Assembly: GCA_017412765.1 (NCBI GenBank)
Contig: JAFPWN010000050.1
Span: 1-51,847 of the forward strand
Direction of reading: 5' to 3'
DNA length: 51,847 nt
Source: Oscillospiraceae bacterium
Lineage (GTDB): Bacteria > Bacillota > Clostridia > Oscillospirales > Oscillospiraceae
Of this stretch, positions 1-51,847 are shown in pieces. The notes under the pieces are model-generated. The model was not told the DNA's origin, made no database searches, and worked only from the letters and a program-made list of their open reading frames with translations. The first letter of the stretch is position 1. Each line of letters begins with the position of its first letter. The position numbers and the translations under genes were made by a program.

Positions 1-1
1 C

Positions 2-286
2 GGGCAGGATCTCTGCTATCTGGCGATCGACCTCACTGACCGGGATGGGATCACCAAATCCTCAGAGGATGTACCCGTTACCGTGACGGTGAACGGCGCG
101 GGCAGCCTGCTGGCTCTCGGCTCTGCCAAGCCGAACATGGGCGAGTGCTTTACCGAAAAGACCCACACCACTTATTACGGGAAGGCGATGGCTGTGATCC
201 GAGCGGGAGACAGCGCGGGGAAGATCCAGGTCAAGGTCAGCGCGCCCGGCATAGCGGAACAATGCGTGGAGCTGAATGTGGGGTAA
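2..286 (+). CDS. C-terminal end of a glycoside hydrolase family 2 enzyme (5' part outside window)
   Basis: Only the last 94 codons are present; the frame is open to the left edge and ends at TAA 284-286. The peptide is an Ig-like module of the kind that closes many family 2 glycosidases (beta-galactosidase-like): GAGSLLALGSAKP, then ECF, then TTYYGKAMAVIRAG and a last beta strand ending in ELNVG. This pattern is typical of the GH2 C-terminal domain 5. The catalytic barrel is not visible, so substrate and signal peptide cannot be judged. By family it would hydrolyse beta-linked sugars such as galactosides. A strong stem-loop follows at 415-447, then a transposase remnant, so the gene sits at the edge of mobile DNA. 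Confidence 0.75.
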   Translation, partial: GQDLCYLAIDLTDRDGITKSSEDVPVTVTVNGAGSLLALGSAKPNMGECFTEKTHTTYYGKAMAVIRAGDSAGKIQVKVSAPGIAEQCVELNVG

Positions 287-414
287 AAAAGCAATCACTG
301 GCATGGCATCGTCGATCGTGGGCAGAGATTATCACATTCGCATTTCGCTGCCATTCTGAAAACAAGAAAGTGCGTCCTGAGGTGCGTTTTGTCAAGTGTT
401 TTTTTATCTTTGAG

Positions 415-447
415 CAGGAGATATTTGCCAAGAACAAATATCTCCTG
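415..447. terminator. 13-bp perfect stem-loop downstream of the GH2 gene
   Basis: Arms at 415-427 and 435-447 are perfectly complementary (CAGGAGATATTTG with its reverse complement), loop of 7. There is no clean T-tract on the plus side (TGAACAAGTTTTTT follows), so it may be a terminator or an end structure left by the neighbouring insertion sequence. The 287-414 stretch before it holds no gene that I can support. Confidence 0.5.
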
Positions 448-459
448 TGAACAAGTTTT

Positions 460-957
460 TTGACCTCGTCCAAGAAGATTATGCTTTTCTATGATCTTTC
501 TTTTCGCATTGTTCGTTTCAAACTTTCTCGTGATTCTTATGAAACTGTTATTACGAATCTTGACTATCCTCCCGATGAACTCATGCGTCTCTATGCTATG
601 CGCTGGGGTATTGAGACTTCTTTCCGTGACCTAAAGTATACGATTGGCCTTTCCGCATTCCATTCCAAAAAAGTGGAACACATTCTTCAGGAGATTTTCG
701 CCAGACTTACTATGTACAACTTCGCCGAACGCATCATCGCTTGCGTCGTCATACATCGTGGCAACAATAAACATGCCTACCAAGTCATCTTTTCCGCTGC
801 CGTCCATATTTGCCGCGAATTTCTCCGTGGGAATGTGCATCCACCTGATGTTGAAGCTTTGCCTGCTCGTTTTATTTTGCCTGTCCGCCCCGACAGAAAA
901 CAAACGCGTAAGCTCGCCCCGAAAGGCTTTGTCGGCTTCCTATACAGAGTAGCATAA
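460..957 (+). pseudogene. 5'-truncated IS4-family transposase
   Basis: The recognisable peptide starts near 490 (YDLSFRIVRFKLS) and runs to the stop at 957, about 155 residues, against roughly 400-450 for a full IS4-family DDE transposase. It keeps the IS4 signature Y-(2)-R-(3)-E-(6)-K in YAMRWGIETSFRDLK, which carries the last catalytic glutamate, followed by SKKVEHILQEIFARLTMYNF. The N-terminal half with the two catalytic aspartates is missing and nothing upstream extends the frame, so it cannot transpose by itself. Base composition is visibly more A+T-rich than the large gene to its right, in keeping with acquired DNA. Clear terminal inverted repeats were not found. Confidence 0.8.
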
Positions 958-1034
958 CCATACAGTTTTGAAAAGACTTTTTTTGGCAGACTTCCGTCTG
1001 CTTCCCTTTCTGCGCCCCTTTTTTCCAATATTTT

Positions 1035-1061
1035 GAGCGCCGCCCTTTCTGGACGGCGCTC
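1035..1061. terminator. Stem-loop after the transposase remnant
   Basis: GAGCGCCG at 1035-1042 pairs with CGGCGCTC at 1054-1061 (8 bp, 11-nt loop), with TTTT before it and CTTAG after it. It lies in the 958-1350 gap between the plus-strand transposase remnant and the minus-strand giant gene; apart from this and the stem at 1167-1185 I see no gene in the gap. Confidence 0.5.
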
Positions 1062-1166
1062 TTAGTTCGCTCAGTTTTGTTCTGTCTTCTTATCTTTCTG
1101 ACATTGCCACTATAGCAGGGAGCTTTTTTCTTGTCTACTCTTCCCCTCGCTCGAAGCTCTTTATTT

Positions 1167-1185
1167 CCCCCGGCATAGCCGGGGG
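1167..1185. terminator. 8-bp perfect hairpin with 3-nt loop
   Basis: CCCCCGGC (1167-1174) and GCCGGGGG (1178-1185) around the loop ATA, followed by TTTAC. A compact G+C-rich hairpin of terminator type between converging units. It could also mark the end of the insertion sequence. Confidence 0.5.
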
Positions 1186-1350
1186 TTTACTACTTTACAC
1201 GTAATAATACGCAAACGGAATAGTACCGTTTTCCCGTATTCTTGGGGTCACGGCATTTTCGGGGATTTTGGGAGTGGAAAAAGACCTCAGTGCTGGTGTT
1301 GTTTAAATCTCCCTTTACCGAATAGTTCACATTCAGCATCCCGATCCGGC

Positions 1351-4300
1351 TTAATTTTCGCTTTTCCAAGCTGAATACAGCGGGCGCAGGTCGGGGTCGA
1401 GGAAGAAGACGCGGACGTCCTCGGGCTTTTCAGTCCAGATTACGCTCGTATCCTCGATAAATTCGACTCGAAGGAGCTGTCCGGCGCGATAGAAGCCCGC
1501 AACGGCGACCGACCCCTTCGGCCTGTGCTCGATGGTCAGCCCTCCGTCGTCCATCCGAACTGTAGGCGCGGGCGTCTCGACGACGACCCAAAGGTTGAGG
1601 CGCTCGCTGTAACCGCCGGATTCCGTCCACGCCGCTATGCGGAATAGCGTCGTTTCATAGACCGCGACGGGTCCCTCGTACCTGTGCTGGCTCTCGCCCT
1701 CGGTGCAGGGGCAGGTGTTGTCGGTCGTGTAGTAGATGACCGCGTCCTCGGTAGCGCAGTAGATATTGAGCTCGGTGCCGTAGGCGACGGTCTCGCCGTC
1801 CGTGAGGTTCGCGGTCGGCTTTTTCGGGCTCTCGGTGCCGAGGGAGGTGACGCGGGTATTCATCGCTATGCCCGCGCTGTCCGCCGTGAAGGTCAGAACG
1901 TCGCTGCCGCTCGAAATGCCCGTGACCGTGAATACGGCGCGACCCTCAGCGTCGGAAACCACCGTTCTGCTCTCAAAGCTCAGCGTGCCGCCGGTCTCCT
2001 CCGTGACCGTTACAGGCGCGTTCGGCATCGGCTTGCCCTCGGTATCGCGGACCACGACGACGAGGTTTTCCGTGTCGCCGACGTCGGTGACAAAGCGGTT
2101 CGGATAGGCGTGGGACAGCGAGCCGACGAGCTGTGCAACGCCGAGAGAAGCGCTCTCATAGGCGCTTTCGAGCCGTTTTCCGGCGTAATTTTCTGCCTCG
2201 GTACTGACCGAGACCGCGTAGCCCTCGCCGGAGAAGGTGCCGGAGAGCTCGAGGACGCGCCCGTAGAATATGCCCTCCTGCGTTGGGCTCTCCTCCCTGT
2301 CGATGAAAACGGGCGTAAAATTGACCGGCTCGCCGTTTTTCGTGACCGAAACGGCGTAAGCGGAGGTCATCGTCATATACTGGCTGAAGGTCACGCGGAC
2401 GCGGTCGGGTGCGATGACAGCGCTCTCGACCGTCGGCGCGGCGGTGGAGATCATCGGGATATTTACGTTCATCTGCGGGGGCGGGACTGGCAGCCAGCCG
2501 TCCACCGCCGCGGGGTCGAGGCCGCTGTCGGCGGGCTCATAGCCCTCCTTCGTGACCTTTACGAGCCACTTGCCCTGCGGGGTCATCCATTCGTATCTGC
2601 CGTCGGCGCCGGTAGTCTGCTCGAAAATCTCGTCGTAGACCGAAGCCTCCTCCCAAGGTATCACCTCGCCGTTCTCGCCCCTATAATATATCGTCGCTGT
2701 CGCGCCCTCGACGCGGTTGGAGGCGACAGCCTCGTAGGCGTAGCCGGATGGGTCTATGCGCGGGACATTCGGCGCGGGATATTGCGGCGGCTCGATGTAC
2801 GGGGGCTCGGGTTCTCCGCCTCCGCCGTGAGGCTCCTCGCCGCAGCCCTTTTTGAGCTTGAATGGCAGCGGGTCTACGCATTTTTTGCTGAGCTTATTTT
2901 CGGCGTCCTCCAGCCTTGACCAGCGCCGCCACATATAAAAGGTTTGCGCCGCGTCGTCGAGGGCATTGTACAGCGCGCCGAGCACAGATATTTCCGGTGC
3001 AACGACCGTCGAAGCGACAGCGATAAGATCCACGAATACGGCGCGGTACTTCGCGTCGGCACGGTTTGCGACGGCATCCTCATACTTAAAGGTCGCCTCG
3101 ACGTAATCCCAGTACGCCAATCTGCACTCTATATTCGCCTCGTAGGCCTTATAGGGATCGGCAAGGCAGGTCTCCGACGACGCGACCGCCATTCTGCCCC
3201 GAATGTCGTCCCACGCCTTGCGTCCCGATTCCATAGAAACCATTTCGGTACAGAGATCGTTGTAGGCCTTGTAGTAGCCGTAGCAATCCGTTATGACAGC
3301 GAGGACGTTGAGCGCCTTTCCGAGGGTCGGGCTGACCTTTGCGGCAAAGGAGGCAAGCCGTTTTTTGAAGTCGGAGGTCGCCTTGGAGAGCTGGAGGAAG
3401 CGTTCGCGGGTCGTGGACGCTTTATCAACGTCTTTTCCCTCGCTCTTCAGATACTGCTCCATATTATCCAGCGCTCTTTTGGTGCTGTAATATTCCGCCG
3501 ACAGAGCCTTCGCGTCCACCTGCTCCGGCGGTATCTCCTTGGGGGCATTCGGATGCTTAGCGAAATAATCCTTCTGTGCTTTCTGGATGTATTTCTCCCA
3601 TTTCTCCTTGTACGAAAGCTCCTCCGCGTGGTCTGCCTTGAATTTTTCGGTCAGCTTCGTAAGCTCCTTGGTCTGATAAGCCGCCTTTTTGTCGGCGAAC
3701 TGTATCGTCTTGTCGAGCATCTTGTTCACGGCGACGGCTACCTGCTGCTGTATCTGGTTCTGCATACTGAGCACCGTGACCGCCGTGGTCATAAAGTTGT
3801 TGGAATAATATGCCTCAAAGGCGTCCCTTGCCGCGTTCGCGGCCGCGGCCTCGGTATTGCCGCGGGTCGCAAGGAGTCTTTCAGCGTCGAGGGACTCCTC
3901 AACAGACTCAAGTCCGTCCTCTTCCTCGTCCTCCTCTTCCTCCTCTTGGAGAGGTCTGCCCTGAGGCAGAGGCGATACGCCAGACCAGCGGTGGACGCGC
4001 TCAGAGGGCTCGTCGCTCCAGAAGATGATCGAATTTGCGCCCGTGCCGCCGAAATCGACGAAAACGTAGTAGTCGCCGAGGACGGTCTCCGCTTTCTGAT
4101 AGCCGATCTGGATAAGCGCCTCCTCGGAAACGGTCTCGAGGAGTATTTCGGCGTTACCTGAATCGCCGAGGGCGAGCTCAAGGAGCCGGTCTGTCTGCAA
4201 CATATTTTCCGCGTACTCCGTGACCACGCTCTGTATCTCGACCCATGCGTCGTGGACGGTGTTCTGGTAGTCCGCGCAGACGCGGATGACCTCCTTCTCC

Positions 4301-7300
4301 CACTCCTCCATCTCCTCGTCCGCCGCCATCTCTGTCTCGAGAAGGTCGAGGTCGATTATTTCGGGTATCCCCACATCCGGGTCATCCTCGAGTGCCTTGA
4401 GCTTCTCGGCGTATTCCCTGAGCCTTTCGACCGCCTGCGTGGTCGCGCCGACGCTGTCTGGGTCTGGCGTGGCGTTCGTAATGAAGAAGCTGTAGCCGTA
4501 GGGAAGCCCGTCAAGGCGGAGCGTTCCGGCCTCGAAGGTCAGCGTCCCGTCAAAGGTACCGGTCTTTTCGTTTCGGATAAGCGTTATCTGACGCAGCTCC
4601 GGCTCAGCCCGCCTCTCGCCGCAGTAGACCGTCATATAGATGCTGTCCTCCGTGAGGGAGTCCGCGTTGTCAAGCGTGAGACTGTAATCGAAGACCATCT
4701 CCTCATTGAGAGTGCCGTCGTCGTTGAACTGATTGGGATAGAACAGGAAGCTCGAGACGCGGTTCTGCGAGGTCTTGAGGTCTATCGTGCCGCCGTAGTT
4801 GCGCCAGCCGAGCCTCGCGCGGACGTTCAGCACGCTCGGCTGCGGTATTTTCGCGCTTTTATTGAGCGCGACGTGATAAACCGGCGACTGCCAGACGCTC
4901 TCATATTCGTCGGCTATCCAGCCGCTCTCACCGACGGCGGTGATAGCGTATATTTCAAGCTGCAATTCGTGGAAGAATGTCCCGTCGCCGTAAGCGCCGA
5001 GGCCGTAGCTTATCTCGTTCGCGCCGCGTCCCGTGAGATTGACGTATTCCCAGACGCCGTCCCTGCCGTCAACATGGAGCATCGCGAAATAGCCGTATTC
5101 GTTCTTCGGCAAAGTCGCGAAATAGACGAGCTTGCCGTTTGGCTCGGAGGTGTAGGTCGGCGGCTCCTGTACGACTATGTCGTTAGCCGGGATTTTGAGG
5201 ACAAAGGAGCTCTCGGATTCGTGGAAGTCGTTGGCGGCGGTGCTCTTCGCCGTTATATACAGAGTCTGACCCTCGGGTCTTGCGTAAACGCAGATCGTCC
5301 CCTCGGGGGCGTTGGCGAATATCCTGACGCCCTTGTAGTGCATACCGAGAACGGCGGTGTCGATAAGCTCCTCGGTGAGCTCCTCCGCCCTGTTCCAGGA
5401 GGCGAAATGACCGTTCACAAGTACTAGCGGGACTGCCGCTTCGCTTTTTTCGGATATGCCTCCCTTTATGTCGATGGTCATTCCGTATTCGCCCGTCACG
5501 GCGGCGAAATCGGTGTCGAAGCCCTTGTAATTTATATAGACAGGCACGGATTCGCCTGTGCGAAGGCTCTCGCCGAGGGTCGCGGTGACTACGACGTTTT
5601 TATAGGGGTCGAAGTCGACGAATGTTGGCGTCGCTGTCACGCTCTCATTGCGTCTCGCGGTGAATTCGAGCTTGTAATAGCCCTTCTGCGGGATGTTCAT
5701 AAGCTCCAGAGCGTTCGGGTCGTCCACCTCGTCGATATATGGGTTCTTCGCGTAGGCAAGATAGGTGTAGTCGCCCTCCTCGAGGTAGATGTCGCCGCCG
5801 GTGTAGCGGTTAGAGAGTTTTTGACCGTTCGCGTCGAATAGCATCCCCCACCAGCTTGTGTACCTGTCCAAGTCCAAACCGCTCGTGTCGATATGCAAGT
5901 AGGGGCGCTTATAGTATTCCGGCTCTCCGAGCGCCTGCGTCCCATCGCCTGTGCCGACTTCTCCGAGCGTGAAGCGCAGGGGCTCCATAGCGTCCGAATC
6001 GCTCGTCCAGATGTCGCATTCGAGCACCATCTCATCCCCTACGGCGCAGCGCTGCGAGAATGCCTCGCGCTCAGACTCCGGGATGTCGAGGATGAATGTG
6101 AAGCTGCCGGACTCGGCGTAGACATTCTCTCCGAGTGGCAGGGAGCCGTGGATATGCGTCCAGCTCTCGCCCGTGGTCTCGTCTGTCAGCGTGTATTTGC
6201 CGTTTCGGTAGGCGTTGCGGGCTATGCGGGCTACGGCCTCGTCCGTGACCTTTATGTAAAACTTGTTGTTTACCGTGTGATCCTTAAAATCGAGCGTCCC
6301 GAGGTCTACGGTCATCGTGTCCGCGTCGAAGTCGCCGAGGGTCTGCACCGAGCGGATTACGAGGGAGCAGTCCTCCCAGTTGAGATTGTCGCCATTGTCG
6401 CAGGAGAAGCTCAGCTCGGTATAGGCGTAGGGCGCGGTGACGGCGAAGGAGCCGTCCTCATTGAAGCTGAGGTCGCGGTAATATGTTATCTCGGGGTAGA
6501 CCGTGGTCAGTCTGCCGCGCTTGTTCGGCCAGTCGCGCATCTCTTTGGGAAGTGTGCCTGTTATAGTGATGATCCTGCCGCTGCGCTTCGTGACATCGAC
6601 GTGTACGACTTCGCCGAGCTGTACGTTCTCAAAAACAAGCTCGTCCGGAACTTTATATATGAGCTTCGCCTCGTCGCTGAAGCGGACAATACAGTCGAGG
6701 GGCTTTTCGCTGTACTGGACGAGGTCTGCGCCGTAGCCCGGGACCATCGTATCGTCGTAGTGGAGGGCGACGAAGCCGTCCGTGTATTCGGGGTCAACTC
6801 TCTCCCGTTCGCGTATCTGCGCCGTTCCCTTGAACCAGAGGACATTGTACATCCTGATGCTGCCGTGGGGGTTCGTGATGCCGAAGCTGAGGCTCTCGGC
6901 CTCTATGAAGGGCTCGACGTGCGTCCCGTTCTGGTCTACAACGTTGACCCAAGCCCATTCGGAAACGTCGATGGGCTCGCGCTTTTCGTAATACTGCGGA
7001 GCCCTTTTGTAGCAGAAACTGCAATAATAGACCTTTTCGCCGATATTTTCGTCGGTTATGTCGAGGTCGCAGCTTGCGAAGCTGTAGAAATGGTCGTGTA
7101 CCTTCTGCGGCTCGAAGCAGTAGCGGCATTCGAGATAGTGTCCGTCCTCCTTGCAGACGTAGTGCTCGTCGAGCTCCTCGTCCGCCCAGTTTATAAGGTG
7201 GTCGTGAGGCTCAACTACGGCATTTTTCCGCACCTCCACGGCGGTCGGATAGTCGCCCCCGCCGGTGGAAAATACCAATAGATAGGCGCTGTCCTCTGCA

Positions 7301-9234
7301 ACGGTGAAGGGGCTCGCAAGTCCGCTCTCTTGTAGCCTGTCGGTCGGCTTGCGGTAGCTCACAGCGCCGTCGAAGACGCCGTTCGTCAGATGCACCGCGA
7401 GCTGCTGCGGGTCGAAGGGGCAATAGACTCTGAACCCGAGACCGCCGAGGTCGAGCTCGGAGCTTTCGAGCGTGAACGTGCGGTCGAAGCCCGTGCTGCC
7501 GTCCATTACGTTGAGCCGGAGCGCGATATTCAGCATCATTTCCGCGCCCTCAGGGGGCTCGACGGCGGTGAGCTCGGCGTAGGCGGTGAGGAAATAATGC
7601 GAGGCAGCGGAGCCGTTCTCGGTGCGAAGTATGCCGATATAGCTCATAGCGGTCTGGTTGGTAACTGCTTCGGCAAGTCCGACGACCTCACAGTAAACGG
7701 CGTCGGGGTCGAAGCCCTCGAGGGACGAGGCGGCGGTATAGTCTGTAACCGCGCTGCCCTCACTGAGCTCATAGTCGAAGCTCTCGACGTCCTGTCCGCC
7801 CATAATGTAGAGATATACTGGGTATTCGGGGGTATTTTCGGGCAGCATAAGGTTCTCGACGTCCTCGTCATAAGCCGGAAGCACCGAGAAGCGCACAGTG
7901 CCTTCATCTATTAGGGCGCGGAAACGGAACTGAGATCCGATGTCCTCCATCATCCTCGGGATAAAGGCGACGGAGCCGTCTCCGGCCTCATCATCGAGCC
8001 GGACACGCCAGCCGTAGTCGCTCCCGTTATTCAGCACGAAGCCGCATCCGGCGTCGTAGCTCAGCGTGCCGCCCGAAAAGCTGACGGAATAGAGGTCGTC
8101 CGCTCCGGAAAGCCCCGGGTCGTCCTCTTTTCCACCCTTTCCGCCCTTGCCGCCGCCCTTGCCTCCGGCTTCACCGAGGCGGAAGAGCATAGCGTCGGCG
8201 TCCTTCATCGAGGCGTAGAGTATCGAGCCGTCCTCCTCGACTGTGACGGCCTCAGTCGAGCCGAGCACCCTTTGGAAGTTGTCCATCTCGGTCGGCGTTC
8301 TGAGAAGGTAAAGTGCCTCGTCTATCTCCACCGCGAGGAGATACGACCTGCCCTCCTGTATCTCGGAGGGCATAGTCACCCGCGTGAAGGTCGGCATTGC
8401 GACCGAGCAAATGTCGCAAACGCCGTCGTCGTTTTCGTCGGCGTGACCCAAGGACGGCTCGGTAAGGTTCTCCAAAAGCTGATCCTCATACCAATAGCCC
8501 TCGTCGGCGCCGTTTTCTGTAAGGAACAGGTAGGCACGGTTGCCGAGGTCGCGGCACAGGGGGCATTCCCAGTAATCGCGGACGCCGCTCTCGGTGCAGG
8601 TCGCCGGAGTTCCCTCATGGCGCTGCATACCCTCGTGGCGGCAGATGTTCTCGGCTATCGTACAGCGAAGGTGCGTCTCGTCCACGACGGGATTGACCGC
8701 GAAGCGGATGTTTTCCTCGTCGCTGACATCTAGCACAAGGCGGAAGCTCGTCGCGTCCTCGCCCGTGTAGTGGAAGATGCCCTCCTCATAGAAAAACGGC
8801 GTCTGGCGGTAGCGGTAAAACTCCCACGCCGGCACCTCGTCGTTCCCCTCCGTGACTTTGAGGAGACCATTTTTGACCGTTAGCTCCTGCCCGTAGAGAC
8901 GGAGAATGTAAGTCCAGTTCTCGCCGTCGTACCGCTCCTGTAGCTGTATCGGCGCAACGCCGTTCTTTTCGAGCTCAAACACGCCCTCGCGCAGGAAGCT
9001 CTCCTCGGGGACTGCGACGGCTGTGGTGAAGTCAGCCCCCATAACGTAGGTCGTGCCGTTATACTCCGCCGTAACAGCGTGGAGCGTAACGCCGTCCGGC
9101 GCGTAAGAGCCGGTTCTGAACCTCAGCATGACGGGGTCCTCGATGTTCACTGCCAGTGCCCCCGCCGGCAAAATTTCAAAGCTCAGGATGAGCGCGATAA
9201 GAAGGCTGACGATTCGTTTCAATATCCGTTTCAT
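1351..9234 (-). CDS. Giant secreted multidomain surface protein (2627 aa)
   Basis: A single uninterrupted frame. The N-terminus is a typical signal peptide (MKRILKRIVSLLIALILSFE, cleavage likely after AGALA near residue 28). Two Cys-rich stretches with paired CxxC motifs lie near residues 205-275 and 680-745. A Gly/Lys-rich linker is near 360-375, an acidic run near 1760-1771, and a Lys/Glu/Gln-rich helical, coiled-coil-like segment near 1800-2010. A Pro/Glu linker near 2131-2158 leads to a CNA-B/carboxypeptidase-like beta domain (TTGADGRYEWMTPQGKWLVK), a Big_1 Ig-like domain (about 2375-2455) and a CHB_HEX_C-like domain (about 2461-2555). No LPXTG, SLH or dockerin motif is visible, so anchoring is unknown. 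The start follows GGAGG eight bases upstream and a consensus promoter. Function is unknown; adhesion or glycan contact is inference from the beta domains. Confidence 0.85.
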   Translation of the reverse strand: MKRILKRIVSLLIALILSFEILPAGALAVNIEDPVMLRFRTGSYAPDGVTLHAVTAEYNGTTYVMGADFTTAVAVPEESFLREGVFELEKNGVAPIQLQERYDGENWTYILRLYGQELTVKNGLLKVTEGNDEVPAWEFYRYRQTPFFYEEGIFHYTGEDATSFRLVLDVSDEENIRFAVNPVVDETHLRCTIAENICRHEGMQRHEGTPATCTESGVRDYWECPLCRDLGNRAYLFLTENGADEGYWYEDQLLENLTEPSLGHADENDDGVCDICSVAMPTFTRVTMPSEIQEGRSYLLAVEIDEALYLLRTPTEMDNFQRVLGSTEAVTVEEDGSILYASMKDADAMLFRLGEAGGKGGGKGGKGGKEDDPGLSGADDLYSVSFSGGTLSYDAGCGFVLNNGSDYGWRVRLDDEAGDGSVAFIPRMMEDIGSQFRFRALIDEGTVRFSVLPAYDEDVENLMLPENTPEYPVYLYIMGGQDVESFDYELSEGSAVTDYTAASSLEGFDPDAVYCEVVGLAEAVTNQTAMSYIGILRTENGSAASHYFLTAYAELTAVEPPEGAEMMLNIALRLNVMDGSTGFDRTFTLESSELDLGGLGFRVYCPFDPQQLAVHLTNGVFDGAVSYRKPTDRLQESGLASPFTVAEDSAYLLVFSTGGGDYPTAVEVRKNAVVEPHDHLINWADEELDEHYVCKEDGHYLECRYCFEPQKVHDHFYSFASCDLDITDENIGEKVYYCSFCYKRAPQYYEKREPIDVSEWAWVNVVDQNGTHVEPFIEAESLSFGITNPHGSIRMYNVLWFKGTAQIRERERVDPEYTDGFVALHYDDTMVPGYGADLVQYSEKPLDCIVRFSDEAKLIYKVPDELVFENVQLGEVVHVDVTKRSGRIITITGTLPKEMRDWPNKRGRLTTVYPEITYYRDLSFNEDGSFAVTAPYAYTELSFSCDNGDNLNWEDCSLVIRSVQTLGDFDADTMTVDLGTLDFKDHTVNNKFYIKVTDEAVARIARNAYRNGKYTLTDETTGESWTHIHGSLPLGENVYAESGSFTFILDIPESEREAFSQRCAVGDEMVLECDIWTSDSDAMEPLRFTLGEVGTGDGTQALGEPEYYKRPYLHIDTSGLDLDRYTSWWGMLFDANGQKLSNRYTGGDIYLEEGDYTYLAYAKNPYIDEVDDPNALELMNIPQKGYYKLEFTARRNESVTATPTFVDFDPYKNVVVTATLGESLRTGESVPVYINYKGFDTDFAAVTGEYGMTIDIKGGISEKSEAAVPLVLVNGHFASWNRAEELTEELIDTAVLGMHYKGVRIFANAPEGTICVYARPEGQTLYITAKSTAANDFHESESSFVLKIPANDIVVQEPPTYTSEPNGKLVYFATLPKNEYGYFAMLHVDGRDGVWEYVNLTGRGANEISYGLGAYGDGTFFHELQLEIYAITAVGESGWIADEYESVWQSPVYHVALNKSAKIPQPSVLNVRARLGWRNYGGTIDLKTSQNRVSSFLFYPNQFNDDGTLNEEMVFDYSLTLDNADSLTEDSIYMTVYCGERRAEPELRQITLIRNEKTGTFDGTLTFEAGTLRLDGLPYGYSFFITNATPDPDSVGATTQAVERLREYAEKLKALEDDPDVGIPEIIDLDLLETEMAADEEMEEWEKEVIRVCADYQNTVHDAWVEIQSVVTEYAENMLQTDRLLELALGDSGNAEILLETVSEEALIQIGYQKAETVLGDYYVFVDFGGTGANSIIFWSDEPSERVHRWSGVSPLPQGRPLQEEEEEDEEEDGLESVEESLDAERLLATRGNTEAAAANAARDAFEAYYSNNFMTTAVTVLSMQNQIQQQVAVAVNKMLDKTIQFADKKAAYQTKELTKLTEKFKADHAEELSYKEKWEKYIQKAQKDYFAKHPNAPKEIPPEQVDAKALSAEYYSTKRALDNMEQYLKSEGKDVDKASTTRERFLQLSKATSDFKKRLASFAAKVSPTLGKALNVLAVITDCYGYYKAYNDLCTEMVSMESGRKAWDDIRGRMAVASSETCLADPYKAYEANIECRLAYWDYVEATFKYEDAVANRADAKYRAVFVDLIAVASTVVAPEISVLGALYNALDDAAQTFYMWRRWSRLEDAENKLSKKCVDPLPFKLKKGCGEEPHGGGGEPEPPYIEPPQYPAPNVPRIDPSGYAYEAVASNRVEGATATIYYRGENGEVIPWEEASVYDEIFEQTTGADGRYEWMTPQGKWLVKVTKEGYEPADSGLDPAAVDGWLPVPPPQMNVNIPMISTAAPTVESAVIAPDRVRVTFSQYMTMTSAYAVSVTKNGEPVNFTPVFIDREESPTQEGIFYGRVLELSGTFSGEGYAVSVSTEAENYAGKRLESAYESASLGVAQLVGSLSHAYPNRFVTDVGDTENLVVVVRDTEGKPMPNAPVTVTEETGGTLSFESRTVVSDAEGRAVFTVTGISSGSDVLTFTADSAGIAMNTRVTSLGTESPKKPTANLTDGETVAYGTELNIYCATEDAVIYYTTDNTCPCTEGESQHRYEGPVAVYETTLFRIAAWTESGGYSERLNLWVVVETPAPTVRMDDGGLTIEHRPKGSVAVAGFYRAGQLLRVEFIEDTSVIWTEKPEDVRVFFLDPDLRPLYSAWKSEN

Positions 9235-9284
9235 TGCTCTATCCTCCCAAAGAAATAGTGAGATAGTGCGCTAATACTGTACAA

Positions 9285-9313
9285 ATTATACAAATAATTG
9301 ACAAAGGTGTCAA
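9285..9313 (-). promoter_or_regulatory. Consensus SigA-type promoter of the giant gene, overlapping a palindrome
   Basis: On the minus strand TTGACA (9308-9313), a 17-bp spacer and TATAAT (9285-9290) match the consensus exactly. The -35 box is one arm of the inverted repeat TTGACA-4-TGTCAA (9298-9313), a possible operator. The gene starts about 50 bp downstream. Confidence 0.75.
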
Positions 9314-9434
9314 GGCAAAAGACGCCCGCCGCAAAGCTTTCTTCCCTGTCCCCGGCAAAGCCTCCCTCCCGTGTGCTTCGGCATACGGGATGATCGAGTA
9401 GGAGGAAATATCTCTGATAAGAGAAATTTCCGAC

Positions 9435-9475
9435 CTCTCACACCACCGTGCGTACCGTTCGGTACACGGCGGTTC
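9435..9475 (-). ncRNA. Group II intron domain V hairpin
   Basis: On the minus strand GAACCGCCGTGTACC pairs with GGTACGCACGGTGGTG around a GAAC loop, with the bulged, near-invariant layout of domain V, the catalytic core of group II introns. It lies just 3' of the maturase frame, where it belongs in the family. It is a relic here because the 5' domains are missing. Confidence 0.75.
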
Positions 9476-9482
9476 AATCAAC

Positions 9483-10163
9483 TTAACAAGTGACACGCCT
9501 TTCGGCGTAGTAGTCAGCCATAGAGACTAATCCAAAGCGGGTTAGTTTTTCTTTTGTAACGGCCGCGTTCATGGCACCACGTTGGCATACATATGCGATT
9601 CTCACACCACTGTATGCCGTGACCCATGCTTACTTTCGACTGATACCAAGTTTCATCAGGTTCTTTGCTCTGTTCTTTGGAGTTTTCCAGTGTTTCCAGA
9701 TACACATCCTCAGACGGTACCGGATGTTACTGTCAAGCCGCTCGCACAGCCCTTTCATGCTACCGATTTTGAAATAGTTAATCCATCCTCGGATGAGCTG
9801 GTTGAGTTTCTGCACCTTGCAGGAATTGCTCACTCCCCAGCTTCTGCATGTCAGCTTCTTCATCTGTGCTTTGAACTTTGCTATCGCTTTCGGATGCGGT
9901 CTGGCTTTGTATGCTTTGGCAGATGAGTCGAAGTAAAATCCAAACCCGGGATACTTGACACCTTTCGGCTTATCGACCTTGCTCTTTTCGGCATTCACCT
10001 TCAATCCGAGCTTCTCCTCAATAAAGCAGGCCACACTCTTCATGACTCTGTCTGCCGCCTGTCTGCTTCCAACCATGATGATCAGGTCGTCTGCATACCG
10101 GACGAAATCCAGTCCTCTTGCTTCCAGCTCCTTGTCCAGTTCGTTAAGCATGATATTCGCCAA
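9483..10163 (-). pseudogene. Group II intron reverse transcriptase/maturase, N-terminally truncated and with an internal stop
   Basis: Starts inside the palm domain at LLANIMLNELDKELEARGLD, followed by FVRYADDLIIMV with the catalytic YADD box and the maturase X domain (KLNQLIRGWINYFKIGSMK). At 9630-9632 a TAA interrupts the frame (LGISRK stop AWVTAYSGVRIAYVC), after which the same frame runs on to the natural C-terminus (RFGLVSMADYYAERRVTC) and a stop at 9483-9485. The internal stop sits where family members have an ordinary residue, so it is a nonsense mutation. Most of the RT domain upstream is lost. The product cannot be functional. Confidence 0.85.
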
Positions 10164-10327
10164 TAAAGCGACAAAATCACAGATATCATTATATCGAACA
10201 TTTGTTTGTCAAGAGGCGGTGCGTACCCTTTTTCATATTGAAAAACAAACTTTTCACAATTTAATCACTTGTTTATCTTGAGAAAGTGCTAATATTCTGT
10301 AATAATTATAATAAGTTTCTGCCTATT

Positions 10328-11263
10328 ATGAATATGCAGAACGGATTGAGGCTCGACCCATCGCTTACATTCTCAGAGTGGGCGGATAAGTGGTTTGAGA
10401 GCCACAAGGACAATATTTCAGCGGTAACACGCGAGAATTACAAGTATGTGCTTGCGGCGTTGAAGAATGTTCTGGAGGGTCGAAAGCTCATGGATATTCG
10501 TGCGATTGACATTGAGAATGTTCTCCTCGGCTTTCGCAAAGAGGGGCGTTCAGACAGCTATGTTTCGCAGGCAAGAGGAATGCTTTATCAGATAATGAAG
10601 AAGGCTGAGGCAAACGACCTCATTCGCAAGAATCCGGTTGCCAGTGCGGAAAAGATGCGCTCGTTCAGGCCGATGGAGGCTAAAGAGGCGTTTACAGCCG
10701 AAGAGGTCAAGGCACTGATGACAAATCTTCCGCAAGACAGAATCGGAAACAGCATTCGCCTTATGCTTTGCACAGGTATCAGAATGCAGGAGCTTTTAGC
10801 CTTGGAGCCGTATCTTGTCGAACCGGACGGGTCTGCAATCCACATCCGGCAGGCTGTAAAGGTAGTTGCCGGAAAAGTAGAGGTAGGACCGCCGAAATCA
10901 AGGGACAGTACGCGCGATGTGCCGATACCGATGAGCCTTAGACCGATGGTAGTTGAGCTGAGGGATAATGCGAAAAAGTTTCTGTTTCAATCGACGTACA
11001 AGGAACAGCCGTATGACCCGAAGCACTACCGTGAAAAGTTCAAAGAGTATCTGAGCGATATCGTCGGTGTGAGGGTGCTGACGCCGCATTCTTGCCGCCA
11101 CACCTTTGTCAGCCAGATGCAGTCGCTGGGAGTAGACCTTGCGACGATACAGAGCATGGTAGGTCATGCGGACATCGATATGACGCAGCATTACCTGCAC
11201 GTTCAGTCGCCGATAAAGCAGAAGGCGATACAAGCGTTTGACAAGGAATTCGGGGTAGCGTAA
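10328..11263 (+). CDS. Tyrosine recombinase/integrase, short N-terminus
   Basis: A phage/ICE-type tyrosine recombinase of about 311 residues from the ATG at 10328; a GTG at 10286 in the same frame adds 14 unconvincing residues. A SAM-like core-binding domain comes first (LTFSEWADKWFESHKDNISA), then the catalytic domain with all active-site residues: Arg in CTGIRMQELLAL, Lys in GPPKSRDSTRDVPI, His and Arg in PHSCRHTF, His in MVGHADI and Tyr in TQHYLHV. The arm-binding domain usual in Tn916-type integrases is missing, either natural or a truncation at the junction with the intron remnant. The gene ends about 200 bp before the 3' end of tRNA-Pro, with three 11-bp repeats between, so it probably integrated its element there. 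Confidence 0.9.
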   Translation: MNMQNGLRLDPSLTFSEWADKWFESHKDNISAVTRENYKYVLAALKNVLEGRKLMDIRAIDIENVLLGFRKEGRSDSYVSQARGMLYQIMKKAEANDLIRKNPVASAEKMRSFRPMEAKEAFTAEEVKALMTNLPQDRIGNSIRLMLCTGIRMQELLALEPYLVEPDGSAIHIRQAVKVVAGKVEVGPPKSRDSTRDVPIPMSLRPMVVELRDNAKKFLFQSTYKEQPYDPKHYREKFKEYLSDIVGVRVLTPHSCRHTFVSQMQSLGVDLATIQSMVGHADIDMTQHYLHVQSPIKQKAIQAFDKEFGVA

Positions 11264-11271
11264 AAGAAAGA

Positions 11272-11294
11272 GCCACGGACAAAAAGCCCGTGGC
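11272..11294. terminator. Stem-loop after the integrase
   Basis: GCCACGG (11272-11278) pairs with CCGTGGC (11288-11294) nine codon-lengths or less after the integrase stop. No T-tract follows, so termination strength is doubtful. Confidence 0.5.
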
Positions 11295-11319
11295 AGCTCA
11301 AAAAATAAGAGGCCGTTTT

Positions 11320-11374
11320 ATTCCAGTCAAGGAAAAAATGAGGTCTGTTTTTATTCCAGTCAAATTCCAGTCAA
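11320..11374 (+). repeat. Three copies of ATTCCAGTCAA between integrase and tRNA-Pro
   Basis: The 11-mer ATTCCAGTCAA occurs at 11320-11330 and twice in perfect tandem at 11353-11363 and 11364-11374. Short direct repeats between an integrase gene and its attachment site are typical of arm-type integrase binding sites. That role is inferred from position. Confidence 0.6.
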
Positions 11375-11425
11375 AAGGCCGATTTTGAGGCCGATCAGAA
11401 ACACGAAAAAGCCAAAAAAGTTACG

Positions 11426-11461
11426 AAAAAGGCTTGATTTCGTTAAAAATCAAGCCTTTTT
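11426..11461 (-). terminator. 15-bp terminator of tRNA-Pro
   Basis: AAAAAGGCTTGATTT (11426-11440) pairs fully with 11447-11461 around a 6-nt loop; on the minus strand it directly follows the tRNA CCA end and ends in a T-run. It would also work for plus-strand transcripts from the integrase side. Confidence 0.8.
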
Positions 11462-11462
11462 A

Positions 11463-11539
11463 TGGTCCGAGTGACTGGATTCGAACCAGCGGCCTCTTGA
11501 ACCCCATTCAAGCGCGATACCAAACTTCGCCACACCCGG
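11463..11539 (-). tRNA. tRNA-Pro(GGG)
   Basis: A 77-nt cloverleaf on the minus strand. Acceptor CCGGGTG pairs with CACTCGG (one G-U), discriminator A, CCA encoded. The anticodon arm CTTGA-ATGGGGT-TCAAG gives anticodon GGG. The T arm contains TTCGAAT. The 3' end faces the integrase gene, the usual orientation when a tRNA 3' end serves as the attachment site. Confidence 0.93.
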
Positions 11540-11606
11540 ATATTTAATTGCTTTTCAGCGCCCGATTATAATAACACATCTCTTCTAATTTTGCAAGCCT
11601 TTTTTA

Positions 11607-11635
11607 TTGAATTTCGGATTTTTTTATTGTATATT
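11607..11635 (+). promoter_or_regulatory. Promoter of the AraC-family gene
   Basis: TTGAAT (11607-11612), 17-bp spacer, TATATT (11630-11635), about 20 bp before the GTG start at 11656. The leader would be very short. Confidence 0.6.
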
Positions 11636-11655
11636 GAAAGCAGGGGTGGTGCAGA

Positions 11656-12516
11656 GTGAAAAAGAAGCTTCGCAGTGCTTTCGACCCGCGGCAGTATATG
11701 CTGAGCCGCGACTTTGAGGTCTATTACTACGCTGACAAAAACTTCAGATCCGTCGGTCGGCACAGCCACGACTACTACGAATTCTACTTCTTCATTGAGG
11801 GAGAGGTGGAGATGGACGTCGAGGGCAAAAAATACGCGATGCAGCCGGGCGACATACTCGTTGTGCCGCCGGGAAAAAGCCACAGGGCGGACGTGCTCGG
11901 TGACTCTGTTTACAGGCGCTTCGTGCTGTGGCTCGGAGAGGACTATATCGCAAAGCTGAGAGGCGAGAGCGAGGACTATCTCTGGTTTGTAAACAGAGTT
12001 GAGAAAACGGGAGAGTATCGCTTTAACCCCGGCGACGTGGGCTTCAACGCGCTCACGAGCCGCCTTATCGCGCTGCTTGAGGAGGTACACTCCGATTTCT
12101 TCGGGCGCGACGCCGCAATTACGCTTGGCATCGGGGATATTATGCTGCACATGAACCGCCTTGCGCACGATAAGCTCAGCCGCCGGGCAAGCCGCGAGAG
12201 CGAGAGCCGCTACACCGCCATAACGCGCTTTATCGACAATCACATCGACGAGGATCTGAGCCTTGAGCGCCTGAGCCGCGAGTTTTATATCTCAAAATAC
12301 TACATCGCGCACTTGTTTCAGGAGGAAACGGGCATAAGCGTCCACCGCTACATATTAAAAAAACGTCTCAGCATCTGCGAGGAGGCGATGAGAGCAGGGG
12401 AGAGCCCTACGCGAGCGTGCGCCATCGCCGGTTTTAAGGATTACACAAGCTTCTATCGCGCTTTCAAAAAAGAGTACGGAGTATCGCCGTCGGAGTTCTG
12501 TGAAAACGGAAAATGA
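11656..12516 (+). CDS. AraC-family transcriptional regulator with cupin sensor domain
   Basis: 286 residues. The N-terminal half is a cupin-type ligand-binding barrel (HSHDYYEFYFFIEGEVEMDV, then QPGDILVVPPGKSH). The C-terminal 100 residues form the two helix-turn-helix motifs of AraC/XylS proteins (DLSLERLSREFYISKYYIAHLF and AIAGFKDYTSFYRAFKKEYG). Such proteins usually sense a sugar or metabolite and regulate nearby transport or catabolic genes, but no obvious target operon adjoins it, so the effector is unknown. The start is GTG after AGGGGTGG, near an upstream SigA-type promoter. A stem-loop at 12523-12548 closes the transcript. Confidence 0.9.
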   Translation: MKKKLRSAFDPRQYMLSRDFEVYYYADKNFRSVGRHSHDYYEFYFFIEGEVEMDVEGKKYAMQPGDILVVPPGKSHRADVLGDSVYRRFVLWLGEDYIAKLRGESEDYLWFVNRVEKTGEYRFNPGDVGFNALTSRLIALLEEVHSDFFGRDAAITLGIGDIMLHMNRLAHDKLSRRASRESESRYTAITRFIDNHIDEDLSLERLSREFYISKYYIAHLFQEETGISVHRYILKKRLSICEEAMRAGESPTRACAIAGFKDYTSFYRAFKKEYGVSPSEFCENGK

Positions 12517-12522
12517 AAATGA

Positions 12523-12548
12523 GCCGCCGTTGAGATCACAACGGCGGC
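12523..12548. terminator. 9-bp stem-loop after the AraC gene
   Basis: GCCGCCGTT (12523-12531) pairs with AACGGCGGC (12540-12548), 8-nt loop. No T-run follows, so it may be a weak or factor-aided terminator. Confidence 0.55.
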
Positions 12549-12571
12549 ACAATTATGTCGAATCAATTTAC

Positions 12572-12600
12572 TTGACTAAATCACTGAAATGCCATATAAT
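12572..12600 (+). promoter_or_regulatory. Orphan promoter pointing into the 3' end of the nucleosidase gene
   Basis: TTGACT (12572-12577), 17-bp spacer, TATAAT (12595-12600). No plus-strand gene follows, so a transcript would be antisense to the minus-strand nucleosidase, beginning with the 81-bp segment bounded by the inverted repeat at 12605-12614 and 12676-12685. Confidence 0.4.
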
Positions 12601-12604
12601 CCGA

Positions 12605-12685
12605 TTAATACTAATCCTTGATATAAAACTGACTTGCAATTTCTGCCAGAAGGACTGTCAGGTTTCTATTAAGGTTTAGTATTAA
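12605..12685. repeat. 10-bp inverted repeat spanning the gene end
   Basis: TTAATACTAA (12605-12614) and its exact complement TTAGTATTAA (12676-12685) are 61 bp apart; the right arm lies in the last codons of the nucleosidase gene. It could be a long hairpin at the end of that transcript or a small inserted repeat. Confidence 0.4.
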
Positions 12686-13463
12686 GATGCTCGACCATAT
12701 ATCGTACGATGCCTGCGCATCTTGCTGCCGCCTGCACCTCAAAAACTTTGTAGTCAACGAGTTCGGTTTCGTCCGTTTTATCCGAGATCGCGCGTATTAC
12801 GACGAACGGAGTGCGGTTCAGGCAGCAGACCTGAGCGATCGCGGCTCCTTCCATTTCGCAGCACATTCCGCCGAAGTTCGAGATGATCTTTTCCTTCTGC
12901 TCTTTCGTTGAGATGAACTGATCTCCGGAGCAGACTCTGCCCTCAAACACATTGATCTCCGGAGCGGAGTTCTTTACTGCGGCGACGGCAGAGGCGCGAA
13001 GTCCGGCGTCCGCCTGGAATGCAAAAAGTCCGGTGTAGGGTATCTCGCCCTTCGCAAAGCCGAGGTGCTCAACGTCAAAATCGTGCTGAACGGCGTCGAC
13101 GGAGACAACTATATCGCCTATGTCTATTTCATTATCAAGCGAGCCGGCGACTCCGGTGTTGATGATTTTAGTGCAGCTGAAATCGTTGATCAGGGTATTT
13201 GCGCAGATCCCGGCGTTGACCTTTCCCATGCCGCATTTTACAATAACGACGCGCTTGCCCTCAAGAGTGCCCTCGCAGAACTCCATATCTGCGATTGTCG
13301 TCGTTTTCGTGATGTCGGCGGATTGCTTGAGCGATTCGACCTCAATATCCATCGCTCCGATTATGCCGATGGTTTCCTGCGGAGCGTTTGCACAGCCGGA
13401 AAGAGCGAGGCCCAGTGCGATCGCCAATACGCAGAGAATTGCGATGATGCTTTGTTTCTTCAT
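12669..13463 (-). CDS. 5'-methylthioadenosine/S-adenosylhomocysteine nucleosidase, lipoprotein form
   Basis: 264 residues. A lipoprotein signal peptide precedes the enzyme: MKK, a hydrophobic run, then LSGC with the lipidated Cys24. The rest is a full MTAN/Pfs nucleoside phosphorylase-type fold: IGIIGAMDIEVESL (general acid-base region), INTGVAGSLD, CEMEGAAIAQVC (ribose-binding Glu) and VIRAISDKTDE (catalytic Asp). The enzyme cleaves adenine from methylthioadenosine and S-adenosylhomocysteine. Most bacterial versions are cytoplasmic; this one should act outside the membrane, perhaps in purine salvage from the surroundings (inference). Its own promoter is at 13496-13524 and AGGTG precedes the ATG. 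Confidence 0.88.
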   Translation of the reverse strand: MKKQSIIAILCVLAIALGLALSGCANAPQETIGIIGAMDIEVESLKQSADITKTTTIADMEFCEGTLEGKRVVIVKCGMGKVNAGICANTLINDFSCTKIINTGVAGSLDNEIDIGDIVVSVDAVQHDFDVEHLGFAKGEIPYTGLFAFQADAGLRASAVAAVKNSAPEINVFEGRVCSGDQFISTKEQKEKIISNFGGMCCEMEGAAIAQVCCLNRTPFVVIRAISDKTDETELVDYKVFEVQAAARCAGIVRYMVEHLNTKP

Positions 13464-13495
13464 TAGTACACCTCATAAAAAATGATACAGGGGTA

Positions 13496-13524
13496 ACTAT
13501 AACACAAGTTTCTGTGCTTGTCCA
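13496..13524 (-). promoter_or_regulatory. Promoter of the nucleosidase gene
   Basis: On the minus strand TGGACA (13519-13524), 17-bp spacer, TATAGT (13496-13501), about 32 bp before the ATG. Confidence 0.55.
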
Positions 13525-13586
13525 CACTTTTCGATTTATCCGCGATCTCAGCGAGTAAATAATAAATATGATAAAGGAGAACGAAT

Positions 13587-13958
13587 ATGAAAATCACAAG
13601 CTTCAATCCGCTCATTCTTACAAAGGACGCTGAGTCTGCGATCGCGCTGTTCGAGGCGCTCGGTTTTGAGCGCAGACACATGAAAACCGGGTTCAGCGGA
13701 GACATCACAAGCGTTTCCATGAAGAATTCCGACGGCTTCCACGTCGACGTGACAAAGGTGGACACTCTTCCCGGCGATATGGTCACCATTCGCGTGAACG
13801 TGGACAATTTTGAGGAGGCGTATGAGCTTCTTACAGCCCGCGGCTTTAAGAACATTCACGAAGGGGACGGCGTTACGAACACCGGTTCCTCACGCGCGAC
13901 TATGATGGTGTCGCCATCGGGCTTTTCCATCAGCCTCGTTCAGCACATCAAGGACTGA
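13587..13958 (+). CDS. VOC-family (glyoxalase/dioxygenase fold) protein
   Basis: 123 residues, the usual single-polypeptide size for VOC proteins built from two beta-alpha-beta-beta-beta modules: the first opens with FNPLILTKDAESAIALFEALGF, the second with VTIRVNVDNFEEAYELLTARGF, ending in SPSGFSISLVQHIKD. Members bind a metal and act on glyoxals, antibiotics or aromatic compounds, but the metal ligands are not clear here, so no substrate can be named. The start is well supported by AAAGGAG before the ATG. It converges with ftsH; a 12-bp terminator stem separates them. Confidence 0.8.
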   Translation: MKITSFNPLILTKDAESAIALFEALGFERRHMKTGFSGDITSVSMKNSDGFHVDVTKVDTLPGDMVTIRVNVDNFEEAYELLTARGFKNIHEGDGVTNTGSSRATMMVSPSGFSISLVQHIKD

Positions 13959-13979
13959 CCCGCTTTCAGAAAAACATAA

Positions 13980-14006
13980 AGGCAGGCGCCGAAACGGCGC
14001 CTGCCT
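13980..14006. terminator. 12-bp bidirectional terminator between the VOC gene and ftsH
   Basis: AGGCAGGCGCCG (13980-13991) pairs perfectly with 13995-14006 around the loop AAA. It lies between the converging stops at 13958 and 14019 and can serve both strands. Confidence 0.75.
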
Positions 14007-14018
14007 ATAATATTGCCC

Positions 14019-16049
14019 TTATTCCTGATGATCTTCCTTTGTCTCCGCTTCGGGCGCAGACTCGGACGCTGCCTTTATCTCCTCGGCGGAGTACTCGCCC
14101 ATCAGCTCGGTGCGCTCCTCCTCCTTGGCGCGCTCGACTGCCTCGGCCTTTATCTCGTCCATGATCTTGTTCGTTTCATGGTCGGGGGGCAGCTCACCGT
14201 GCTCACAGAGGTAATTGAACACCTCGCCGGTCATGCTCTCGTATTTGAGAAGATACTCTGCGGTGGCGATAAGCAGATCGCTGTGCTCCTTAAGAAGCGC
14301 CTCGCATCTGTCGCTCGCCTCGTCGAAGATTCGCTTTACCTCCTCGTCGATGATTGCGGCTGTCTCCTCGGAGTAGCTTTTCGTCTGACCGAAGTCGCGG
14401 CCGATAAATACGCTGTGACTCGACTCGTCAAAGGAGATGGGGCCGAGCTTTTCGCTCATACCGTAGACGGTGACCATCTGACGCGCGATCTGGGTCGCGG
14501 ACTGGATATCGCCGGAGGCTCCGGTGGAGATATCGTTAATAAACAGCTTCTCGGCTGTTCTGCCGCCGAGAGCGACTACGATGCGCTCGAAAAGGTAGCT
14601 CCTGGAGTAGAAATTCGTATCCTCGTCGGGGCGGTAGAGCGTAAATCCGCCGGCGCCGCGGCGCGGGATGATAGTGATATAGTGAACGGGGTCTACGTTC
14701 TCTAGGAACTTGCCCGCGATGGCGTGGCCCGCCTCGTGGTATGCGGTGAGGCGGCGCTCCTTCTCGGAAACGACGTGGCTCTTTTTCTCGGGACCCATCT
14801 CGACCTTGAGAATGGCGTCGTCGATCTCAGCCATCGTGATGAAGGGCTTGTTGCGGCGAGCCGCAAGCAGCGCGGACTCGTTCATGAGGTTTTCAAGGTC
14901 GGCTCCGGTGAAGCCGGAGGTACCCATGGCGATGCTCTTGAGGTCGATATCGTCGCCGAGAGACTTGCCGCGGGAGTGGATCTTCAGGATCTCCTCACGC
15001 CCCTTGACATCGGGCATTCCGACGTAGATCTGGCGGTCGAAGCGTCCCGGACGGAGAAGAGCGGAGTCGAGAATATCGGCGCGGTTTGTCGCCGCCATTA
15101 CGATAACGCCCTCGTTGTCGTTGAAGCCGTCCATCTCGACAAGCAGCTGGTTGAGAGTCTGCTCGCGCTCATCGTGCCCGCCGCCGAGGCCGGAGCCTCT
15201 CTGACGGCCGACTGCGTCGATCTCGTCGATGAAGATGATGGCGGGGGAGAGCTTCTTTGCCTGATCGAAGAGGTCGCGGACGCGGCTCGCGCCGACGCCG
15301 ACGTACAGCTCTACGAAGTCGGAGCCGGAGATGGAGAGAAACTGCACGTTCGCCTCGCCGGCAACCGCCTTGGCAAGCAGCGTCTTACCGGTGCCCGGAG
15401 GGCCGACGAGCAGAACGCCCTTCGGAATGCGCGCGCCGATGGCGGCATACTTCTTCGGGTCACGCAGAAAATCGACTATTTCCTCAAGCTCGGCCTTTTC
15501 CTCGTCAGCGCCGGCGACGTCGGCAAAGGTCTTTTTCTTCGAGTTGTCGTCGGCGTTGTGCGCCTGCGCCTTGCCGAAGCGGCCGACACCGAGTCCGCCG
15601 CCGTCACGTCCGCCGCCGGTCGCGGAGCGGAACATGACGAACCAGAAGATCGCCATAACGACTAAAACGGCGAGATACGGCACAAAGCTCAGCCACCAAG
15701 GATTCCACGGCTGCTTATAGTCGTAATCCTTGAGTATTCCTGCGTCGAGCTGCTGATCGACGAGCTCGCCGAGCTCGGAATAGAAGAGGTTTACGCTCAG
15801 AAGCTTGTGAATGACGGTCTCGGCCTTGTCATCGCCGTAGGGCTCGCGCAGCTGCATGATGACGGTCTCACCCTCAACGTCGAAGTATTCGACGTTTTCC
15901 TTCTTGAACTGCCTCACCATCTCAGAGAACTGGATCTCCTGCGGCTGGGGCGTGTTGTTGCCGCTGAGCAGATATATGACCGCTATGAGGATAACTGCGA
16001 CAAAGATATAGAAGCCTATATCGGGTCTGCGAAGCTTATTATTGTTCAA
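14019..16049 (-). CDS. ftsH: ATP-dependent zinc metalloprotease FtsH
   Basis: 676 residues, the usual FtsH length. Transmembrane helices at about 12-30 and 120-140 frame a small extracytoplasmic domain. The AAA+ module has Walker A GPPGTGKT (216-223), Walker B IIFIDEID (270-277) and the arginine-finger region [20 protein letters not shown]. The zinc protease motif HEAGH is at 438-442 with the third ligand Asp in [10 protein letters not shown] near 514. The hexamer unfolds and degrades membrane and short-lived soluble proteins at the inner face of the membrane. It is the last gene of the block starting at gdpP, about 20 bp after hpt, an order (tilS-hpt-ftsH) widespread in Firmicutes. The C-terminus is rich in Glu. 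Confidence 0.97.
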
Positions 16050-16070
16050 TATATCACTTCTTTCCGGGGA

Positions 16071-16610
16071 TTATTGGTAGATTTCGGGTTTAAGAACGCC
16101 GATGTAATCGAGGTTGCGGTATTTCTCGGCGTAATCGAGACCGTAGCCGACGATGAACTCGTTGGGGCACTCGAAGCCGACGTAATCGGCGCTTATATCC
16201 GCCTTTCTTCTCGCGGGCTTGTCGAGAAGAGTGCAGATCCTGATGGAAGCGGGCTTGCGATTCATAAGGTACTTGCGAAGATAGCTGAGGGTCACGCCGG
16301 AGTCGAGAATATCCTCAATGATTATGACGTGCCTGTTCTCGATGTCATAGGACAGGTCCTTGCGGATATTTACGGCGCCGGTCGTGGTGGTGCCGTTGCC
16401 GTAGGTCGAAACAGCCATGAAGTCGATCTCGCAGTACGCGTCGATGCAGCGGGTGAGATCCGCCATGAATACGAAGCAGCCCTTGAGAACTCCGACGAGG
16501 ATCGGATCCTTGCCGGCATAGTCGCGGCTGATCTCGGCGCCAAGCTCCTGTACGCGTTTCTGAATCTCTTCCTTGGAGAAATAAATGCGCTCAATGTCTT
16601 TCTCTATCAT
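16071..16610 (-). CDS. hpt: Hypoxanthine phosphoribosyltransferase
   Basis: 179 residues, normal for the family. The PRPP-binding loop is [18 protein letters not shown] (about 95-110), preceded by [15 protein letters not shown]; the C-terminal [25 protein letters not shown] is the purine-binding segment. It converts hypoxanthine (or guanine) and PRPP to IMP (or GMP) in purine salvage in the cytoplasm. Its ATG overlaps the TGA of tilS by four bases (ATGA), so the two are translationally coupled, as in Bacillus-type tilS-hpt-ftsH operons. Confidence 0.96.
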
Positions 16611-17884
16611 GAGTTTTCTCCTTTATAAAAAGTGATTTTTACGGACTCATCGCCCGGTTTAACATGAGTTCTCACGTCAGAGCCGATGCCGAGAACTGCG
16701 ATAACGCCGCTCTCATCGCATATTACGGGGACGGCGGAGCGCTCGTGAGCCGGTATCCTTCGCTCGATAAAAAGCTTCTTGAGCGATTTTGTGCCGGTTT
16801 TATCACTGAGTCGGATCGCGTCGCCCTCTTTTCGAGGTCTGACGGTTATATTACCACAAACTTTTTGCTTTTTAAATAGAAATGAAGTAAAAGATTTGTG
16901 AACAACGGCTGAAATAATATCCTCTTTTGTGATTTTATACCCCAATTCCGGTATCTCGTTCCCGCCTTCCGCAAGGACTACGGGCGAAAAGCTCTTTTCG
17001 ACGGGGTCGATCACAAGCTCGTCCCAATCGCGCCGCAGAGACGCGCCGGGAACCGAGAGCGAGTCCGCGGGCTTCATAGAGAGGATCGACTTAATATGCT
17101 TGCTTTCAAGACTAGGAAGCGCCGCCATAAGCCTACGCGCGGCAAGCGGATAGGGAAGCGCGAGAAGCTCCGAGAACAGAAGCTCGCCCTTCGACGCTTC
17201 CGATAGATACTTTTCATCCTCTCTGAGAGCGCTTGCCATGCTCTCCGCGTGCTCGGCGCAGCGCGGATTCAGCTCTCTGAGCGCCGGAACGACGCGGTGG
17301 CGCACGAGATTACGCGCGTAATCGTCGGTGAGGTTAGTGCTGTCTGTGCGGTAGGTCAGGTGATTTTCGGCAATATATCCCTCAATATCGGCTCTTGTAA
17401 CGCCGAGGAGAGGGCGGATTATATTTCCGCGCACCGGCGGGATACCGCAAAGCCCTTTAAGACCCGTGCCTCGCGCGATGCGGAGAAGTATCGTTTCAAG
17501 CTGATCGTCGGCTGAATGAGCGGTTGCAATATATCCGCCGCGGCAAACTGAGTCGAAAAACTCATATCTGAGCCGCCGCGCGGCGTCCTCGACGCCGACG
17601 GAGTGCGCTGAAGCGTAAGAGGCAACGTCGCCGGAGCCGGAGAAAAACTCTATGCCGTTTTTCTCGCAGTAATCGCGCACGAAGCGCTCGTCACCGTCAG
17701 ACTCGTCACCGCGCAGGTTGTGGTTGAAGTGACAGACCGAGACCTTATCCCCGAAAAGCGCGCGCATCGCGTGCATGAGGCAGACGGAATCGGCGCCGCC
17801 GGAAACGCAGACGAGGACGTTTTTCTCGCCGTCAAGGCGGTTTTCATCGTAAAAACGGAGGATCTCCTCCGGAATTTTACTCAT
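16607..17884 (-). CDS. tilS: tRNA(Ile)-lysidine synthase
   Basis: 425 residues. The N-terminal PP-loop ATPase domain has SGGADS at 28-33 and later [18 protein letters not shown] and [22 protein letters not shown]. The C-terminal substrate domain includes [13 protein letters not shown] and [17 protein letters not shown]. The enzyme joins lysine to cytidine 34 of the tRNA-Ile with CAU anticodon, making lysidine so that it reads AUA; it is essential. It overlaps dnaB upstream by eight bases and hpt downstream by four, so the whole unit is tightly packed. Confidence 0.95.
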
Positions 17885-19223
17885 CCTCGTGCCTCCGCTC
17901 GACGGAAGCGTAGGTGGTGTACTCGGGCAGCCAGCGAAGCTCTACGGTGCCCGTCTCTCCGCGGCGGTTTTTGAGGATTATGCACTCCGCGACGTTGGGG
18001 ATCTCGGACTCCTGGTTGTAGTAATCGTCGCGGTAAAGACCGAGAACGATGTCGGCGTCCTGCTCGATAGCGCCGGATTCGCGCAGGTCGGAGAGCATCG
18101 GGCGCTTGTTGGTGCGGCTCTCGTTCGCGCGGCTGAGCTGCGCGAGGCAGATAACCGGCACGTTCAGCTCCTTCGCCATTATTTTCAGCATACGGGAGAT
18201 ATCGGAAACTATCTGCGTGCGGTTTTCGTTTGAGGCGTTCGCCGTTCTGCCGGCGCTCGTCATGAGCTGGAGATAGTCGATGACCACAAGCCCGAGGTTC
18301 GGAAGCCGCCTGCACGCGGCGTTCATATCAGCGACCGTGAGGGCGGGGTTGTCGTCAAGCCGCAGGTCGGTGGCGCCGATGGTAGAGGAAGCGGCGGCGA
18401 TCTTGCGCCACTCCTCATCGGTGAGGTTGCCGGTCTGCAGCTGCTTGAGGCTGACGAATGCCTCTGACGCGAGAAGCCTCATGCAGAGCTGCTCGCGGCT
18501 CATCTCGAGCGAGAACATGGCGACTGACTTTTTCGTGCTTTTTGCAACGTGCAGAGCCATGTTGAGCGCGATCGAGGTCTTGCCCATGCCGGGTCGGGAG
18601 GCGATAATGATAAGGTCGGATTTATTGAGACCCATGATTGCGTTGTCGAGGTCGGTAAGACCCGAGGCGTAGCCGGGAATGCTGCCGCCGTTTTTTGCCT
18701 TTTCGCTGAGCTGGGCGTAGAAATCCACGAGCACGCGGCTCACCGGCTCAAGTCCGCCTACGGTGCGCCCCTGACGGATGCCGTAGATCCTCTGCTCGGC
18801 GAGGTCGAGCACGGGGCCGGACTCGCCCGCGGAGGGATCCATCGCCATCGTGCTTATCTCGCTGCCGGTGTCCGCGATGCGGCGCAGAACGGCCTTGTCG
18901 CGCACGATCCCGGCGTACTCCAATACGTTCTGCGGCGTCGGCGTGATCTCCATGAGCTTCAGAAGATACTCGCGGCTCTGGTCTGTCGCAAGACCGGCGG
19001 CGCGAAGCTCGTTGAGAACCGTGACGGGGTCGATCTTCGCCGCGTTGTTGAACATGGAGTAGATCGTTTCAAATATGTTCTTGTTCTGTTCGACGTAAAA
19101 ATCGTCGCTTTTCAGGGCGGAGATGACGTCGGCGATGCAGTGCGGCTCGATGAGCATGGAGCCGATGACCGCCTGCTCGGCCTCCACCGAATGGGGCATC
19201 TGGCGGACTAATAATTCGTCCAT
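17877..19223 (-). CDS. dnaB: Replicative DNA helicase DnaB
   Basis: 448 residues. The N-terminal DnaB collar domain begins MPHSVEAEQAVIGSMLIEP; a RecA-like motor follows with Walker A SRPGMGKT (209-216), Walker B LVVIDYLQLM and the loop SDLRESGAIEQDADIV. The hexamer unwinds the fork on the lagging strand; in Firmicutes nomenclature it corresponds to DnaC. It lies 21 bp after rplI and overlaps tilS, in the rplI-dnaB order common in Clostridia and Bacilli. No intein interrupts the Walker loop. Confidence 0.97.
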   Translation of the reverse strand: MDELLVRQMPHSVEAEQAVIGSMLIEPHCIADVISALKSDDFYVEQNKNIFETIYSMFNNAAKIDPVTVLNELRAAGLATDQSREYLLKLMEITPTPQNVLEYAGIVRDKAVLRRIADTGSEISTMAMDPSAGESGPVLDLAEQRIYGIRQGRTVGGLEPVSRVLVDFYAQLSEKAKNGGSIPGYASGLTDLDNAIMGLNKSDLIIIASRPGMGKTSIALNMALHVAKSTKKSVAMFSLEMSREQLCMRLLASEAFVSLKQLQTGNLTDEEWRKIAAASSTIGATDLRLDDNPALTVADMNAACRRLPNLGLVVIDYLQLMTSAGRTANASNENRTQIVSDISRMLKIMAKELNVPVICLAQLSRANESRTNKRPMLSDLRESGAIEQDADIVLGLYRDDYYNQESEIPNVAECIILKNRRGETGTVELRWLPEYTTYASVERRHEDE

Positions 19224-19244
19224 CTGGCGTTCACTCCGAAATAA

Positions 19245-19691
19245 TTATTTCTCTGCGATAAGCACGTTTACGGTGCCGGAGATCTCGTGACCGAGCTTCA
19301 CTCTGACCTCAAAGGTGCCGTAGGTCTTTATGGGGTCGGAGAGCACGAACCGCTTGGAATCTATGTCGATGCCGTGCTGCTTTTTGAGCTCGTCCGCGAT
19401 CTCCTTTGAGGTGATGGAGCCGAAGAGCTTGCCGTTTTTGCCGGCGGAGGCGCTGATCTTCACTATGAGCTTCTCAAGCTCGCCCTTTATTTTCTGAGCC
19501 TCTGCCTTTTCAAGCTCGACCTGGTGCGCCTTTGCCTTTTCCTGGAGCTTCATTTTATTGAGAGCGTCTGCGGTCGCCTCTACGGCAAGACCGCGGGGGA
19601 GAAGAAAGTTGCGGGCGTAGCCGTCCGAAACCTCCACCATCTGACCTGCTTTTCCCTGATCTCTGACGTCCTTTTGAAGTATGACTTTCAT
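19245..19691 (-). CDS. rplI: 50S ribosomal protein L9
   Basis: 148 residues with the two-domain L9 layout: N-terminal [20 protein letters not shown] and [16 protein letters not shown], a long connecting helix rich in Lys/Glu/Ala, and a C-terminal domain ([20 protein letters not shown]). L9 binds 23S rRNA at the base of the L1 stalk and helps hold the reading frame. Its start overlaps the gdpP stop by four bases, so it is translationally coupled to that signalling gene. Confidence 0.97.
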
Positions 19692-21721
19692 ATTGTTTCT
19701 TCCTTTCTCTCCGGTGTGACGGAGTTGTCCTCAAGATAATTGTCTATTGCCTGGCAGAGATCGCGTACGACCTCCTTCTGCGTTTTATCCGCTATCTGAG
19801 CGCCGGCCTGGTTCTTGTTTCCTCCGCCGCCGAGCTTTTCTAGTATCACCTGGACGTTTATATCGCTCATGCTTCGCGCGGAAATATTGATCCTGTCGCT
19901 GTCCGGGAAGATTACGAACGATGCCTGTATGCCCGAGATATTCAGAAGCTCGTCCGCCGCCTGCGCCGCGATTATGCGGTTTTCGGTGCTCTCCGGCGCG
20001 GCGATCGCAATGCCGGACTTGTATATCTTCGCCTTCTGAACGATGGCGTAGCGCTGCTTTGCGGTGTTGATGTCGGTCTGAAGAAGCTGCTTTACGTCGC
20101 TCGTATCGGCGCCTGCGCGGCGCAGGAACGCAGCGGCGTCAAAGGTTCTGCCGCCGGTGCGGAGGGTAAAGTTCTTTGTGTCGAGCATTATGCCGCTCAG
20201 AAGCGCCTCGGCCTCGGCGCGGAGAATATCGCTCTGCTCGACCATATATTGCAAGAGCTCGGTGACAAGCTCGCAGGCTGAGGAGGCGTAAGGCTCGTGG
20301 AGCGAGAGCGCGGCGTTCTGGATGTAAGAGGCGGCGCGCCTGTGGTGGTCGATGACCGCGACGCGGTTAACGCTCATAAGAAGCGACTCCGATTCGACCT
20401 GCTCGGGCCTGTTGGTATCGACAACAATCAGAAGCGAGCTGCCGTCAGCCTCGAGTATTGCCTCCTGCGGGTCGATGAACGCGTTCTTGTATTCCGGAAG
20501 CTGAATGATGCGGTCGATCAGCGGCTTTGAGAGCGTAGTGTTCATATCGACTACGATCTTAGCGGTTTTCTGCATAGCTCTCGCGGCGCAGCAGATACCG
20601 ATGGCGGAGCCGATGGCGTCAAGGTCGGAGTTCTTGTGACCCATGACGAAGATCGTTGAGGCGTCGCGCATAAGCTCGGAGAGCGAGGACGCCATAACGC
20701 GGCTCTTGACCTTGGTGCGCTTCTCGGTCTGACTCGTTTTGCCGCCGTAAAATTCGAAGGTGAACTTGTTTTTCGTGACGGCCTGATCGCCGCCGCGGGA
20801 GAGAGCCATCTCGAGCGCGAGAGCGGAGAAGTGGCAGCTCTCGCCGATGTCCTTGCCGTCCTTTCCGATGCCGATCGAGAGAGTCGGGTGCATACCCTTC
20901 GGGCTGATGAGCTCGCGCACGGAATCGAGAATGGAGAACTTTTCCTCAACTATCTGCGAGAGAAAACGCGACTCGAAGATGAATATATATCTGTCGCGCT
21001 CGGCTCTCGTCATATATCCGTTATAGCGGCTCGTCCAGTTGACGATGATATCGTCGATCTGGCTGAGAAGCTGGCTCTTGTCCTTTTCGGAGAGGCTGTT
21101 CGTAAACTCGTCATAGTTGTCAATCATGATGGTCGAGAAGATGAGACGGGTGTTTTCAAACTCGTCGCTGAGGCGGGCGTTCTCTGTCTCGTCGACCCAG
21201 TAGGTCGTGGCGACGTAGCTCTTTACGCCTACGGCGCCGTCGCCTCGCACAAGCGAGCCGAATACGCGGAAGCGCCTGCCGCCGAGGTCTACAAGCTCCT
21301 GATACTCATTCTTGCCCTCCATGAGCCAGCGGGTGTTGAAGCCCGGCAGAACGTCGGAGATGTTGACTGAGAAGCTGTGCTCGCGTTCGCCGGTGACCTC
21401 GAGAAAGGACTCGTTCGCATAGATGAGCTCGTTCTCGGTAAGAGAGAAGATCGCCATCGGGAGCGGGAAGTTCGTGAGAGTATTCTTCGTCGCGGAGTCG
21501 ATGTTCGAGGTCACGGATTCGATGTACTGCACCATATCCTGACCGCGCTTGCGGCTTGTTACGCGTGAGTACACGAACAGCAGAATTATGACCGCAAGCT
21601 CGACGACGGCAAGCTGAAATTCATTTTTACCGAAGAAAAAGGTCGCAATGGCGAAAAGCACAAGCACGACGAAGTACATCTTCATGCTCGGCTCGAGAAA
21701 CTGCTTTATCTTTCGGTTCAC
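19688..21721 (-). CDS. gdpP: GdpP-type cyclic-di-AMP phosphodiesterase
   Basis: 677 residues with the GdpP order: two transmembrane helices (about 12-55), a PAS-like domain, a degenerate GGDEF domain lacking the GGDEF box, then the DHH domain ([25 protein letters not shown]) and a C-terminal DHHA1 part with the glycine-rich [10 protein letters not shown]. The DHH/DHHA1 unit hydrolyses c-di-AMP to pApA, controlling osmotic balance and wall stress in Firmicutes. The start codon is GTG, supported by GGAGGTGAT seven bases upstream. It heads the gdpP-rplI-dnaB-tilS-hpt-ftsH unit behind the promoter at 21757-21785. Confidence 0.93.
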
Positions 21722-21756
21722 GGTATCACCTCCGGCAATAATAACACATTTTAATC

Positions 21757-21785
21757 ATTATACCAAAAACGGCGCGAGTTCACAA
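21757..21785 (-). promoter_or_regulatory. Promoter of the gdpP operon
   Basis: On the minus strand TTGTGA (21780-21785), 17-bp spacer, TATAAT (21757-21762), about 35 bp before the GTG start. Confidence 0.65.
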
Positions 21786-21824
21786 TAATTATTTTTGCTA
21801 TAAAAAGAAAATTTAATAAAACAG

Positions 21825-21853
21825 TTGATTATCGGCTCAAAATCTTGTAAAAT
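21825..21853 (+). promoter_or_regulatory. Promoter of the binding-protein/asnS unit
   Basis: TTGATT (21825-21830), 17-bp spacer, TAAAAT (21848-21853), divergent from the gdpP promoter; the first ATG is at 21888. Confidence 0.6.
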
Positions 21854-21887
21854 AGCAAAATGCAAATGTAAGATTAAGGAATCAGAC

Positions 21888-22643
21888 ATGAAAAAAGTAA
21901 TATGCGCCGCCATTGCGGCGCTGATCGCGCTGAGTCTTGTTTCATGCCGCGCAGAGCATCCGAACACCGTTTTTTCAAGAGCAGACCTTGTCGGGAAAAG
22001 CGTCGGCGTTCTCGAGGGAACGGCGAGCGAGAGCTACCTTCGGGGCATGACGGGAAGCATAAATATAAAGCTTTTCTCGTCCGCGAACGCGCTTGCCGCC
22101 GAGCTTAAAAACGGCGGAGTTGACGCGGCGCTTGCCGATGAGGAGACCGCGGCGAGGCTTCTGCACTCGTCGGGGCTGACGTCGCTTGACAGTCCGTTTG
22201 TCGATACGGAATACTGCATCGCCGTTTCCGAGGATAACCGCGTGCTGTACGACGCCGTCGAGAGCGCCGTCGTAAATCTCAGCCGCGCCGGAGTTCTCAA
22301 AAAGATATCCGAAGACTGGATCGCAGGCAAGGCGGAGCCGTATAAGGACGAAACGAGCTACCGCGAGTCGCTCTCGATCGCCGTTTCGGACGATTTCTGG
22401 CCGTACAGCTACCGCGATGAGAGCGGCGAGCTTGTCGGGCTTGAAATAGACGTCGCCAGGAGAATCTGCTCGGAGCTCGGCGTAAACGCGGAGTTCAAGG
22501 TCGTAAAGGCTGATATGATACTCTACATGGCGGAGAGCGGCAAGGTCTCGTTCTCCATCGGCAGAATACCGAGAGGGGACGCCTCAGTGCTTTATACCTC
22601 CGGCTACATAAGCTCAAAACAGGAAATAATCGTAAGAAAGTAG
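21888..22643 (+). CDS. Solute-binding lipoprotein (SBP family 3) with apparently permuted halves
   Basis: 251 residues from the ATG at 21888, which follows AAGGA; an upstream in-frame ATG at 21825 lies in the promoter. The lipobox is LVSC with Cys20. Residues about 30-150 resemble the SECOND half of family 3 amino-acid-binding proteins ([36 protein letters not shown], ending [12 protein letters not shown]). Residues about 160-250 resemble the FIRST half ([51 protein letters not shown]). A normal member has these in the opposite order, so this looks like a circular permutation. There is no permease or ATPase gene beside it; it is only 10 bp from asnS. Ligand unknown. Confidence 0.8.
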
Positions 22644-22653
22644 GAATAATGTT

Positions 22654-24048
22654 ATGCAAAGAACCAAAATCGTCAAGCTCTACGAGAGCCCCGAAAGCTT
22701 TGACGGCGCCTCCATCACCGTCTGCGGCTGGGCAAGAAATCTCAGAGATCAGAAATCCTTCGGCTTCATCGAGCTCAACGACGGCAGCTGCTTCAAGCCC
22801 CTGCAGGTCGTTTTCGAGCGCGAGAGCCTTGATAATTACGACGAGATCGCGCATCAGAACGTAGGCGCGGCGCTTATCGTATCCGGCAGGCTCGTCCTTA
22901 CCCCGGGCGCAAAGCAGCCCTTCGAGCTTAAGGCGGCGGAGATCACCGTCGAGGGCAAGTCGAGCCCCGATTATCCGCTTCAGCCGAAGCGCCACAGCGT
23001 TGAATTTCTGCGCACGATCCAGCATCTTCGCGCGAGGACGAACCTCTTCTCCGCGACCTTCCGCGTCAGAAGCGTAGCCGCGCAGGGCATCCACGAGTTT
23101 TTCAAAAGCCGCGGCTTCGTTTACATCCACACTCCGCTCATCACCGGCTCAGACGCAGAGGGAGCGGGAGCGATGTTCCGCGTTACCACCATCGACCCCG
23201 AAAACCCGCCCCGTAGGGAGGACGGCAGCATCGACTGGTCCAAGGATTTCTTCGGCAAGACTACATACCTCACCGTTTCCGGTCAGCTCAACGCCGAGAA
23301 CTTCGCCCTCGCGTTCGGCGACGTCTACACCTTCGGTCCTACCTTCCGCGCCGAGAACTCCAACACCCAGCGCCACGCCGCAGAGTTCTGGATGATCGAG
23401 CCGGAGATGGCGTTTGCCGACCTCGACGACGATCTCGAGTGCATGGAGGCTATGCTGAAATTCGTCATCAACTATGTCCTCGAGAAGTGCCCGCAGGAGA
23501 TGGATTTCTTCAACTCCTTCGTCGATAAGGGACTCAAGGACCGCCTTATGAACGTCGTTTCCAACGACTTCGGCAGAATAACCTACACCGACGCGATCGA
23601 GCTTCTCAAGAAGAACAACGATAAGTTCGACTACCCCGTAGAGTGGGGCAGCGATATCCAGACCGAGCATGAGCGCTATCTCGCGGAGACGGTGTTCAAG
23701 CGCCCGGTGTTCGTGACCGACTACCCGAAGGAGATCAAGGCGTTCTATATGCGCCTCAACGACGACGGTAAGACCGTCGCCGCGTCCGACTGCCTCGTTC
23801 CCGGCATCGGAGAGATCATCGGCGGCAGCCAGCGCGAGGAGAGACTCGATATGCTCGAAAAGCGCATGGATGAGCTCGGACTCAACAAAGAGGATTACTG
23901 GTGGTATCTCGATCTTCGCCGTTACGGCTCGTGCCGTCACGCGGGCTTCGGCCTCGGCTTCGAGCGCCTTATTATGTACCTCACGGGCGTGTCCAATATC
24001 CGCGACGTGGAGCTGCATCCGCGCACAGTCGGCAACGCAGAATTTTGA
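22654..24048 (+). CDS. asnS: Asparaginyl-tRNA synthetase
   Basis: 464 residues, full length. An N-terminal OB-fold anticodon-binding domain ([20 protein letters not shown]) is followed by the class II catalytic core: motif 2 in [20 protein letters not shown] and motif 3 in [19 protein letters not shown]. The enzyme charges tRNA-Asn with asparagine in the cytoplasm. It begins 10 bp after the lipoprotein gene, so the two are likely co-transcribed, which is unusual for a binding protein and a synthetase and may reflect sensing linked to amino-acid state (speculative). The ribosome site is weak (AGGAAT). Confidence 0.96.
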
Positions 24049-24072
24049 TTTTTAGCTTTGAGGTGATAGAGC

Positions 24073-25167
24073 ATGGCTGACAAGAAAAAGAAAGATTACG
24101 GCATGAACGTGGACTTCAATTCCTACGGTCTCAGACCTGCCGGAAGCTATATAGATCAGCTCAGGCACCTCAACGATATGCTTGACTCAATCTCTTCCGA
24201 AAGCTCGAAGAGCCGCGTTACCGATCTTCAGAAGGATATGAATGAGGCTGACGAGGCAGCAAAGAAGCTCCTCGATGAGATGAACAAGCAGGACGCGCTC
24301 AGCCCGAATTCACCCAAGACCAAGGCGGAGGAGGAGCCGGAGCGCCCTAATCTCGACGAGCTCTTAGCGGAGCTTGACGACCTTGTGGGTCTTGAAAAGA
24401 TCAAGCAGAACGTCCGCAGCCTTATCAATCTCGCAAAGGTGCGAAAGCTCAGGGAGGAGCAGGGACTTCCGACCCCCGCCATGAGCCTGCACCTTGTGTT
24501 CATGGGCAACCCCGGCACCGGAAAGACGACTGTCGCGCGGCTTATCGCGCAGCTTTATTACGCGATCGGCGTGCTCAGCAAGGGTCAGCTCGTCGAGGTC
24601 GATCGCAGTCAGCTTGTCGCCGGCTACGTCGGTCAGACCGCGATAAAGACCGGCGAGGCGATCAAAAAGGCAATGGGCGGCGTGCTGTTCATCGACGAGG
24701 CTTATTCCCTGACGGGACAGGAGGGCGCGAACGATTTCGGTCACGAGGCAATAGAAACCGTCCTCAAGGCCATGGAGGATCACCGCGATGACCTCGTCGT
24801 CATCGTGGCGGGCTATGAAAATCTCATGGAGAAGTTCATAAATTCAAATCCCGGCCTTGAGAGCCACTTCAACCGCTATTTCGTTTTCGAGGACTACAAC
24901 GGCGATGAGCTGTATGAGATATTCGCCATGCGCTGCAAGAAAAATAAGTACACGCTGAACGAGGAGGCTGAGAAGTTCCTCCGCGACCACCTCAAGGCAC
25001 TGTACGAAACGCGCGACGATAATTTCGGCAACGGCAGAACGGTCCGCAATATTTTTGAAAACGTAGTCTCAGTCCAGTCCGACAGGGTCGCCCTTATCGA
25101 AGATCCGACGACAGAGGATCTCATGACGGTGCTCAGGGAGGACGTTGAAAAAGCGGTAGAAATGTAA
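24073..25167 (+). CDS. SpoVK/CbbX-type AAA+ ATPase
   Basis: 364 residues. The N-terminal 95 residues are charged and helical (likely coiled coil), then LDDLVGLEKIKQNVRSLINL leads into the AAA+ module with Walker A GNPGTGKT (145-152), Walker B VLFIDEAYSL (about 204-213) and a sensor region in RYFVFEDYNG. The layout matches the CbxX/SpoVK family, which in spore formers includes stage V sporulation protein K and elsewhere rubisco activase-like remodelers. No rubisco is near, so a SpoVK-like remodelling role is more likely. The ATG follows GAGGTGAT, 24 bp after asnS. Exact target unknown. Confidence 0.88.
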   Translation: MADKKKKDYGMNVDFNSYGLRPAGSYIDQLRHLNDMLDSISSESSKSRVTDLQKDMNEADEAAKKLLDEMNKQDALSPNSPKTKAEEEPERPNLDELLAELDDLVGLEKIKQNVRSLINLAKVRKLREEQGLPTPAMSLHLVFMGNPGTGKTTVARLIAQLYYAIGVLSKGQLVEVDRSQLVAGYVGQTAIKTGEAIKKAMGGVLFIDEAYSLTGQEGANDFGHEAIETVLKAMEDHRDDLVVIVAGYENLMEKFINSNPGLESHFNRYFVFEDYNGDELYEIFAMRCKKNKYTLNEEAEKFLRDHLKALYETRDDNFGNGRTVRNIFENVVSVQSDRVALIEDPTTEDLMTVLREDVEKAVEM

Positions 25168-25176
25168 AAAAATTCA

Positions 25177-25205
25177 TTGACAAGGCTTCCTTATTGTGCT
25201 ATTAT
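25177..25205 (+). promoter_or_regulatory. Promoter of the tRNA cluster
   Basis: TTGACA (25177-25182), 17-bp spacer, TATTAT (25200-25205), 24 bp before tRNA-Gly. It can serve all five tRNA genes. Confidence 0.7.
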
Positions 25206-25229
25206 ATTTTGGCTGATGAATTCAGCTCT

Positions 25230-25304
25230 GCGGGTGTAGCACAACGGCTAGTGCACCAGCCTTCCAAGCTGGGGACGTGGGTTCGATTCCCATCACCCGC
25301 TCCA
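25230..25304 (+). tRNA. tRNA-Gly(TCC)
   Basis: 75 nt with encoded CCA. Acceptor GCGGGTG pairs with CACCCGC; anticodon arm CCAGC-CTTCCAA-GCTGG gives TCC. First gene of a five-tRNA cluster. The 25305-25421 spacer holds a hairpin (CTTTTCGGC-GTA-GCCGGAAAG near 25373-25393) but no gene. Confidence 0.95.
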
Positions 25305-25421
25305 ATAGAGCCCTTTCCCAGAGTAAACGCTTGCGTTTGCTTTGAGTAGGAACAGGGAAGGAGCGAATGTGAAGCTTTTCGGCGTAGCCGGAAAGGGAAC
25401 GCAGCGAGTTTCCTGTGACGT

Positions 25422-25498
<77 letters not shown>

Positions 25499-25534
25499 GC
25501 GCCGAGGCGGGAAAACCGCTTCGGCGGAGAATAT

Positions 25535-25612
<78 letters not shown>

Positions 25613-25613
25613 T

Positions 25614-25640
25614 GTGCCGACGCCTTTTCGGCGTCGGCAC
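25614..25640. terminator. 11-bp stem-loop between tRNA-His and tRNA-Gln
   Basis: GTGCCGACGCC (25614-25624) pairs fully with 25630-25640, loop TTTTC. No T-run follows, so it may be a processing or attenuation structure in the tRNA transcript. Confidence 0.5.
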
Positions 25641-25659
25641 AATAAACATATTAGGGAAT

Positions 25660-25734
25660 AGGGATGTCGCCAAGCGGTAAGGCACAGGACTTTGACTCCT
25701 GCATCCGTGGGTTCGAATCCCGCCATCCCTGCCA
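25660..25734 (+). tRNA. tRNA-Gln(TTG)
   Basis: 75 nt. Acceptor AGGGATG pairs with CATCCCT, discriminator G, CCA encoded. Anticodon arm CAGGA-CTTTGAC-TCCTG gives TTG. Two bases separate it from tRNA-Lys. Confidence 0.95.
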
Positions 25735-25736
25735 AT

Positions 25737-25812
25737 GCCCCAGTAGCTCAGCAGGTAGAGCACCGCCCTTTTAAGGCGGGTGTCCAGGGTTCGAATCCCT
25801 GCTGGAGCACCA
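25737..25812 (+). tRNA. tRNA-Lys(TTT), 3' half duplicated downstream
   Basis: 76 nt. Anticodon arm CCGCC-CTTTTAA-GGCGG gives TTT; T arm CAGGG-TTCGAAT-CCCTG; CCA encoded. The acceptor stem has one mismatch, C3 against A70 (GCCCCAG with CTGGAGC). Its last 30 nt recur exactly at 26121-26150, which suggests an integration event at this 3' end; the mismatch could be a trace of a 3' end brought in by the element. Confidence 0.92.
25783..25812 (+). repeat. Left copy of the tRNA-Lys 3'-end direct repeat (putative att)
   Basis: These 30 bases, from the variable loop through CCA, are identical to 26121-26150. The spacing is 338 bp start to start. This is the pattern left by tRNA-targeting integration, here with almost all of the element gone. 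Confidence 0.75.
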
Positions 25813-25814
25813 GG

Positions 25815-25846
25815 AACAGCCGTCCCAACCGGGATGGCTGTTTTTG
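25815..25846 (+). terminator. Rho-independent terminator of the tRNA cluster
   Basis: ACAGCCGTCCC (25816-25826) pairs with GGGATGGCTGT (25831-25841), one G-U, loop AACC, then TTTTTGTATTT. Its right part (ATGGCTGTTTTTGTATTTG) recurs at about 26526-26543. Confidence 0.85.
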
Positions 25847-25916
25847 TATTTGCAAGAAAGGATGCGAACCCTGGACACCTAAACGCGAAGCGTTTTTTGA
25901 GCGAAGCGGATAAACG

Positions 25917-26122
25917 GAATACGATTGCAGATCGTATTCAGACTGTAGACAAAAAGAAAAAGCGTTGGATATAGGAGGCGGGGTTCTGTGAAGGGGCCGG
26001 CCAAGAGGCCCATTCACGTCGCAAACAGGCCCGCAGGTGTCATATTTTGCGCTCCGAGAGTGCAAAATATGTTCGATGCGGAGACTTTGTCGACGCATTG
26101 AATACGATTGCAGATCGTATTC
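25917..26122 (+). repeat. Structured repeat element, copy A, flanked by a duplicated 23-bp hairpin
   Basis: A core at 25940-26099 (about 160 bp) is flanked by identical 23-bp copies of a stem-loop (9-bp arms GAATACGAT/ATCGTATTC) at 25917-25939 and 26100-26122. The core starts AGACTGTAGACAAAAAG and ends GTCGACGCAT. Inside are three stems: 25988-25998 with 26007-26017, 26041-26054 with 26058-26071 (14 bp, one G-U), and a shorter one at 26076-26098. The same core occurs inverted at 38587-38752, also flanked by a duplicated but different hairpin. No convincing gene lies within; it resembles a non-autonomous, MITE-like element. Confidence 0.8.
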
Positions 26123-26150
26123 CAGGGTTCGAATCCCTGCTGGAGCACCA
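26121..26150 (+). repeat. Right copy of the tRNA-Lys 3'-end direct repeat
   Basis: Exact copy of 25783-25812 without the rest of a tRNA in front; preceded instead by the right hairpin copy of repeat element A. Likely the distal attachment scar of an integrated element that was later lost. Confidence 0.75.
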
Positions 26151-26187
26151 AGAATGCTTAAACAAAAAAAGATATAAGGAGAATGAA

Positions 26188-26232
26188 ATGAATAAACAGT
26201 TAAGGCAGAGAGAAAGATATAGCTTTTTCTGA
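26188..26232 (+). CDS. Possible 14-residue peptide
   Basis: ATG at 26188 preceded by AAGGAG at good spacing encodes MNKQLRQRERYSFF and stops at TGA. It is followed by a small stem (CAGAT/ATCTG near 26244-26259) and CTTTTTG. The combination of strong ribosome site, tiny frame and terminator is reminiscent of a leader peptide, but no regulated gene follows directly. It may be a leftover of the lost element beside tRNA-Lys. Confidence 0.3.
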   Translation: MNKQLRQRERYSFF

Positions 26233-26259
26233 TAGAGAGTATCGTCAGATGAAATAATC

Positions 26260-26545
26260 TGCTTTTTGTATACTAAAGTCCACGCAGCAGGCTGCACTCG
26301 GAATCGACAAACTCCGCATACACGGCTACGGGGCAGTCTTCGGGTGAAACGGCGCTTTCATCCTCTTGACGGCTCTGCCCCTCTTGTGATACAGTAGAGG
26401 AAACGGCAGCAATCCCTCCGTCACGACGAGTGCGTGTAGGCGTGGCGGCAGTAGCGCCGGAAGAGTCATGTACCTCTCCGGTTGCGTATGCTGCCGTTTT
26501 TTGTCTTCCCGGCCCGTCGGCAGCCAATGGCTGTTTTTGTATTTG
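26260..26545. other. Gene-poor segment with nested inverted repeats
   Basis: About 290 bp without a gene I can support. It contains ACGGCAGCA near 26403 and its complement TGCTGCCGT followed by TTTTT near 26489-26503, enclosing a further stem (CCGGA..GAG with CTC..TCCGG), then a short stem with GGCTGTTTTTGTATTTG at 26527-26543. A 95-codon minus-strand frame (26273-26560) crosses it but has no clear ribosome site or family features. It may be a structured RNA or decayed mobile DNA. Confidence 0.35.
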
Positions 26546-26599
26546 TCTGATTATGTACATGGGAAATTTGTATAATAAGCTGCGGAGGGCAGAATTATC

Positions 26600-26628
26600 T
26601 TGCCTTTCACTTATAGTAGTGATAATAT
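26600..26628 (+). promoter_or_regulatory. Promoter of the phosphatase gene
   Basis: TTGCCT (26600-26605), 17-bp spacer, TAATAT (26623-26628), 44 bp before the ATG at 26672. Confidence 0.55.
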
Positions 26629-26671
26629 AAATCTGTTAACTATATAATTAAAATCAAAAAAGGGGAGTGCG

Positions 26672-28150
26672 ATGATGTTCAATTTCACCGTCGTTGATAT
26701 CATCAATCTGTTTTTTATAGCCGCCGGCATAGGTGTGTGCAGTCTCTGCTTCATGCAGATAACGGCGTCAAAGCGTCTGCGCAATATCGTAAGGCTGTAT
26801 TTTCAGATATTTTTTATTTTGATAATCGTCTATATGCTCAACCATTTTGCAAGGGAGCTGATGAACGGCATTCCCGGCAGCGGAGTTTTTATTGCTCTGC
26901 AAACAGTTACCTTTGCCGAAGTTCTGACGGCGGGGCTTATGACGCACATGATGAGCAGGCTCGTTATAAACGTAACCACCAGGGGCAGTAACGATGCAAA
27001 AAAGCTCGAGCTTGCGCTTCATCTGCTGCTTGCGGCGCACGCTCTTATCCTCGTCGCGGGATTGTTCGGCGGACATATCTACTACTTTGACGAGAATAAC
27101 GTGTATCATCGCGGAGCGTTGTACTTACTCTCAAATCTCGGTCCGTCCATAATGCTCGTCATCGACGTATTTATGCTTGTCCGTCACGGTAAAAATGTAG
27201 ACAAACGTGTGAGGATCGCGTTCTGGGTCTTTATGATCGCTCCGATCGTGGCTATTGTCATCCAAAGCCTGCTGTACGGGATTCAGTTCATTATCTTTGC
27301 AACGGTAGGGTCTGCTGTCTATATGTTCGGCGTCATCCTGCAGCACCAGAACGAGGAGTATGAGAAACAGAAGATCGAGAGCATGCGGATCGAGTCTGAG
27401 CTTACGATGGCTTCTGCAATTCAGGCGGATATGCTTCCGAACATCTTTCCGGCGTTCCCCGACAGGGACGAGTTTGACGTTTACGCCTCGATGGATCCCG
27501 CTAAGGAGGTCGGCGGCGACTTTTACGACTTTTTCCTTGTGGACGACGACCATCTCGGACTTATTATGGCCGACGTTTCCGGCAAGGGCGTGCCGGCGGC
27601 TCTGTTTATGATGGCGTCAAAGATACTTCTTGATAACAACGCCATGCTCGGAAAGTCTCCGGCTGAGGTACTGAGGGACACGAATGAGGCGATCTGCGCC
27701 GGAAACCGGGAGGAAATGTTCGTAACAGTCTGGCTCGGTATTCTCGAGATATCCACAGGAAAGCTCACGGCGGCAAACGCGGGGCATGAGTACCCCGTCC
27801 TTAAGAAGCCGGACGGAAGCTTTGAGATAATCAAGGATAAGCATGGATTTGTCATAGGCGGAATGTCCGGCGCGAGATACAAGCAGTATGAGCTGACGCT
27901 TGAACCGGGTTCCAAGCTCTTCCTTTATACTGACGGTGTGCCGGAGGCAACGAGCTCCGACAAGGAGCTTTTCGGCGTTGAGCGTATGCTCGACGCGCTG
28001 AATTCCGACCTCAGCGCAGATCCCAGGAAGACTCTCGGGATCGTTCGCGCGGCTGTTGACGGTTTTGTCAAGGACGCGGAGCAGTTTGACGATCTTACGA
28101 TGCTCTGCCTTGAATACAAGGGCGCGAAAGAAAAAAGCGACGAAGGATGA
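26672..28150 (+). CDS. Membrane-bound SpoIIE-type (PP2C) serine phosphatase
   Basis: 492 residues. The first 225 residues form about six or seven transmembrane helices. A short helical linker (HQNEEYEKQKIESMRIESELTM) joins them to a SpoIIE/RsbU-type PP2C domain. Metal-binding aspartates lie in GGDFYD (281-286) and DVSGKG (301-306) and in QFDDLTML near the C-terminus; SELTMASAIQADMLP is the usual entry helix. Such proteins dephosphorylate anti-sigma-antagonist proteins in partner-switching circuits; no anti-sigma pair is adjacent, so the target is unknown. The signal sensed is presumably at the membrane. The start follows AAGGGGAG, and a strong terminator lies at 28198-28231. Confidence 0.9.
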   Translation: MMFNFTVVDIINLFFIAAGIGVCSLCFMQITASKRLRNIVRLYFQIFFILIIVYMLNHFARELMNGIPGSGVFIALQTVTFAEVLTAGLMTHMMSRLVINVTTRGSNDAKKLELALHLLLAAHALILVAGLFGGHIYYFDENNVYHRGALYLLSNLGPSIMLVIDVFMLVRHGKNVDKRVRIAFWVFMIAPIVAIVIQSLLYGIQFIIFATVGSAVYMFGVILQHQNEEYEKQKIESMRIESELTMASAIQADMLPNIFPAFPDRDEFDVYASMDPAKEVGGDFYDFFLVDDDHLGLIMADVSGKGVPAALFMMASKILLDNNAMLGKSPAEVLRDTNEAICAGNREEMFVTVWLGILEISTGKLTAANAGHEYPVLKKPDGSFEIIKDKHGFVIGGMSGARYKQYELTLEPGSKLFLYTDGVPEATSSDKELFGVERMLDALNSDLSADPRKTLGIVRAAVDGFVKDAEQFDDLTMLCLEYKGAKEKSDEG

Positions 28151-28197
28151 GGCGCGTCAGTCCGTCAGGAAGGAAAATTTAATTGACTGAGAATGAC

Positions 28198-28231
28198 AAA
28201 AACAGCCGGCCCGGATGGGTCGGCTGTTTTG
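28198..28231. terminator. Bidirectional terminator between phosphatase and amylase
   Basis: AAACAGCCGGCCC pairs with GGGTCGGCTGTTT (one G-U) around GGAT; the right side ends TTTTGATTT and the left side AAAAA. It separates two converging genes. Confidence 0.8.
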
Positions 28232-28249
28232 ATTTATTCAAATTTTTAT

Positions 28250-29872
28250 TCAGTTTCCGAAGCTGTTGACCCAGTTGATAAGTGAATTGTGCCAGATATT
28301 CGCCTCGACGTCACGGCGCATCTGATCGGTAACGGGGCCGTTTTTCGCCATCTTCGCAAGGATCGCCGCCTGAAGCTGCTCGACTGTCATAAGATCGTAC
28401 GGGATATCGGGTACGTCGACGCTCACGGGCTCGGCATTCTTCTCGGGTTCCGCTTCTTTCGGCTCCTCGACCTTGCCCGGCTCGACCTTTACGGGCACCG
28501 GCTCGTACTTTACAACGCACGCAGGCTCCTCAGCCTTGACTGAGCCGTTGTCCGGGGCGAAAATATCGCCTCCGGAGCCGGGGAGAGAGAAGTTGAGTCT
28601 GCCGCCGCTGACATCGAAGCGCCTGCCGCTCAGAAGTCCGACGTATGCGCCGTCGGCTGCCTCGACATTCATCCACGCCTCACCGTCGGAATTGTTGACG
28701 GCGACGATGAGCCTTCCGCGGGCGAAGGCGTACTGCTGATTTGTGAGCGCGAGCTGACGGAAGTCGCCCCAAACGAGATCCTGCGTCCACTCGGCGTGGA
28801 TCTTGCCGAGCGATGCGATCAGCGCCGTGCAGGGGTTTTCGGTGCGGTCCGAGGCGTGGTCGGCAAGGTCGATATACGGGCGAAGCGACGCGTCAGACCA
28901 GCGCTCCTTGCGGCCCTCGATGCCGAATTCACTGCCGTAATAGACCGAGGGGATGCCGGGCAGGGTGTAGAGCAGGATATGTACCGGGGTGTAGTGAGCC
29001 TTGTTCATGAGCTTGGTGTAGATTCGCTCGACGTCGTGATTATCGACGAAATTGTAGAGCTTTATGTGCGCGGGCACCATGCCGTTCGTGCGCTGGACGG
29101 TGTGCGCTATCTCAAAATAGTTGTGGTCGTTGTGACCGCTGTATAGAGCCTTGTGAAGAGCGTAGTTTGTGACTGAGTGGAGCGTGTTTTCATTTGCCCA
29201 GCGCGAATAATCGCCGTGGATGACCTCGCCCATGAGCCAGAAATCGGGCTTCGCCTCGTCGGCGGTGCGGCGAAGCGCCTTCATAAAGTCGAAGTCGAGC
29301 ACGTCGGCCGCGTCAAGACGGATGCCGTCAACGTCAAACTCCGATACCCAGAAGCGGATCACGTCGCAGATGTAATCGCGGACGGCGGGATTGCGCTGAT
29401 TGAGCTTAACGAGCAGATTGTAGCCGCCCCAGTTATCGTAGGAAAAGCCGTCGTTATACTCGTTGTTGCCCCAGAAATTGACGTTGCAGTACCAGTCGCG
29501 GTAGGCGGAAGCCTCGCGCTTTTCTTTAATGTCCCTGAACGCGAAGAAATCGCGGCCCGTGTGGTTGAAAACGCCGTCGAAAATGACCTTGAGTCCGGCT
29601 TCATGGCATTTTTTCACGAACGCCGCAAGGTCGTCGTTAGTACCGAGACGAGAGTCGAGAGTTTTATAATCGGTCGTTTCATAGCCGTGACCGACAGACT
29701 GAAAGAGCGGACCGATGTAAAGAGCGGTAAAGCCGAGCTCCTTTATGTGATCGATCCAAGGAAGCAGCGTGTTGAGCCGGTGCACCGGAGCCGAGTAATC
29801 GTTCTCGCGCGGAGCGCCGGTAAGTCCGAGCGGATAAATGTGATAGAAAACTGCTTCATCATACCATGCCAT
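28250..29872 (-). CDS. Intracellular alpha-amylase-family (GH13) enzyme with C-terminal extension
   Basis: 540 residues from the ATG at 29872 (MAWYDEAVFYHIYPLG), chosen because GGAGG lies just upstream; the longer frame would run over the divergent promoters. No signal peptide. GH13 landmarks: YHIYPLG, VIFDGVFNHTG, the nucleophile in DGIRLDAAD (Asp187), the acid/base in LMGEVIHG (Glu216) and the third carboxylate in FVDNHD (Asp280). Members hydrolyse or transfer alpha-1,4-glucans, here in the cytoplasm, for example on glycogen or imported maltodextrin (inference). After the catalytic and beta-sandwich parts, a Pro/Glu-rich linker from about 440 leads to a small C-terminal helical domain (LMTVEQLQAAILAKM) that I do not recognise. 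Confidence 0.9.
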   Translation of the reverse strand: MAWYDEAVFYHIYPLGLTGAPRENDYSAPVHRLNTLLPWIDHIKELGFTALYIGPLFQSVGHGYETTDYKTLDSRLGTNDDLAAFVKKCHEAGLKVIFDGVFNHTGRDFFAFRDIKEKREASAYRDWYCNVNFWGNNEYNDGFSYDNWGGYNLLVKLNQRNPAVRDYICDVIRFWVSEFDVDGIRLDAADVLDFDFMKALRRTADEAKPDFWLMGEVIHGDYSRWANENTLHSVTNYALHKALYSGHNDHNYFEIAHTVQRTNGMVPAHIKLYNFVDNHDVERIYTKLMNKAHYTPVHILLYTLPGIPSVYYGSEFGIEGRKERWSDASLRPYIDLADHASDRTENPCTALIASLGKIHAEWTQDLVWGDFRQLALTNQQYAFARGRLIVAVNNSDGEAWMNVEAADGAYVGLLSGRRFDVSGGRLNFSLPGSGGDIFAPDNGSVKAEEPACVVKYEPVPVKVEPGKVEEPKEAEPEKNAEPVSVDVPDIPYDLMTVEQLQAAILAKMAKNGPVTDQMRRDVEANIWHNSLINWVNSFGN

Positions 29873-29906
29873 GAGGTTTCCTCCAAACCAGTAAAAAATT
29901 CGCTTT

Positions 29907-29935
29907 ATTATAGCAGGCAAACATCCGCTTTTCAA
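29907..29935 (-). promoter_or_regulatory. Promoter of the GH13 gene
   Basis: On the minus strand TTGAAA (29930-29935), 17-bp spacer, TATAAT (29907-29912), 34 bp before the ATG. Confidence 0.7.
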
Positions 29936-29976
29936 GCGCAATTTGAACAATTCTCCACGCTTTGCACAAAATATAA

Positions 29977-30005
29977 TTGCAAAAAGAAAATAGATAGAAT
30001 ATAAT
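29977..30005 (+). promoter_or_regulatory. Promoter of the SCP2-like/hydrolase/ligase unit
   Basis: TTGCAA (29977-29982), 17-bp spacer, TATAAT (30000-30005), 33 bp before the ATG at 30039. Spacing downstream suggests one transcript through 34584. Confidence 0.65.
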
Positions 30006-30038
30006 ATTTTCGTAAAACTGACGATCCGGAGGACAAGG

Positions 30039-30371
30039 ATGAAATTTTCAAATATTCTGAAGCGCTCGAGAGAGCTTGCGGCTGAGGCGGACATCTCCGC
30101 CGTGGACTTCATGGCGGTGCAGATAAATATCAGGGGAGCGGACCCCGGCGTTTTCTACGTTGAGGTCAAGGACGGAAGAATATCCGTAGAGCCTTATGAG
30201 TATTATGACCGCCAGTGCGCCATAGATATCTCTGACGCCGACTTTTCAAAGCTTATGCGCGGCAAGCTGGACACCGTAAAGGCGTATAACGACGGGAAAA
30301 TCGGCGTTGAGGGAGATCTCGGCAGGGCGCTGCAGTTTTCGGATATTTTAAAGAGCGGTATCAGACCGTAA
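30039..30371 (+). CDS. SCP2-like (sterol carrier fold) small protein
   Basis: 110 residues. The pattern VDFMAVQINIRGADPGVFYVEVKDGRISVEPYEYYDRQCAIDISDADFSKLMRGKLD followed by AYNDGKIGVEGDLGRALQFSDIL (split here for reading) matches the compact SCP2 lipid-carrier fold: a five-strand sheet carrying an amphipathic pocket, with the typical LMRGKLDTVKAY and GKIGVEGDL segments. Such proteins bind lipids or acyl groups without catalysis. AGGACAAGG precedes the ATG. It stands first in a run with an alpha/beta hydrolase, a condensation protein, a carrier protein and an acyl-type ligase, so a lipid or acyl ligand would fit (inference). Confidence 0.7.
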   Translation: MKFSNILKRSRELAAEADISAVDFMAVQINIRGADPGVFYVEVKDGRISVEPYEYYDRQCAIDISDADFSKLMRGKLDTVKAYNDGKIGVEGDLGRALQFSDILKSGIRP

Positions 30372-30395
30372 AAATCTGTTCTGGGAGTGATCAAT

Positions 30396-31358
30396 ATGAA
30401 CAAAGCTTCAAAGGCATGGCTTTTTGCCGGCGGCGCGCTCGGCGCGCTCGGTATCGGAGCCGGCATCGGCTCGGCGATGCTTTTCGCGAGGACTCTGCCG
30501 CGTCCGAAGGGCACGAGCCAGGAAATAATCGACGAATTCGCGGACAGAGCAAAGTTTGAAGAGTACAAGGTCAGGATGGCGCCTGTCGGTGAGTGGATGG
30601 CGGCGCAGAAGCTCGAGGACGTTTACGTCACCTCGCGCGACGGGCTGAAGCTCCACGCATTCTATATCGCGGCGGAGGAGAAATCGGACAGGGTCGTTAT
30701 CCTGCACCACGGCTTTACGAGCCACGCCGTTGACAATTCCGCTCACGCGAAGTTCTTTCACGAGCAGGGCTATGAGGTGCTGCTTCTCGACCTTCGCGCC
30801 CACGGCGAGAGCGAGGGAGATTACGTCGGCTTCGGCATACTCGACCGCTTCGATACGCTTGAGTGGGTAAAATACGCGCGCGGGAGATTCGGAGAGGACG
30901 TAAAGATCGTTCTGCACGGCACCTCGATGGGCGGTGCTACGGTGCTGATGGCGCTTGGCGTGCCGGAGATACAGAGCGCGGTCAGCGCTGTCATAGCGGA
31001 CTGCGCCTACACCTCGCCCGCGGAGATATTCTCCCACGTCATAGAGAAGGATTACCATATTCCTCCGGCTCCGATCATTATGCTGAACGGGCTGTATTCT
31101 CAGCCGATTGCGGGCTACCGCTTCGACGAGTATTCGACAGTCGACGCGCTGAGGGGCAACAACGTCCCGGTGCTTTTTGTCCACGGAAAAGAGGATAAGT
31201 TCGTTCCGACGTGGATGAGCCGGAAAAACTACGACGCCTGCACGTCGAAAAAGCGCCTGCTCTTTGTGGAAAACGCAGGACACGGTTCGAGCATTTTTGA
31301 AAACCCCGAGCTATACGAGGAGACTGAAAAGGAATTTCTCATGGACGCGCTCGGCTGA
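30396..31358 (+). CDS. Membrane-anchored alpha/beta hydrolase
   Basis: 320 residues from the ATG at 30396; a GTG nine bases upstream is less well placed relative to GGGAG. An N-terminal hydrophobic, glycine-rich helix (about 5-30) probably anchors it with the enzyme outside, as in many gut Clostridia hydrolases of this type. Catalytic triad: Ser in HGTSMGGA, Asp in HGKEDKF, His in NAGHGSS; the oxyanion region is LHHGFTSHA. The fold serves esterases, lipases and thioesterases; substrate unknown. It lies 24 bp after the SCP2-like gene and 27 bp before the condensation-protein gene, so an esterase or thioesterase role in that system is possible. Confidence 0.85.
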   Translation: MNKASKAWLFAGGALGALGIGAGIGSAMLFARTLPRPKGTSQEIIDEFADRAKFEEYKVRMAPVGEWMAAQKLEDVYVTSRDGLKLHAFYIAAEEKSDRVVILHHGFTSHAVDNSAHAKFFHEQGYEVLLLDLRAHGESEGDYVGFGILDRFDTLEWVKYARGRFGEDVKIVLHGTSMGGATVLMALGVPEIQSAVSAVIADCAYTSPAEIFSHVIEKDYHIPPAPIIMLNGLYSQPIAGYRFDEYSTVDALRGNNVPVLFVHGKEDKFVPTWMSRKNYDACTSKKRLLFVENAGHGSSIFENPELYEETEKEFLMDALG

Positions 31359-31385
31359 ATATACTTAAGAAAGCGAGCTGAAGAG

Positions 31386-32801
31386 ATGAAAGAACTTAAC
31401 CTGAACGGCGCCGTTGTGCAGACGTATCCTCTCACCGCGGCGCAGCGAGTCCACTATTACACCGTTTCAGCGTGCGGCAGAGACGAACTGCTGAATATCG
31501 CTACCGGCTTCTACATCGAGTTTGACGACGTAGACTTCGACACGCTGCGCGAGTGCATTTACGACGGCTACAACAAGTTCGAGTCTATGCGCCTTCGCAT
31601 CGTAAAGGATGAGGAGGGCAACCCCGTGCAGTTTATCGCGCCCACCGAGGACAGGGAGATAAAGCTCGTTGACTTCTCCTCCTGGCGTGAGGAGGACGCG
31701 CATGAGGAGATGAAGCGCTGGAGCCGCATTCCGCTCTATATGAACGGCGGCCCGATGAACGAGATCGTCATGATCCGGCTTCCGGGAGGCTACAACGGCC
31801 TCTATATGAAGGTGCATCACATGACGATGGACTCTTCCGCGATAATCAGCTTTTACAGCTACGTTCTCAACCTCTACTGCTTCAAAAAGTTTGAGAACAT
31901 CGAGGCGCCGAAGAGCCCGAAGAGCTATCTTGCTCAGCTGAAGCTCGATCTTGCATACGAGGCGGGCAGTCCCGCGCTCGAGCGCGACCGCAAGTTCTGG
32001 CTCGAAAAGCTTGAGGAGCCGGAGCCGATCTATACTCCGTTCAGCCCGCGCAACAGACTTCTGGAGCTCAGAGAGCAGATGGGCAACCCGAACCTCCGCT
32101 CCTGCTACGCCACCGGCGATATCGAGGCGGATATAAAGGTCTACGATCTGGAGGACGAGCCGTCAAAGCAGCTTCTTGAGTTCAGCCGAAATTACCGCAT
32201 ACCCGTGGCGTCGATACTCCTGCTCGGCCTGCGCACCACGTTCTCGAAGTTTGCAGGCGGTGAAAAGGACGTCAGTGTGAAGAATGCCGTCGCAAGGCGC
32301 GGAACGCTGCTCGAGAGCCAGTCCGGCGGAACGAGAATCCACTTCTGGCCGCTGCGTACCGTTATCGAGCCGGAGACGACCTTCCTCGACGCGCTGAAGA
32401 TCATCCAGGCGAAGGAGAACGCGCTCCTGCGCCACGCAAACTACGACCCGATCCGCTATATGGCGGAGACTGCCGAGCACTACAAGTGCCCGCAGGGAAC
32501 GGGCTATGAGTGCACTACGCTTACGTATCAGCCTATGTCCGCGGCCTCCCTCAAGGGACACGCGATACCGGATATGAACTTCAAGAGCATGTGGTATTCA
32601 AACGGCGTAGCCATGCAGCACATCTACATCACCGTTATGCACCGCCCGACGGACAACGGCTTCGGCTTCCACTTTGAATACGAGAAGAACAGCGTTTCTC
32701 TCGATGAGATCGAAAAGCTCTACTATTACCTCTGCCGCGCAATATTCCGCGGCATCCAGAATCCCGACATCACGATAGGCGAGATCCTTGAGTGGATGTA
32801 A
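31386..32801 (+). CDS. Free-standing condensation-domain protein (NRPS C-domain fold)
   Basis: 471 residues, the size of a single condensation domain with nothing fused. It opens with YPLTAAQRVHYY, the entry motif of the family, and has the catalytic HHxxxD box as HHMTMD (144-149). Later segments NYRIPVASILLLGLRTTFSKF and SVKNAVARRGTLLESQSGGT match the latch side of the chloramphenicol-acetyltransferase-like fold. In NRPS systems the second His helps an amine or hydroxyl attack a thioester on a carrier protein. The next genes encode exactly such a carrier and a ligase, 20 bp downstream. Acceptor and product are unknown. Confidence 0.88.
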   Translation: MKELNLNGAVVQTYPLTAAQRVHYYTVSACGRDELLNIATGFYIEFDDVDFDTLRECIYDGYNKFESMRLRIVKDEEGNPVQFIAPTEDREIKLVDFSSWREEDAHEEMKRWSRIPLYMNGGPMNEIVMIRLPGGYNGLYMKVHHMTMDSSAIISFYSYVLNLYCFKKFENIEAPKSPKSYLAQLKLDLAYEAGSPALERDRKFWLEKLEEPEPIYTPFSPRNRLLELREQMGNPNLRSCYATGDIEADIKVYDLEDEPSKQLLEFSRNYRIPVASILLLGLRTTFSKFAGGEKDVSVKNAVARRGTLLESQSGGTRIHFWPLRTVIEPETTFLDALKIIQAKENALLRHANYDPIRYMAETAEHYKCPQGTGYECTTLTYQPMSAASLKGHAIPDMNFKSMWYSNGVAMQHIYITVMHRPTDNGFGFHFEYEKNSVSLDEIEKLYYYLCRAIFRGIQNPDITIGEILEWM

Positions 32802-32821
32802 TTGAAAAAGGAGAATTTACA

Positions 32822-33052
32822 ATGCTTGAGAAAATCAGAGAAATAATGGTCAGATACGTTGAGCTGAATCCCGACGATATTCAGGAGGATTCCAGACTCG
32901 TTGAGGATCTCGGACTTACGTCCTTCGCCTTCATGAGCATGATGGGCGACTTCGAGGAGGAGTTTGAGATAATGGTCGATGAGACCGAGCTGACCGATAT
33001 CCATACTGTGGGCGATATTATGGCCTACATTGAGAAAAAGCAGGCTGAGTAA
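32822..33052 (+). CDS. Acyl/peptidyl carrier protein
   Basis: 76 residues from the ATG at 32822, which follows AAAAAGGAG; an earlier in-frame ATG overlaps the previous gene and lacks a ribosome site. Acidic four-helix carrier with the phosphopantetheine attachment site in DLGLTSFAFMSM; Ser34 should carry the arm. The motif reads LTS rather than the DSL of fatty-acid ACP, so this is a dedicated carrier. It probably shuttles an acyl or aminoacyl thioester from the ligase to the condensation protein on either side. No phosphopantetheinyl transferase is in the window. Confidence 0.9.
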   Translation: MLEKIREIMVRYVELNPDDIQEDSRLVEDLGLTSFAFMSMMGDFEEEFEIMVDETELTDIHTVGDIMAYIEKKQAE

Positions 33053-34584
33053 TGAAAACCTCCGAGCTGCACACTATTCAGGATCTGCTCGTTCAAAGCG
33101 CGGCCGAGCGGCCGGATAAGGTTTATCTCCGTGAAAAGGCCGGCAGGGAGATCGCGGAAAAGACCTTCGGAAAGCTCCTTGACGACGCGCGGAGAATATC
33201 CGCTTTTTTAGAGCGGCAGAGTGAAGGCAAGGTACACGCCGGGCTTGTCGGAACCTCCGGCATAGCTTATATAACGGCGCTTATGGGCACCGTTATAAAC
33301 GGCGATCTCGCCGTTCCCATCGATCCGCAGCTCTCTAACGAGGAGATAGCGGATAATCTTAACCGCGCCGACGTCACGGTGCTGTTCTACGATAAGCGCT
33401 TTGCTGCCTTTGCCGACGGTATAGCCTCTCTCTGCCCCGGCATAACCGCCGCGGTATGCCTCCAGCCGGAGGAGGGGCGCCGCAGTATCGACGATCTTAT
33501 CGCGGAGGAAGCGCCCGCTGAGCTTAAGAGCGTTGACCCGCAGAGCTGCGCCTGCATTCTCTATACCTCCGGCACTACGGGAAAATCGAAGGGCGTTATG
33601 CTCTCGCACGCGAACCTTATCGACAACGCCACCTGCTGCGATAACGAGGGCAGCGACAGAGACGTGCTTCTCTCCGTTCTGCCCATTCACCACGCCTACT
33701 GTCTCACCTGCGACGTGCTGCTCAGCATGCGCTACGGCGCGACGCTGTGCATAAACGATTCGCCTATGCGCCTTGTGCAGAACATAAAGCTCTTTCAGCC
33801 GACCATGATGCTGTTCGTGCCTCTTATTGCCGAGACGATCTATCGCCGCATTATGGCGGAGAAGAAGCGCAATCCGCTCATCCCGATGAAGCTCATCGGC
33901 AGAACGGTGTTCGGCAGGGAGCTGAGAGTGATTTTCTGCGGCGGAGCGTATCTCGCTCCGGAGATCACCGAGGCTTATGCGAAGATGGGCATTCCGCTTT
34001 TGCAGGGCTACGGGATGACCGAATGCTCGCCGCGCATAACGTCCTCAAGCGAGGCCGACCCCTCCACCGGCACGGACGTGGGCAGGGTGGTCAAAAACTG
34101 CTCAGTCAAGATCGAGGACGGCGAGATACTCGTAAAAAGTCCGTCCGTTATGCTCGGCTACTACAAAAACGAGGAAGCGACGCGCGAGATGTTCACTTCC
34201 GACGGCTGGCTCAAAACGGGCGACCTCGGTTACGTCAAGGACGAGCGAATCTATATTACCGGTCGCAGGAAAAACCTCATCATTCTCTCAAACGGAGAGA
34301 ATGTCTCGCCGGAGGAGCTTGAAAACCGCTTTGCCGGCAGCGAGTGGATGAGCGAGGTGCTCGTTTATTCCGAGGATGAGCAGATAACCGCCGAGGTCTA
34401 TCCGTTCCCGGAGTTTGCAAATAAGGCTGAGGCGCTCTTCCGCAAGAAGGTCGATGAAATAAACAAGGCGGTGCCTCCGCAGAGGCGCATCGTGCGCCTC
34501 CGTCTGCGCGACAAGGAGTTTGAAAAGACCACCTCGAAAAAAGTCAAGCGTATTCAGCCTGAGAAGGGCGAGCTTCTGAAATAA
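33052..34584 (+). CDS. AMP-forming acyl/aminoacyl ligase (ANL superfamily)
   Basis: 510 residues. The ANL motifs are intact: P-loop YTSGTTGKSKG (171-181), GYGMTE (319-324), TGDLG (389-393), the hinge GRRKNLIILSNGENVSPEELE and a C-terminal Lys in TTSKKVKRIQ. The enzyme activates a carboxylic acid as adenylate and loads it on a thiol, here most likely the carrier protein next door. The NGENVSPEELE hinge is commoner in fatty or aryl acid ligases than in amino-acid A domains, so an acyl substrate is slightly favoured. The ATG overlaps the carrier gene's TAA by one base. A terminator follows at 34600. Confidence 0.9.
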   Translation: MKTSELHTIQDLLVQSAAERPDKVYLREKAGREIAEKTFGKLLDDARRISAFLERQSEGKVHAGLVGTSGIAYITALMGTVINGDLAVPIDPQLSNEEIADNLNRADVTVLFYDKRFAAFADGIASLCPGITAAVCLQPEEGRRSIDDLIAEEAPAELKSVDPQSCACILYTSGTTGKSKGVMLSHANLIDNATCCDNEGSDRDVLLSVLPIHHAYCLTCDVLLSMRYGATLCINDSPMRLVQNIKLFQPTMMLFVPLIAETIYRRIMAEKKRNPLIPMKLIGRTVFGRELRVIFCGGAYLAPEITEAYAKMGIPLLQGYGMTECSPRITSSSEADPSTGTDVGRVVKNCSVKIEDGEILVKSPSVMLGYYKNEEATREMFTSDGWLKTGDLGYVKDERIYITGRRKNLIILSNGENVSPEELENRFAGSEWMSEVLVYSEDEQITAEVYPFPEFANKAEALFRKKVDEINKAVPPQRRIVRLRLRDKEFEKTTSKKVKRIQPEKGELLK

Positions 34585-34599
34585 TCGCATATAAAAGAT

Positions 34600-34632
34600 G
34601 GCGGACGTCAAAAAGACGTCTGTCATTTTTTT
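34600..34632 (+). terminator. Rho-independent terminator of the ligase unit
   Basis: A 10-bp stem (34600-34609 with 34615-34624, two G-U pairs, loop AAAAA) followed by ATTTTTTT, 16 bp after the ligase stop. Confidence 0.85.
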
Positions 34633-34644
34633 GCAATTAAGGTG

Positions 34645-34673
34645 TTGAACTGCGGAACATAATTTGGTATAAT
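34645..34673 (+). promoter_or_regulatory. Promoter of the diguanylate cyclase gene
   Basis: TTGAAC (34645-34650), 17-bp spacer, TATAAT (34668-34673). The leader to the ATG is about 95 nt and contains a G+C-rich stem (CCGG and CGCG arms between 34708 and 34742). It does not match the c-di-GMP riboswitch cores I know. Confidence 0.6.
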
Positions 34674-34776
34674 ATAAAAATATGATGGAATGGCGGCACC
34701 TTTCCGTCCGGCGGCGCGCGTAAGAACCAATGGCGCGTCCGGCAAAAAACTTAAGCCCCAGATCGGGAGGCGAAAT

Positions 34777-36168
34777 ATGACAAACAGGATAAAGCCGCTG
34801 AAGAGAAGCGTTCTTGTAGGAACGATCAGCTTTATCATAATACTCTGCATAGTGCTGAGCGTCGTGCAGTATTACGGATATCGCAGAATGATTTATGAGC
34901 GCTACGAGGCATACATAGAAAACGTGCTTAACTATGCCGCGAGCGTGATCGACACCGACGACCTTGCCGAGTGCATCCGCACCGGCGAGATGAGCGAGAA
35001 GTATCACGAACTTCAGAAGTTCCTCGACGGGATACGCGACGGAATGAATATCCATTTTATTTATGCAATCGTGCCGCTCAACACCGAGCCGAGGGATAAC
35101 ATAAAGAACGTTATTGCCGGCGTCAGCGAGTGGGAATATGAGAATATCGCTGATGAGCTTGTGTATCTCAATATGCTGACGGGCGATTCATATTCGCCGG
35201 AGACTGCGGGAAAATATCTCAGGGCGTACAATACCGGCACTCTGTCCTTCTTCGAGGAGGTCAGCGAGTGGGGCGACGATTATACGGGACTTCTGCCGCT
35301 CTACGATTCGGACGGGAACAAGGTCTGCGCTCTGTGCGTTGACGTTGACGTTGCCTCTATCCGCGGCGAGCTTCTGAGCAGCGCGCTGACGATGCTTGTG
35401 ATCATAATGGTGCTCGGCGGCGGATTTGCGCTCTTTTTCTACTTCTGGTCAGCGCGAAACGTAACGCGCCCGCTTGAGCAGCTTGAGAGCAGCGTAGCGG
35501 ATTTTGCGGTATCCTGTCAGAATCAGAAGGATCCGCAGGCGCTTCACATAAACGTGCCGGAGATACGCACGAATAACGAGGTGGAGTCCCTTGCCGCGGC
35601 GGTAACGAAGATGAGCGAGGCGATGCAGGGCTACGTCAAGAATATCGTTTACACCGAAAGCGAGCTTGCAAGGATGGCGGTGCTCGCTAACAAGGACGCG
35701 CTCACCGGAGTGCGGAACAAGAACGCCTACGACGCATACGCCATCGAGCTTCAGGCTAAGATGCGCAATAGAGATATTCGGTTTGCCGTAGGCATGATAG
35801 ATATAAACGACCTCAAGGGCATAAACGATACCTACGGCCACGAAAAGGGCGATATCTATATAATGGAGTGCTGCAAAATTATCTGCGAAACCTTTGAGCA
35901 TTCGCCGGTATTCCGCGTCGGCGGTGATGAATTCGTGGTAGTTATTCTCGGCGAGGATTACGATAACCGCGCCGCGCTCGTAGAGAAAGCGAGCAGAGAG
36001 TATGAGAAAAAGAGCGGCGATAAGTCTCTCGAGCCGTGGGAGAGGGCAAGCGCTGCCATCGGCGTTTCTGAGTATAACAGAAATACGGATACCGCAGTCG
36101 ATGAGATCTTTGACCGCGCGGACAAGGAAATGTACGCCGCAAAGGCGAAAATAAAGCAAGGCGAATAA
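34777..36168 (+). CDS. Membrane sensor diguanylate cyclase
   Basis: 463 residues from the ATG at 34777 after GGGAGG. Transmembrane helices at about 12-32 and 205-228 enclose an extracytoplasmic sensor of about 170 residues. A HAMP-like linker (WSARNVTRPLEQLESSV) leads to a GGDEF domain: LANKDALTGVRNKNAY, DINDLKGINDTYGHEKGD and an intact GGDEF box in FRVGGDEFVVV. It should make c-di-GMP from two GTP. No RxxD inhibitory site is seen five residues before the GGDEF box, so it may lack product inhibition. It has its own promoter. No EAL or PilZ partner is in view. Confidence 0.9.
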   Translation: MTNRIKPLKRSVLVGTISFIIILCIVLSVVQYYGYRRMIYERYEAYIENVLNYAASVIDTDDLAECIRTGEMSEKYHELQKFLDGIRDGMNIHFIYAIVPLNTEPRDNIKNVIAGVSEWEYENIADELVYLNMLTGDSYSPETAGKYLRAYNTGTLSFFEEVSEWGDDYTGLLPLYDSDGNKVCALCVDVDVASIRGELLSSALTMLVIIMVLGGGFALFFYFWSARNVTRPLEQLESSVADFAVSCQNQKDPQALHINVPEIRTNNEVESLAAAVTKMSEAMQGYVKNIVYTESELARMAVLANKDALTGVRNKNAYDAYAIELQAKMRNRDIRFAVGMIDINDLKGINDTYGHEKGDIYIMECCKIICETFEHSPVFRVGGDEFVVVILGEDYDNRAALVEKASREYEKKSGDKSLEPWERASAAIGVSEYNRNTDTAVDEIFDRADKEMYAAKAKIKQGE

Positions 36169-36187
36169 TAATGGAGGAGAGATATTT

Positions 36188-36823
36188 ATGAGAATAGCGC
36201 TTATCAATGAAAACAGTCAGGCAGCAAAAAACGAGCTCATCTGCGCGACCCTGAAAAAGGTCGTCGAGCCGCTTGGTCACACCGTGGATAACTACGGAAT
36301 GTACTCGTCAGACGACGAAAACCAGCTCACCTACGTTCAGAACGGACTTCTGGCGTCGATCCTTCTGAATACCGGCGCCGCCGACTACGTAGTCACCGGC
36401 TGCGGCACAGGCGAGGGAGCGATGCTCGCCTGCAACAGCTTCCCCGGAGTTCTCTGCGGTCATCTCGCCGATCCGATGGACGGCTATCTTTTCGCGCAGA
36501 TAAACGACGGCAACTGCGTTGCCATACCCTTTGCCAAGGACTTCGGCTGGGGCGCGGAGCTGAAGCTCGAGCTTATGCTCCACGAGCTGTTCGCTTACGG
36601 CAGCGGCAACGGCTATCCGAAGGAGAGAGTGGTTCCGGAGCAGCGCAATAAGAAGATACTGGACGGCGTAAAGGCAAAGACGTACCGCCCGCTTATTGAC
36701 ATACTCCGCGACCTCGACCCTGAGTTCGTGAAGGGCACGATCTCCGGCGCGCACTTTGACGAGCTGTTCTATCCGAACTGCAGGGACGCCGAGATCGCCG
36801 CGTTCCTCAAGTCGCTCAAATAA
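36188..36823 (+). CDS. RpiB/LacA/LacB-family sugar-phosphate isomerase
   Basis: 211 residues, longer than classic RpiB (about 150). MRIALINENSQAAKNELI opens a Rossmann-like fold; the active-site Cys lies in VVTGCGTGEGAMLACN, the strongest family signature, followed by GVLCGHLADPMDGYLFAQINDGN. Family members interconvert aldose and ketose phosphates such as ribose-5-phosphate. The extra C-terminal 60 residues (AKTYRPLIDILRDLDPEFVKG) match a subgroup of unknown substrate. AGGAGAG precedes the ATG, 19 bp after the cyclase, so co-transcription with that gene is likely. A terminator follows at once. Confidence 0.8.
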   Translation: MRIALINENSQAAKNELICATLKKVVEPLGHTVDNYGMYSSDDENQLTYVQNGLLASILLNTGAADYVVTGCGTGEGAMLACNSFPGVLCGHLADPMDGYLFAQINDGNCVAIPFAKDFGWGAELKLELMLHELFAYGSGNGYPKERVVPEQRNKKILDGVKAKTYRPLIDILRDLDPEFVKGTISGAHFDELFYPNCRDAEIAAFLKSLK

Positions 36824-36831
36824 AAAACAAG

Positions 36832-36855
36832 CTCCCCGCCCGAAAAAGCGGGGAG
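36832..36855 (+). terminator. Terminator after the isomerase gene
   Basis: CTCCCCGC (36832-36839) pairs with GCGGGGAG (36848-36855); TATTCTGT follows, so the T-tract is poor. Confidence 0.65.
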
Positions 36856-36880
36856 TATTCTGTATCAGAGGGTGAACAAA

Positions 36881-37351
36881 ATGACTTTGACAACGGATAT
36901 ATTCGCCGCTTTTGACAAGAAGTGGGCGATTCTGACTGCCGGAAGCGGAGAGAGCTTCAACACGATGACGATCAGCTGGGGCGGAATGGGTACGATCTGG
37001 AATAAGCCGGTCGTGACGGTCTACGTCCGTCCGAGCCGCTATACCTATAAGTTTATGGAGGAGAGCGAGTATTTCACCGTGAGCTTTTATCCCGAGGAGC
37101 GCCGGAGCGATCTCGCGCTTCTCGGAAGGCTGTCCGGGCGCGACGGCGATAAGCTGGCAAAGACGGCGCTTACGCCTCGCGAGGTACCCCACGGCGTGAG
37201 CTTCGAGGAAGCGGAATGCACGATAGTGTGCAGAAAGCTTTACGCTCAGGATCTTGACAGAGCCGGTATGCTGCCCGAGGTAGCGGACGGCCCCGAACGC
37301 GATGACGTTCACAGAATGTATATCGGAGAGGTCGTAGAAATAATCAGATAA
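36881..37351 (+). CDS. Flavin reductase-like FMN-binding split-barrel protein
   Basis: 156 residues from the ATG at 36881; a GTG three codons earlier overlaps the AGAGG ribosome site. The pattern KKWAILTAGSGESFNTMTISWGGMGTIWNKP followed by VVTVYVRPSRYTYKFMEESE fits the flavin reductase domain family: a split barrel binding FMN, with substrate often another flavin or a low-potential acceptor. A Cys in EAECTIVCRKLY is typical of the clostridial subgroup. No dedicated partner oxygenase or ferredoxin is near. Role unassigned. Confidence 0.82.
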   Translation: MTLTTDIFAAFDKKWAILTAGSGESFNTMTISWGGMGTIWNKPVVTVYVRPSRYTYKFMEESEYFTVSFYPEERRSDLALLGRLSGRDGDKLAKTALTPREVPHGVSFEEAECTIVCRKLYAQDLDRAGMLPEVADGPERDDVHRMYIGEVVEIIR

Positions 37352-37428
37352 ATGTCGCTTTTAAAGCGACCAAAGCCCTTCTGTGCGGCGCTATAATTAG
37401 CCTGCAAATAAAAAAGGAGGGCAATACA

Positions 37429-38070
37429 ATGAAAAATGACATCACTGAGCTCGTATTCATCCTCGACCGTTCCGGTTCCATGGCGGGGCTGGAGGGCGAT
37501 ACCATCGGCGGCTTCAACGCGATGATCGAGAAGCAGAAGCGGCTCGGCGGCAGAGCCTTCGTCTCGACGGTGCTATTCGACTCCGAGTGCAGAAGGATCC
37601 ACGACCGACTGCCCATCTTGGAGGTGCCGCCTCTGACAGATAAGGACTATTTTGTCGGCGGCTGCACGGCGCTTATGGACGCTGTCGGCGGAGAGGTGGA
37701 GCACATCTCGAAGGTACACCGCTACGTCAGAGCGGAGGACGTGCCTGAAAAGACGATCTTCGTCATTACGACCGACGGAATGGAGAACGCAAGCCGCAAA
37801 TACAAGGCTGATGAGGTGCGAAGGCTCGTCGAGAAAAAGCGCGAGGAGGGCTGGGAGTTTATCTTTCTTGCCGCGAATATCGACGCTGCCGAAACAGCGG
37901 AGAGCTTCGGAGTCGAGCGCGAGATGGCGGTCAATTACCACGCCGACGGCTCCGGCACGAAGGCGGTATTCGAGTCCGTCTGCGCGGCGGTAAGCTCCGT
38001 AAGAGAGCGCAGGGCGCTCGGCAAGGCCTGGGCAAAGAGCGTAAGCGAGGATAACGAAAGAAGGAAGTAA
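37429..38070 (+). CDS. von Willebrand factor A-domain protein
   Basis: 213 residues, nearly all one VWA domain. The metal-ion-dependent adhesion site is complete: D13-R-S15-G-S17 in LDRSGSMAG, Thr in GGCTALMDAVG, and Asp in VITTDGMENASRKY. There is no signal peptide or membrane helix, so it is cytoplasmic; such proteins usually bind a AAA+ or chaperone partner or act in metal or tellurium-type stress loci. AAAGGAGGG precedes the ATG. The partner is not evident here. It is followed at four bases by the glycosylase gene. Confidence 0.85.
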   Translation: MKNDITELVFILDRSGSMAGLEGDTIGGFNAMIEKQKRLGGRAFVSTVLFDSECRRIHDRLPILEVPPLTDKDYFVGGCTALMDAVGGEVEHISKVHRYVRAEDVPEKTIFVITTDGMENASRKYKADEVRRLVEKKREEGWEFIFLAANIDAAETAESFGVEREMAVNYHADGSGTKAVFESVCAAVSSVRERRALGKAWAKSVSEDNERRK

Positions 38071-38074
38071 AGAC

Positions 38075-38575
38075 TTGGAGAGGCAATACCTGACACATGG
38101 ATTTCCGCCGTTTTATGACGCGGATTCCGAGATACTGATACTCGGCTCGTTTCCGTCCGTAAAAAGCCGCGAGGCGCAGTTTTTCTACGGTCACCCTCAG
38201 AACCGATTCTGGCGGGTGATAGCGGCGGTTTACGGCGAGAGAGCGCCGGAGAGCGTTGAGGAGAAGCGCGCGTTTCTCACGCGCAGCAGGATCGCACTTT
38301 ACGACGTTATCGAGGAGTGCAGCATTATCGGCTCGGCGGATTCCACGATAGCCGACGTAGTGCCTGCCGATATCGGCGCGATTCTCAGCGCGACGAGAGT
38401 GGGGGAGCGGGTGTTCACAAACGGCGGCAAGGCGTATGACCTCTATATGAAGCTCATATTTCCGACGCTCGGCGTCGCGGCGGCGAAGCTTCCGAGCACG
38501 AGTCCGGCAAACGCCGCGTGGAGCCTCGAAAAGCTGACTGCGGCATGGGAAGAGATAATCAAGCCGGCGGGGTGA
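38075..38575 (+). CDS. DNA-deoxyinosine (hypoxanthine-DNA) glycosylase, UDG superfamily
   Basis: 166 residues from a TTG start at 38075 with AAGGAAG seven bases upstream. HGFPPFYDADSEILILGSFP is the N-terminal signature of this UDG subfamily, followed by SVKSREAQFFYGHPQNRFW (substrate pocket) and SSTSPANA-like SPANAAW near the C-terminus. By family it removes hypoxanthine arising from adenine deamination, starting base-excision repair. The TGA stop lies inside the terminator-like stem that repeat element copy B has duplicated, so insertion of that element left the gene whole. Confidence 0.85.
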   Translation: MERQYLTHGFPPFYDADSEILILGSFPSVKSREAQFFYGHPQNRFWRVIAAVYGERAPESVEEKRAFLTRSRIALYDVIEECSIIGSADSTIADVVPADIGAILSATRVGERVFTNGGKAYDLYMKLIFPTLGVAAAKLPSTSPANAAWSLEKLTAAWEEIIKPAG

Positions 38576-38775
38576 CCCGCCGGTTTCGATGCGTCGACAA
38601 AGTCTCCGCATCGAACATATTTTGCGCTCCGAGAGCGCAAAATATGACGCCTGAGGGCCTGTTTGCGACGTGAAGGGGCCTCTCGGCCGGCCCCTTCACA
38701 GAACCCCGTCTCCTTTATTCAACGCTTTTTCCTTTTTGTCTACAGTCTTAAACCGGCGGGGTGACCCGCCGGTTT
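38564..38775 (-). repeat. Structured repeat element, copy B, flanked by a duplicated 23-bp hairpin
   Basis: The core (38587-38752, read on the minus strand) matches copy A at 25940-26099 with about a dozen differences by eye. It is flanked by identical 23-bp copies of a different stem-loop (CCGGCGGG-GTGA-CCCGCCGG plus TTT) at 38564-38586 and 38753-38775. Internal stems are preserved: 38616-38629 with 38633-38646 is 14 bp and perfect here where copy A has a G-U, and the GTGAAGGGGCC stem is perfect here where copy A has a mismatch. The right flank ends TTTTATTA and looks like the native terminator of the glycosylase gene. Confidence 0.82.
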
Positions 38776-38777
38776 TA

Positions 38778-40040
38778 TTATATTATATAGTCTGTGATGC
38801 AGTCATACCAGTGGACGTAGGCCGCGCCGTTTACGCGAACTATCTCATTTTCGGGAAGCCGCTCAGTCCACGGCTTGCCGCAGCCCCAATCGTCCCTGTT
38901 GAATCTGCGCCAAAGAACCGTTCTGCCGCTTCTGTCAAGATACTGCTCGCTCATAACGCCGCTGTCATAGGTTTCGATGTCAACGACGCAGATCGTGTCG
39001 AAGCGCTTTTCACCGATTTCAACGGTGTAACGCCCGACGACGTCAAGTAAAAAAGGCTTGTCCTTCGCGGTTATTTCACCGCCTGCGCAGGTTATGTCGC
39101 CCTTGGCGGAGATATTCGTCTCGTTGCCGCAGTTGTTTTCTCCGAAGCCCCAGTTCGGCAGAAACTCATCGCCGTCGAGAAACGTGTGTACCTTCAGAAC
39201 GCCGTTCTCTTTGTGACTTTCCGCGAGAAAGCGGCAGTGCGTGTCCGTCAGCTCGGCAACGAAGGTGCGCTCGGCGTATGCGGTCTCGTCGATCCTGTTG
39301 CAAGGCATCGCGTCAAATTCCCTGCTTTTAACTACGGCGCCGGTGATCCCGTGTATCTCGGCTCTTCCGCTTACCTCAAGCTCGACGTACTCTCCGCGCT
39401 TTCTCTCAGGGAAATCGTACATTGCCCAGGATAGCCGCTCGCCCTCTCTCGGAACGATGAACCAGCCCATAAGCTCTTCCCACTTTACGCTGAACGGCGC
39501 CTCGCTGCATGGGATAATGCGGTATTCCGGCATTGTTTCAGGCATCTTTTTCATAGTTTTTTCTCCTCCCGGCGGGCATGGATACAGTCTTTTGAAATTA
39601 TTTCTCGCCGCGTTCAGCCGGCTTTTGACCGTTCCGAGCGGCAGACCGAGATCGCGCGATATTTCGCTCTGCTTGTAATCCTCAAAATAGTACATGAGCA
39701 TTATCTGCCTGTCCTTGTCTGACAGCTTTGCCAACGTATCGAGTACGGGCGACTCCTTAACGGCTCCGCAGCGGCTCATAGGCAGTACGGCTTCTCCGCA
39801 GACCTCTAAACTCACGTCGTCGCTTTTTCTGCGGTAGTAGTCAACGCATTTGTTTTTAGCAATGCAGATGAGCCACGCCTTGAAGCTCTCGCGCCGCTTG
39901 AGGCGGCCGAAGCTCTTATATGCGGAGATGCAGGTCTCCTGAATTATATCCTCCGCATCGGCAAACGAGGGGACACGGTATCGCACGAAGCGCTCGAGCG
40001 CGCCGCGATTGGCTTCGAGCAAGGCTTCAAAATCTTCCAT
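38778..40040 (-). CDS. ECF sigma factor fused to a large C-terminal domain
   Basis: 420 residues from the ATG at 40040 (TTG 12 bases upstream possible). Residues 1-160 are a normal ECF sigma factor: region 2 in RYRVPSFADAEDIIQETCISAY and KAWLICIAKNKCVDYYRR, region 4 in LAKLSDKDRQIMLMYYFEDY and EISRDLGLPLGTVKSRL. After a Pro/Gly linker a domain of about 255 residues follows, beta-rich, with a Cys/Asn motif in GDEFLPNWGFGENNCGNET. No anti-sigma gene is adjacent, so this extension may control sigma activity (inference from fused ECF groups). An ECF-like promoter (40074-40099) precedes the gene, suggesting autoregulation. Confidence 0.85.
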   Translation of the reverse strand: MEDFEALLEANRGALERFVRYRVPSFADAEDIIQETCISAYKSFGRLKRRESFKAWLICIAKNKCVDYYRRKSDDVSLEVCGEAVLPMSRCGAVKESPVLDTLAKLSDKDRQIMLMYYFEDYKQSEISRDLGLPLGTVKSRLNAARNNFKRLYPCPPGGEKTMKKMPETMPEYRIIPCSEAPFSVKWEELMGWFIVPREGERLSWAMYDFPERKRGEYVELEVSGRAEIHGITGAVVKSREFDAMPCNRIDETAYAERTFVAELTDTHCRFLAESHKENGVLKVHTFLDGDEFLPNWGFGENNCGNETNISAKGDITCAGGEITAKDKPFLLDVVGRYTVEIGEKRFDTICVVDIETYDSGVMSEQYLDRSGRTVLWRRFNRDDWGCGKPWTERLPENEIVRVNGAAYVHWYDCITDYII

Positions 40041-40073
40041 AGCACCACCCAAAAATCAGCTTTCGCAGATAAA

Positions 40074-40099
40074 GACGAAACAGAGGGCGAAAAGGTTCA
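40074..40099 (-). promoter_or_regulatory. ECF-type promoter before the sigma gene
   Basis: On the minus strand TGAACC-TTTT begins at 40099 and CGTC ends at 40074 with 16 bp between, the GAAC/CGTC layout of ECF-dependent promoters. It would start a leader of about 30 nt before the ATG at 40040. Confidence 0.55.
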
Positions 40100-40132
40100 G
40101 CTTATCGGAAAAAATATCGAGGGAATAAAAAA

Positions 40133-40156
40133 ACCCGCTGAAAAAAATCAGCGGGT
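40133..40156 (-). terminator. Terminator of rplU-rpmA
   Basis: ACCCGCTGA (40133-40141) pairs with TCAGCGGGT (40148-40156). On the minus strand it is followed by TTTTTTATT. It lies 15 bp past the rpmA stop. Confidence 0.85.
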
Positions 40157-40171
40157 CGATTTATGGAGCTG

Positions 40172-40435
40172 TTACTGAGCGATCTCCTCATAGACAGAGA
40201 CCTTCTTGCGGTCCTTGCCGAGATGCTCGAAACGAACGGTGCCGTCTACGAGAGCGAAGAGGGTATCATCCTTGCCCTTGCCGACGTTGGTGCCCGGATG
40301 GATCTTGGTTCCGCGCTGACGAACGAGAATGTTGCCGGCGAGAACGAACTGACCGTCAGCACGCTTCGCGCCGAGACGCTTGGACTCGGAATCGCGGCCG
40401 TTCTTGGTGGAGCCCATTCCTTTTTTATGTGCCAT
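40172..40435 (-). CDS. rpmA: 50S ribosomal protein L27
   Basis: 87 residues, beginning [20 protein letters not shown], then the classic L27 core ([29 protein letters not shown], split families aside). L27 reaches the peptidyl-transferase centre with its N-terminal tail. Most Firmicutes make it with an extra N-terminal piece ending in FFA that the protease Prp removes; this copy lacks that piece and starts directly at the mature-like end. It follows rplU by 41 bp with no prp gene between, and ends at a strong terminator. Confidence 0.97.
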
Positions 40436-40476
40436 TAGATTTGCACCTCCTGTAAAATGAGATAGGAAACAATGCT

Positions 40477-40788
40477 TTACGCATTGATGGAGTCGATAGT
40501 GACCTTGGTGTAGGGCTGACGATGGCCCTGCTTGCGGCGATAGTTCTTCTTGGGACGCATCTTGTAGACGATGATCTTCTTGGACTTGCCGGTCTTAACG
40601 ACGGTGGCGGTGACGGAAGCGCCCTCGACTACGGGCTTGCCGAACTTGCAAACGCCCTCACCGACAACGGCGAGAACCTTGTCAAAGGTGACCTTAGCGC
40701 CATCCTCCTTGTCAAGCTTCTCAAGGAAGAGAACGTCACCCTCGGAAACGCGATACTGCTTTCCGCATGCTTCAAAAATAGCTGTCAT
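40477..40788 (-). CDS. rplU: 50S ribosomal protein L21
   Basis: 103 residues from the ATG at 40788 ([20 protein letters not shown]), chosen because AGAGGTG precedes it; the longer frame runs into the leader. Family signatures are KQYRV, VDG-like VVGEG and the basic [19 protein letters not shown] near the C-terminus. L21 binds 23S rRNA domain II. It shares one transcript with rpmA from the promoter at 40875-40903. Confidence 0.96.
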
Positions 40789-40868
40789 AACTTTTTTCAC
40801 CTCTTTATTCTGATAGAGACTCGCTCTTATAGGCGGCGCAGGCGCACTTACAGCCCATTCAATGCGGC
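40789..40868 (-). promoter_or_regulatory. Leader of the rplU-rpmA transcript (possible L21 leader)
   Basis: About 80 nt lie between the likely transcription start and the rplU ATG, with G+C-rich self-complementary parts (GCGCCTGCGCCGCC region). L21 leaders that autoregulate ribosomal operons occur at this place in Firmicutes. I cannot confirm the fold by eye, so this is a positional suggestion. Confidence 0.35.
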
Positions 40869-40874
40869 TAAAGT

Positions 40875-40903
40875 AGTATAACAAAGCGGGAATTAATTGT
40901 CAA
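40875..40903 (-). promoter_or_regulatory. Promoter of rplU-rpmA
   Basis: On the minus strand TTGACA (40898-40903), 17-bp spacer, TATACT (40875-40880). The -35 box is only eight bases beyond the stop of the upstream S4-domain gene. Confidence 0.8.
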
Positions 40904-40911
40904 GAATTATT

Positions 40912-41652
40912 TTAATAAATCCGCACGGAAACACGCAATCTGCCCTTTTTCGTCTCGCGCTCGACGCCCTCGTACAGAAATCTTCCGCACCCGCGCACGC
41001 TTATCGCGGCGCCGTCCGGAATATCGGCTGAGGAGGCTTCGGTTAGTCTGCCGTTTATGAATACCTTGCCGTCGCGGATAAGCTCCTGACTTTCGCTCCT
41101 TGAGAGCTTGTAGACAGCCGCAACTATCGCGTCAAGCCGCTCCGAGGCGATAATAAGCTCCCTCACGGGCGGCTTTTCCGTGATGATCTCCGGAACCTCG
41201 CATATTTCGCATTTTACGGTCGTATGCCGCACGCCTACGAGATTGCGGCAGATATAATCCGCGATCGTATCAAGGCAGAAGAGATACCCGCGGTTATCCT
41301 TTATCGCAATATCGCCCAGCACCTCGCGGCGTATGCCGAGCGCCATGAGCGAGCCGAGAAAATCGCGGTGGGTCAGCGAGTCGGCAAATTTATCGTTAAC
41401 GGGCGATATGCACACGCACTCGATCGGCGCTTTCTCAGCATAACCGCACAGCTCCTCGCTTCCGAAAGCGGCGATCCTGCGCTCCGCGCCCTCGTAGCCC
41501 CCTACAAGCTCAAAAGGCGAGGGGAGCCTGAGGCTCAGTAGAATATCCTGCTCCGCGAGCGAGAGAAAATCCGAAAAAGCCCATATCCCGCGGTCAAAGC
41601 TGCGCCTGGACAGCTCGGTAAAGCGGTTTTTCAAAAGATTTTCGTTTTCCAT
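40912..41652 (-). CDS. YlmH-type S4-domain RNA-binding protein
   Basis: 246 residues. The N-terminal two thirds match the YlmH family (SFDRGIWAFSDFLSLAEQDILL and FLGSLMALGIRREVLGDIAI with DNRGYLFCLD); the C-terminal S4 domain follows (ERLDAIVAAVYKLSRSESQELI then GKVFINGRL). YlmH proteins bind RNA and have been linked to rescue of stalled large ribosomal subunits and, by operon, to cell division. Here the usual divisome neighbours (sepF, divIVA) are absent; it stands just upstream of rplU on the same strand. The ATG lies 50 bp from the left end of the divergent glutathione peroxidase promoter. Confidence 0.85.
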   Translation of the reverse strand: MENENLLKNRFTELSRRSFDRGIWAFSDFLSLAEQDILLSLRLPSPFELVGGYEGAERRIAAFGSEELCGYAEKAPIECVCISPVNDKFADSLTHRDFLGSLMALGIRREVLGDIAIKDNRGYLFCLDTIADYICRNLVGVRHTTVKCEICEVPEIITEKPPVRELIIASERLDAIVAAVYKLSRSESQELIRDGKVFINGRLTEASSADIPDGAAISVRGCGRFLYEGVERETKKGRLRVSVRIY

Positions 41653-41715
41653 CTTTTATTACACATCCTTTTGCGGCATACTAACACATATTCACAAAAA
41701 GTTCAAGAAAAAGAC

Positions 41716-41744
41716 TTGACAAACGCAATTAAATTGTGTAAAAT
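41716..41744 (+). promoter_or_regulatory. Promoter of the glutathione peroxidase gene
   Basis: TTGACA (41716-41721), 17-bp spacer, TAAAAT (41739-41744), 34 bp before the ATG. Confidence 0.7.
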
Positions 41745-41778
41745 CAAATCATCAAATGAATGTGAAAGGAGAATCGCT

Positions 41779-42252
41779 ATGGGATTCTATGATTTTAAGG
41801 TAAAGGACATCCGCGGCAACGAGAAGAGCCTTGCGGAGTACGAGGGAAAGGTGGTCCTCGTAGTGAACACCGCGACAGGCTGCGGCTTCACTCCGCAGTA
41901 CGAGGGACTTGAGAAGCTCTATGAGCAGTATAAGGATCAGGGCTTCGTTATCCTCGACTTCCCCTGCAATCAGTTCGGCAATCAGGCGCCCGGCACTGAG
42001 GAGGAGATACACACCTTCTGCACCGCTAAATACGCCGTTTCGTTCCCGCAGTTTGCAAAGATCGAGGTCAACGGCGCTAACGAATCGCCGCTCTACACCT
42101 GGCTCAAAAAGGAGAAGGGCGGAGTTCTCGGCTCCAACATCAAGTGGAACTTCACGAAATTCCTTCTTGACCGCAAGGGCAGCGTGATCGAGCGCTTCGC
42201 TCCTACAGCGACACCCGAGAGCATTGAGGATAAAATCAAGAGCCTTCTGTAA
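41779..42252 (+). CDS. Glutathione peroxidase-family protein (cysteine type)
   Basis: 157 residues from the ATG at 41779, which follows AAAGGAG; the longer frame overlaps the promoter. Catalytic residues are in place: Cys35 in NTATGCGFTPQY (no selenocysteine), Gln69 in FPCNQFGNQAPG, and Trp-Asn in KWNFTKFLLDRKG. Enzymes of this kind in anaerobes usually reduce peroxides with thioredoxin rather than glutathione. It is a single-gene unit with its own promoter and an 11-bp terminator, so it probably serves oxidative defence in the cytoplasm. Confidence 0.93.
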   Translation: MGFYDFKVKDIRGNEKSLAEYEGKVVLVVNTATGCGFTPQYEGLEKLYEQYKDQGFVILDFPCNQFGNQAPGTEEEIHTFCTAKYAVSFPQFAKIEVNGANESPLYTWLKKEKGGVLGSNIKWNFTKFLLDRKGSVIERFAPTATPESIEDKIKSLL

Positions 42253-42258
42253 TTTAAA

Positions 42259-42288
42259 GATCCTTGACGTCAGATGGCGTCAAGGATC
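42259..42288. terminator. Terminator after glutathione peroxidase
   Basis: GATCCTTGACG (42259-42269) pairs perfectly with 42278-42288, followed by ATTTTTA. It overlaps the last codons of the converging kinase gene. Confidence 0.85.
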
Positions 42289-42800
42289 ATTTTTACTATC
42301 TTGTCGGCGTCATACTCTGCGTCGATGTCGATATTGTTATTCCCGAACTCGGCGCACTCCTCGCGAAACTCGCGCGAGCAGTTAATAAGGCGGGGGATAT
42401 CTATCTCGTCGCAGACGCGCTTTTCGATGACGTCGGCATACCGGGAGAGCTTTTCGGCGTTCTCCGTGAGATACTTTTCGCTCATCGTGATAAAGAACGC
42501 GCGGATATGACGGAGGTACTCCGCTGAAAACTCCCGCTTCCATTCGGACGGGATGTAGCAGCCCTCGACGATCATATTCTGCCCGTTTTCTACCGCCACT
42601 TTTATGATCTCAGCCGCGTAGGGAAAGAGAAAATACCGCATTTCGTAGTCATCGCTGACCGTCAGCCCGGTCAGACCCTTGCGGATAAACATCATCTTGA
42701 GATGGTCGAGCGAGAGATACGGAAAGCCGAGCTTTTCCATAAGCTTCTGAGAAATGAGCGTTTTGCCGACGTGGCTCGACCCGCCGATCAGAATTATCAT
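42270..42800 (-). CDS. P-loop kinase-like protein
   Basis: 176 residues. Walker A is GGSSHVGKTLIS (about 6-17), followed by LGFPYLSLDHLKMMFIRKG and a Lid-like basic segment (FREECAEFG region). The pattern resembles AAA/adenylate-kinase-like small-molecule kinases, including 2-phosphoglycerate kinase-like proteins, but no substrate motif is clear. The segment NMIVEGCYIPSEWKREF corresponds to Walker B/substrate strand. It may phosphorylate a small metabolite. There is no operon partner: the next gene on this strand is the DUF4177 protein 65 bp upstream. Confidence 0.72.
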   Translation of the reverse strand: MIILIGGSSHVGKTLISQKLMEKLGFPYLSLDHLKMMFIRKGLTGLTVSDDYEMRYFLFPYAAEIIKVAVENGQNMIVEGCYIPSEWKREFSAEYLRHIRAFFITMSEKYLTENAEKLSRYADVIEKRVCDEIDIPRLINCSREFREECAEFGNNNIDIDAEYDADKIVKMILDAI

Positions 42801-42864
42801 TTAAATCACCAAAGTATTTTTGTTGTAAAAAGCGCCGAAAAAGCTTATAATATCAGTAAAACCG

Positions 42865-43065
42865 TCACGCCTCTTTTCTGAACGTGATAATAAACGCGCC
42901 GCGGATCTGCGAGCTGGTCGCCATGTAGTCGTAATCCGCAAGCTCCCAGCCCTCGGCGGAGCGCTTGTTCAGAAGAACGTCAAGCTCGGCGGCGTCGGCT
43001 TCGTTTGCCTTGTCGGAGAAGAACTTTGTGCTGACGGGGAGAATTTCGGTTTTATAAACGTACAT
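42865..43065 (-). CDS. DUF4177-like small protein
   Basis: 66 residues from the ATG at 43065, chosen for the AGAGGTG before it. MYVYKTEILPVSTKFF, then LDVLLNKRSAEGWELADYDYM and IITFRKEA match the short beta-alpha-beta DUF4177 pattern (YKTE...LN..GxEGWEL). Function of the family is unknown. It probably shares a transcript with the kinase downstream. Confidence 0.75.
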   Translation of the reverse strand: MYVYKTEILPVSTKFFSDKANEADAAELDVLLNKRSAEGWELADYDYMATSSQIRGAFIITFRKEA

Positions 43066-43164
43066 AACAGTGCACCTCTTTCTTTTATCTGACGGGTGCA
43101 TTTTATCACTTTCCGCACAAGCAGTCAAGAAAAGTAAATCAGAACACAGCGAGGAGAGCAGGAA

Positions 43165-44343
43165 ATGACATCAAAGGTTTTTGAAATGATCGCAAAGGAA
43201 GAGGCGAGACAGCGCGATAACATCGAGCTTATCGCAAGTGAGAATTTTGTCAGTGAGAACGTTCTGCGCGCAGTCGGCTCCTGCCTTACGAATAAATACG
43301 CCGAGGGCTATCCCGTGGAGCGCACGAGCGGCAACAGGGGCCGGTATTACGGCGGCTGCGAGTACGTCAACGAGCTTGAGGAGTACGCCTGCAATAAATG
43401 GCGCGAGGCGTTCAACACAGACTATCACGTAAACGTCCAGCCGCACTGCGGCGCGAACGCAAATCTCGCCGCGTATATGGCAGTGCTGAAGCCGGGCGAT
43501 ACCATACTTGCCATGAGCCTTGACAACGGCGGTCATCTGACCCACGGCTCCGCCGCGAATTTCTCCGGCAAGCTCTTCAATATGTGCTTTTACGACGTCA
43601 CGCCCGAAGGCTTTATCGACATGGAGGACGTACGCAGAAAGGCACTTGAAAACAAGCCGCAGCTTATCCTCGCCGGCGCGAGCGCGTACAGCCGCATTAT
43701 TCCGTTTTCCGAGTTCCGCGCAGTCGCGGACGAGGTCGGCGCGTACTTTATGGTCGATATGGCGCATATCGCGGGGCTTATTCTCGCGGGCGACCACCCC
43801 TCGCCCTTCGGACTTGCCGATATAATCACAACGACAACGCACAAGACGCTCCGCGGCCCGCGCGGGGGTATGATCTTTTGCAAGCCGGAGCTTGCGAAAA
43901 AGATAGACTCCGGCGTTTTCCCCGGCACGCAGGGAGGCCCGCTGGAGCACGTTATCGCCGGCAAGGCGATAGCCGCCGAGGAGGCTTGCACTCCTGAGTA
44001 TAAGGAATACATACACGCCGTAGTCAGAAACTGCCGCGCGATGTGCGAGGAGTTCAAGAAGATGGGCTACAAGGTAGTCACCGGCGGAACGGACAATCAT
44101 CTGTTCCTCCTCGACCTCACGGACACCGGACTCACCGGCAAGGAGGTTCAGAACGAGCTTGACCGCCACCACATCACGCTGAATAAAAACTGCGTCCCGG
44201 GCGAAAAGCGCTCGCCGCAGCAGACGAGCGGCGTTCGTATCGGCACCGCGGCTATGACGACGAAGGGCTACACGGAGGCGGATTTCATCGCCGTAGCGCA
44301 CAGGATCGACGCCGTGATCAAGGATATGATGGCATCAAAATGA
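43165..44343 (+). CDS. glyA: Serine hydroxymethyltransferase
   Basis: 392 residues, slightly shorter than the usual 410. Family motifs: IELIASENFVSENVLRAVGS at the N-terminus, YPGRYYGG-like GRYYGGCEYVNELE, and the PLP-binding Lys in TTTTHKTLRGPRGGMIF. It interconverts serine and glycine while moving a one-carbon unit to tetrahydrofolate. AGGAGAG precedes the ATG. Its stop overlaps the ATG of the DNA methyltransferase by four bases, so the two proteins are made together; one supplies one-carbon units towards SAM, which the other uses. Confidence 0.97.
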   Translation: MTSKVFEMIAKEEARQRDNIELIASENFVSENVLRAVGSCLTNKYAEGYPVERTSGNRGRYYGGCEYVNELEEYACNKWREAFNTDYHVNVQPHCGANANLAAYMAVLKPGDTILAMSLDNGGHLTHGSAANFSGKLFNMCFYDVTPEGFIDMEDVRRKALENKPQLILAGASAYSRIIPFSEFRAVADEVGAYFMVDMAHIAGLILAGDHPSPFGLADIITTTTHKTLRGPRGGMIFCKPELAKKIDSGVFPGTQGGPLEHVIAGKAIAAEEACTPEYKEYIHAVVRNCRAMCEEFKKMGYKVVTGGTDNHLFLLDLTDTGLTGKEVQNELDRHHITLNKNCVPGEKRSPQQTSGVRIGTAAMTTKGYTEADFIAVAHRIDAVIKDMMASK

Positions 44344-45257
44344 AGGCGCAGCGAAATAAGACGATAGACACCGATCTGGAGAGCGGCAGAGAGTATCTCG
44401 AGCGCTGTATAAGCATAGACGAGCGCGTTTCGGATATAGAAACGGTGCTCGACAGCACCGTTCTCGGAGACAGTCTTGAGGTCATGCCGCTTTTGCCTGA
44501 GGGTAGCTTCGACCTTGTTATCGCAGACCCGCCGTACAATCTCCGAAAGAGCTTCAACGGAAGCGTTTTTACTAAAAAAAGCGCCGGGGAGTACGCTGAT
44601 TATACCCGCAGATGGCTGACCGAAGCTGTGAGGCTTCTGCGCGATGGCGGCGCGCTGTACCTTTGCTGCGACTGGGAAACGAGCGTGATCGTAGCTCCGC
44701 TGCTCAGCGAGTTCCTGACCGTTCGCAGCCGCATAACATGGCAGCGCGAAAAGGGCAGGGGAGCCGCGAAAAACTGGAAGAACGTCTGTGAGGATATATG
44801 GTACTGCACAAAGGGCGAGGGCGCGACCTTCAACCTCAGCGCCGTAAAGCTGCGCAGAAGGGTGATCGCGCCGTACCGCGAAAACGGCGAGCCGAAGGAC
44901 TGGAGCGAGACGGAAAACGGGCGCTTCCGCGACACATGTCCATCTAATTTTTGGGACGATATAACGGTGCCGTTCTGGTCTATGCCGGAAAATACCGCTC
45001 ACCCGACGCAGAAGCCGGAAAAGCTCGTTGCAAAGCTTATCCTTGCCTCGTCGAACGAGGGGGACAGAGTGCTCGATCCGTTTCTCGGTTCGGGAACAAC
45101 GAGCGTCGTCGCAAAGAAGCTCGGGCGCCGATGGCTCGGCATAGAGCGCGAGAGGCAGTATTGTCTGTGGGCGGAGGAGAGAATAGAAAAAGCCGCTCAC
45201 GATCCGCATATCCAGGGCTTCGACGGCAAGGTATTTTACGAGCGGAACACAAAATGA
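44340..45257 (+). CDS. DNA (adenine-N6 or cytosine-N4) methyltransferase, no partner nuclease
   Basis: 305 residues with motif IV (catalytic DPPY in VIADPPYNLRKSF) before motif I (DPFLGSGTTSVVAKKLGRRW), the beta-type order. NTAHPTQKPEKLVAKLI is the family helix near the SAM site. It methylates an exocyclic amino group in double-stranded DNA; the recognition sequence cannot be read from sequence. No restriction endonuclease gene is nearby, so it is an orphan enzyme, perhaps for regulation or strand marking. It is translationally coupled to glyA, and a terminator follows at 45267. Confidence 0.9.
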   Translation: MKAQRNKTIDTDLESGREYLERCISIDERVSDIETVLDSTVLGDSLEVMPLLPEGSFDLVIADPPYNLRKSFNGSVFTKKSAGEYADYTRRWLTEAVRLLRDGGALYLCCDWETSVIVAPLLSEFLTVRSRITWQREKGRGAAKNWKNVCEDIWYCTKGEGATFNLSAVKLRRRVIAPYRENGEPKDWSETENGRFRDTCPSNFWDDITVPFWSMPENTAHPTQKPEKLVAKLILASSNEGDRVLDPFLGSGTTSVVAKKLGRRWLGIERERQYCLWAEERIEKAAHDPHIQGFDGKVFYERNTK

Positions 45258-45265
45258 TATAATAA

Positions 45266-45295
45266 GGCGAGGGATCGTTTTGATCCCTCGCTTTG
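45266..45295. terminator. Terminator between the methyltransferase and transporter genes
   Basis: GCGAGGGATC (45267-45276) pairs with GATCCCTCGC (45282-45291), loop GTTTT, followed by TTTGG; A-rich on the other side, so usable from both converging genes. Confidence 0.8.
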
Positions 45296-45297
45296 GT

Positions 45298-46851
45298 TTA
45301 TGCCTTTTTATTGGAGTCAACAGCCCGTATAACGAACAGCGCCGCGACGGTCAGAACGGCGCCGATAAGCAGGCAGATGAGCCAGTTCTGCACGAAGCCC
45401 GCGATCACATAGGTCACGAAGCTCACTCCCGCGACGGTAAGCGCGTAGGGAAGCTGGGTCGAAACATGCTGAATATGCTCGACCTGCGCGCCGGCGGACG
45501 CCATGATGGTCGTATCGGAGATCGGTGAGCAGTGGTCGCCGCAGACTGCGCCGGCAAGGCAGGCGGAGATGCCGATTATGAGAAGCTGACTGTCAGCGGG
45601 GAAAACCGCGGTGACGATGGGAATAAGTATTCCGAAGGTTCCCCAGCTCGTGCCGGAGGCAAACGCGAGCGCGACGGCGACGAGGAAGATAACGGCGGGG
45701 AGAAACGCGTAAAGCCCATCGGAAACGCCGTACATTACGTCGCGGACGAAAACGTCCGCTCCGAGCGCGCCGGTCATGTTCTTAAGTGATACGGCGAGCG
45801 TCAAAATCGTCATCGCCGGAACCATGGAGATAAAGCCCTTGGGAACGCACTCCATAGCCTTCTTAAAGGTCACAACACGGCGGCAGAGGTAGTAGATAAC
45901 GATGATGACGAGCGCGATCACGGAGCCCCACGGAAGACCGACGAATGCGTCAGTGTTGCCGAACGCGCCGATGAAGTCCCAGGCGTAATCGGTGCCGCCC
46001 CACCAGTCTGTGCCGAAGAAGCCGCCGACGTAGAGCATGCCGATGGTACAGGTGACGATAAGAATTGCGACCGGCAGAACGAGGTCGATGACCTTGCCCT
46101 TGGGGTTGCCGTCCGTTTTGCCGGTACCTTCAAGCGCGCCGAGCTTGTTTTCAAGAAGCGCCGCCTTCTCATGGAGCTTCATGGGACCGTAGTCCATCTT
46201 CATAAGGACGAGAGCGATGATGAAAACGAAGGTAAGGAGGGAGTAGAAGTTATATGGGATCGCCTGAATGAAAAGCTGTATGCCGGAAACGCCCGAGTCA
46301 AGATTGTCCGCGGTCGCGGAAACTGCCGCAGCCCAGGAGGACACGGGAGCTATCATGCATACGGGAGCCGCGGTGGCGTCGATAAGATAAGAGAGCTTCG
46401 CGCGGCTGATCTTGTGGTTATCCGTAACGGGGCGCATGACAGAGCCGACTGTGAGGCAGTTGAAATAGTCGTCGATGAAGATCAGAACGCCGAGGAAAAA
46501 GGTCGCAAGCTGAGCGCCGACTCGTGTTTTGATGTTCTTCTCAGCCCACCGGCCGAAGGCGGCGGAGCCGCCGGAGAGATTGACGAGGGCGACGATAATT
46601 CCGAGCAGAACGAGGAAAATGAAAATTCCCGCGTTGCTCGCAAGCGCGGCTATCATGCCGCCGGGGGCGTCACCGTCGGAAATAAGCGCATTCAGAGCGC
46701 CGACCGGCGAACCGCCGGAGACGAAGAGCGCGCCGACTGCAACGCCGATGAAAAGAGAGGAATATGCTTCCTTTGTGATGAGTGCCAGAACGATCGCAAT
46801 GATCGGCGGCACGAGCGACCAGAAGGTCGCGTACAGTGCGGGTGTGTCCAT
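45298..46851 (-). CDS. lysW: NhaC-superfamily transporter under lysine riboswitch control (probable lysine transporter)
   Basis: 517 residues from the ATG at 46851, preceded by GGAGGT; the upstream frame runs into the terminator stem. About 11-13 hydrophobic helices, with family segments FLGVLIFIDDYFNCLTVGSVMRP, SSWAAAVSATADN and GTSWGTFGILIPIV, place it in the Na+/H+ antiporter NhaC superfamily. The leader is a clear lysine riboswitch with terminator, which marks the lysine-responsive members (named LysW in comparative studies) as lysine importers rather than sodium exporters. Expression should rise when lysine is scarce. The symbol rests on this regulatory context. Confidence 0.85.
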   Translation of the reverse strand: MDTPALYATFWSLVPPIIAIVLALITKEAYSSLFIGVAVGALFVSGGSPVGALNALISDGDAPGGMIAALASNAGIFIFLVLLGIIVALVNLSGGSAAFGRWAEKNIKTRVGAQLATFFLGVLIFIDDYFNCLTVGSVMRPVTDNHKISRAKLSYLIDATAAPVCMIAPVSSWAAAVSATADNLDSGVSGIQLFIQAIPYNFYSLLTFVFIIALVLMKMDYGPMKLHEKAALLENKLGALEGTGKTDGNPKGKVIDLVLPVAILIVTCTIGMLYVGGFFGTDWWGGTDYAWDFIGAFGNTDAFVGLPWGSVIALVIIVIYYLCRRVVTFKKAMECVPKGFISMVPAMTILTLAVSLKNMTGALGADVFVRDVMYGVSDGLYAFLPAVIFLVAVALAFASGTSWGTFGILIPIVTAVFPADSQLLIIGISACLAGAVCGDHCSPISDTTIMASAGAQVEHIQHVSTQLPYALTVAGVSFVTYVIAGFVQNWLICLLIGAVLTVAALFVIRAVDSNKKA

Positions 46852-46875
46852 ATTATTACCTCCGGATTTTGATAG

Positions 46876-46904
46876 AAAAATGGACCGCTCTGCAAGCGGT
46901 CCAT
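46876..46904 (-). terminator. Riboswitch expression-platform terminator
   Basis: ATGGACCGCT (46880-46889) pairs with AGCGGTCCAT (46895-46904); on the minus strand T-run follows at once. It lies between the lysine aptamer and the transporter gene. Confidence 0.9.
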
Positions 46905-46940
46905 GGTGATACGAGGACAAAAATGCCCCGAGTTTGGCCA

Positions 46941-47106
46941 TTGATAGCGCTCCACAAAGTCTTGTGACAGTCCGGCGGGTATTTCCCGACGGCCCAGAAA
47001 CGGAAAAACGGCAGCTCTCCCGAATCTTCGGCGGATAACCCTTTCGCTCCGGACGGTCTGCCGACCTTGTCCGGCGCTACTTATGCGCTCCGCACCTCTA
47101 TCTAAG
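46941..47106 (-). promoter_or_regulatory. Lysine riboswitch (L-box) aptamer
   Basis: Minus-strand order of conserved elements: GATAGAGGTGCGG, CATAAGTAG, GAAAGGG, CCGCCGAAG, CTGGG, GGACTGTCAC and GTGGAGCGCTATC, which are the core blocks of the L-box family. Closing helix P1 forms between TTAGATAG (near 47100) and CTATCAA (near 46942). Lysine binding should favour the terminator at 46876-46904 and switch the transporter gene off. Confidence 0.95.
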
Positions 47107-47125
47107 CGATTCACTTTTCTCACGC

Positions 47126-47154
47126 ATATTAGCACACTAAATCGTTGATGTCAA
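47126..47154 (-). promoter_or_regulatory. Promoter of the riboswitch/transporter transcript
   Basis: On the minus strand TTGACA (47149-47154), 17-bp spacer, TAATAT (47126-47131), starting about 10-15 nt before the aptamer. Confidence 0.75.
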
Positions 47155-47162
47155 CATTAATT

Positions 47163-47242
47163 TACGGAAATGCAGAAAAACGGACACGAAAACAGGTAGG
47201 TGTACTTATAGATTTGCTTCACTGTTTTGTTAGATTTCCGTA
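47163..47242. repeat. 9-bp inverted repeat in the intergenic region
   Basis: TACGGAAAT (47163-47171) and ATTTCCGTA (47234-47242) bound an 80-bp stretch in the 47155-47361 gap. No gene is seen there. It may be a relic of a small element or only a chance pairing. Confidence 0.35.
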
Positions 47243-47333
47243 TGAGGGGGTGCTTTTCAGCTCGGGAGTCAAACGGCAGAGGATGAAAGTTGAACGATTG
47301 GGTGCGCGGAAAAGGGAAATTTGATATTTCATA

Positions 47334-47353
47334 AATCCCGATTTGTCGGGATT
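47334..47353 (-). terminator. Stem-loop after the four-helix-bundle gene
   Basis: AATCCCGA (47334-47341) pairs with TCGGGATT (47346-47353), loop TTTG, eight bases past the stop at 47362. Confidence 0.6.
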
Positions 47354-47361
47354 CTATCTTT

Positions 47362-47718
47362 CTATTCGCTCTTTTCTTTTATGGTTTTTATTGATGAAAT
47401 AAGCATACGTCTGATCGCGCCGCAATCGTTTTGTATCGGTTTGTACGTTTGTTCGTTCATATATCCGGTTTCAAACAGCAATTCAAGCCAATACTCGGTT
47501 TCATATACTTCCTTCAACGCTATTTCAAACTTGGAAATGAAATCCTTTGAACCTTGCGCGTACTGCGCTTCGTGAATATTAGCGCCTATCGACGTACCGC
47601 TTCTGAGCAGTTGATTTGTCATCACGGATTCGCGGCTGTTTTGTTTAATATCTCTGCAAAGAATAACGATCTGCTTCGCAAATTCTTTTGATTTATCACG
47701 AAGAATACTGTCAGACAT
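47362..47718 (-). CDS. Four-helix-bundle protein (IVP/S23 family)
   Basis: 118 residues from the ATG at 47718; a GTG three codons upstream overlaps the GAGGTGAT ribosome site. Four amphipathic helices with family signatures SKEFAKQIVILCRDIK, MTNQLLRSGTSIGANIHEAQ, KDFISKFEIALKEVYETEYWL and AIRRMLISSIKTIKEK. The family was first noticed in intervening sequences of 23S rRNA genes and shares its fold with the Avd protein of diversity-generating retroelements; its role is unknown. Here it is a separate gene whose 5' flank is a dense array of tiny hairpins (47765-47914), next to the ssrA 3' end. Confidence 0.88.
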   Translation of the reverse strand: MSDSILRDKSKEFAKQIVILCRDIKQNSRESVMTNQLLRSGTSIGANIHEAQYAQGSKDFISKFEIALKEVYETEYWLELLFETGYMNEQTYKPIQNDCGAIRRMLISSIKTIKEKSE

Positions 47719-47764
47719 TGTGATCACCTCGTATAGCGTATAGCAGAAAAATGTTGTTTTTTCA

Positions 47765-47914
47765 AGTTATATTGTCCCTTCGGGACAGTTATATTTCTCG
47801 CTGACGCGAGAAGTTATATTATATTCGCCTTCAAACTGCGCGAAGCGCAATATCACTCGGCGTAAGCCGAATATAACTGCAACGCAATAGAACTCGCCGC
47901 AGGCGAATATAACT
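47765..47914. repeat. Array of short hairpins separated by AGTTATATT
   Basis: The 9-mer AGTTATATT occurs at 47765-47773, 47787-47795 and 47812-47820, and its complement AATATAACT at 47870-47878 and 47906-47914. Between them sit five short stems: GTCCC-TTC-GGGAC (47774-47786), TTCTCGC-TGAC-GCGAGAA (47795-47812), TGCGC-GAA-GCGCA (47837-47849), TCGGC-GTAA-GCCGA (47857-47870) and TCGCC-GCA-GGCGA (47894-47906). ATATTCGCC (47821-47829) also pairs with 47902-47910. The array is upstream of the IVP gene. Confidence 0.75.
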
Positions 47915-47954
47915 GAAAGAAACCTGATTTGGTAGACAAATCAGGTTTCTTTCA
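47914..47954 (-). terminator. 18-bp perfect stem directly after the tmRNA 3' end
   Basis: 47914-47931 pairs without mismatch with 47937-47954, loop GTAGA. On the minus strand it follows the CCA end at once and ends in TTTCTTTCA, so it is best read as the native ssrA terminator. Confidence 0.7.
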
Positions 47955-47984
47955 TGGTGGAGGCGGGGGGAGTCGAACCCCCGT
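47955..47984 (-). other. 3' end fragment of a tmRNA (ssrA) gene, attachment-site copy
   Basis: On the minus strand: T stem GGGGG, loop TTCGACT, CCCCC, then acceptor CGCCTCC-A-CCA. This acceptor would pair with a 5' GGGGGCG, the usual 5' end of clostridial tmRNA. Nothing upstream completes a tRNA or tmRNA: the integrase gene begins 24 bp away. So it is only the duplicated 3' end left by integration; the intact gene should lie at the far right end of the element, outside the window. A tRNA of unusual type cannot be fully excluded. Confidence 0.75.
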
Positions 47985-48007
47985 ATAATAGGCTAAAACT
48001 GTTGCAA

Positions 48008-49087
48008 TTACAAGGGTCTTGGAAGTTTATTTACGATTTCATTTACATTATTATCTTCGCTTTCATTTTTTTCGGCGAAGAAGTTTGTTAAATCCTGGGT
48101 GTATTTGCCAACATCACGCTTGGATAGGTGGGTATAGATTTTCATTACAGTGTTATAGTCAGACCAGCCGCCGATCTGCATTGTGATCTTTATCGGCACG
48201 CCGAGCGAATAGCACAGCGAGGCGAACGAATGGCGGAGGCCGTGATTTCCGATGGTCGGCAGCCCGGCACCTTCGCAGATTCTATTTACATTCCGATAAA
48301 TTGTGTTTGCACGCGCCTTTACCACTTTACCGGTTTTGTCCGGTACGGCTTCGAGTGCTGCCTTTAACTCCGGAATAAATATCGGTACATAGCGTGTTGA
48401 TTCAGCGGTTTTATTATCTGTTTTCTCAACATATTTATTATCTTTATCTCGCACTATTGCACCGTTTATATATATTCGGTTGTTCTTCAAATCTACGTCC
48501 TTCCAATCGAGGCCGGAGACCTCGGAGGCACGGCAGGACGAAAGCTCTAAAAGCATAGGAATTTCGTATTTGCTGCCTTTTATAGCTTTAACAAAGGCTG
48601 TGATTTCTTCCGGCTCCAAGAACGGACGCCCTTTGCGCTTTATCTCCTTCACTTCTATCTCCGGAAGCTCAATACCGCATTCAGACTTGCAGGCGCTCTT
48701 GATAAGCATCCAGGTGTTGGACATTGTTTTTGCGGATAAATGCGAGGCGTCTATATCGTAGAGCTCTTGCCAATTATTTATGGAGCTTACGCGCTTGTCC
48801 ATAGCGCTCTGGAAGCGATTTTCTTTTATTACCTCGTAGGATCGTATTGTCTCCGGCGAGCGTGCGGCCTTTTCTTTTTTCTCAATATGCCGGCTAAGAG
48901 CTTCACGGAGCGTGAGTTCAGACTTTGCTATGCGCTTCTTGCCGGCGTTGTGTTCTGCCTTTATGAGCGCAGCCTTATCCCGGCAGGCTTTTTCTGTATC
49001 AGCGGATACGGGAATATTAGCGCCGCCAAGTCTGAGATTGATAAACCACGTGCCGGAGGGAAGCTTGCGCGGCTTCGGTACTTTCAT
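48008..49087 (-). CDS. Tyrosine-recombinase integrase of a prophage-like element
   Basis: 359 residues with an N-terminal arm-binding part (KLPSGTWFINLRLGGANIPV), a core-binding domain and the catalytic domain: Arg186 in SSCRASEVSGLDW, Lys in KTAESTRYVPI, His282/Arg285 in NHGLRHSFA, Trp308 in GGWSD replacing the usual His, and Tyr318 in YTHLSK. All are compatible with activity. Its gene ends 24 bp from the tmRNA 3' fragment, as expected when the integrase sits beside its attachment site. The start overlaps the small membrane-protein gene by four bases. Confidence 0.93.
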   Translation of the reverse strand: MKVPKPRKLPSGTWFINLRLGGANIPVSADTEKACRDKAALIKAEHNAGKKRIAKSELTLREALSRHIEKKEKAARSPETIRSYEVIKENRFQSAMDKRVSSINNWQELYDIDASHLSAKTMSNTWMLIKSACKSECGIELPEIEVKEIKRKGRPFLEPEEITAFVKAIKGSKYEIPMLLELSSCRASEVSGLDWKDVDLKNNRIYINGAIVRDKDNKYVEKTDNKTAESTRYVPIFIPELKAALEAVPDKTGKVVKARANTIYRNVNRICEGAGLPTIGNHGLRHSFASLCYSLGVPIKITMQIGGWSDYNTVMKIYTHLSKRDVGKYTQDLTNFFAEKNESEDNNVNEIVNKLPRPL

Positions 49088-49275
49088 AGGCGCTCTCCTT
49101 TAGTGCTACTATCATTTACTATTTTTCTGACTTTTCTTATGACTGATTCTATTCCGGAAGCAATCGTTTTGATCAAAGGACTAAAATATAAAACGTTTGC
49201 AAATATAACAGGTATGCAAAGAAGAATAGCAAGAATAACGGAAAGAATAATGCCAAAATAATTAGTACCGCTCAT
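49084..49275 (-). CDS. Small membrane protein coupled to the integrase
   Basis: 63 residues: one long hydrophobic helix (YFGIILSVILAILLCIPVIF) and possibly a second (ANVLYFSPLIKTIA), then a basic C-terminus. Its TGA overlaps the ATG of the integrase (ATGA). The ribosome site is weak (AAAGAACG). It lies between the integrase and the repressor stump, so it belongs to the lysogeny region; function unknown, superinfection exclusion being one possibility among many. Confidence 0.55.
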   Translation of the reverse strand: MSGTNYFGIILSVILAILLCIPVIFANVLYFSPLIKTIASGIESVIRKVRKIVNDSSTKGERL

Positions 49276-49281
49276 CGTTCT

Positions 49282-49494
49282 TTATACCACCTTATGTTGA
49301 TAATCTTTTTCCCCGAAGCCCTGGCTATGAAGGAGCTGACCATAGGCAATAAACATATCGCGGCCTTGAGCGGTCAGGCCTCGGTATATGCTTAATATTT
49401 CTCTCTCACCCTCGTCGGAAACGACGGGGGTATTGCTATTTATGGGGCTGTTTTTAGCATAATTAAGCGCTCTATACTGCTGATCTAATGGTAA
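49282..49494 (-). pseudogene. C-terminal stump of a repressor-like regulator
   Basis: A minus-strand frame ends at TAA 49282-49284 and reads upstream LSIYRGLTAQGRDMFIAYGQLLHSQ preceded by PVVSDEGEREI, a pattern seen at the C-terminus of XRE-type phage repressors (final helix after a REI-type linker). The DNA-binding helix-turn-helix that should precede it is missing, and the frame meets the opposite-strand tail gene at about 49495. The gene has thus lost its 5' part at a deletion junction. Assignment to XRE is tentative. Confidence 0.5.
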
Positions 49495-50712
49495 ATTGCT
49501 ACTCCCGGCACGGCAGATCAGACGATAGCTTCGGGGCAGTATCTCTCCGGCGCGCAGACAATCAAGGGCGACGCCGATCTCGTTGCGGCGAACATCAAAA
49601 AGAACGTGCAGATCTTCGGCGTGACCGGCACCTATTCCGGGACGGACGTTTCGGACACAACGGCATCAGCCGCCGACGTCCTCAGCCCGAAGAAATTTCA
49701 CCTCGCCGACGGCACGCTCAAAACCGGCACGATAGCGACAAAGACGAGCGCGAACGTGACTTTCTCCGGCGCGACCGTAACCGTTCCGGCGGGGTATTAC
49801 GCCGCTCAGGTGCAGAAGTCCGTCACAAGCGGAACGGCGGGAACGCCGACGGCGGCGAAGGGCGCAGTCAGCAACCACTCCGTCACCATAACGCCGAAGG
49901 TCACGAACACCACGGGTTACATAACCGGAGGAGAGAAGACCGGCACGGCGGTGACGGTGACCGCCTCCGAGCTTGTGAGCGGTACGAAGACGATAACGGA
50001 AAACGGAACGGGCATAGACGTTTCGGATTACGCGAGTGTGACGGTCAATGTTGAGTCGACAAAGCCTACTCTGAACGCGCCGTCAATAGCTCTTTCGGGC
50101 AAAACGCTCACTATAACGAACCCCGCGACAAACGGAAATTTCGTGGCAGGATACAAAATCTACTCCGGTCAGGAGGTATCCGGATACGTTACCTCGACAA
50201 CGGTCGATCTCAGCAAATATATAACAGAGTCTGGCACTCATACGGTGACTGTCAAGGCTTACGCCACGGGGTTCAACGACTCCGCAGCAAGTAACAGCGA
50301 GACCTATACCGTCGCTCAGACGTATGCCGTCAGTGTGACTTGCAGTACATGGGCCGACAATGAGGAGCCGAAAAATGTCTGCTACGTAAAATTCGGCTCC
50401 GCGCCGTCAAGCGCGACCGACTACGACTTTGTTTTCGCCAACAACACGAGCGATTCGACGCTCGCTTATCTGACAGACAAGGCGACCGGAACGACAGAGA
50501 GTATAGGTGACGGCGGCTCATGGTCCAAAACCTACAACACTTCGGACGTCTATATATGGGGCACGATTTATTCAAGCGATGCAAGATTATATATTAACAA
50601 CACTCGGGTTCCGCTTTCATCCTGCGCCTGGTCTGCTCCTATCCACCGCGAGATAGACAGTATCTCGACGTTTAATCTCGAGGTCGACGTATTCCAGGGG
50701 AGCTGGGATTGA
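49495..50712 (+). pseudogene. 5'-truncated phage tail/baseplate-type protein
   Basis: The frame opens after a stop at 49492 with IATPGTADQTIASGQYLSGA, which is internal sequence of Thr/Ser/Gly-rich tail proteins (DQTI..GQYLSGAQTIKGD), and no start codon or ribosome site precedes it; GTG at 49606 is only an internal codon. It continues about 400 residues with repeats of beta-rich tail modules (FHLADGTLKTGTIA; TVTVPAGYYAAQVQKSV; ESGTHTVTVKAYATGF) to TGA at 50710. The first part of the gene was removed together with the rest of the structural region. What remains overlaps the radical SAM gene by one base. Confidence 0.7.
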
Positions 50713-51449
50713 TGCACGTCATTCAGAACAACTACGCGCCGAAGTGCGCGGAGCTGGCGGAGGCAGAAAACTCTCACGGCGTGTTTTACGGGGCCTGCAA
50801 CTTCAAATGCGCTTTCTGCGGCATGGCGAACAGAGGCGACAGAGGCGGAGATATATCCGAAAGGCTTATAGAGCTTACAAAAAGCGGACTGAATTTCAAG
50901 TTCACGGGCGGCGAGCCGACACTTGACAGGCGTCTTCCCGATCATCTGCGGCTCGTCCGCTCGCTCGGAGGGAGGATATTCCTCGACACGAACGGCTCAA
51001 ACCCGGAAGCGCTCGGAAAGCTCCTCGATGAAAACCTCGTTGACGTCCTCGGTATTTCCGTTAAGGGCGTTACGCCGGAGGAGGCTGAGAGGATAAGCGG
51101 TCGGCCGAGACGGCTCTCGTGGGAGAACGTGATGGAGTCTGTCCGGCTCGGTCTTTCGTCAAACGCGCGGACGATAGTGACGCTCATCGTCTACGGAGAC
51201 AGCGACGCCGAAAAGAGGCTTGAACAGTTCTACGGACTTTTCCGTGACAGCGGGAGAGTCTATTACAAGATAAACAGCCTGTTCAAAACGCGCAGGGCGC
51301 TCGCCTCGGGGCTTACGAAGATGGACGAAGAAAAATTGTGGGAAGAAATTCAAAAATGGACGGAGAGGCACGAGGATATACGCGGGAGAGTTATTTTCGT
51401 TCCGAACGAGAGGGCGGTGCATGAGTTTGGTGAAATACGCTTCTGTTAA
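50712..51449 (+). CDS. Radical SAM protein within the prophage tail/lysis region
   Basis: 245 residues from the ATG at 50712, which overlaps the tail gene stop (TGATG) and follows GGGGAG. The cluster motif is Cys29-x3-Cys33-x2-Cys36 in GACNFKCAFCGM, followed by the SAM-binding FTGGEPTL and LDTNGSNP. The rest is a partial TIM barrel without an extra iron-sulfur domain. The size and motif recall activating enzymes such as NrdG, but no glycyl-radical enzyme is nearby, so the substrate is unknown. Position between tail and holin genes is unusual for this family. It overlaps the next gene by 29 bases. Confidence 0.85.
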   Translation: MHVIQNNYAPKCAELAEAENSHGVFYGACNFKCAFCGMANRGDRGGDISERLIELTKSGLNFKFTGGEPTLDRRLPDHLRLVRSLGGRIFLDTNGSNPEALGKLLDENLVDVLGISVKGVTPEEAERISGRPRRLSWENVMESVRLGLSSNARTIVTLIVYGDSDAEKRLEQFYGLFRDSGRVYYKINSLFKTRRALASGLTKMDEEKLWEEIQKWTERHEDIRGRVIFVPNERAVHEFGEIRFC

Positions 51450-51705
51450 GCTCTACCTCCTTGCAAACGCGCTCGACGGAGTTCTGACGGTCATCGGCGC
51501 CAACGCGGGGCTCAGCGAGGCTAATCCCGTTATGGCGGGACTTCTGAGCTGTCCTGCGGTATTCATCGCCGTGAAGCTCGCCGGAGGTATCGCAGGCGCC
51601 GCGATCCTCGCGCTCTGCCCACGGTGGCTGCAGCGGGCGGCTGCTGCGTTTATGGGCGCGGTCGCCATCTGGAACGCGATTTTAATACTGCTTATGAGAG
51701 GATGA
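51421..51705 (+). CDS. DUF5658-like small membrane protein
   Basis: 94 residues with three hydrophobic helices. The segment ANALDGVLTVIGANAGLSEANPVMAGLL is the hallmark of the DUF5658 family (LD..T......G..E.NP.M...L). Function unknown; in phages such proteins stand near holins. It begins inside the end of the radical SAM gene and is followed at five bases by the holin gene. Confidence 0.7.
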   Translation: MSLVKYASVKLYLLANALDGVLTVIGANAGLSEANPVMAGLLSCPAVFIAVKLAGGIAGAAILALCPRWLQRAAAAFMGAVAIWNAILILLMRG

Positions 51706-51710
51706 GAAAA

Positions 51711-51847
51711 ATGAACGAAAAGGTAATTTCAATCACGGGGACGGCGTTTCTGACGCTCGTTCTCGCCTACTTCAAGGCGCTGGCGGTGCCGGTCATCATG
51801 CTCGCGGTGCTTATGCTGCTCGATTACATCTCGGGCGTTGTCGAGGC
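51711..51847 (+). CDS. Phage holin family protein (3' part outside window)
   Basis: Only the first 45 codons are present. After MNEKVISITGTAF come two hydrophobic stretches, and VLMLLDYISGVVEA matches the LDY-TG signature of the phage holin/toxin-secretion holin family. Holins form membrane lesions that let the endolysin reach the wall, so an endolysin gene is expected just to the right. GAGAGGATGAG precedes the ATG. Confidence 0.8.
   Translation, partial: MNEKVISITGTAFLTLVLAYFKALAVPVIMLAVLMLLDYISGVVE

Follow-up and report, generated by a model that had tools for sequence, protein, structure and literature searches.

Within the window (the whole stretch of 51,847 nucleotides analysed here, from an Oscillospiraceae bacterium) a 160-bp core occurs twice, and each time it stands between two copies of a hairpin. 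The hairpins of copy A and those of copy B are unrelated in sequence and have only their fold in common. In the textbook account, a DDE transposase itself fixes the length of the short target duplication that it leaves. Is the core a mobile element that duplicates a whole folded target and, if so, what sets the length of the duplication? The original prediction, made from the letters of this DNA, was that an element recognising a fold had duplicated each hairpin entire. The analysis reported here supports this mechanism in its essentials, on the strength of the many copies, their unrelated hairpins, the way repeat length follows hairpin length, and the single hairpin found at nine of nine loci that lack the element in a relative.

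Copies A and B

As had been noted, the core recurs inverted at copy B (Table 1), and in both places the flanking repeat is a complete hairpin. A perfect 23-bp direct repeat had been described for each copy; this holds for copy A, and at copy B the two hairpins match over 26 bp with one mismatch, a perfect 23-bp stretch lying inside the match. The element proper probably extends one base beyond the core at either end (C...G), a feature of 48 of the 68 copies analysed below; less this terminal C/G pair, the duplication at copy A spans 25918-25938. Copy B sits between two convergent genes, one uracil-DNA-glycosylase-like and one sigma-70-like. Five tRNA genes in a row precede copy A, which has tRNA-Lys on one side and, on the other, a second occurrence of part of that gene's 3' end. 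A further, inverted piece of the same 3' end precedes the left hairpin of copy A, and these pieces may be the relic of a tRNA-associated rearrangement or integration.

Table 1. Features around the two copies of the element and elsewhere in the window
Feature	Position	Strand	Remarks
tRNA-Lys gene	25737-25812
Inverted piece of tRNA-Lys 3' end	25855-25879		before left hairpin of copy A
Left hairpin, copy A	25917-25939		9-bp arms, 5-nt loop
MITE copy A, core (160 bp)	25940-26099	+	between two identical 23-bp hairpins
Internal hairpin of the MITE	~26041-26071		stem varies among copies
Right hairpin, copy A	26100-26122		perfect 23-bp repeat of 25917-25939
Repeated piece of tRNA-Lys 3' end	26121-26152		just past right hairpin of copy A
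Uracil-DNA-glycosylase-superfamily gene	38075-38575	+	convergent on copy B; frame ends inside hairpin
Hairpin, copy B, beside uracil-DNA-glycosylase-like gene	38561-38586		one mismatch to partner
MITE copy B	~38588-38748	-	93% identical to copy A (match 38589-38748)
Partner hairpin, copy B	38750-38775		terminator-like, T-rich tail on + strand; adjoins sigma-70-like gene
Sigma-70-like gene	38778-40052	-	ends at copy B
Lysine riboswitch	46937-47108	-	96 bits

A group II intron or another known RNA was considered for the core and rejected: it has no Rfam match at the gathering score, the Rfam matches in the window being tRNAs and the lysine riboswitch only.

A MITE with about 60 copies

The core is a miniature inverted-repeat element (MITE) of which this genome has about 60 copies. 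With up to three mismatches allowed, the right end was found 63 times and a reversed control pattern twice, and the core itself has at least 40 long matches (40 of 86 first-look candidates were scored). The two ends are unequal: the left 14 bp are identical to the end of an insertion sequence (IS) in this genome, and the right end is a diverged relative. It was classed as a MITE because it shares an end with an IS, lacks a transposase, has many copies and shows a duplication in 40 of the 68 analysed; having no transposase, it is the non-autonomous passenger that had been proposed. A search of related genomes, which had also been proposed, located the element (E 1e-6) in only two congeners, G026 and G028, among 79 relatives of which 33 were congeners, and phage and plasmid collections gave no match to the core at E 1e-5. 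The collection so assembled has 88 rows, 86 of them distinct, with 66 from this genome and 20 loci from G026 and G028. Some of the 86 are partial at contig ends, and the set analysed below comprises the 68 copies with at least 100 bases on both sides.

The stem of the hairpin inside the element differs among copies, several of which have matching changes on both arms (CGCTC/GAGCG in some, CACTC/GAGTG in others). These paired changes suggest that the element's own fold may be conserved.

Duplication of the target hairpin

A hairpin was called at the right edge of 56 of the 68 copies, at the left edge of 49 and at both edges of 46, compared with 17 of 1320 random positions in the flanks. Direct repeats scoring at least 12 flank 45 of the 68; when the right flanks were re-dealt 20 times as a chance control, the mean was 0.05 of 68 and the maximum 1. 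When the ends were defined more strictly, 41 copies had a repeat, of 18-33 bp and with no more than one mismatch. The duplicated sequences are unrelated from site to site, only one pair in 820 exceeding 80% identity, and the idea that the element carries the hairpins with it was for this reason rejected. What does follow from site to site is length: in the 43 copies with a hairpin on the right as well as a repeat, the length of the repeat (19-33) tracks that of the hairpin (18-33) with r = 0.84, and the difference between the two has a mean of -0.14 and a standard deviation of 1.7. The sequences show an element whose left end is related to that of an IS1182-type IS (see below), and at many sites the duplication of whole, mutually unrelated hairpins.

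Sorting the copies by their flanks gave 40 copies whose hairpin is directly duplicated with no more than one mismatch, one direct repeat without a hairpin call, three hairpin pairs with mutually inverted loops, six pairs of unequal hairpins, eight copies with a hairpin called at one side only, five with a short exact repeat of 6-8 bp and five with neither hairpin nor repeat. The assignment is mechanical and errs both ways; locus L063, for example, is a truncated element placed in the last class though two hairpins can be seen there by eye. The expectation that the flanks of every copy would carry a duplication thus stood in part, the 40 direct duplications being set against 27 of 68 copies without a long repeat, some of them truncated or diverged and a few resembling single-hairpin or hairpin-free insertions. 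Five of the 27 have exact 6-8 bp repeats flush with the element ends, as do 3 of 4556 mismatched flank pairs, and the sites with this short duplication are mostly AT-rich.

Could the stagger simply be a constant one? The original prediction laid weight on the equal 23-bp length at copies A and B, but this is a coincidence, since the long repeats in the 41 copies range over 18-33 bp. MITE repeats do cluster near 23 bp (11 of the 41 have exactly this length), as would suit a transposase of fixed geometry that cut with a constant stagger of about 23 bp and read the inverted repeat in duplex DNA, so that the hairpin filled the stagger. We think this quite unlikely, given that the repeat follows the hairpin over 18-33 bp for the MITE and reaches 40 bp for the IS relatives described below, ending at about the palindrome edge, and that some sites have exact repeats of 6-8 bp.

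Sites without the element in relatives

Both flanks of the 68 copies were compared by BLAST with stretches from relatives, and the sites were judged by eye. An element-free relative was found at nine loci (L006, L012, L014, L025, L028, L033, L063, L020 and L099), of which L025 is copy B, and L033 and L020 each have two element-free relatives. A further locus, L107, was left out, as G026 holds a different insert there. All nine element-free sites carry one hairpin, copy B included, whose counterpart in G026 has a single hairpin and no MITE. The filled sites have two hairpins at seven of the nine loci and one hairpin plus a partial copy at the other two, L020 and L099, where the right hairpin is full and the left is represented only by its first few bases. 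This partial pattern would fit a stagger of 4-6 bp at the 5' foot, or a later deletion. Some loci (L023, L040) share the insertion between species. At copy A no clean element-free counterpart was found, and G026 is rearranged there.

The original prediction had proposed a comparison with orthologous loci lacking the element, and none of the nine has two hairpins. Their state also bears on the order of events. Hairpins provoke slippage, and a tandem duplication of the hairpin might have arisen first (for example by replication slippage), with the element entering between the two copies later; the single hairpin of the relative could in principle then follow from a deletion. With two hairpins at none of the nine element-free loci, and with unrelated hairpins lying flush against the element ends in several phyla, we judge such an order very improbable. 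Deletion between direct hairpins could likewise turn a filled site into an element-free site with one hairpin; at L020 and L033 both relatives are element-free, which makes loss less likely there and favours insertion. The single-hairpin sites of relatives, like the length tracking and the minority short mode, can be read off the genome sequences themselves.

The same loci bear on a replacement of the type described for IS1272, in which the target hairpin would be deleted, and the flanking hairpins would be borne by the element or have existed beforehand. In its favour, the accessible parts of two papers place IS1272 in the same family and describe it as hairpin-targeting (PMC5678879, PMC4923244). 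The flanking hairpins here, however, differ by site and match the single hairpin of the relative (one copy, not zero or two), and hairpin deletion of the IS1272 type was seen at none of the nine loci. We give this explanation next to no credence.

A side observation concerns the excluded locus. In G026 (L239, about 5799-5868) a short insert with inverted ends occupies the hairpin loop region where G028 (L107) has the MITE; it may be a second hairpin-seeking element or an old scar.

The likely parent insertion sequence

The left-end sequence of the MITE is also found at contig ends, leading there not into the core but into a different element. This element is an IS with four left ends and three right ends in the assembly, each of the three right ends being paired with a left end by its hairpin. 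Two of the four left ends reach a reading frame beginning MMTRDAAKNREQMQILSLDDLVPKNHLV, and two of the three right ends encode the C-terminus of a protein of this kind. Of the transposase, the assembly contains the first 28 residues and roughly the last 70 and lacks the middle. The C-terminal piece matches IS1182 relatives, and from its shared left end the likely parent of the MITE appears to be this IS1182-family insertion sequence.

Both IS ends are present in this genome, on separate contigs; an intact transposase gene was not found in the assembly, and a Pfam search of the same genome for a transposase returned only a fragment with two stop codons. In G026 and G028, both of which hold the MITE, there was no match to the left end of this IS. 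We infer that this IS probably drives this MITE. At one place the same flank and hairpin are followed by the IS at the end of contig C68 (L075) and by the MITE at the start of contig C43 (L027). A strain mixture, a contig overlap or two insertions at one hairpin may account for this shared site.

IS1182 relatives with and without duplication

When the named genomes were scanned with the C-terminus, 311 relatives came up; the best 80 of them are 46-86% identical over the matched stretches and come from Oscillospiraceae, Lachnospiraceae and other Clostridia. Two full-length relatives score 453 and 461 bits with the NCBIfam IS1182 model NF033551 (cut-off 270) and match PF13751 and PF05598. In the relatives a single reading frame lies between inverted ends some 1.65 kb apart; IS1182-family elements range from about 1.3 to 1.95 kb. 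As the related IS encodes a DDE transposase, a group IIC intron was rejected as the mobile agent. A PDB search with the transposase gave chance-level matches only (best E 0.46).

The survey of IS1182 elements took in the named genomes, a class-wide sample of 148 genomes (17 with a match) and public replicons, and collected loci related to one query protein, including the best 80 of the 311 candidate stretches. Both strands were searched; of 63 near-full transposases 16 were set aside for flanks shorter than 230 bases, and 47 were examined. Near-copies among these are not independent (three Kineothrix loci, and three plasmids with one and the same ISEfa7 site). Direct repeats that are palindromic and 19-40 bp long flank 24 of the 47, in Bacillota, a fusobacterium and Rhizobium. 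Eleven are from Lachnospiraceae (21-40 bp; L115, L116, L122, L126, L131, L134, L147, L178, L181, L182, L185) and three from further Clostridia (L287, L289 and L294, the last with an inverted loop). The public replicons contributed Acetoanaerobium (24 bp), Rhizobium sp. (19), Lactococcus (20), Cetobacterium (22), Sutcliffiella (30), Peribacillus (24), Enterococcus casseliflavus (19), Staphylococcus arlettae (21), ISBspe1 of Alkalihalophilus (20) and Rhizobium binae (20).

The other 23 loci are without a palindromic repeat. Two have non-palindromic repeats (L295, L296), and in 21 no repeat reaches 14 bp: L113, L128, L132, L155, L177, L180, L187, L190, L288, L290, L292, L297, L305, L307, L312, L313 and L314 (ISEfa7, one site in three plasmids), L316 (ISCfr1), L321, L322 and L323. 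At L155, L180, L321 and L323 the two IS ends adjoin different hairpins, and these are probably junctions of recombination between IS copies.

How are the duplicating elements related? A transposase tree was built from 44 rows, L113, L318 and L323 having been dropped for want of a long open frame. All 23 duplicating rows fall in one group of 35 (support 99/98), alongside 12 rows without a palindromic repeat; none of the nine rows outside this group duplicates, several of these having uncertain ends and long branches.

A model for fold-set duplication

DDE transposases normally join their ends at a fixed spacing of a few bases, and repair copies the gap. In the explanation that we consider the best, with a probability of roughly 0.8, insertion at the 5' feet of a cruciform would duplicate the whole hairpin and the fold would set the length. 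The target would be a perfect or near-perfect inverted repeat, often terminator-like, able to extrude as a cruciform, and both element ends would be joined at its 5' feet, which should be adjacent at the four-way junction and within reach of an ordinary enzyme. The whole hairpin would become the single-stranded overlap on each side of the element, and fill-in of the gaps would leave one full hairpin on either side. The duplication would then be as long as the fold dictates (18-40 bp) and end near the palindrome edge; on flat DNA the same enzyme would be expected to make an ordinary stagger of 6-8 bp. Cruciform extrusion (or single-stranded folding), strand transfer at the 5' feet and fill-in repair are the steps that we infer. 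For an IS1182 clade represented in Bacillota, Fusobacteriota and Alphaproteobacteria it is likely that the target fold sets the duplication in the same way, by insertion across a cruciform at its 5' feet that would copy whole hairpins, perhaps many of them terminators, with 6-8 bp duplications on flat DNA.

Single-stranded hairpins are the targets of IS200/IS605 elements and group IIC introns. By analogy the hairpin might here be recognised in a single strand, either on the lagging strand or in the wake of RNA polymerase, and the other strand be cut afterwards; terminators are indeed transcribed. Of the 46 copies with both hairpins, 31 have the right hairpin followed by a T-run, the left one preceded by an A-run, or both, a count that has no chance control and for which gene ends were examined at copy B. 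The orientation of the MITE relative to the T-run has no clear bias (12 against 8, with 11 both and 15 neither, of 46, again with no chance control), which speaks against single-stranded folding and fits a symmetric cruciform; duplication of a whole hairpin, moreover, requires offset breaks in both strands. We accordingly regard recognition in a single strand as unlikely, if less so than a constant stagger.

Insertion at cruciform feet followed by simple gap repair does not explain the inverted loops (three of the 68 copies, plus L027 and the IS copy L294). At L022, L029 (second copy), L104, L027 and the IS locus L294 the arms of the two hairpins are identical or almost so, and the loops are reverse complements or nearly so. 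One guess is that the folded hairpin is flipped during repair or replication.

If the model is true, both neighbours of the element keep a hairpin, and the element would colonise gene ends with little damage. Insertion might also be a route by which terminators multiply, and the duplications could mark, across a whole genome, which sequences fold as DNA inside living cells.

Comparison with known systems

Group IIC introns, IS110/IS1111 and IS200/IS605 elements choose hairpins (terminators, attC, REP), and to our knowledge leave no target duplication. The choice of a hairpin is as seen here; the likely parent in the present case has a DDE transposase. Bacterial MITEs resemble the 160-bp core in lacking a transposase, in sharing an end with an IS and in their many copies. 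They have a short fixed duplication, whereas the MITE described here has unequal ends and a whole-hairpin duplication set by the target. In our view there is good support for a new MITE of IS1182 type whose target duplication apparently takes its size from the target fold.

The IS1182 family as treated in ISfinder, so far as the accessible descriptions go, likewise has the NCBIfam IS1182 transposase, terminal inverted repeats and very variable direct repeats; the accessible part of a paper on IS982 quotes 2-60 bp for them from ISfinder, and gives no reason for the variation (PMC7335449). A duplication length read from the fold would explain this spread. In the accessible part of another paper, Siguier et al. 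are cited for palindromic IS1182 targets, without detailed data (PMC5678879).

The closest parallels are IS1272 and TnSha1, also of the IS1182 family. According to the accessible parts of the two papers on them, they target hairpins including terminators, and all or part of the hairpin is lost with no duplication (PMC4923244, PMC5678879), a mode named 'IR-replacing' or 'stem-loop replacing' transposition (PMC5678879; PMC4923244), with a target size of 21-85 bp (PMC5678879). In the part of Wan et al. 2017 (PMC5678879) available to us, duplication of a whole stem-loop is drawn as 'pathway b' (Fig 13), with no example met. We found no description of whole-hairpin duplication in the open-access literature; ISfinder, TnPedia and subscription reviews may contain one. 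The family and its hairpin targeting were already known, and it is the mode of duplication, the length rule, the dual mode and the clade spread that appear to be undescribed. The duplication length is apparently read from the target fold, and the sites assembled here, several dozen in number, provide natural evidence for the branch drawn for IS1272. They suggest that one family can either delete or duplicate hairpins, depending on which foot is attacked. Like the MITE in this genome, IS1272 and TnSha1 target hairpins whose sequence is not fixed, and theirs are often terminators; they reportedly remove all or part of the hairpin without duplication, whereas the MITE keeps its target hairpin and duplicates it whole.
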